Source: Akkermansia muciniphila (GTDB taxonomy: Bacteria; Verrucomicrobiota; Verrucomicrobiia; Limisphaerales; UBA9464). Taken from it: 37,942 nt of DNA. How positions within the stretch are numbered: the first letter of the stretch is position 1; the number at the start of each line of letters is the position of its first letter. Below the pieces are notes generated by a model that worked only from the letters and a program-made list of their open reading frames with translations, was not told the origin of the DNA and searched no databases. Both the position numbers and the translations under genes were made by a program. Of the stretch, positions 1 through 37,942 are shown piece by piece. The stretch covers positions 1 to 37,942 of the forward strand of contig CAMASJ010000006.1 of the NCBI GenBank assembly GCA_945860685.1, given 5' to 3'.

Positions 1-639
1 CCTCGCGGACGTAGGCTTGGAACACCTCGGTGTCGGTGGCCCCGGGGCAGGTCATGCAGGCGCTCGTGCCGTCGAGCCGAACCGAGGAGATCATGGTGGT
101 GGTCGTCCAGTGTCCATGCGGACAACCGGCCACCAGGAGCTGGCCGCGCGGGGCCCGCCCGCGCAGGCGGGTCATGTTGGTCTTGGCCGCCGCCTCGTCG
201 ATGAAGACGAGCCTGCCGGCGGCGAGCTGCCCTTGCCCGGCCCGCCACTGCCGTCGAGCCTCGGCGACATCGGCCCGTCCTTGCTCGGCGGCATGGAGCG
301 TCTTTTTCTATATGTCAGCCCGAGGGCCACGAGCGCCTGGTGTACGGCCGGCACCGTGCAGGGCATCGACAGCTTCTCCTTGATCTGCGCCAAGGTCAGG
401 TCGGGCTGGGCGGCCACCAACGCCAAGAGACCTTCCCGGTACTCAGGCAGGATCCTGGCCTTCCTCCCGGAGTAGCGGTGGCGGTGCCCCAGGTCGTTGG
501 TCCGGCGCCGCTGCTGCAGAAGCTTCTTCACCATGCCGACAGACACCCCAAAGCGCTGGGCGACCTCCTCCCGGGTGCCCTGCCGCCCATCATAGGCCGC
601 CACGATCCTCTCCCGCAGATCCAACGACAGCGTTCGCAT
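1..639 (-). CDS. IS630-family transposase, two overlapping frames (-1 frameshift at A5 tract about 303-307), 3' end outside window
   Basis: Frame 0: [47 protein letters not shown]...LGLTYRKRR. Frame -1 continues as [25 protein letters not shown]...[16 protein letters not shown]. Confidence 0.8.
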
Positions 640-690
640 CCCCTATCCATGGATCTTTCGGGGCAGCGTGGCTACAGTTTAGTTTAATGT
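1..690 (-). mobile_element. IS630-family insertion sequence, partial (truncated by window start); right boundary approximate
   Basis: N-terminal HTH transposase ORF (172..639 -) plus a second reading frame (about 309 to 1, minus) giving ...[72 protein letters not shown], typical of the IS630 DDE domain. Outer end placed near the TA-containing tttagtttaat by inference. Confidence 0.8.
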
Positions 691-743
691 GCCTTAGCGC
701 GCGGGCCGTCTTCACTCCCTGCGGATCGATTCCGGCGGTCGGA

Positions 744-3032
744 TCAGCGCTCGGACTCCGACCCCGACCCCGGCGCGCCCTCGGGCGGCGTGGAAGGCAG
801 GATCTTCGCCGGCCCCGGCTGCTGCGCGCGTTCGGGCATCTGCATTCCAGGCGGGAGCGCAGGCATCTTCTTCGGGGCGGCTGCCTTCCGGACCGAGCTC
901 GTCTCGTCCTGCTTGATCGGACGGTGGTAGTACGACGCGTAGTAGTACGTGGTGTAGTAGTAGTACGGGTTGTCGATCGGCACGCCGTTGACGATGAGGC
1001 CGAGGATGGGGGCACCGCGTTGACGGATCGTCTGAACGGCCATTTTTGCGAAGCGGATGGAGGTCTTGCCGGCGCGGACCACGAAGAAGATGCCGTCGAG
1101 GTAGGCGGCGATGGAGAACGTGTCGTCGATCGCGGTGAGCGGCGGGCAGTCGAAGATCACGTAATCGAACTCGGCGCGCAGCTCGCGGATGAGCTCCTTG
1201 GTGTTCGGGCCGATGAGCAGCTCGGACGGGTTGGTCGGGCGTTCGCCGGCACGCATGAAGGACAGGTTCGGGATGTTGGTCTCCCGGATGGCCTCGCGGG
1301 GGGTCAGCTTGCCGTTGAGCACCTCGGCCAGTCCGCCTTCGAGCGGTTGCTCGAAGTAGCCGTTGATGTTGCCGCGGCGGAGGTCCGCGTCGATCAGGAG
1401 CGTGCGGTTGCCCGAGTTCGCCAGGGTGATCGCGAAGTTGGTGGTGAAGGTGGTCTTGCCATCGCCCGGGACCGCCGACGTCACCGCGATGAATCGCTTG
1501 CTGGAACCCTCAGGACTCAGCAGGAGGGTCGACCGGACGCCGCGGAGCGATTCCGCGAACATCGTGTGGGACTTCATCCGGTTGAGCACGAGGTAGCCGT
1601 CCTTGTAGTGGCGTTTGTCGACCTCGGGCAGCTGGCCCATGATCGGTTCCTCCAGTGCCTCCTCGATCTGCTCGGGGCTTTCCAGGCGATCGTCCAGCTT
1701 GGCCAGCAGCCACAACACGGCGATGCCGATCACCAATCCCGCGCTGAACGCCGTGCCGACGATGCCCGGACGGTTCGGACCAAACGGCAGGTCGTCGGCG
1801 ATGCCACGCTGGTAGACGTCGAAGGTGTCGGTGTCGGAGGAGACGGTGGCGATCTTGGAAAGCCGGGCCCGGAGGTCGGTGAGGCCGTCGCTGAGGATCT
1901 GCTGCTCGGTCTCGAGCCGGGAGTAGTCGCCGAGGAGTGCGGTGGAGTTCTGGACATTCTCGGTCATCTCCTCGATGACCGCCGGGAGCTTGCCCGCCTT
2001 GATCTCCAGGGCCCGGATCTGCGCCCTCCGTCCCTCGTCGATGATCTCCAACGTGGCCGCGATGGAGGTCTCGGTGTCGGTGATCCGCCGGCGGAGCTGC
2101 TCCATGTAGGGATGGGACGCCTTGAGGATCTGCAACCGGTTGGTGTAGTCCGTCTGCAGCCGCCTCTGTTCGAGCCGCAGCATCGTGTAGCTCGAACCAG
2201 GGGTGAACCGGCTGCTCGTGTCGTCGTCGCTGTTGGACGCGGGACGCGCGGTGGCGACCTCGGCCGGGTTGCCCTTCACGGTGACGCCACCCGAGGCGAG
2301 TTGCTCGGCGTTGGCTGAGCGGAAGATCTGGATCTCGGTGTCCAGGGACTGCAGCTCGTTCTTGACGTCGTTCAGCTTGGCGGCGGCCCGGAGACCGGCG
2401 TCGCGGATGTCCACGATGTTGTTGCGGCGCTTGAAGTCGGCGAAGGCCTCGCTCGCCTGGTTCAGCTTCTGTTCCTTGTTGATGATCTCGCGGGTGATGA
2501 GTGCCTCGCTGGAACTGATGGTGCTGGCGCGCTGCTGGCGCTTGAACTCGATGAACTCATCGGCCCATGCCGTGGCAAACCGGGCTGCGTAGTCCGAGTT
2601 GGTGCTGACGACCGTGAGGGTATAGACGCCGCCCTTGTCGTAACCGACCGACACCGTGGGGAAGACGAACTTGTTGGAGGAGCTGAGTCCCTCCTGGAGC
2701 TTCTGCTGGACCCGGTTGAGCAGCGTGCCGCCCCGCAGAACCTCGATGATGGCGTCCACGGAGATCGATTCCTCGAACATCGCCATGGCGGTACCCTGGT
2801 TCATCTTGGGCGCCGACATCAGCTTCGCGGAGGCTCGGAACTGGTCCGGCTTGTTCATGGCCACCCAGCCACCGATGGCGGTGCTCAACGAGACCGAGAT
2901 CACCAGCAGCAGCCAGCGGTCGGCGATCATCCGGTAGTACCGCCGGAAGTGCAGGTAGAGGTTGATCCGGTCGACCAGCGACGTGCCGTAGCCCGGAAGG
3001 GGCGCCGAGTAGTTGGAGTAGCCGTATTTCAT
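744..3032 (-). CDS. Polysaccharide co-polymerase / bacterial tyrosine autokinase (Wzc/CpsD-like)
   Basis: N-terminal Wzz-like region with TM segments; Walker A SAVPGDGKTTFTTNFA; LLIDADLRRG; FDYVIFDCPP; C-terminal Tyr cluster NPYYYYTTYYYASYYHRP typical of BY-kinases. Confidence 0.92.
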   Translation of the reverse strand: MKYGYSNYSAPLPGYGTSLVDRINLYLHFRRYYRMIADRWLLLVISVSLSTAIGGWVAMNKPDQFRASAKLMSAPKMNQGTAMAMFEESISVDAIIEVLRGGTLLNRVQQKLQEGLSSSNKFVFPTVSVGYDKGGVYTLTVVSTNSDYAARFATAWADEFIEFKRQQRASTISSSEALITREIINKEQKLNQASEAFADFKRRNNIVDIRDAGLRAAAKLNDVKNELQSLDTEIQIFRSANAEQLASGGVTVKGNPAEVATARPASNSDDDTSSRFTPGSSYTMLRLEQRRLQTDYTNRLQILKASHPYMEQLRRRITDTETSIAATLEIIDEGRRAQIRALEIKAGKLPAVIEEMTENVQNSTALLGDYSRLETEQQILSDGLTDLRARLSKIATVSSDTDTFDVYQRGIADDLPFGPNRPGIVGTAFSAGLVIGIAVLWLLAKLDDRLESPEQIEEALEEPIMGQLPEVDKRHYKDGYLVLNRMKSHTMFAESLRGVRSTLLLSPEGSSKRFIAVTSAVPGDGKTTFTTNFAITLANSGNRTLLIDADLRRGNINGYFEQPLEGGLAEVLNGKLTPREAIRETNIPNLSFMRAGERPTNPSELLIGPNTKELIRELRAEFDYVIFDCPPLTAIDDTFSIAAYLDGIFFVVRAGKTSIRFAKMAVQTIRQRGAPILGLIVNGVPIDNPYYYYTTYYYASYYHRPIKQDETSSVRKAAAPKKMPALPPGMQMPERAQQPGPAKILPSTPPEGAPGSGSESER

Positions 3033-3050
3033 GGTGACTCGGAAACGGGA

Positions 3051-3791
3051 TCAGAAGCGGATGCCGACGGCCGGAACCTCGATGCGGTCTCCGTCCTGCA
3101 GCCGGATGTCCATGCTGCGCGCGTTCTCCTTGAGGATCTTGTCGACGTTCACGGTGAACGACTTGGTGACGCCGGTGGTGGGGTCCTTCCGGTGGAGCTT
3201 CACCTTCTTGAGGTTGGCCATCTCGTTGCGACCCAGTCCGATGAGGGCGTCGCTCAGGAAGACCTCCTCGTTCTCGGGGATCGGGATGGTTCCGTTGATC
3301 TCCCCGAAGACCCGGGCCTTGGCGATGCCGGCGACAGAAGCGGAGGCGCTGTTGTTCACGGAGGCCAGATCCAGCTGGACCGTGGCGTTCTGATAGAACC
3401 GTTCGTCGAGCATCCGCTTCACCTCGGCGCGGATGTCGGCCAGCTTTTTGCCACGGACGTCGACGGTCACGTACTCCGTGAACTGACCCGAGACCGGGAA
3501 GTGGACCTCGCCGGCGTCAGTGACCATCGCCTCTTGGGCGGCCTGCGACGGGGCCGGGTCCTCGAGGACGCTGTAGCGGAACACGTCGCGCGGCTTGAAG
3601 TCGCGCTCTGAGGCGTTGATGAGCTTGGACGTGCCCTTGTCCTTCTCAGCGGGAGAGTTGGTCCCCTTCGCAACGGCGGTTGCCGCCAGGTTGTCGGCCT
3701 GGGGCGACGTCGGGGGAGAAGTCACCGGGGTCGGGGACTGGGCAACGGCCAGGAGGGCGGTGAGAGCGGACGCGGAGAGGATCCTCTTCAT
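3051..3791 (-). CDS. Polysaccharide biosynthesis/export protein (Wza-like, SLBB)
   Basis: FKPRDVFRYSVLEDP...VTDAGEVHFPVSGQFTEYVTVDVRGKKLADIRAEVKRMLDERFYQNATVQLDL...VFGEINGTIPIPENEEVFLSDALIGLGR...LQDGDRIEVPA; directly upstream of the BY-kinase. Confidence 0.88.
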   Translation of the reverse strand: MKRILSASALTALLAVAQSPTPVTSPPTSPQADNLAATAVAKGTNSPAEKDKGTSKLINASERDFKPRDVFRYSVLEDPAPSQAAQEAMVTDAGEVHFPVSGQFTEYVTVDVRGKKLADIRAEVKRMLDERFYQNATVQLDLASVNNSASASVAGIAKARVFGEINGTIPIPENEEVFLSDALIGLGRNEMANLKKVKLHRKDPTTGVTKSFTVNVDKILKENARSMDIRLQDGDRIEVPAVGIRF

Positions 3792-3793
3792 CT

Positions 3794-5293
3794 TCAGAAC
3801 TGGTAGTTCAAGCTCAGCATCACGGTGTTCTGGTTGAAATTGCGGAGCTGCAGATCGCTGGACCGCACGCCATAGGTGTAGCCGAGACTTCCCGACAGGT
3901 TGTTGGAGAACCGATAGCTCAACGTCAGTCCCGCCGTGTAGTTTTCGCTGACCCGACCCGGCAACGGCAGCGAGACGATTCCGTTGCCCAGGTCCACCGA
4001 ACCAGGGGGAAAGTAATAGAGCTCGCCGAGCCCGTCATCCACCATTCCGGGGATGGTCGGATCGAAGGACTCCGGTGGGATCCGGAAGGCTTCCCGGGGA
4101 AGGCTGAGCTCCGAACCCGAATCGGTGGAGTTCACATAGCCGCCGGAAAGCTGGAAGGTGGCCCTCTCGGTGACGTTCCATGACAGGATCACGTTCGCGA
4201 AGAACTGTTCGGTGAAGTTGTTGCCGAAGCCGGTGTTGGCCCCGCTTCCGGCGGCGAGGGTGTATTCCCAATAGCGCCGGAACCGGTGGCTGACGGAAAG
4301 GTCGTAGGTGATGCCGTTGAAGTTGGAAGCGTCCGCCACCCGGCCGTTCCGGTCGAACTGCGTCACCGAGTAGCGGACATGCGAGCTGACGTTGAAGTAG
4401 CGCCCCGGTTGCCAGGCCGCCAGCAGGCCGCCGGAGTAGGAGGTTGAACTGTTCTGGAAGTCGGTCTGGAAGGCCTGTGTCGACGCGCTGGCGGAGGTTC
4501 CAACGGTCCAGACTGGCCCCAGCCGACGGTAGAGCGCCGTGCTCGCGACGTGGGAGTCTCGGTTCAGGACGTCGAACGACTTGGAACCCGTGAGTCCCCG
4601 CTCCAACGTGTAGCTGTAGCCGCCTTGCAGCGACAGATCCCGCGAAAGGATCCAGGAGGCCGACATGCCGATCGTGTTCTGGATGCGCCGGAAAGCGGCG
4701 GTCTCCGCGGAGCCGGTCGTCACCAACTCCGGTCGCTGCGAAATGCTGGCCGGGGTCGATGTCTGGTTGAACAGGCTGATCCGGACATTCCCGGCGATCA
4801 CCATCCAGTCGATGGTGGAGTTCGGCGAAACGGTCAGGGAGTCGAGCTGTTCCTGGATCAGATGCTTCTGGTAGCCAACGCCGACGTCGATCCGCAGCGT
4901 GTTCATGTCGGTCACCGGCCATTCGAGCGTGGTGTTGAACATCGGGGTGACCACGATGTCGTCGGCCCGGCCCAGGGCCTGCTCGGTGAACAGGGCATTG
5001 TCGGTGTAGCTGACGGAGGTGGCGGCGGAGAAGAGGGCGGATACCGGTCCGAAACGGATGTTGTATGGGCCGCGACGGAGCTGCGTGTTGGAGACGGGCC
5101 GGTAGGGAATTCCGCCGTTGCCCTGGAGGTTCAGTGCCGAGGCCGGGTCGTCGTTGAGGAACGAGGTGGCCTGGGATGCGTCCTGCGCGGAAACCCGGAA
5201 AAGGCAGGCGGCAGATACCGCCGCGGCCAGGGCGGCACGCGACCGGGAATGGCACTGTGCCCTGAGGCTCTTGGATGCGGATGCGGGATCCAT
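3794..5293 (-). CDS. Outer-membrane beta-barrel protein of the exopolysaccharide cluster (putative beta-barrel porin type)
   Basis: Start re-assigned to MDPASASKSLRAQCHSRSRAALAAAVSAACLFRVSAQ (signal-peptide-like) instead of the 5557 start; alternating aromatic strands and terminal ...QNTVMLSLNYQF typical of OM barrels. Confidence 0.75.
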   Translation of the reverse strand: MDPASASKSLRAQCHSRSRAALAAAVSAACLFRVSAQDASQATSFLNDDPASALNLQGNGGIPYRPVSNTQLRRGPYNIRFGPVSALFSAATSVSYTDNALFTEQALGRADDIVVTPMFNTTLEWPVTDMNTLRIDVGVGYQKHLIQEQLDSLTVSPNSTIDWMVIAGNVRISLFNQTSTPASISQRPELVTTGSAETAAFRRIQNTIGMSASWILSRDLSLQGGYSYTLERGLTGSKSFDVLNRDSHVASTALYRRLGPVWTVGTSASASTQAFQTDFQNSSTSYSGGLLAAWQPGRYFNVSSHVRYSVTQFDRNGRVADASNFNGITYDLSVSHRFRRYWEYTLAAGSGANTGFGNNFTEQFFANVILSWNVTERATFQLSGGYVNSTDSGSELSLPREAFRIPPESFDPTIPGMVDDGLGELYYFPPGSVDLGNGIVSLPLPGRVSENYTAGLTLSYRFSNNLSGSLGYTYGVRSSDLQLRNFNQNTVMLSLNYQF

Positions 5294-5429
5294 GGGTTTC
5301 GGCGGGCCCGAACCCGGGTCCGGCGCGTCCTTGTAAATAGCGGCCGGATCGGGACGCGGCCACTTCCAAAGTGGCCGGCATCCCGGCTCCAGTCCGTCGT
5401 CCCGTGCATCGGCCGGCACATCGGTCCCC

Positions 5430-7193
5430 TTAACCCGCCAGGCCTCCATCGCCGACGCGCTGGAGACGGGAGAAGTAGCCCTCCCCGGCCAGCAACCTCT
5501 CCGGGCTCCCCTGCTCGACCACCTTTCCCTCGCGCAAGACCACCACACGGTCCGCATGCCGGATGGTCTCCAGCCGATGGGCGACGATCAGCGTGGTCCG
5601 GCCCACGGCCAGGCGTCGAAGCGCGGCCACAACCGCCGCCTCGCTCTCCCGGTCCAGCGCACTGGTGGGTTCGTCGAGCAGCAGCACCGGGGCGTCCTTG
5701 AGGAAGGCCCGGGCCAGATTGATCCGCTGTTTCTCGCCGGTGCTCAGGCGCGCCGCTCCGTCGCCGACCACGGTGTCGTAGCCCTGGGGGAGCCTCAGGA
5801 TGAACTCGTGCGCACTCGCCGACCTCGCGGCCGCCTCGATCTCGGGACGCGTCGCCCCTTCCCGCGCGAAGCCGATGTTCTCCGCGATCGTCGCCGGGAG
5901 CAGCAACGGCTCCTGGAGCACCAGCGCGATCCGACGCCTCAGTTGTGCGCGGTCCAGGTCCCGCAGCGGCACCCCATCCCAGAGCACCTCCCCAAGGTCC
6001 GGGTCGAGGAAGCGCGGGATCATCTGGAGCAGCGTCGTCTTCCCCGCGCCGCTCGGACCGATCAACGCCACCGTCTCCCCCGCCGGGATGCGGAGGTCCA
6101 GTCCGTCCAGCACTCGGCGTCCGGACTCGTAGCCGAATCCGACGCCGCGGAACTCCAATCCCGCGCCGCCTTCCGCCTCCGGAGGCATCGCACGTCCCGC
6201 GCCGGCGGTTTCCGGGTCGGGCCGGAGCAGTTCGAGCACGCGGCCAGCACCGGCCCGGGCGTTGGAGACGGTGCCGCCCACGTGGGAAAGCTGGTTCAGG
6301 GGTTCGTAGAGCTGCGTGAGGTAGGCCAGGAAGACCAGGAGCCGTCCCGGGCTCAGACGTTCCGCCAGCACCTCCCTCGCCCCGGCTGCGAGGATGGCGG
6401 CGGTCCCGAGCCCCAGCACCACCGCCACCAGCGCGAGGTAGAGCACTTCGATCCGATGCTGGCGCCAGCGCGCAAGGAACGCCTCTCCGGCACGTCCGGC
6501 GAAGGCCTCCGACTCGCGGCGTTCCCGGGTGAACACCTGCACCAACTGCAGGTTGGCCACCAGCTGCTGCACCGAGGACGCGATCCCCGCATCGGCGTCC
6601 TGGGCCTTGCCGGCCGCCCGGGCCAGCCTGGGTCCCAGCAGCCGGATCACCCCCACCAACACCGGAACCGTGGCCAGGGAGACGAGGGTCAACCGCCCGT
6701 TCACCTGCCACATCACCACCGTCATGGTCACGATTCCGGCCGTGGCGGTGAGCACGGTGAAGACGCCCTGGTTGAACAGGGTCTGCACGGAATAGGTGTC
6801 CCAGGTCGCACGGTAGATCAGGTCGCCCGCCTGCGAGCCATGGAGGCGCCGGAGCGAAAGCCCGAGGAGCCGGTCGAAGACCGCCTGCCGCACGCGGGTG
6901 AGTCCCCGCAGTCCGGTCGAGATGACCACCGCCTGAAGCGCCGAGTTCGCCAGCGCATGCAGCACGTGCAGCCCGAACGCCAAACCCGCGAAACCAAGCA
7001 CCGTCCTGAAGCGTTCCTCCGTCGTCGTCGGATCGGTCGACCGCTGGAAGAGCAGGTCCACGATCCACGCCGTGGGCCACGGCTTCAGGACCGCCGCCGT
7101 GGTGGTGACACCGAGCAGGGCCACGGCGACGAGGACGCGCCACCAATCCTCGCGGTAGAAGCGGAGGATCTGGAGGAGCCAATGCCGGGGCAT
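5430..7193 (-). CDS. ABC transporter, fused permease/ATPase (MsbA-like exporter)
   Basis: N-terminal TM region; Walker A IGPSGAGKTTLLQ; signature LSTGEKQRINLARAFL; Walker B VLLLDEPTSALD; H-loop LIVAHRLETIRHADRVVVL. Confidence 0.93.
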   Translation of the reverse strand: MPRHWLLQILRFYREDWWRVLVAVALLGVTTTAAVLKPWPTAWIVDLLFQRSTDPTTTEERFRTVLGFAGLAFGLHVLHALANSALQAVVISTGLRGLTRVRQAVFDRLLGLSLRRLHGSQAGDLIYRATWDTYSVQTLFNQGVFTVLTATAGIVTMTVVMWQVNGRLTLVSLATVPVLVGVIRLLGPRLARAAGKAQDADAGIASSVQQLVANLQLVQVFTRERRESEAFAGRAGEAFLARWRQHRIEVLYLALVAVVLGLGTAAILAAGAREVLAERLSPGRLLVFLAYLTQLYEPLNQLSHVGGTVSNARAGAGRVLELLRPDPETAGAGRAMPPEAEGGAGLEFRGVGFGYESGRRVLDGLDLRIPAGETVALIGPSGAGKTTLLQMIPRFLDPDLGEVLWDGVPLRDLDRAQLRRRIALVLQEPLLLPATIAENIGFAREGATRPEIEAAARSASAHEFILRLPQGYDTVVGDGAARLSTGEKQRINLARAFLKDAPVLLLDEPTSALDRESEAAVVAALRRLAVGRTTLIVAHRLETIRHADRVVVLREGKVVEQGSPERLLAGEGYFSRLQRVGDGGLAG

Positions 7194-7216
7194 GGGAGGT
7201 CGGGCGGACGTGGGCG

Positions 7217-7960
7217 TCAGGACCGGGAGGCCAACAGGGCCTCGACCCGCGCCACGTCCGCGGGGACGTCGACGCCGACGCTGTCGTGGTCCACGGGCGC
7301 GACCGTGATCGCGATGCCGTTCTCGAGCGCGCGCAGCTGTTCGAGCTTCTCGGCCGCCTCGAGGGACGAGACCGGGAAGGTCACCAGCCGGAGCAACGTC
7401 TCACGCCGGTATCCGTAGATGCCGAGGTGCTTGCGGAAGGGGAAGGACGCCAACTGCTCGGCGGCCGGACATTCGGCGTGGTCGCGCAGGTAGGGTACGG
7501 TCCGACGCGAGAAGTAGAGCGCTCGGCCGTCGACGGCCACGACCACCTTCACCACGTTCGGGTTGTCGTATTCAGCGAGGCTCCGGACCGGCGTGGAGGC
7601 GGTGCTCATCTCGGATCGGCCGAGGGCCGACGCCACGGCGTCGATGACCGCGGGATCCATGAGGGGTTCGTCGCCCTGGATGTTGACGTAGCCGTCCGCG
7701 GCGACCCTTCCGGCGACCTCGGCGATGCGGTCGGTGCCGCTGGGATGATCCTCCCGCGTCATCTCCACCCGGCAGAAACGGCTGGCGAACTCGGCGATAC
7801 GCGGGTCGTCCGTGGCCACGATGACGTCGGCGAGGGACTTCGAGAGGCGGCAGCGTTCGACGACCCGTTGGACGAGCGGGACCCCGGCGATGGGGTGGAG
7901 CGGCTTGCCGGGGAAACGGGTGGAGGCGTAGCGGGCGGGTATCACGCCGATGAGCTTCAT
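7217..7960 (-). CDS. kdsB: 3-deoxy-manno-octulosonate cytidylyltransferase (CMP-Kdo synthetase)
   Basis: MKLIGVIPARYASTRFPGKPLHPIAGVPLVQRVVER...VIVATDDPRI...NIQGDEPLMDP...HLGIYGYRRETLLRLV, canonical KdsB motifs. Confidence 0.96.
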   Translation of the reverse strand: MKLIGVIPARYASTRFPGKPLHPIAGVPLVQRVVERCRLSKSLADVIVATDDPRIAEFASRFCRVEMTREDHPSGTDRIAEVAGRVAADGYVNIQGDEPLMDPAVIDAVASALGRSEMSTASTPVRSLAEYDNPNVVKVVVAVDGRALYFSRRTVPYLRDHAECPAAEQLASFPFRKHLGIYGYRRETLLRLVTFPVSSLEAAEKLEQLRALENGIAITVAPVDHDSVGVDVPADVARVEALLASRS

Positions 7961-8042
7961 CGGGGTTCAGGCTAGGGACCGCGGGAGCGGAATTCGACGC
8001 CGGAGTTGGGAACGGCGGTTGCCGGGACCTCTGTGGCAAACC

Positions 8043-9533
8043 CTACCCGGGGCCGTGAGAGAGCGGGAGACGGACCGTGAAGGTCGCGCCTTCGCCAGGA
8101 GTGCTCCGGCACTCGACCGTTCCACTCATCGCCTCGGCGAGACGCTTCACGATCGAGAGTCCCAAACCTGTGGAACTCTCCCCGGCGGTCGGCTTGGCGC
8201 TCAGGCGCGTGTACTTCCGGAAGAGCTTCTTCTGGTCCTCCGGCGTCAGGCCGGGTCCGCGGTCGACCACGGACACCGCGCCCCGCCCCTCCGCCGACGT
8301 GATCCGGATCCACACCTCGGACGATGGAGGCGAGTACTTCACGGCGTTCGAGACGAGGTTGTCGAGGATCTGCGTCAACGCCCCGGGATCGGCCTCGACG
8401 AACACCGGGGCGGCGGCCTCCAGGTTCAGTCGGATCTCCTTGCGCAGGGCCGTGTCGCGGTTGTGTCCGAGGCTCTCCCCGACCAGGGCGTTCAGGTCGC
8501 AGCGCCCGATCCGGGAAGTGTAGCGGCCCTCCTCGATGGCGTTGGCGTCGAGCAGGTCGGTGATGAGGTTCCGCATCCGGGAACTCGCCTTGATGATCCC
8601 CTCGCAGGTCTGGGGGATGTCCGCGGCGTCCTGGGACATGGCCAGCAGCTCGGCGTTGCCGATGATGGCGGTGAGCGGGTTCTTGAGGTCGTGGGCGGCG
8701 ATTCCGAGGAACTCGGTCTTCTCCTCGTTGAGCTGCTGCAGCTGGGCGTTGGAGGACTCCAGCCGCAGGAGCGCTTCCTGCATCTTCCGCTGCGCCTTGA
8801 GGCGGCTGTTCTCGAAGATGACCCCGAGCAGGAACAGGAAGACGATCAGGGTCAGGTAGCCGGCGGCGGAAACGACCGGTTCCCAGCGATCCGCATAGGT
8901 CGGCGGAAGGTGTATGCCGGCGAAGTCGAGGGCGATCACCACCGCGGCCGAGGCGAGGCTCGCCAGGGCCCAGCCCCAGGCGGCACGGGAACACACCAGG
9001 AGCAACGCGCACAGCGGGACGGTCACAAGCCAGGCGATCGAATGGCCGTCGTGCCCGCCTTCGAGGAAACAGAGCACCGTGAACCCGAACCACATGGTGC
9101 CGGTCAGGAGGTTGCCGACCCGGAGGTAGGGCACGCCCGTGCGAAGGACGAAGGGAGCGGCGAGAAACCCGATGCTGGACACCGCGACGACACCCGCGCC
9201 CCACAGGTGCCCGATGAGCGCGTAGAAAAGGGTGAACGCAAAGCCCGAGGCGGCCCCGAGGAAACCGAACCGGACGATGAGCCGCGCATGACGGGTCGCC
9301 TCGGGATTGGTGAGCAGTTCGACAGGAATGAAGCCGTCCGACCATAGCAGGAACGCGCGGATGGGCTCCACGAGGCGCAACCGGAGCGGCGGGACGTTGC
9401 GGGATTGGAATTCCGGCTTCAAAGGACCTGGGCTATCGGTAGCCCGAATCGGCACGACCGCATCCCCCCGGACACATCGGCGGGAACGGGGTCCGACCTG
9501 AGATTCCGACCATGAGCGCATCGCAACTGGCAT
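8043..9533 (-). CDS. Membrane-bound sensor histidine kinase (HisKA/HATPase_c); start uncertain
   Basis: Multiple TM helices; H-box FLGIAAHDLKNPLTAIIGNAELL; N-box ILDNLVSNAVKYSPPSSEVWI; VVDRGPGLTPEDQKKLFRKYTR; STGLGLSIVKRLAEAMSG. The listed start overlaps the divergent ORF at 9512, so the true start is probably further in. Confidence 0.9.
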   Translation of the reverse strand: MPVAMRSWSESQVGPRSRRCVRGDAVVPIRATDSPGPLKPEFQSRNVPPLRLRLVEPIRAFLLWSDGFIPVELLTNPEATRHARLIVRFGFLGAASGFAFTLFYALIGHLWGAGVVAVSSIGFLAAPFVLRTGVPYLRVGNLLTGTMWFGFTVLCFLEGGHDGHSIAWLVTVPLCALLLVCSRAAWGWALASLASAAVVIALDFAGIHLPPTYADRWEPVVSAAGYLTLIVFLFLLGVIFENSRLKAQRKMQEALLRLESSNAQLQQLNEEKTEFLGIAAHDLKNPLTAIIGNAELLAMSQDAADIPQTCEGIIKASSRMRNLITDLLDANAIEEGRYTSRIGRCDLNALVGESLGHNRDTALRKEIRLNLEAAAPVFVEADPGALTQILDNLVSNAVKYSPPSSEVWIRITSAEGRGAVSVVDRGPGLTPEDQKKLFRKYTRLSAKPTAGESSTGLGLSIVKRLAEAMSGTVECRSTPGEGATFTVRLPLSHGPG

Positions 9534-10471
9534 CCCCCACCAACCCGCAGGCCCGCCGCAGGAACACCCACGCGATGCTGTGGGCCGTGGGTGTCGCAGT
9601 GGCCGGCCTCTTCCTGTCGGGATGCCACACCGGCCCGGCCCAGGCGGCGGCCAAGACGCTGACGGAGTGGCAGGCCCGCCGGATGCGTTCCATCGCCGGC
9701 ACCAACGGTTGGGCTTCGCTCGTCGGACTGCACTGGCTTCCGGAGGGACGTTCGACCTGCGGTTCCGACCCTTCCCAGACCCATGTGTTCCCCGCGGGCC
9801 GTGCCCCGGGCTTCGTCGGGACCTGGATCCGCGAAGGCCGGAAGGTCCGCTTCGTGCCGGCCGACGGCGTCGCCGCCTCGGTGAACGGGAAAGCCGTCCC
9901 GACCCGACCGCTCCGCACCGACGCCAAGGGCGCGAAGCCGGAGATCCTGCGCATCGGGGATCTCTCCATCACCGTGCTCGTCCGTGGCGAACGTGTCGGC
10001 CTGCGCGTCCGCGATCCCCAAGCGCCGACCCGGGTCCGTTTCCAAGGCCTTGAATACTTCCCCGAACGCCCCGACTGGGTGCTGGAGGGAAAGCTGATCC
10101 CGGCGAAGCCCGGGACGCTCCTGCCGGTGGTGAACGTCCTTGGCGACATCGAGGAAATGCCCGCGGCCGGGACAGTGGTGTTCGTGAAGGACGGCCAGGA
10201 ATACCGCCTGGACGTGGCCCTGGACACCGAGGAGGACGACCTGTTCCTGCTCTTCAAGGATACGACGAGCGGCAAGGAGACCTATCCCGCTGGACGCTTC
10301 CTGCATGCGCAGAAACCCGGACGCGACGGCCGGGTGGTGCTGGACTTCAACCGCGCCTACAACCCGCCGTGCGCTTTCACGACCTTCGCAACCTGTCCGT
10401 TGCCCCCGCGCCAGAACCGGCTCGACGTCCGCGTCGAAGCCGGCGAACTCCGCTACCGCGGAGGGCATTGA
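9512..10471 (+). CDS. DUF1684-family lipoprotein
   Basis: Lipobox-like LFLSGCH; C-terminal FKDTTSGKETYPAGRFLHA...VVLDFNRAYNPPCAFTTFATCPLPPRQNRLDVRVEAGEL matches recalled DUF1684 motifs. Confidence 0.88.
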   Translation: MSASQLASPTNPQARRRNTHAMLWAVGVAVAGLFLSGCHTGPAQAAAKTLTEWQARRMRSIAGTNGWASLVGLHWLPEGRSTCGSDPSQTHVFPAGRAPGFVGTWIREGRKVRFVPADGVAASVNGKAVPTRPLRTDAKGAKPEILRIGDLSITVLVRGERVGLRVRDPQAPTRVRFQGLEYFPERPDWVLEGKLIPAKPGTLLPVVNVLGDIEEMPAAGTVVFVKDGQEYRLDVALDTEEDDLFLLFKDTTSGKETYPAGRFLHAQKPGRDGRVVLDFNRAYNPPCAFTTFATCPLPPRQNRLDVRVEAGELRYRGGH

Positions 10472-10494
10472 GCCGACGGAACGAAGAACGGCCT

Positions 10495-10629
10495 CACGCG
10501 AAGGCGCCAAGACGCGAAGGGGTGCAGGGAATCCGGGACGGACGACGCCGGTCACCGTTCGGTGTCCGGTGCCGATTCGGGCGACTCGCAGCCTCCCTCT
10601 TCTCCTCCGCGGCTTTGCGGCTCTATGTG
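10495..10629. repeat. Dispersed GCGAAG/CGCCAAG-type repeat with inverted arms
   Basis: Left arm cacgcgaaggcgccaagacgcgaagggg (10495-10523); right arm ctcctccgcggctttgcggctctatgtg (10602-10629), whose reverse complement CACATAGAGCCGCAAAGCCGCGGAGGAG resembles the left arm. Confidence 0.55.
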
Positions 10630-10645
10630 CCAATCAGCTCCACGG

Positions 10646-11113
10646 TCAGCCGGGCGGTAGGAGCTCCACCCCGTACTTCGGCGCGGCCTCGACCAGCTTG
10701 GCTATGGCCTCTGGGGACGGCGGCAGCGGAGCGGTTTGGCGGTCCGGCAGACGGGTGCCGATTTCGGCGAAGAAGTCGTCCAGACCAGCGGGCGTCACGG
10801 TGACGATCATCCGACCCGGGACGGAACCGACGTTCCTGAAGTGGTGGGGAATGTCGCGGCGTCCGAAGACGAACCCGCCCGCACCGACGCGGACAGCCTC
10901 GCCGGCAATGATGAACTCGAACTCGCCGTCGATGACATAGAATGCCTCGTCCTCGAGGTGGTGGATGTGTGGAGGAGTTCCGTTGCCCGGGAGGACGAAC
11001 GCCTCGAAGACGAAATAGGCCCCGTCGGTCTGGGAACCGGTGAGCAGGAACGTATAGCGGTCGCCGACCACCGAATAGACGGGAGCCGAGCCGGACACAG
11101 GCAACGGATTCAT
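10646..11113 (-). CDS. Cupin-domain protein (quercetin dioxygenase-like)
   Basis: FEAFVLPGNGTPPHIHHLEDEAFYVIDGEFEFIIAGEAVRVGAGGFVFGRRDIPHHFRNVGSVPGRMIVTVTP, both cupin motifs. Start at MNPLPVSG preferred over 11269. Confidence 0.88.
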   Translation of the reverse strand: MNPLPVSGSAPVYSVVGDRYTFLLTGSQTDGAYFVFEAFVLPGNGTPPHIHHLEDEAFYVIDGEFEFIIAGEAVRVGAGGFVFGRRDIPHHFRNVGSVPGRMIVTVTPAGLDDFFAEIGTRLPDRQTAPLPPSPEAIAKLVEAAPKYGVELLPPG

Positions 11114-11322
11114 CGCGCGGCACGATGAAGACCCCGGCCGAAAGACGCGAGCCAACGCCGCCTTCAGGGACTCCGCCAGATTCGGACCTGCATCGAAGTC
11201 GGATCTGGGCAATGCAAGGAATCGGGCAGGTTCATCGGCGCCCGCAAGGCGCGGGGATTCTTGGAACAAGTGGGCGAAGGTGCTGATGTGCGACGCTCAT
11301 TCACAACCCCATGTCGCTGGCG

Positions 11323-11770
11323 GACGTGTCCCCAATGAGCTCCTCAGCATACTAACCGAATGCAACTAGTAGCGAAACTTTAGCCTCTCACCAGCATTTG
11401 TCGCGACCACTCTACCGTTTGAGTCAAAAACAATTGTATAGCCAATGTCACGCAGACCCCGATTAAACTTCACCTCAAACCGATTAGTGGCGGCAAGATT
11501 GACCGTGATAAATGCGTACTTGGTGGATCTTGGGGAAGGATCACCAAATGACGAGACTATGTTTGTTACATTGGCTACTAGCTCATCATCTGAAATAAAA
11601 CTGCCATCAGCCAATTGCACTCGAACCCAAGTATGAAGCGCAACAGGATCACCACCGCGGCTGCCGGGAATCTGCCCCACAGATACAACCACAACCAAAG
11701 CGACCACAACCGTTGAAATCAACGCGACATTAATTTTCATATACACCTTCCAACCGATAAGGGACACGTC
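11323..11770. repeat. 10-bp perfect inverted repeat (gacgtgtccc / gggacacgtc) bracketing the AT-rich ORF
   Basis: gacgtgtccc at 11323-11332 and gggacacgtc at 11761-11770. Confidence 0.7.
11366..11740 (-). CDS. Hypothetical secreted or membrane-anchored small protein, AT-rich ORFan
   Basis: MKINVALISTVVVALVVVVSVGQIPGSRGG (signal/TM) then LHTWVRVQLADGSFISDDELVANVTNIVSSFGDPSPRSTKYAFITVNLAATNRFEVKFNRGLRDIGYTIVFDSNGRVVATNAGERLKFRY. SD-like GGAAGG upstream. Visibly AT-richer than its surroundings. Confidence 0.65.
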   Translation of the reverse strand: MKINVALISTVVVALVVVVSVGQIPGSRGGDPVALHTWVRVQLADGSFISDDELVANVTNIVSSFGDPSPRSTKYAFITVNLAATNRFEVKFNRGLRDIGYTIVFDSNGRVVATNAGERLKFRY

Positions 11771-11868
11771 TGTAGGCTACCCTACTTCGCCGACGGACCC
11801 GGGACATCGGTTGGCGGCGAGCCTACGCAGCGGGCGGCCGAACAGGAAAGCGGCTAAAAGAGGGTCGT

Positions 11869-12156
11869 TCAGCGGTGCCACCAGTAGCCTGGACGGCGGT
11901 GGAGGTGCATGACGGCCTTGAGGTGGATGGCGTTGGGGCCGAAGCTGTAAACCAAGGCGAAGGGGAAGCGCCGGAGGTTGATCTTGCGGTTTTCGCCCCG
12001 GATCTAGGGCCAGCGTTCCGGTTCGGCCTCGATGCGGCGCAGGGCGTGCCCGAACTCGTCCAAGAAGTCGTCTCCCAGTCCCGGCTGGCGCTCGTCATGC
12101 CACAGGGCCGCGCCGACCAGTTCCTCGTCGGCCTCAGGATGGCTGACGATGGGCAT
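11869..12156 (-). pseudogene. ParE/RelE-family toxin interrupted by an in-frame TAG (12004-12006)
   Basis: MPIVSHPEADEELVGAALWHDERQPGLGDDFLDEFGHALRRIEAEPERWP*IRGENRKINLRRFPFALVYSFGPNAIHLKAVMHLHRRPGYWWHR*; the frame remains homolog-like after the stop. Confidence 0.82.
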
Positions 12157-12379
12157 GGAGCTGGGCGCGGGCTTCCCGGAGGGTTTCCAGGACGGGGCGG
12201 CAGCGGACCCGGCCCTCCTCGATTTCACGGGAGCGGCGGTCGATCACGTCGAGCCATTCCGCTTCGGTGTCGGTCTCCAAGGCGGGGTCGAGGCTGGCGA
12301 TGAGCTGGTGGGCCAGATAGGCCCGGTCCACTTCCGGCAGCGCCAGCACTTCGGCGACCTTTTCAGCGGTCATGCTCAT
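12134..12379 (-). CDS. Addiction-module antitoxin (putative addiction module component family)
   Basis: MSMTAEKVAEVLALPEVDRAYLAHQLIASLDPALETDTEAEWLDVIDRRSREIEEGRV; overlaps the toxin start by 23 bp. Confidence 0.85.
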   Translation of the reverse strand: MSMTAEKVAEVLALPEVDRAYLAHQLIASLDPALETDTEAEWLDVIDRRSREIEEGRVRCRPVLETLREARAQLHAHRQPS

Positions 12380-12520
12380 GCTGGTTCAGAGTGGCCGGTG
12401 TCGCCGGGCTGGCAAGCTCCGCTCCGGGGCTCGGGCAGCTTGGCGGGATTCGAGTGGGTAAGGGACACGTCTACAAATCCAGTAGGACCCTCGATGGGAG
12501 TCCGTGTCTTTCTCCAAAAG

Positions 12521-12536
12521 CGCGAGCGGACTCGCG
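12521..12536. repeat. REP-like hairpin cgcgag-cgga-ctcgcg; shares 15 bp (inverted) with 31429-31443
   Basis: Perfect 6-bp stem and 4-nt loop; gcggactcgcgcact at 12526-12540 is the reverse complement of agtgcgcgagtccgc at 31429-31443. Confidence 0.5.
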
Positions 12537-12698
12537 CACTCCATGACGCTCACGCGCTACTTCGGCCGCTGGAACTGCCTTCCAACCTCGGGGTGAACTA
12601 TCCGGGCTGGAATTCCCCGATCGGTGTGAAGTGTCCCCGATGGGACTGCCCGGAACGCTTGGAACAACGGATGCGGAGTCCGGATCGGAACGACAGCC

Positions 12699-13160
12699 CT
12701 ATGCGGCGGCGTAGGCCCGTTCGAGCTCGGAGACGTCCAGCTTCACCATCGTCAGCATGGCCTTCATCACAGCCTTCACCTTCCGCGGGTCCTTGTCACC
12801 GATCAGCTCGGAGAACCGCCTCGGCACAATCTGCCACGAGAGCCCGAAGGGGTCCTTGATCCAGCCGCACTGAGTGGGCGAGCCACCCGCCCTCACGAAA
12901 CGGTCCCAGTACAGGTCGACCTCGGCCTGGTCGGCGCAGTCCACGTGGAACGAGACCCCCTCCGAGAATCCGAAGTAGGGACCGCCGTTGTAGCCCATGA
13001 AGCGCTGGCCACCGACGACGAATTCGGCGGCGATGACCGGACCGTCTCCGCCGGTTCGCGCGACCTCACGTACCTCGGAATCCGGGAACGTCGCCGTATA
13101 GAACCGGATCGCCGCCTCGAGCTGGTCGTTGAACATCAGGAACGGGGTGACCTTGCTCAT
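12699..13160 (-). CDS. VOC-superfamily / PhnB-like (3-demethylubiquinone-9 3-methyltransferase-type) protein
   Basis: MSKVTPFLMFNDQLEAAIRFYTATFPDSEV...VAAEFVVGGQRFMGYNGGPYFGFSEGVSFHVDCADQAEVDLYWDRFVRAGGSPTQCGWIKDPFGLSWQIVPRRFSELI. An upstream start (13244 or 13226) is also possible. Confidence 0.88.
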   Translation of the reverse strand: MSKVTPFLMFNDQLEAAIRFYTATFPDSEVREVARTGGDGPVIAAEFVVGGQRFMGYNGGPYFGFSEGVSFHVDCADQAEVDLYWDRFVRAGGSPTQCGWIKDPFGLSWQIVPRRFSELIGDKDPRKVKAVMKAMLTMVKLDVSELERAYAAA

Positions 13161-13296
13161 GGGGTTGTCGTGATGTGGATGATTCCGGATTTGTCCGCAG
13201 ATCTCGCAGATCGACACGGGTTTCATCGATGGCCCCTTGGCCATCGGCGTCCTGCCCGAAGGAACTCCCTTTCCCCACGGGTCCGGGGCCGCGGGC

Positions 13297-14775
13297 TCAG
13301 TGCGCGGCGGCGTGCTGGGCGGCGGCGGTGGCGGACTTCGGCTGGACGGCCTGGTCGGCGATCTTCAGCAGGCTGCTGGGGGCGACGCCGAGGAAGACGA
13401 TTCCACCGATGCAGGCGGCGAGGGCGACCTTGGTGCCCAGGGAGGTGGAGATCGGGGCGAGGCTCGAGGGATTGGCTCCCCAGTAGATCGAGCGGATCAC
13501 GCCGAAGTAGTAGTAGAGCGACAGCACCACACCGACGACCGCCACCGCGATCAGCAGGTAGAAGGACGGATGGGCGGCGGCACCCTCGAAGACGGCGCGG
13601 AGCAGCAGGACCTTGCCGAAGAAGCCGACCATCGGCGGGATGCCCGCGAGGGAGACGAAGGCGATGGAGAGGGCTGCGGCCAGGAAGGGGGACCGTTGGC
13701 CGAGTCCGGCGAGGTTGGCGATGTCGTCGCCCTCGACGTGTTCCGCGATGGCGCAGATGACGGTGAACGCGGCGAGCACGGTGAAGAAGTATCCGCCCAA
13801 GTAGTAGAGCACCGCGGTGGAACCGGAGGTGGACATGGCGACGACGCCGAGGAGGAGGTAGCCGGCGTTGGCGATGGACGAGTAGCCCATCAGGCGCTTG
13901 AGGTTCCGCTGCGGCAGGGCGCAGAGGCTTCCGTAGGCGATGGTGCCGGCGGCCATCACCACCAGCAGGCGGTTCCATTCGGCGGCGATCTGCGGAACGG
14001 CCTGGGTGACGAGGCGGACGAGCAGGACGAAGCCGGCGGCCTTGGACCCGACGGCGAGGAAGGCGGTCGCGGGGGCCGGCGAGCCCTGGTACACGTCCGG
14101 CGCCCAGGCCTGGAAAGGAAAGGCGGCGATCTTGAAGCCGAGTCCGACCAGGACCAGGAGCAGGCCGGTGAGGAAGACCGTGGAATGGGCCAATTCAGCC
14201 TGGCGGGAGGCGATGACGCCGAAGTTGGTGGAGTTGGCCGAGCCGAACACGAGTGCGATGCCGAACACCATGAAGCCGGAGGCCACGGCGCCGAGGATGA
14301 GGTACTTGATGCCGGCCTCGAGCGAGGCGATGCGGCCCCGCTGGAAGCTGTTCAGGACGTAGAAGGTGACGGTGATCAGCTCGAGGCTGACGAAGAGCAT
14401 CACGAGGTCGTTGGCGGAGGCGGCGAAGAGCATCCCGACGAGGGCGAAGCAGACGAGCGCGTAGAACTCCGAGAGGCCGGAGCCGATCTTCGGGGCGAAG
14501 TCGACCGTCATGAGCACCACCACGAAGGCGCCGAACAGGAAGAAGGTCTTGAAGTAGCGGGCGAGGTCGTCGACGACGAAGGTGTTGTGGAACCCGAGCC
14601 CGGCCTGGGGCGAGAGGGAACCGGCGGCGAACGCGAGAAGGCATCCGAGCGCGGCGGCGGTGCCGTAGCCGAGGGCGCGGCGGGCGGACGCGGGGATCCA
14701 CAGGTCCACCATCAGGGCGCCGAGGCCGACGATGACGGCAAGGATTTCCAGCGTGATCAGCGAATAGTCGTTCAT
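13297..14775 (-). CDS. nuoN: NADH-quinone oxidoreductase subunit N
   Basis: Multi-TM antiporter-like subunit; LKRLMGYSSIANAGYLLLG, LAGIPPMVGFFGKVLLLRA; last gene of the nuo cluster. Confidence 0.95.
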   Translation of the reverse strand: MNDYSLITLEILAVIVGLGALMVDLWIPASARRALGYGTAAALGCLLAFAAGSLSPQAGLGFHNTFVVDDLARYFKTFFLFGAFVVVLMTVDFAPKIGSGLSEFYALVCFALVGMLFAASANDLVMLFVSLELITVTFYVLNSFQRGRIASLEAGIKYLILGAVASGFMVFGIALVFGSANSTNFGVIASRQAELAHSTVFLTGLLLVLVGLGFKIAAFPFQAWAPDVYQGSPAPATAFLAVGSKAAGFVLLVRLVTQAVPQIAAEWNRLLVVMAAGTIAYGSLCALPQRNLKRLMGYSSIANAGYLLLGVVAMSTSGSTAVLYYLGGYFFTVLAAFTVICAIAEHVEGDDIANLAGLGQRSPFLAAALSIAFVSLAGIPPMVGFFGKVLLLRAVFEGAAAHPSFYLLIAVAVVGVVLSLYYYFGVIRSIYWGANPSSLAPISTSLGTKVALAACIGGIVFLGVAPSSLLKIADQAVQPKSATAAAQHAAAH

Positions 14776-14824
14776 CTCTCCAGGTTCGTCTGCGGCGGGA
14801 AGGCCCGTCCGCGGGGTGCTTCCA

Positions 14825-16351
14825 TCAGTGGGACAGTGCGGCGACGGGTTCGGCCGCCGTGGTGGCCGGGGGGCGGGTGGCGGACTTCACGATTTCCCGC
14901 GCCACGGGTTCGATGCGGGTGCTGAGGATGCCCGGGGCGACGCCGAACAGGAGCAGGGCGCCGACGAGGAGGGCGAGCGGCAGGCGTCGCCACCATCCGG
15001 TGTCCTCGACCTTGGCCAATTCCGGGCGTTCCTCGCCGTAGAGGACGGCGCGGAGGGCGCGGAGCATGTACACGCCGCCGAGGATGAGTCCGCTCCAGGC
15101 GGCCGCGAGGACCACCCACGGCAGGGACTTCCAGGAGCCGAAGAGGACGGTGGCCTCGCCGGCGAAGTTCGCGAAGCCCGGGAGGCCGCAGCCGGCCATG
15201 AAGGCCATCACCAGCATCGTGCCGAACACCGGCATGCGCTTGAGCAGGCCGCCGAGGCGGGTCATGTCGACGGTGCCGGTCTGGGATTCGAGATAGCCGC
15301 TGAGGGCGAAGCTCAGGGCGGCCAGCAACGCGTGGGCGACCATCACGATGACGGTGCCGGTGACGCCGATGACGGTGAGGCTGGCGATGCCGAGGAAGGC
15401 GAAGCCCATGTGGGCGAGGCTGGAGTTGCCGATGAGGAGGTTGAGGTCCTTTTGGCGGAGGGCGACGAAGCCGCAGTGGAGGAGGTTGCCGACGCAGAGC
15501 CAGGCGAGCACCGGGAGCCAAGTTGCGGCGCCCTCGGGCAGCAGCGGAAGGGCGACCCGGAGGATGGCATAGAGGCCGGCCTTCTTGAGGATGCCAGCGT
15601 GCATCATGGCGGTGGCGGTCGGGGCCGCGGCATAGCCACCCGGGGCCCAGGAATGGAACGGGAAGAGGCCGACCAACGTGCCAAAGCCGAAGAGCAGCAG
15701 GGCGAAGATCCAGATCTGGGAGGTCGGGCTGAGCGGGTTGGCGGCCAAGGCGGCCTTGAGCGCGAGGACGTCGAAGGTCTTCGCACCGGTCGCCACATGG
15801 AGGGCGATGAGTCCGGCGAGGGCGGCGAGCGCGCCGAGGGTCAGGTAGAGCGTGATGCGGAACGCCTGGTAGGTCTTGTCCTCACCGCGTCCCCAGACGC
15901 CGATCATGATGAACGTCGGCACCAGGGCGAGTTCGTTGAAGAAGTAGAAGAACAGCAGGTCGTGCGAAGCGAAGGCGCCGAGGGCGCCGGCGATGACGAG
16001 GAGCAGCAGGACGTAGAAGAGCTTCGGGTTGCGCTCGATGTTCCAGGAGGCGAGGACGGAGGCAAAACCGACGAGGCCGGTGACGAGCAGGAGGCCGATG
16101 TTCAGGCCGTCGGCGCCGACATGGTAGGCGAGCTCGAGGGTGCCGACATGGATCCAAGGCACGGTGGACTCGAACTGGAGGCCTTCCTGTCCCGGGTGGA
16201 ATCCGAAGAAGGCGAGGACGGCGAGCCACGCGGTGAGGCCGGAGCCGACCACGGCGAGGGCGCGGACGACGACCCGGTAGTTGCCGGGCACCAGGAGGAC
16301 CAGCAACGCCGTGAACAGCGGGGTCAGGATGAGCGGTGTGAGGGAGGCCAT
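14825..16351 (-). CDS. nuoM: NADH-quinone oxidoreductase subunit M
   Basis: LLFFYFFNELALVPTFIMIGVWG, FPFHSWAPGGYAAAPTATAMMHAGILKKAGLYAILR, NLLIGNSSLAHMGFAFLG. Confidence 0.95.
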   Translation of the reverse strand: MASLTPLILTPLFTALLVLLVPGNYRVVVRALAVVGSGLTAWLAVLAFFGFHPGQEGLQFESTVPWIHVGTLELAYHVGADGLNIGLLLVTGLVGFASVLASWNIERNPKLFYVLLLLVIAGALGAFASHDLLFFYFFNELALVPTFIMIGVWGRGEDKTYQAFRITLYLTLGALAALAGLIALHVATGAKTFDVLALKAALAANPLSPTSQIWIFALLLFGFGTLVGLFPFHSWAPGGYAAAPTATAMMHAGILKKAGLYAILRVALPLLPEGAATWLPVLAWLCVGNLLHCGFVALRQKDLNLLIGNSSLAHMGFAFLGIASLTVIGVTGTVIVMVAHALLAALSFALSGYLESQTGTVDMTRLGGLLKRMPVFGTMLVMAFMAGCGLPGFANFAGEATVLFGSWKSLPWVVLAAAWSGLILGGVYMLRALRAVLYGEERPELAKVEDTGWWRRLPLALLVGALLLFGVAPGILSTRIEPVAREIVKSATRPPATTAAEPVAALSH

Positions 16352-16352
16352 G

Positions 16353-18302
16353 TTACTTCCGGGCGAGGAGGACGACGAGGACGACGCCCACGGTGAAGAG
16401 GAAGGCGTAGGTCTGGATGCTGCCGGTCTGGGCGAGGCGGAGGGCGCGGCCGGTGAGGTCGACGGCGCCGGTCAGGCCGCGGACGAACAGTCCGGCGACC
16501 AGCCAGCGGTCGACCCAGTCGGCGACGTGCGAGGCGAGGTTGTGCAGCGGGATGAAGACCGACTCGTAGATCTCGTCGAAGTAGAAGCGGTTGCGCATCG
16601 CGCGGGACAGGAGTCCGAGGCGGGCCGGCAGGGGATCCTTCTCGGCCTTCCAGTAGAGGGAGAACGCGAGGGAGAAGCCGAACAACGCCGCCCCGAAGCC
16701 GAAGAACGCGGCGATGGGGTTGTGGTTGAACGGGCCGAAGAGGATGTCGCCGCCATGGCCATGGAATTCGGGACGGAACTGGCGGGTGAGGTACTCGCCG
16801 ATCGGCAGCCAGGCGACCGCAACGCTCGGGATGGCGAGGGTGACCAGCGGCCACTTCATGCTGCCCGGGGACTCGTGCGCGTGGTCCGCAGACCCGCTGC
16901 GGGCGCCGCCGAAGAAGGTCACGAGCAGCAGCCGGCTCATGTAGAAGGTGGTCAGGACAGTGACCAGGACGCCGACGCCGAACAGGACCGGATTCGACTC
17001 CAGGGCGGTCGCGAGGATCTCGTCCTTGGAATAGAACCCGCTGAAGGGCGGGAGACCCGCGAGGGCGGCGGTCCCGATGAGGAAGGTCCAGAACGTGACC
17101 GGCATCTTCGCTCGGAGGCCACCCATCTTCCAGATGTCCTGCTCATGGTGGCAGGCGTGGATGACCGAGCCGGCGCCGAGGAAGAGCATGGCCTTGAAGA
17201 AGGCGTGGGTGACGAGGTGGTACATCGAGGCGGACGGATCGCCGTGCTTCGCGCCGAGACCGACGGCCATGACCATCAGACCGAGCTGGGAGAGGGTGGA
17301 GTAGGCGAGGATGCGCTTGATGTCGTTCTGCTGGACCGCGATGACGGCGGCGAGCAGGGCGGTGAAGGCGCCGATGAACGAGAGGATCGTCGCCGCGGAA
17401 AGTCCGCCGAGGAAGCCGAGGGCCGCGGGCCAGCCGGGGGCGGCGGTGTAGATGAAGAAGACGCGGCAGAGCATGTAGACGCCGGCCGCCACCATGGTGG
17501 CGGCGTGGATCAGCGCGGAGACCGGGGTCGGGCCTTCCATGGCGTCGGGCAACCAGACATGGAGCGGGAACTGGGCGCTCTTGCCCATGGCACCCATGAA
17601 CACGAGGAGACCGGCGATGCCGGCCATGGTGCCCAGGGCGGCGGGGTTCTCGACCAGCTTGGCCTTGGCCGCGGCGAAGTCGACGGTGCCCAAGGCGGAC
17701 CAGACGACGAGGATGCCGAGCATGAAGCCGAAGTCGCCGATGCGGTTCGTGAGGAACGCCTTCTTCGAGGCGTCCGCTGCGGCGGGCCGTCCGTACCAGA
17801 ATCCGATGAGCAGGTAGGACGAGACGCCGACGAGTTCCCAGAAGAGGAACATCATCACGAAGTTGTCGGCGAGCACGATGCCGAGCATCGAGAACACGAA
17901 GAGGCTGAGGCTGGAGAAGAAGCGCGGATAGGAGGCGTCTTCATGCATGTAGCCGGTGGAGTAGATCATCACCAGCGAGGCCACGCCGGTGACCACGAGC
18001 AGCATCAGCAGCGAGAGGCCGTCGAGGTGCAGTCCGATGCGGACGTCGAGTCCCTCGACGGGCAGCCAGCGGAAAGGCGTGCAGTCCGCGGAGGAGCCGC
18101 CGAAGGCGAAGAGCAGGACGACGCTGAGAAGGAAGGAAAGGACGACTCCGCTGATGTTGAAGAGGGCGGAGAGCGTGCGGTCCTTGCGGATGAGCAGGGT
18201 GGTGCCCGCGGCCATGACCAGGGGGATGAGCAGGACCATCCAGGCGAGATCCTGGAGGGTGGACCCGGAGCCTGCGGCGTGTTGGGCGACGGCGTGTTCC
18301 AT
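16353..18302 (-). CDS. nuoL: NADH-quinone oxidoreductase subunit L
   Basis: FVMMFLFWELVGVSSYLLIGFWY, FPLHVWLPDAMEGPTPVSALIHAATMVAAGVYMLCR, DIKRILAYSTLSQLGLMVMAVG. Confidence 0.96.
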   Translation of the reverse strand: MEHAVAQHAAGSGSTLQDLAWMVLLIPLVMAAGTTLLIRKDRTLSALFNISGVVLSFLLSVVLLFAFGGSSADCTPFRWLPVEGLDVRIGLHLDGLSLLMLLVVTGVASLVMIYSTGYMHEDASYPRFFSSLSLFVFSMLGIVLADNFVMMFLFWELVGVSSYLLIGFWYGRPAAADASKKAFLTNRIGDFGFMLGILVVWSALGTVDFAAAKAKLVENPAALGTMAGIAGLLVFMGAMGKSAQFPLHVWLPDAMEGPTPVSALIHAATMVAAGVYMLCRVFFIYTAAPGWPAALGFLGGLSAATILSFIGAFTALLAAVIAVQQNDIKRILAYSTLSQLGLMVMAVGLGAKHGDPSASMYHLVTHAFFKAMLFLGAGSVIHACHHEQDIWKMGGLRAKMPVTFWTFLIGTAALAGLPPFSGFYSKDEILATALESNPVLFGVGVLVTVLTTFYMSRLLLVTFFGGARSGSADHAHESPGSMKWPLVTLAIPSVAVAWLPIGEYLTRQFRPEFHGHGGDILFGPFNHNPIAAFFGFGAALFGFSLAFSLYWKAEKDPLPARLGLLSRAMRNRFYFDEIYESVFIPLHNLASHVADWVDRWLVAGLFVRGLTGAVDLTGRALRLAQTGSIQTYAFLFTVGVVLVVLLARK

Positions 18303-18310
18303 TCGAGCGG

Positions 18311-18616
18311 TCAGAGTTTGAGGGTGGTGAGGTCCTCGACATGCGCCGTCTGGCGCTTGCGGTACAGGGCCACGATGAGGGCGAGACCGACGGCGACCTC
18401 GGCGGCGGCGACGGTGATGATGAAGAAGACCATCACCTGGCCGTCGAGGTTCGCGTTGTAGCGCGAGAACGCCACGAGGGAGAGGTTGGCGGCGTTGAGC
18501 ATCAGCTCGAGACCCATGAAGATCACGAGGAGGTTGCGACGCACGACCACGCCGAGCAGGCCGAGGCTGAAGAGCAGCCCGCTGACGATCAGGTAGTGTT
18601 GGAGGCCGACGTTCAT
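18311..18616 (-). CDS. nuoK: NADH-quinone oxidoreductase subunit K
   Basis: [53 protein letters not shown]...[25 protein letters not shown]; start shortened from the ORF track. Confidence 0.95.
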
Positions 18617-18644
18617 GGAAGGTTGCTGGGTCCGGTCCGGACGG

Positions 18645-19160
18645 TCACTTGAGGTCCTTCTTGCTGAGCAGGATGACCCCGACCATGGCCACGAGGAGCA
18701 GGACGGAGAGGATCTCGAAGGGGAGGAGCCAGTGGTTGAAGAGCACCTTGCCGAGCTCGGCGGTGTCGCCGACGGCAAGCCGGGTCTGGCCGGCGGGGGA
18801 GCCGGGCTTGGCCGAGAGGGCGGACACGGTGAGGATGCCGAGCAGGGCGGCGACGGCGACCGACCCGACGCCGACCGTGAAGGTCTTCAGGCGGCGGCGT
18901 TCCTCCTCCTTGATGTCGAGGAGCATGATGACGAAGAGGAAGAGCACCATCACGGCGCCGGCGTAGACGAGCACCTGGACGGCGGCGAGGAAGAAGGCGT
19001 GCAGGAGCAGGTAGAGTCCGGCGAGCGAGATGATCGTCAGCACCAAAAACATGGCGCTGGTGACCGGGTTGCGGCTGACCGGGTTCGCGACAGTGAGGAA
19101 GCCGAACAGCAGTGCCATCCCGGCGAAGGCGAAGAAGAGGAGGTCGGTGAACTGGGGCAT
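18645..19160 (-). CDS. nuoJ: NADH-quinone oxidoreductase subunit J
   Basis: [82 protein letters not shown]. Confidence 0.95.
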
Positions 19161-19179
19161 GTGGGTGTTCTCCTGGGCG

Positions 19180-19749
19180 TCACCGGGTCTGGACCGGGAA
19201 GGTCTCCTGCGCCTCGGCCTCCTCCAGCTTGTGCTTCCACTTCTGGATGCCGCCATGGGTGCCGCCGAGCTTCAGCAGCTTCTCCTTGTTGAAGACCATC
19301 TCGGTGCGGGACTCGCCGGTGAGCGAATAGTCCTTCTGGAGGAAGATCGCCTCCTCCGGGCAGACCTCCTGGCACATGCCACAGAAGATGCAGCGGAGCA
19401 TGTTGATCTCGAATTCCTTCGGCATCTTCTCCGCGTTGCGGCGGTCGGCGGGCTGTCCCTCGGCGCCGGGAGGCGTGATGCGGATGGCCTTGGGCGGGCA
19501 GACGAACTCGCAGAGCTGGCAGCTGACGCACTTGGTCGCGCCGTCCTGGTCCTTCACCAGGTAAGGGGCGCCGCGGTAGCCCTCGGGGACGACCCAGCGT
19601 TCCTCGGGATACTGCATGGTGACGGACTTGCCCTTGAAGACGGTGTCCGCGAAGTGCTTCGCGGTGACCTTGAGTCCGCCGAGGATGGCCGGCAGGTAGG
19701 TGCGCTCGTAGAAGGTGAGCGGGGAGCGGTCGACGACTTTGGTGCTCAT
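19180..19749 (-). CDS. nuoI: NADH-quinone oxidoreductase subunit I (2x[4Fe-4S])
   Basis: CVSCQLCEFVCPPKAI and CIFCGMCQEVCPEEAI ferredoxin motifs. Confidence 0.96.
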   Translation of the reverse strand: MSTKVVDRSPLTFYERTYLPAILGGLKVTAKHFADTVFKGKSVTMQYPEERWVVPEGYRGAPYLVKDQDGATKCVSCQLCEFVCPPKAIRITPPGAEGQPADRRNAEKMPKEFEINMLRCIFCGMCQEVCPEEAIFLQKDYSLTGESRTEMVFNKEKLLKLGGTHGGIQKWKHKLEEAEAQETFPVQTR

Positions 19750-19766
19750 GGGCGGGAATAGGGGGT

Positions 19767-20846
19767 TCAGAGGGCCACGACCACGGCGGTGAGGAGGATG
19801 TTGGCGAGGGCGACCGGGATGAAGCGGCGCCAGCCGATGTCCATGAGCTGGTCGTAGCGGAAGCGCGGAAGCATCCAGCGCACCCAGATGAACACGATCA
19901 TGAACACGGCCATCTTGGCGAGGAACACGCCGATGTGGAGAAGGCCGACGAGGATCGACGAGGAGGGCGTGCTGAGCAGCGTGCCGGGCAGGGTCCAGCC
20001 GCCGCAGAAGAGGGTCACCATCATCGCCGACGAGGCGATCATATTCGCGTACTCGCCGAGGAAGAAGAGGGCGAACTTCATCGAGCTGTACTCAGTGTGG
20101 TAGCCGCCCACGAGTTCGGTCTCGGACTCGGGAAGGTCGAAAGGCAGGCGGTTGGTCTCGGCGAAGGCCGCGATCAGGAAGATCACGAAGGCGACCGGCT
20201 GCTTGAGGATCATCCAGCCGTGGTCGGCCTGGTATTTAACGATGTCGCCGAGGTTGAGGCTCTCGGTGAGCAGGAAGATGGGGACCACGCTCAAGCCCAT
20301 TGCGATCTCGTAGGAGATCATCTGGGCGCTGGACCGGATGCCGCCGAGGAACGGGTACTTCGAGTTCGAGGCGTAGCCGGCGAGGACGATGCCGTACACG
20401 CCGAGCGAGACGATTCCGAAGGTGTAGAGGATGCCGACGTTGAGGTCGGCGATGACCATCTTCTCGGAGCCGAGCGTCGAGCCGAACGGAATCACCGCCA
20501 CGGTCATGAGCGCCGGGATCACGGTTATGGCCGGGGCGAGCCAGAAGTAGACCTTGCGGACGTAGTTCGGCGTGAAGTCCTCCTTGAGCATGAACTTCAG
20601 GCCGTCGGCCATCGGCTGGAAGATGCCGAGGCGGACCAGGAAGGGTCCGATGACCGGGATGTAGTCGACGAAGAAGGGCGAGGTGCGGTTCGGACCGACT
20701 CGGTCCTGGATCCACGCCGAGACCTTGCGCTCGACGAGCACCGCGTAGGCGACGCCGGTCATGACCACGCCGAAGACCACGAGGATCTTCAGCGCGCTGA
20801 AGAGGACGAACTGGGTCGTCGGGCTGAGGTACTGGAGGGATTCCAT
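19767..20846 (-). CDS. nuoH: NADH-quinone oxidoreductase subunit H
   Basis: ERKVSAWIQDRVGPNRTSPF, AFAETNRLPFDLPESETELVGGYHTEYSSMKFALFFLGEYANM. Confidence 0.97.
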   Translation of the reverse strand: MESLQYLSPTTQFVLFSALKILVVFGVVMTGVAYAVLVERKVSAWIQDRVGPNRTSPFFVDYIPVIGPFLVRLGIFQPMADGLKFMLKEDFTPNYVRKVYFWLAPAITVIPALMTVAVIPFGSTLGSEKMVIADLNVGILYTFGIVSLGVYGIVLAGYASNSKYPFLGGIRSSAQMISYEIAMGLSVVPIFLLTESLNLGDIVKYQADHGWMILKQPVAFVIFLIAAFAETNRLPFDLPESETELVGGYHTEYSSMKFALFFLGEYANMIASSAMMVTLFCGGWTLPGTLLSTPSSSILVGLLHIGVFLAKMAVFMIVFIWVRWMLPRFRYDQLMDIGWRRFIPVALANILLTAVVVAL

Positions 20847-20853
20847 GGCGGGG

Positions 20854-22575
20854 CTAGATCTTCACGTCGACGCCGGTGTCGCCGATCTTCGCCCATTCGA
20901 GTCCGGCGAACGCCGGGACCTCGCGGGCCATCTGGTTGAAAAGGCCCTCGATGGTCGAGTAGCCGTTCTGTCCGGTCACGCCGTGCACGAGCTCGTGCAG
21001 GAACTCCCACTCGGGGCGGGCGTCGCCGGGGGCCTCGACGGCCTTCATGAACTTCTGCAGGCGCCCCTTCACGTTGACGAAGGTGCCCCGCTTCTCCGCG
21101 TGGGCGGCGCCCGGAAGGAGGTGGGTCGCCAGGGCGGTGGTCGCGTTGGGCAGGATGTCGCTGACGAACAGCGTCTCGAGCTTTGCGAGGGTCGCGGCCG
21201 GGATGCCGTGCTTCGTGACGTCCTCGCCGAAGACGACGAGCGTCTTCACGGTTCCGGCCTCGATGGCGGCGGCGATCTCCGGGATCCGGATGCCGGCCTC
21301 GGTGAACGAGATTCCGGTGAGGCGCGCGCCGTTGGAATTAGGGTTGCGGTCGGCGGCGACCAGCAGGCGGTCGGCCTCGCCTTCGCGGGCGACGGAATCG
21401 GTCGTGGCACCGGTCCTCGCGGCGAGCTTCTTCAGCAGGTACAGCTCCTCGGTGGTCTGCCGGGAGGAGGCGACGACCGCGACGCTGCCCGCCGGGGCCT
21501 TGGAGAGGCGGACGGTGAGGTCCTGCAGGGCGGCGGACCAGGTGGAACGGGTCCCGCGGACGAGCACCTCACGGAGCCGGTCGGCCCGGCCGATCCACTT
21601 GTAGTTCAGGCGGCCGGAATCGCACATCCACGGGCCGTTGACCGCGTCGTTCTCGCGCGGTTCGTAGCAGTGCACGACCCCCTCGCGGGAGCCGATGGTG
21701 ATGTTGCAGCCGGTGCCGCAGGAGGTGCAGACGCTCTTGGATTCCTTGAGGAACCAGACGCGCATCTTGAAGCGGAAATCCTTCGACGTGAGCGCGCCTA
21801 CCGGACAGAGGTCGACGGTGTTGAGCGTGTAGTTGTTGTCGAACTTCCCGGTCTCGAACGCGCTGATGGTGTTGTAGGAACCGCGGTTGACGATGCCGAG
21901 GGCGTCGTCGCCGGCGATGTCCTTGGAGAAGCGGATGCAGCGGGTGCAGAGCACGCAGCGCTCGTCGTCGAGCACGATGCGGGGTCCGAGGTCGACCGCC
22001 TTGGGCTTGTGGACCTTGGCCTCGACGAAGCGGCTTCCGGCCTGTCCGTGCTGGACCGAGTACTCTTGGAGCTTGCACTCGCCGGCCTGGTCGCAGATGG
22101 GGCAGTCCAGCGGGTGGTTGATGAGCAGCGATTCCAACACCGCCTCGCGCATCTGCAGGGTGGCCTTGGAATCGGCGTAGATCTCCATGCCCGGGGAGAT
22201 CGGCGTGGCGCAGGCGATGGCGCCGCGGGGGGTGCCGGGTTCGTAGGGCAGGACCGACTTGGCGATCTTCGGGGAGCCGTCCTCGTTCAGGACGGGCTTC
22301 CGGGTCGCGGGATCCATCATCGGCGTGCCGAACTCGACGAGGCACATGCGGCAATTGCCGGCGACGGGCAGCTTGTCGTGGTAGCAGTAGTGCGGGATGT
22401 CCACGCCGGCGCAACGGGCGGCCTGGAGCATCGTCGCCGGCTGGGGCTTGCCCTGCCAGTCGGGGTGGGTCTTCGGCACCTGGACGGTCTTGCCGTTGAC
22501 CTTGACGGTCATGGTCTCGACCGGAGGCGGGGCCTGTGGTGCGGGGGCCGGAGCGGGTTGGGCGGGGGCGGACAT
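20854..22575 (-). CDS. nuoG: NADH-quinone oxidoreductase subunit G (Fe-S subunit)
   Basis: ARCAGVDIPHYCYHDKLPVAGNCRMCLVEFG; HPLDCPICDQAGECKLQ; DDERCVLCTRCIRF; CTSCGTGCNITIGSREGVV. Start at MSAPAQPAPAPAPQAPPPVETMTVKVNGK. Confidence 0.94.
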   Translation of the reverse strand: MSAPAQPAPAPAPQAPPPVETMTVKVNGKTVQVPKTHPDWQGKPQPATMLQAARCAGVDIPHYCYHDKLPVAGNCRMCLVEFGTPMMDPATRKPVLNEDGSPKIAKSVLPYEPGTPRGAIACATPISPGMEIYADSKATLQMREAVLESLLINHPLDCPICDQAGECKLQEYSVQHGQAGSRFVEAKVHKPKAVDLGPRIVLDDERCVLCTRCIRFSKDIAGDDALGIVNRGSYNTISAFETGKFDNNYTLNTVDLCPVGALTSKDFRFKMRVWFLKESKSVCTSCGTGCNITIGSREGVVHCYEPRENDAVNGPWMCDSGRLNYKWIGRADRLREVLVRGTRSTWSAALQDLTVRLSKAPAGSVAVVASSRQTTEELYLLKKLAARTGATTDSVAREGEADRLLVAADRNPNSNGARLTGISFTEAGIRIPEIAAAIEAGTVKTLVVFGEDVTKHGIPAATLAKLETLFVSDILPNATTALATHLLPGAAHAEKRGTFVNVKGRLQKFMKAVEAPGDARPEWEFLHELVHGVTGQNGYSTIEGLFNQMAREVPAFAGLEWAKIGDTGVDVKI

Positions 22576-22583
22576 CGCGGAAA

Positions 22584-24017
22584 TCAGTGATGGTTGGGGC
22601 TGGCGGCCATCTTGACGCCGTGCACGGGGCCGGCGCCTTGGGCGCGGGCGGCCTCGTCGGCGGCTCCCTTGGCCTCGAACTCGTCGCGGAACTTCTTCAC
22701 GAAGCTGAGCACTGGCCAGGAGGCGGCCTCGCCGAAGGCGCAGATCGTCCGTCCCTGGATGTTCTGGGCGATGTGGGAGAGGTAGTCGGCGTCCGCCTTG
22801 CGTCCCTCGCCGTGGGCGAGACGGTGGGTCGCCTTGGCCAGCCACAGCGCGCCCTCACGGCACGGGGTGCATTGGCCGCAGCTCTCATGCGCGTAGAACT
22901 CGGACAGGTTGCCGAGCGTCTCGACCATGCTCCGGGAATCGTCGAGCACGATCACCGCGCTCGAACCGGACATCGTTCCGGCCTGCTGCAGGGAATCGAA
23001 GTCGTACGGGAGATCCAGCAGCGGGACGTCGACCTTGGCCATCTGGCCGTCGGCGCCCTTGCGGTTCAGTTTGAAGACTTCGCCGGCCTTCAGGACCTTG
23101 GAGGAGGAACCGCCGGGGATGATCGCCTTGAGCGTGCGTCCGGGGCGCAGGCCGCCGCCGAAGTTCGCGTCGTGGATCAGCTCGCCGAGGGTGACCTTGC
23201 CGACCTGGATCTCGTAGTAGCCGGGGCGCATCACGTCGCCGCTCAGGCTCACGATGCGGGTGCCGGTGTTGTTCGGCGTGCCCAGCTTCGCGTACTCGGC
23301 CGCACCCATGTTCACGATGTGGGTCACGTGGCAGAGCGTCTCCACGTTGTTCACGATCGTCGGGCACATGTAGAGCCCGAGGACGGCGGGGAAGTAGGGC
23401 GGCTTGATGCGGGGATAGGCCCGCTTGCCCTCGAGCGACTCGATGAGGCCGGTCTCCTCGCCGCAGATGTAGGCTCCGGCGCCGCGATGGACGTGGATCT
23501 CGAGGTCGAAGCCGGTGCCGAGGATGTTCTTGCCGAGGAAGCCGTTCTCGCGGGCCTCCTTGAGGGCCTGGTTCAACAGGCGCGCGCCTTCGGGCATCTC
23601 GCCGCGGATGTAGATGTAGGCCAGCTTCACGTCGTTGGCCCAGCACGAGATGATCATGCCCTCGACCAGCTGGTGCGGGTCCTTGTGGATGATCTGGCGG
23701 TCCTTGAACGTGCCCGGCTCGGACTCGTCGGCATTGCAGATCAGGTAGATCGGCTTGCCGCTGCGGCGGTCGACGAAGCTCCACTTGAGCCCGGCGGAGA
23801 AGCCGGCGCCGCCGCGGCCCCGGAGACCGGAGGCCTTGACGTCCTCGCGGACGACTTCCTGCGGAGAGAGCTTCTTGCCCTCGGCGAGTTCACGCACCGG
23901 CGTGGCGAGCGCTTTCTTCAGGCCCGCGTATCCGCCATGACGCAGGTAGCACGCGATGTCCGGGGTGTAGCCCAGCTCGTCGATGTGCTTCGTGATCAGT
24001 TTGAATTGTTCCGGCAT
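22584..24017 (-). CDS. nuoF: NADH-quinone oxidoreductase subunit F (FMN/NADH-binding)
   Basis: GLRGRGGAGFSAGLKWSF, CNADESEPGTFKDR, RGAGAYICGEETGLIESLEG, ESCGQCTPCREG. Confidence 0.97.
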   Translation of the reverse strand: MPEQFKLITKHIDELGYTPDIACYLRHGGYAGLKKALATPVRELAEGKKLSPQEVVREDVKASGLRGRGGAGFSAGLKWSFVDRRSGKPIYLICNADESEPGTFKDRQIIHKDPHQLVEGMIISCWANDVKLAYIYIRGEMPEGARLLNQALKEARENGFLGKNILGTGFDLEIHVHRGAGAYICGEETGLIESLEGKRAYPRIKPPYFPAVLGLYMCPTIVNNVETLCHVTHIVNMGAAEYAKLGTPNNTGTRIVSLSGDVMRPGYYEIQVGKVTLGELIHDANFGGGLRPGRTLKAIIPGGSSSKVLKAGEVFKLNRKGADGQMAKVDVPLLDLPYDFDSLQQAGTMSGSSAVIVLDDSRSMVETLGNLSEFYAHESCGQCTPCREGALWLAKATHRLAHGEGRKADADYLSHIAQNIQGRTICAFGEAASWPVLSFVKKFRDEFEAKGAADEAARAQGAGPVHGVKMAASPNHH

Positions 24018-24025
24018 GGCAGTGC

Positions 24026-24053
24026 TTGACTGTGTGACGATTCTACCTAGCTT
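24026..24053 (+). promoter_or_regulatory. Candidate sigma70-type promoter for the tRNA-Gln gene
   Basis: ttgact at 24026-24031, weak -10 tagctt after 16 nt, about 20 nt before the tRNA start. Confidence 0.35.
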
Positions 24054-24071
24054 CTCCCGCGCTTACCGGCC

Positions 24072-24145
24072 TGCCCGATGGTGTAATGGTAGCACAACAG
24101 TCTCTGAATCTGTTTGTCATGGTTCGAATCCATGTCGGGCAACCA
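24072..24145 (+). tRNA. tRNA-Gln (anticodon CTG), CCA encoded
   Basis: TGCCCGA...TCGGGCA acceptor stem, A discriminator + CCA; anticodon loop CTCTGAA; T-arm CATGG-TTCGAAT-CCATG. Confidence 0.93.
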
Positions 24146-24180
24146 CCTCAAAAGGCCGGATTTCCAAGCGAAGCTCCCCT

Positions 24181-24672
24181 TCAGGCCGCCTTCCCCTTCT
24201 GAAGGATCGCGTCCGCATCCGCGGACGAGACCTTGTGGTGGAGCTCCTCGTTGACCAAGACGACCGGGGCCGTGCCGCAGCTCGCGAGGCATTCGACGAA
24301 CTCGACCGTGAACTTTCCGTCCGGCGTCGTCTGCGGCGCGTGTGCGTGCGGATCAAGGCCGAGCTTCGAACAGAAACGCTCCCGGAGCTCGCCGCTGCCC
24401 TGCAGGGCGCAGCTCAGCGTGCGGCAGACCTTGACGTGCGTCTTACCGAGCGGCTCCTGACGGAACATCGGGTAGAACGTCACCAGCTCGTACACGTTGA
24501 TCGGCTGCAGGCCCAACTTGCGGGCGGTCCACTCCACGGCGTCCTTGGAGACGTATCCGAAGTGCTCCTGCAGTGCGTGCAGGAACATGAGCGACGCGCT
24601 CCGCTTGACCGGGTAGTGCGTCGTGATCTCGTCGAGCTCGGACTCGAGATGGCTGGGAACGGTGAAACTCAT
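24181..24672 (-). CDS. nuoE: NADH-quinone oxidoreductase subunit E ([2Fe-2S])
   Basis: ALQEHFGYVSKDAVEWTARKLGL, VYELVTFYPMFRQEPLGKTHVKVCRTLSCALQGS, FVECLASCGTAPVVLVNEELHH. Confidence 0.95.
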   Translation of the reverse strand: MSFTVPSHLESELDEITTHYPVKRSASLMFLHALQEHFGYVSKDAVEWTARKLGLQPINVYELVTFYPMFRQEPLGKTHVKVCRTLSCALQGSGELRERFCSKLGLDPHAHAPQTTPDGKFTVEFVECLASCGTAPVVLVNEELHHKVSSADADAILQKGKAA

Positions 24673-24684
24673 CGTCGGAAATCC

Positions 24685-25968
24685 TTATCGGTCACACTCG
24701 CCCATCACGAAGTCGAACGAGCCGAGGATGGACACGATGTCGCTCATCATGTGGCCCGGCAGCACCTCGGGCAGGATGCCGAGGTTCACGAACGACGGGG
24801 CCCGGATCTTCAGCCGGTAGGGCGTGCCGCCACCGCGGCTGTGGATGTAGAAGCCGAGTTCCCCCTTCGGGTTTTCGGCGCCGAAATAGACCTCGCCCGG
24901 AGGCGCGTTGACCCCCTGGGTCACGATCATGAACTGGTGGATCAGTTCCTCCATGCCCATCAGCACCTTGGTCTTGGGAGGCAGGGTGACCTTGCCGTCC
25001 AAGATGCTGACCGGTTCCCGCGACACGTTGTCAGCCCCGCCGGGGATGCGGTCGAGGCACTGGCGCAGGATCCGAACGCTCTGGCGCATCTCCTCCATGC
25101 GGACGAGATAGCGGTCGTAGCAATCGCCCACGGAACCCACCGGGACGTCGAACTCGAGGTCCTTGTAGACGAGGTAGGGATTGGCCTTGCGGACGTCGTA
25201 GTCCACTCCGCTGCCCCGCAGGTTCGGACCCGTGAGGCCGTAGTCGATGGCCAACTGGCGTGAAATGACGCCGACGTCGCGGGTGCGGTCCACGAAGATG
25301 CGGTTGCGGGTCAGCAACGTCTCGGACTCGGCGATGTTGAGCACGACCTCGTCGAGGAACTTGCGGACCGCCTGGATCCATCCCGGCGGACAGTCGCGGG
25401 TCAGTCCGCCCACCCGCGTGTAGCTGGTGGTGAAACGGGCGCCGGTCAGCGACTCGCACAGATTGTAGATCTTCTCCCGCTCGGTGAAGGTGTGGAGGAA
25501 GACCGTCAACGCGCCGACGTCCATCGCGAACGCGCCCAGCCCGAGCAGGTGGGCGGAGATGCGGGCCAGCTCGCAGCAGATGACCCGCATGTACTGACCG
25601 CGCGGCGGGATCGCGTCATCGATGCCCATCAGCTTCTCGACGGCGAGGACGTAGGCGACGTTGTTCGCGAGCGGCGCGAGGTAGTCCAACCGGTCCGTGT
25701 AGGGCACGAACTGGTTGTAGGTCATGTTCTCGGCGATCTTCTCGTCGCCCCGATGGAGGTAGCCGACGTCGGGAATCGCCTTGGTGATGGTCTCACCGTC
25801 CATCTCCACCAGGATCCGCAACACGCCGTGAGTGGACGGATGCGACGGGCCCATGTTGAGCACGAGCTTGTCGCCCTTGAGATCCTGGATGTCGTCGTCG
25901 GAGGCGGCCGCCACCGCGGCGGAAGCACGGGCCGCGGGGTCCTTGAATTCGATGGTCTGCGTGGCCAT
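24685..25968 (-). CDS. nuoD: NADH-quinone oxidoreductase subunit D
   Basis: NMGPSHPSTHGVLRILVEMDGE, GYLHRGDEKIAENMTYNQFVPYTDRLDYL, C-terminal FDFVMGECDR. Confidence 0.97.
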   Translation of the reverse strand: MATQTIEFKDPAARASAAVAAASDDDIQDLKGDKLVLNMGPSHPSTHGVLRILVEMDGETITKAIPDVGYLHRGDEKIAENMTYNQFVPYTDRLDYLAPLANNVAYVLAVEKLMGIDDAIPPRGQYMRVICCELARISAHLLGLGAFAMDVGALTVFLHTFTEREKIYNLCESLTGARFTTSYTRVGGLTRDCPPGWIQAVRKFLDEVVLNIAESETLLTRNRIFVDRTRDVGVISRQLAIDYGLTGPNLRGSGVDYDVRKANPYLVYKDLEFDVPVGSVGDCYDRYLVRMEEMRQSVRILRQCLDRIPGGADNVSREPVSILDGKVTLPPKTKVLMGMEELIHQFMIVTQGVNAPPGEVYFGAENPKGELGFYIHSRGGGTPYRLKIRAPSFVNLGILPEVLPGHMMSDIVSILGSFDFVMGECDR

Positions 25969-25971
25969 GGC

Positions 25972-26553
25972 TTACTCTTCGGGATTCCGGACGCGGGGTT
26001 CGCGGGCGATGGCGTCCTTGCCGCCGGCCACGGTGACGAAAGGTCCGCCCTCGAGGGGCGCGGACCGGGTGAAGGCGACCTCGGGCAATTCGGTGGGCTT
26101 GCCCGCCAGCGGGAAGTCCTTGCGCAGCGGGAAGTACGGATAGCCGTCCCACATCAGGATGCGCCGCAGGTCCGGATGACCCGCGAACCGGATGCCCATC
26201 ATGTCGTAGACCTCGCGCTCATGCCAATCGGCCGTGCGCCACACACCGCAAACGGTCGGAACCTCCGACAATTCCTCGCCGACCGAGGTCTTCAGGCGCA
26301 GATGGACATGATGCCCGGTGCCGTAGAGCTCATAGACCACGGTCCAGCGGGGATCCTCGCCGTAGTTGTCGATGCTGCTGAGGTCCAACAACATGTCGAA
26401 GCCGAGGGAGCTCTTGGCGAACTGGCAGACCTCGACGATCCGGCTCGGGTCGGAAACAGTGAGGGTCGCCTCGCCCCGGAACTCGACCGGAGCGGACAAC
26501 AACTCGCCGAACTTCTCGCGAAGCTGGTTCGCGAATTCAATGGGTGTGGCCAC
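25972..26553 (-). CDS. nuoC: NADH-quinone oxidoreductase subunit C
   Basis: FDMLLDLSSIDNYGEDPRWTVVYELY, WRTADWHEREVYDMMGIRFAGHPDLRRILMWDGYPYFPLRKDFPL. Confidence 0.96.
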   Translation of the reverse strand: MATPIEFANQLREKFGELLSAPVEFRGEATLTVSDPSRIVEVCQFAKSSLGFDMLLDLSSIDNYGEDPRWTVVYELYGTGHHVHLRLKTSVGEELSEVPTVCGVWRTADWHEREVYDMMGIRFAGHPDLRRILMWDGYPYFPLRKDFPLAGKPTELPEVAFTRSAPLEGGPFVTVAGGKDAIAREPRVRNPEE

Positions 26554-26565
26554 GAAATCTGGGAG

Positions 26566-27177
26566 TTAACGTTGAAGTACCTCTCCCCGTTCTCCGAGCT
26601 CGATACCCAGAGAGCCATATTTCTCCGGGGCGGAATCGCGCTTCAGATCTCGGGTGATGGGTTCCTTGGAGACCTTGTTCTGCAGGCGGATCAAGGCGTC
26701 GAGCAGCGCTTCGGGACGTGGTGGGCATCCGGCCACGTAGACGTCGACGGGCAGGATGTTGTCGACCCCCTGGAGCACCGCGTAGCTGCGGTACATGCCA
26801 CCGGTGGAGGCGCAGGCACCCATGGCGATCACCCACTTGGGCTCGGCCATCTGCTCGTAGATACGCCGGACCGCCAAGGCCATCTTGTAGGTCACCGTGC
26901 CGGCCACGATCATCACGTCCGACTGGCGGGGCGAGAAACGCATCACCTCGGAACCGAAGCGGGAGATGTCGAACCGGCTGGCGCCGACCGCCATCAGCTC
27001 GATGCCACAGCAGGCGAGTCCCATCGGCATCGGCCACAGCGAATTCTTGCGGAACCAGTTCAAGGCCGCGTCCACCGTGGTATGGACGACTTCACCCTCG
27101 ATCTTCGAGTTGTATCCGAATTCCGCGGTGGACGGACCACGACCGGAGGCTGGGGAGGAGACATCCATAAAAGACAA
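26566..27177 (-). CDS. nuoB: NADH-quinone oxidoreductase subunit B
   Basis: [93 protein letters not shown]. Confidence 0.97.
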
Positions 27178-27242
27178 GGGACGGGGAGGAATCCCCGGAA
27201 CGGGCGAAACTATGTTTGCGTCTCCCGGAGCGGCAAGAGGGT

Positions 27243-27262
27243 TTTGTGAAGTTTTTCACAAA
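27243..27262. promoter_or_regulatory. Crp/Fnr-family-like operator tttgtgaagtttttcacaaa upstream of nuoB
   Basis: Perfect 8-bp inverted repeat; contains TGTGA-N6-TCACA (27245-27260), identical to the E. coli CRP half-site consensus; about 70 bp upstream of the nuoB start. Confidence 0.5.
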
Positions 27263-27292
27263 GTCCCGCAATCCACCGACAACGGGTGGCAA

Positions 27293-27949
27293 TCAGCCGA
27301 AACGGCACGGGGTCTCCACCGCCACGGCCAGGCGCTTCAGGTATTCCGTCCGTGGGATCTCGTGAGCACCCAACTGACGCGTGGTCGGGGTGAGCATCTG
27401 GGTGTCGAACAACCGATAGCCCCGCTCGGCCAACCGACGCTCCAGATGCACCAATGCCACCTTCGAGGCGTCGTCGGCCCGATGGAACATCGATTCCCCG
27501 GCGAAGAAGGCCCCGATTGATACACCATAGATGCCTCCGACCAGGACGCCGTCCTTCCAGCACTCCACGCTGTGGGCGTGTCCTGCCCGGGCGAGGGCGT
27601 TGTAGGCGTGGATGAAGGCGTCGGAGATCCAGCAGGCCGATTCCCGCCGGGGAACCATGGCGCAGCATCGGATCACCGAGTCGAACGCCTTGTCGTAGGT
27701 GACCTCGTACGGCGCCTTCTTCAGCGTGCGAGCGAGCGAGCGTCCGATGTGGAGGCCTCCGATCTCGAAGACGGCGCGGGGATCGGGACTCCACCAGGTG
27801 ATGGGTTCCGCCGACCACGGGAAGAGCCCGCTCCGGTAGGCGAGCAACATCCGGGTAACCGTAAGGTCTCCGCCCACCGCAACCAGTCCGTCAACCCGGG
27901 ACTTGCGGGGATCCGGAAACCAGAGCCGTTCGTCGAGGAAGGTCACCAT
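27293..27949 (-). CDS. aat: Leucyl/phenylalanyl-tRNA-protein transferase
   Basis: WFPDPRKSRVDGLVAVGGDLTVTRMLLAYRSGLFPWSAEPITWWSPDPRAVF...SVECWKDGVLVGGIYGVSIGAFFAGESMFHRADDASKVALVHL. Confidence 0.96.
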   Translation of the reverse strand: MVTFLDERLWFPDPRKSRVDGLVAVGGDLTVTRMLLAYRSGLFPWSAEPITWWSPDPRAVFEIGGLHIGRSLARTLKKAPYEVTYDKAFDSVIRCCAMVPRRESACWISDAFIHAYNALARAGHAHSVECWKDGVLVGGIYGVSIGAFFAGESMFHRADDASKVALVHLERRLAERGYRLFDTQMLTPTTRQLGAHEIPRTEYLKRLAVAVETPCRFG

Positions 27950-27955
27950 GCGGAT

Positions 27956-28426
27956 TCACTCCGGATCCAATCCCCGCAGGACGACGTTCAGGAAGCGGCT
28001 CGAGAGCTCGAGGATCCAACGGTCGAGGAACTCCACCGTCCCGGGGACCACCTCGACACGGTCCTCCTCGCCGACAGGGCAACCGAGACGTTCCCAGGCA
28101 CCGATCCGGATCTCGTTCAGCGACTGGAGCAGCATCTCGGTCTGGTCGGGATCGAGGGTCCAGCGATGGCCTTCGTCGGCGGCGAGGCATTGGACGGGAT
28201 CCCTCAGCGAGCCGGTGAGCACGCGGTGGTTGCCGGCCCGGCTTTCCTCAAGCCGTTCGGCGAGGTCGGCGCGGTAACGGGCGTCGAGTCCGGGGGATTG
28301 CCGGCTGAGCCCCGGCGTGCGTCCCGGCCGCGTGATCGCCGCCTCGAAGAGCAACAGAAGCAGATCCCTCTGGCCTGAACGCAGGTGCCAGACCGTCATG
28401 CCGTCTTCCTTGGAAAGCAGTCTCAC
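27956..28426 (-). CDS. Uncharacterised protein between clpS and aat (possibly DUF2017-like, not verified)
   Basis: 156-aa ORF whose start overlaps the clpS stop by 4 bp and which ends 6 bp before aat. C-term: QTEMLLQSLNEIRIGAWERLGCPVGEEDRVEVVPGTVEFLDRWILELSSRFLNVVL. Confidence 0.8.
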   Translation of the reverse strand: MRLLSKEDGMTVWHLRSGQRDLLLLLFEAAITRPGRTPGLSRQSPGLDARYRADLAERLEESRAGNHRVLTGSLRDPVQCLAADEGHRWTLDPDQTEMLLQSLNEIRIGAWERLGCPVGEEDRVEVVPGTVEFLDRWILELSSRFLNVVLRGLDPE

Positions 28427-28722
28427 GCGTCCTGTTCCACCGTGGCGTTCAACGAATAGCCCTGCAAGGCGTGGACGTGGAACTCCGCCATCTCGAAGTC
28501 CTCGCGCACCAGCACGCTCTTCCCCTTCTCGTGCACCTCCATCATGTGGCGCTCGGCCTTCGCGCGGTCCCAGCCGAAGACCTTCTGGAAGACATGGGTC
28601 ACGAAGTTCATCAGGTTCACCGGGTCGTCCCAGCAGACGACCAGGTAACCCGGTTCCTTCGCGGTCTTGGCCTCCGGATCGGTGTCGATCGCGGGTGCCG
28701 GATTCTGGGTGGTTCCCGCCAT
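28423..28722 (-). CDS. clpS: ATP-dependent Clp protease adaptor ClpS
   Basis: YLVVCWDDPVNLMNFVTHVFQKVFGWDRAKAERHMMEVHEKGKSVLVREDFEMAEFHVHALQGYSLNATVEQD. Confidence 0.94.
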   Translation of the reverse strand: MAGTTQNPAPAIDTDPEAKTAKEPGYLVVCWDDPVNLMNFVTHVFQKVFGWDRAKAERHMMEVHEKGKSVLVREDFEMAEFHVHALQGYSLNATVEQDA

Positions 28723-28759
28723 GGCGGAGACACTAGTGGGATGACTCCGGCCGACAAGG

Positions 28760-30748
28760 GTGCGGAAACCGAAGCGCGAGGACTCGGTTTCTGCGTGTTC
28801 CGGCCTGCGCCATCCAGCAGGATCCCGGCACGTGATCCGTCACCCCGCATCGACGGCGCCCACCGGCCCGCGATGCCGGTGGGAATGTCCGTTCGGGATC
28901 GGCGTCCTGCGCTGGTGGTGTCTTCTGCTGCTGTTCGCGGGCGCACCGCAGTCGCTTTCGGAATCCAACGAGCCGGAACCTACTCTTCCCTCCCCGCCAC
29001 CCGCACTGCCCGTCCTCCGATCTCTGTTCCGCGCCGGCGACGATCCCGCCTGGGGCCAGCCGACGATCTCCGAGTCTGCCTGGAAAACGGTCCGGCTCGA
29101 CCGTGGATGGCATTCCCAGGAGTTGGGCATGCCTTGGAAGGTCGGTGACCGCGGTTGGTACCGCATCTGGATCGACGCTCCGTCGAATGCGGCCGGGGAA
29201 ACCTGGGCGGTTTCCGCCGGATTCGTCGGCAACATCTCGGAGCTGTGGGTGAATGGCCACGCGGTCGGAACCAACGGTTCCTTCACCGCCCACGAGGTGA
29301 CCGCGCAACGGCTCGTCCATGCGGCCCTCGTTCCACCAGGTCTTATGCAGCCGGGTTCGAACCTGTTCGCGGTCCGGGTGCTGAACATCGGAGGCGAAGG
29401 CGGGATCCTCGGTGGCCCGGTCGGCGTGTTCCCGGCCCGGCGGTTCATCCCCCTCTGGACCCATACAGAACTCCAACGCGAGGTCATCCGCATCGGCCTG
29501 GCGGCGCTCTGCTTCGGCTGGGCCGCCATTCCCCTGCTCTTCCGCCTCGTGGGCGACCGCACACGGATCCTGCGGGGTTCCGCCGTCCCCGCGATGCTGC
29601 TCGGCCTGCTCACGCTCATCCACACCCAGTGGTGGAACTCGATCGACCTCGGGCCCATGCGACCGTTGCTGCCGCTGGTCGGCTGGTTGGCGGCGGGCAT
29701 CAACGCCGCGGCGATCTACGGCTTCGCCCACAACCTCGGGAGCCCGTCGCGTCTGTGGGACACCTGGGCCACGGTGGGGCTCGTCGCGTTCTTCCCGGTT
29801 TCGCTCCAGTACGTCTCCGAAATGGAGGCGTTCATGGAGGTGTACGCCGGCTATTCGGCCTTCATGCAGGTGGCCATCGCCTCCCAATGCCTCCGCGCCC
29901 CGCCCGAACGGCGGGCGACCGCCCGCGCCACCCTCGTCGGCACCCTCGCCCTGACCGCCAGCAGCCTCTCCGTCGCCGCGCTCGGCATCTGGCCGTTCCT
30001 CCCCTTCGCCGCCTTGAGATGGTCGCCCACGGACGTCTCCATCCTTGCATTCCTCGCCCTTCTCGCCGGTTCCCTCCTCCGCGAGCACGTGCGCGCCCGC
30101 AACGCCCAGGTCGAACTCGGAAGACGTCTGGTCGCCGCCCACTCCGAGGAACGGCGCCAGATCGGCCGCCAACTCCACGACGGCGTGCTGCAGGACATCC
30201 AGTATTGGAGGCTCCAGTCCGACCGCTCGATGGAAGACCTCGACAGCGATGCCGCGGCGGAGCGGCTCGACAGGGTCTCCTCCGGCCTGCTCAACACCGC
30301 CCGCGATCTCCGCCGGGTGGCCGAGGATCTCCAGCCCCTGACCACCCGTGAGGTCGGCCTGGGCGAGGCCCTCGCGGCACTTGGCCGACGCCTCTCGGAG
30401 CGCCACGACGTCCAGGTCCGCACCACCACACGACTGCGCGACGACGTTCCGGATTGGGTGCGGGAAACACTCTACCGCATCGCGCAGGAGTCATGCGGCA
30501 ATGCCTGCCGCCATTCCGGCGCCCCCGAGGTCTCCATCGCCGTGACCGACGACGGCCGGTCGGTCCGGCTCGAAGTGGTCGACGCCGGCTGCGGCTTCGA
30601 TCCCGCGAAGGTTCCCGAGGGCCACCTCGGCGTCCGGTTCCTCCGGGACCATGCCGAATGGATCGGCGGACGACTTTCCGTGGATTCTTCGCCAGGAACC
30701 GGCACTCGCGTACGGATGGAGATCGGCCGACCCTTCACCCAGAGATGA
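28760..30748 (+). CDS. Sensor histidine kinase, HisKA_3/NarL-type partner, with extracytoplasmic jelly-roll-like region and multiple TM helices; start uncertain
   Basis: EERRQIGRQLHDGVLQDIQYWRL (HisKA_3), YRIAQESCGNACRHSGAPEVSIAV, DAGCGFDP; extracytoplasmic ...GDRGWYRIWIDAPSNAAGETWAVSAGFVGNISELWVNGHAVGTNGSF... resembles galactose-binding-like folds. Confidence 0.88.
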   Translation: MRKPKREDSVSACSGLRHPAGSRHVIRHPASTAPTGPRCRWECPFGIGVLRWWCLLLLFAGAPQSLSESNEPEPTLPSPPPALPVLRSLFRAGDDPAWGQPTISESAWKTVRLDRGWHSQELGMPWKVGDRGWYRIWIDAPSNAAGETWAVSAGFVGNISELWVNGHAVGTNGSFTAHEVTAQRLVHAALVPPGLMQPGSNLFAVRVLNIGGEGGILGGPVGVFPARRFIPLWTHTELQREVIRIGLAALCFGWAAIPLLFRLVGDRTRILRGSAVPAMLLGLLTLIHTQWWNSIDLGPMRPLLPLVGWLAAGINAAAIYGFAHNLGSPSRLWDTWATVGLVAFFPVSLQYVSEMEAFMEVYAGYSAFMQVAIASQCLRAPPERRATARATLVGTLALTASSLSVAALGIWPFLPFAALRWSPTDVSILAFLALLAGSLLREHVRARNAQVELGRRLVAAHSEERRQIGRQLHDGVLQDIQYWRLQSDRSMEDLDSDAAAERLDRVSSGLLNTARDLRRVAEDLQPLTTREVGLGEALAALGRRLSERHDVQVRTTTRLRDDVPDWVRETLYRIAQESCGNACRHSGAPEVSIAVTDDGRSVRLEVVDAGCGFDPAKVPEGHLGVRFLRDHAEWIGGRLSVDSSPGTGTRVRMEIGRPFTQR

Positions 30749-31377
30749 GCCCCGACGCCATCACCGTCCTGATCGCGGACGACCATCCCCTCTTCCGGGA
30801 GGGAGTCCGTTCGCTGCTGACCCGCGACGGAAGGTTCCTGGTCGTGGCCGAGGCGGCGCGGGGCGACGAGGCGTTGCGGAAGCTGAAGGAATCGCCGCCA
30901 CGCATCGCACTGCTGGACCACCAGATGCCGGGACTCAGCGGGCTCGAGGTGATCCGCGAGGTCCGGAAGCTGGGATCGTCCACGCGATGCGGCCTGTTGA
31001 CCTCCTTCGGCAAGGCCGCGTTGGTGGCCGAGGCGGTTCGAAGCGGTGCGGACGGCTATCTGCTGAAGGAGGACCCGGCGCGGGTGCTCGTGGACACCGC
31101 GGCCCGGATGGCGGCGGGGGAATGCGCGCTGAGCCCGGGTCTGGACGCCGCCGCGGTGAAGGAGGCGATCAACACCTTGGGCATCAGCGGACGCGAGTCG
31201 GATGTGCTGCGGCTCATGGTGACCGGGACCCCGGCGCCGGAGATCGCGGCGAAACTGGGCATCAGTCCCCGCACCGTGGAGACCTACCGGAACCAACTCG
31301 TGGCCAAGTTCGGCGCGCGCAACGCCATGGACCTGATCCGGCGTGCGGTGGAATCCGGATTCGTCATCGGCTCCTGA
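30745..31377 (+). CDS. NarL/FixJ-family response regulator
   Basis: VLIADDHPLFREGVRSLL...RIALLDHQMPGLSGLEVIREV...SGADGYLLKEDPARVL; LuxR HTH GISGRESDVLRLMVTGTPAPEIAAKLGISPRTVETYRNQLVAKFGARN. Starts with ATGA overlap of the kinase stop. Confidence 0.95.
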   Translation: MSPDAITVLIADDHPLFREGVRSLLTRDGRFLVVAEAARGDEALRKLKESPPRIALLDHQMPGLSGLEVIREVRKLGSSTRCGLLTSFGKAALVAEAVRSGADGYLLKEDPARVLVDTAARMAAGECALSPGLDAAAVKEAINTLGISGRESDVLRLMVTGTPAPEIAAKLGISPRTVETYRNQLVAKFGARNAMDLIRRAVESGFVIGS

Positions 31378-31428
31378 GGCCGGCCACGACCCGCTTCGGA
31401 GTCCGGGAATCGGGCGCGTGCGCCGCGA

Positions 31429-31443
31429 AGTGCGCGAGTCCGC
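31429..31443. repeat. Second copy of the 15-bp REP-like core agtgcgcgagtccgc
   Basis: Reverse complement of 12526-12540. Confidence 0.45.
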
Positions 31444-31562
31444 ACGCACTGGAGAGAAAGGGATTCGCTGTGCCTTCCCGCTGGGGGTTGGGTCGCGCCT
31501 CGGCCGCGGGCCTGAAGATGCGTTCACAACCCGGGAGAGCCCAGCATCGGCGGACGGAAATG

Positions 31563-31599
31563 AAAAAGGCCGGACCCATCCTTGTGGAAGGTCCGGCCT
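31563..31599 (-). terminator. Rho-independent terminator of the atp operon
   Basis: Minus strand AGGCCGGACC-(13-nt loop)-GGTCCGGCCT followed by a T-run (plus-strand aaaaa at 31563-31567), immediately after the atpC stop. Confidence 0.9.
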
Positions 31600-31617
31600 G
31601 GAAAAGCGGTCGTGGGC

Positions 31618-32028
31618 TCAGCGGCGCTGGCGGCGCTTCACGTTCAACTGCGTGAGCGAGTGCATGAGGGCGGCCTGGACAGACGCCATCTCCTCTTCGC
31701 CGATCTTCTCGCCCAGGCGGGCTTCGGCGCGCTTGCGGGCCTCCTCGGCCCGGGCTTCGTCGATGTCGTCGGCGCGGATGGCCATGTCCGTGAGGATGGC
31801 CACGCGTTCACCGGTGATCTCCACGAATCCCTCGCCGACGGCCAGGCACTGTTCCTGGCCGCCCTTGCGGGCGATGATCTCGCCGTGGACGACCTGGGTC
31901 ATGAGCGGGATGTGCATCGGGAAGATGCCCATCTCGCCCTCGACGCCGGGCAGCGTGACCATGTCCACGTCCTCGGAATAGATCCGGGCCTCGGGGGTGA
32001 CGATCTCGAGCTTCAGGGTGTTGGCCAT
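31618..32028 (-). CDS. atpC: F1 ATP synthase epsilon subunit
   Basis: MANTLKLEIVTPEARIYSEDVDMVTLPGVEGEMGIFPMHIPLMTQVVHGE; position after atpD. Confidence 0.94.
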   Translation of the reverse strand: MANTLKLEIVTPEARIYSEDVDMVTLPGVEGEMGIFPMHIPLMTQVVHGEIIARKGGQEQCLAVGEGFVEITGERVAILTDMAIRADDIDEARAEEARKRAEARLGEKIGEEEMASVQAALMHSLTQLNVKRRQRR

Positions 32029-32068
32029 GTTGACTTGAGTTGGGAAGTGGTTCCGGAAGGTCCGGCGC

Positions 32069-34418
<2,350 letters not shown>

Positions 34419-34448
34419 GGTCTGTGGGGCTCGGTGAGCAGGCCCGGA

Positions 34449-35975
<1,527 letters not shown>

Positions 35976-36002
35976 GTCGTCAGTGGGAGTTGGAAACGGT
36001 GT

Positions 36003-36395
36003 TCAGAAGCTGTTCTCGAGGGCGGCGAGCCGTGATTTCACGGTGCCGTCGTACACATCGCTGCCGACCTGGATTCGCAGGCCGCCGATGAGCTCGGGTT
36101 TGATGAAGAACTGGAAGTCGAGGCCGGGGCCGTGGAGACGGGTCAGGCTCGACCGGATTTCGGCCATGAGGGCGTCGGAGGTGGGCACGGCGTTCTCCAC
36201 GCGCACGGTGCGACGCTGGATGTCCAGCTGCACAAGGCGTTGGAAGTGGGCCAGCGTGCCCAGGTAGTTGCGGGGCTTGGCCGCGAGGACCTGGCTGACC
36301 GTCTGCCGGACACGTCCCTCGTCGAGGACGCCTTCACGGCGGCAGGCCAGGTAGAGGTCCTTCGCGTCGCGGCGGGCTTGTTTTCCGATCTTCAT
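36003..36395 (-). CDS. atpH: F1 ATP synthase delta subunit (short form)
   Basis: LGTLAHFQRLVQLDIQRRTVRVENAVP...FFIKPELIGGLRIQVGSDVYDGTVKSRLAALENSF (typical delta C-terminus); between atpF and atpA. Confidence 0.87.
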   Translation of the reverse strand: MKIGKQARRDAKDLYLACRREGVLDEGRVRQTVSQVLAAKPRNYLGTLAHFQRLVQLDIQRRTVRVENAVPTSDALMAEIRSSLTRLHGPGLDFQFFIKPELIGGLRIQVGSDVYDGTVKSRLAALENSF

Positions 36396-36417
36396 CCTCG
36401 GGTTCCGGTGGCGACGT

Positions 36418-37002
36418 TCAGGCGGCGAACTGCTGCTGCGTCTCCTGGGCGAGGCGCTGGCGGTCGGCGTCGGTCAGGATCTTGCCGGTGACCTGCACGG
36501 AGGCGGCGACCACGAGGCGGCCGACTTCCTTGCGCAGCTCGAGCCGCATGCGGTTGAACTCGGCCTCGTTGGCCAGCTTGGCCTTGGCGATGATCTCGGC
36601 GGCGGCGGCGATGGCGCGCTGCGTCTCGGCCTCGGCGATCTTCGCGGCGGCGGCGCGGGCCTCCTCGACGATGCGGGTCGCCTGGGCTCCGGCCTCGGCG
36701 AGCACGCGCTTGCGGTCCTCGTCGGCCTTGGCCAGGTCGGCCTTCATCTTCTCCGCGGCGGCGAGGCTGTCGGAGATCTTCTTCTCACGGTCGTCCAGCA
36801 GGGCCAGCAGCGGCTTGTACGCAAACCGGTGCAGCAGGAAGGCGACGATGAAGAAGCCGATGAGCTGGGAGACGAAGAGCTGGGTGTTGAACCCGAACTT
36901 CTCACCCACCTCGGCGGCGGTGTGCTTGAGACCGTCTACGACTCCGCCTTCGGTGGCGGCCAGGAGGAAACCCGATTGCATACTCAGTGGAAAGGGAGAC
37001 AC
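36418..37002 (-). CDS. atpF: F0 ATP synthase b subunit
   Basis: LIGFFIVAFLLHRFAYKPLLALLDDREKKISDSLAAAEKMKADLAKADEDRKRVLAEAGAQATRIVEEARAAA. Confidence 0.93.
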   Translation of the reverse strand: MSPFPLSMQSGFLLAATEGGVVDGLKHTAAEVGEKFGFNTQLFVSQLIGFFIVAFLLHRFAYKPLLALLDDREKKISDSLAAAEKMKADLAKADEDRKRVLAEAGAQATRIVEEARAAAAKIAEAETQRAIAAAAEIIAKAKLANEAEFNRMRLELRKEVGRLVVAASVQVTGKILTDADRQRLAQETQQQFAA

Positions 37003-37029
37003 GGAGCCGTTTTCACGGCCCCGTGAGGG

Positions 37030-37218
37030 TTACTTGCCCATCAGGATGGTGATGATCAGGGCGCCTTCCGCGAGCGCGGCGCTGAGGAGCGCCTGCACGA
37101 GGATCTTGCCCGAAGCACCCGGATTGCGGCCGACGGCTTCAGCGGCCTTGTAGCCGATGAGTCCGAGGGCGATCGTGCCGCCCAGGGCGGCGCCGGCGAT
37201 GGCGATGTTTCCTTGCAT
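37030..37218 (-). CDS. atpE: F0 ATP synthase c subunit
   Basis: MQGNIAIAGAALGGTIALGLIGYKAAEAVGRNPGASGKILVQALLSAALAEGALIITILMGK; start shortened from the ORF track. Confidence 0.9.
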   Translation of the reverse strand: MQGNIAIAGAALGGTIALGLIGYKAAEAVGRNPGASGKILVQALLSAALAEGALIITILMGK

Positions 37219-37290
37219 GTGTTCTTTCTTTGGTGTTTCACGGCCGCCCCCGCAGAACTTGCCACGGTCCGACGGCCGAAATCCTGTCAA

Positions 37291-37942
37291 TCAGTGGTGT
37301 CCGCCCTCCTCCGCGTGCGCGTGCTCCTCGGAGTGCGTGCACATGAGCGAAGTGAAGACCGCGGTGAGAAGCGTGAAGACGAGCGCCTGGATCAGGCCGA
37401 CCATGAGCTCCAGGCCGTAGAAGGGAAGCGCCACGAGCCAACCGAAGATCGGCCCGCCGAGGTTGAGCATGGTCTCCAGCAGGGATTCGCCGGCGTAGAT
37501 GTTGCCGAAGAGACGGAAGGTCAACGAGATGGGACGGATCATGATCGAGATGACCTCCAGGAATCCGACCAGGAAGAACATGACCAGCAACAGCACCTTG
37601 AGAATGCCCTTGTCCTCGCCGTGGTAGACGAAGATGTGGGAGAGGAAGCCTCCGACGCCGTTGGCCTTGATGGACCAGACCAGCCAGCACGCGAAGAAAC
37701 CCACGGCCAAGGCCAAGGTCATGTTCAGGTCGGCGTCGGCGCCCCGGAGGATCGGGCGGGAGATGTGGTGGAGGGCGCCGTTGGCATCGGGATGACCGAA
37801 ACCGATCGAGCCGACACCGGGCAGAAGGCCGAACCAGTTGGCCGAGGCGATGAAGAGGAAGACGGTGGCGAAGAACCAGAAGGTGTCCTTGGCCAGCTTC
37901 GGGCCGAGGATGCCGCCGAGGAAATCGCGGAGGGATTCCACG
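37291..37942 (-). CDS. atpB: F0 ATP synthase a subunit (5' end outside window)
   Basis: FLEVISIMIRPISLTFRLFGNIYAGESLLETML, LPFYGLELMVGLIQALVFTLLTAVFTSLM; the N-terminal portion is not in the window. Confidence 0.94.
   Translation of the reverse strand, partial: VESLRDFLGGILGPKLAKDTFWFFATVFLFIASANWFGLLPGVGSIGFGHPDANGALHHISRPILRGADADLNMTLALAVGFFACWLVWSIKANGVGGFLSHIFVYHGEDKGILKVLLLVMFFLVGFLEVISIMIRPISLTFRLFGNIYAGESLLETMLNLGGPIFGWLVALPFYGLELMVGLIQALVFTLLTAVFTSLMCTHSEEHAHAEEGGHH

Follow-up and report, generated by a model that had tools for sequence, protein, structure and literature searches.

What is a single AT-rich gene, bounded on both sides by the same ten bases in opposite orientation, doing in a GC-rich chromosome? 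The window, by which we mean the whole stretch of 37,942 nucleotides analysed here, is contig C6 of a 4.22-Mb draft genome in 398 contigs (G000, 88.8% complete); the host is a freshwater member of the Verrucomicrobia, and so are the congeneric MAGs with a recorded origin, probably G006 and G004. The window has 66% GC, while the interior of the segment (11333–11760) has 46.3% between flanks of 63% and 67%, and it is the sole strongly AT-rich stretch, since all 428-bp segments with 52% GC or less overlap it. GACGTGTCCC at 11323–11332 and GGGACACGTC at 11761–11770 form a perfect 10-bp inverted repeat around the gene. A sequence-only reading had described such a segment, with one small open reading frame carrying a signal or transmembrane stretch and a Shine-Dalgarno sequence, and had not recognised the protein family; all of this held up on closer analysis (Table 1). 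The protein had no match in Pfam, NCBIfam or PADLOC and no homologue in any of the 18 further genomes of the genus. A single weak match among 50 family genomes, 44 amino acids in G029, falls within a protein of 300 amino acids that looks unrelated. AlphaFold2 with single-sequence input gave a pLDDT of 42.6, and the model was set aside; a search for a second copy of the cassette found none. Judged by its N-terminus, the protein is probably exported or secreted.

Table 1 Features of the window around the AT-rich cassette (RE, right end; LE, left end).
Feature	Position	Strand	Remarks
Variable stretch	10496..12495		Outer flanks 95–98% identical in G004 and G013; L112, L113, L175
Passenger ORF, 124 aa	ATG 11740 to 11366	minus	N-terminus hydrophobic, signal-like; without family match
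Shine-Dalgarno-like GGAAGG	11746..11751	minus	5 bp ahead of the passenger ORF ATG
Right-end-type (RE) site GGTAGCCTACAGACGTGTCCCT	11760..11781	minus	5' of passenger gene; core 11761–11770
Left-end-type (LE) site ATTGGGGACACGTCCGCCAGCGA...	11285..11332	minus	3' of passenger gene; core 11323–11332; shorter than other LEs
Third core copy, GACGTGTCCCTTA in gene direction	12462..12471	minus	Possible upstream site of a second cassette
Toxin-antitoxin-like pair	11823..12379	minus	Between sites 12471 and 11781; co-directional with passenger gene

The significance of a 10-bp inverted repeat by itself had to be rejected, as the window contains 92 perfect 10-mer inverted pairs no more than 600 bp apart. 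We nevertheless take this repeat as real, because GGGACACGTC has 61 exact copies in the 4.22 Mb against 3 for the reversed word used as a control, because the window holds a third copy, and because an extended form of the site recurs elsewhere. This extended site, AAGGGACACGTC[C/T]GTAGGCTACC at 11760–11781, has matches of 94–97% at other loci; with up to three mismatches, it occurs 13 times in its own genome (12 besides that of the window) and the control 0 times. A search of 59 genomes found it in just four, each of them congeneric, and IMG/VR contained none. Read in gene direction, the 5' boundary of the cassette is GGTAGCCTACAGACGTGTCCC-TTATCGG. Some of the 61 core copies are not element ends and lie in apparently ordinary coding sequence (for example L016 and L052), and many are in plain intergenic positions or within genes.

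A multi-copy element that encodes a RAYT/TIRYT-like Y1 (HUH) transposase has this word at the core of its terminal repeat. In its autonomous form, a 348-aa transposase lies between the terminal repeats AGGGACACGTCC...GGACGTGTCCCT. At L037, on contig C178 of the same genome, the extended site follows an intact 348-aa transposase after ~275 noncoding bases, and upstream of the gene are inverted copies of GGGACACGTCC and then left-end sequence; L037, L156 and L157 all have (A/G)GGGACACGTCC upstream and GGACGTGTCCC downstream of the transposase gene. The L037 transposase (L037:397–1443) scores 38.3 bits against Pfam Y1_Tnp (cut-off 23) and has NHFH at 61–64 and YIDLNP (Y172) as read from sequence; the window contains no such transposase. 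Against the RAYT equivalog NCBIfam NF047646 it reaches 55.1 bits, below the cut-off of 80, and is thus a relative of that equivalog rather than a member. In G006 (L156), a transposase 97% identical to it has the same right end directly 3'. These 1.4-kb elements are dispersed, multi-copy and found at shared loci in several genomes. In G004 and G013, numerous contigs break off inside a right end or the transposase, the pattern to be expected when assembly collapses an element with many copies, and from contigs ending in the repeat we infer that both genomes carry intact transposase copies. Related transposases (~40% identity) were present in 19 of 19 genomes of the genus, mostly in several copies each. 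A right-end hairpin was not supported, since the single-strand folds of five right ends (z −0.5 to +2.7) were no better than those of shuffled sequence; GTAG is found in the right end, and two left ends fold at z about −2.

Two other repeats were seen. Further congeneric genomes (L202, L203, L204, L205, L208) have Y1-transposase elements with terminal repeats of a second family, AAAAGGGACAGGCT, and in 20 loci no AT-rich cassettes were seen beside elements of this type. At 12501–12558 of the window lies a dispersed palindromic repeat (...AAAGCGCGAGCGGACTCGCGCACTCCATGACGC...), ~86–98% identical in many loci of G000, G004, G006 and G013, which is unrelated to the cassette ends and often close by.

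Solo and miniature copies of the element ends bracket AT-rich single genes. In four congeneric MAGs such genes begin right after right-end copies, some of them in tandem, and mostly start just downstream of the right end and run in the same direction. The 300 bp downstream of right-end-like sites had a GC fraction below 0.53 at 28 of 54 sites, compared with 10 of 54 for the 300 bp upstream (Fisher p 0.0005), and the open reading frame points away from the end in 21 of the 27 AT-rich downstream segments that have one (binomial p 0.006). Both p-values should be taken as no more than indicative, because orthologous or nested sites among the 54 make the counts not fully independent and presence of the site was part of the reason for choosing the loci. 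By eye, many cassette frames start with a signal-like or transmembrane stretch, and two carry known repeats (WG and ankyrin). Tandem arrays are present at L099 (three cassettes), L040, L117 and L105 (two each), and many separators between cassettes are just 22–95 bp long.

Comparison of related genomes showed that what lies within the brackets varies as a block: other DNA may take its place, it may be absent, or it may turn up at a different locus. The breakpoints coincide with end repeats or lie close to them. Between the orthologous loci L105 (G004) and L174 (G013), 95.4% identity stops exactly at AGTATCCTACGGACGTGTCCCTTATGGGTTTCCA, with the last base of the right-end site; past this breakpoint lie unrelated genes, ankyrin-repeat in one and lipoprotein-like in the other, and identity (96%) returns at CGACAAGCGACGGTATTGGGGACACGTCCC, ~15 bp before the opposite repeat. 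L055, in the genome of the window, has neither cassette, the entire 4.1-kb block being absent. Cassettes are likewise present in L041, L040 and L098 (the last between 32-bp direct repeats) and absent from the orthologous L111, L101/L166 and L160, respectively. L099 and L117 have a 180-aa gene and the downstream chromosome in common, and between that gene and the right end their cassettes differ. One unit was found at two loci with unrelated flanks, L042 (G000) and L171 (G013): it consists of a left-end motif, a right end, a gene and a second right end, its homology begins at CCGATGGGGACAG and stops after GTGTCCC-AATG, and the L171 copy is internally deleted. The 4-kb loci of L042 and L171 gave no transposase match. 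In addition, L041 and the non-orthologous L107 have a 119-bp cassette piece in common (91.6%). Immediately after the unit in L171 (L171:2323–3999) is a gene that looks SIR2-like by eye, possibly a defence gene.

How does the window itself compare? Relatives with conserved flanks and no cassette boundaries at these repeats would have spoken against a cassette, and this is not what is seen. G004 and G013 have kept the flanks, the search turned up no counterpart of the passenger protein at the orthologous locus, and the contigs run into LE or RE sequence of the transposon in place of the cassette. The two G004 contigs flanking the locus are presumably neighbours. Orthology with G013 stops 24 bp outside the third core copy; the left break, at 10496, is not at a repeat. 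The left-end-type site of the cassette aligns with the left ends of L045, L037 and L048, with an internal deletion in the cassette's copy. The sequence-only reading had proposed a compact mobile cassette or MITE-like vehicle with one secreted unknown protein. The swaps, absences and two-locus unit in relatives favour the cassette. A plain MITE that carries a passenger between its own termini does not describe the window cassette, because the ends flanking the gene differ in type, a right end on one side and a left end on the other, face inside-out and derive from the Y1-transposase element.

The explanation that we favour, with moderate confidence, is that the segment is a passenger cassette with one gene and belongs to a terminal-repeat transposon system (RAYT/TIRYT-like Y1 HUH). 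We read the cassette as having moved as a unit, either through the transposase acting in trans or through recombination from one of its repeats to another, and the Y1/HUH family appears, from the genomes compared, to help shuffle genes among close relatives. In such a system, the transposase, in cis or in trans, would excise and insert single-stranded units. To judge by the L042/L171 unit, what moves would begin at a left end, pass over the first right end and stop at a later one, taking along the gene that lies between the two right ends. Short arrays could be built by repeated rounds or by right-end/right-end recombination, and the window cassette (right end 11781–11760, gene, left end 11332–11323) could be a passenger left stranded at a site that the element itself occupies in relatives. 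Looking for empty sites, cassettes with the same termini and target duplications, as had been recommended, yielded absences and similar cassettes in relatives; no target duplication, excision product or circle was seen in the genomes compared, and catalysis of cassette movement by the transposase is inferred. The inside-out ends, the single-copy state of the window cassette, the break at 10496 away from a repeat and the unsupported right-end fold count against the explanation. A more ambitious version is doubtful: the family could be a Y1 HUH gene-cassette platform, an integron analogue without a tyrosine integrase, in which the right end would act as an integron-like attachment site, capture single-gene cassettes in one orientation, separated by right-end copies, and allow exchange among loci and species.

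Repeat-to-repeat recombination would leave identical breakpoints, and the transposase may merely have spread the repeats, with RecA-dependent exchange between plain dispersed copies swapping intervening, horizontally acquired DNA. Breakpoints at shared repeats are what this scenario predicts, and the elements are indeed multi-copy and at the same loci in several genomes. It does not predict the co-directional bias (21/27), and it fits poorly with many separators being a mere 22–95 bp and with the L042/L171 unit, which has short end motifs at both edges, unrelated flanks and no full element nearby; we regard it as rather unlikely, though to be taken seriously. It is improbable that separate insertions of the element happened to land on either side of an AT-rich ORFan that is otherwise ordinary resident DNA. 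The 61 core copies, many in plain intergenic places or inside genes, and the different types of the two ends around the window gene would suit such a coincidence, whereas the excess of AT-rich DNA downstream of sites (28/54 versus 10/54 upstream), the L105/L174 swap and the absence of homologues of the passenger protein from the rest of the genus (18 genomes) would not.

Since AT-rich, co-directional, single-gene cassettes look integron-like, and G004 and G013 have integrases above the curated cut-off, the cassettes might belong to an ordinary integron (IntI/attC), the repeats being incidental. However, neither the genome of the window (88.8% complete) nor G006 has an integrase above the cut-off, and the breakpoints are at transposon repeats rather than GTTRRRY. 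An attC scan of the cassettes gave 4 matches against 3.2 expected and detected the attC of the G013 integron, the positive control; the scan was a simple one, its thresholds loosened until this single control was found, stricter settings having missed it. Because the cassettes have no attC above chance while the scan detected a true integron attC, we consider integron activity very improbable.

RAYT-type transposases are usually seen as domesticated enzymes that spread tiny palindromes only, and known mobile insertion cassettes and TIMEs use IS4- or Tn3-type ends, unlike the present ends, which come from a Y1 HUH element and, at the window, enclose the gene inside-out. The L042/L171 unit resembles a mobile insertion cassette in being a passenger gene between transposon ends with no transposase gene. 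Mobile insertion cassettes of the MIC231 type, TIMEs and mosaic non-autonomous transposons are transposase-less passenger DNA between transposon ends, thought to move in trans (PMC6542083, PMC4133298). In TIRtrons, or TIRYTs, long terminal inverted repeats lie on either side of a RAYT-like tyrosine transposase (Di Nocera et al. 2013, PMC3733652). Our element is like them in having a Y1 HUH transposase gene within inverted repeats that are also scattered singly and in clusters, and its repeat GGGGACAC matches the TIRYT motif GGGGWSAS (PMC3733652); it differs in being multi-copy and IS-like and in the turnover of end-adjacent single-gene cassettes. The TIRtron paper leaves passenger genes unmentioned (0 occurrences of 'passenger'; PMC3733652). 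REPtrons and REPINs with TnpAREP share a related transposase family (NF047646, 55 bits) and short non-autonomous repeats tied to the transposase (PMC3116915, PMC6006769, PMC8266576), whereas here the score is below the NCBIfam cut-off of 80 bits and a GTAG foot followed by a palindrome is not clearly recognisable; according to the literature, REPtrons do not seem to transpose as a unit (PMC6006769). Integron arrays are similar in their AT-rich co-directional single-gene cassettes, in short arrays beside a recombinase gene, and different in that here the sites are transposon right ends, no attC was found and the own genome has no integrase above the cut-off. The components are of known kinds (TIRtrons, REPtrons, mobile insertion cassettes, TIMEs). 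The part that appears to be new is the passenger cassettes at RAYT/TIRYT ends: the open-access literature searched contained neither passengers or cargo of RAYT, REPIN or TIRYT systems nor such cassettes with orthologous swaps. If RAYT-type ends do package, exchange and stack whole genes, they would join integrons, ISCR elements and mobile insertion cassettes as a means of gene capture. They would also help to account for the spread among freshwater Verrucomicrobia of AT-rich ORFans that are patchily distributed and probably exported. For a direct test, the boundaries of the cassettes supply short DNA substrates.

The window cassette could be one of two in a stretch that also takes in the toxin-antitoxin-like pair, the order in gene direction being site 12471, the pair, site 11781, the 124-aa gene, the left end at 11332 and a cupin-like gene. 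The frames of the pair are on the minus strand at 12004–12228 and 12134–12379; the pair has a TIGR02574 match of 24 bits, under the cut-off, and by eye the toxin frame is RelE/ParE-like. An in-frame TAG near 12004 interrupts the toxin frame, reflecting either a pseudogene or an assembly error. The DNA of the pair is 75% identical to a stretch in G040, a genome from another family. Genuine integron integrases occur in relatives at L193 (G004, C11), L194 (G013, C31) and L195 (G013, C206); L194 ends near its integrase in GACTCGTTTCTTGACCGAA, a sequence that in L105 also marks the 4.1-kb insert at its left edge.
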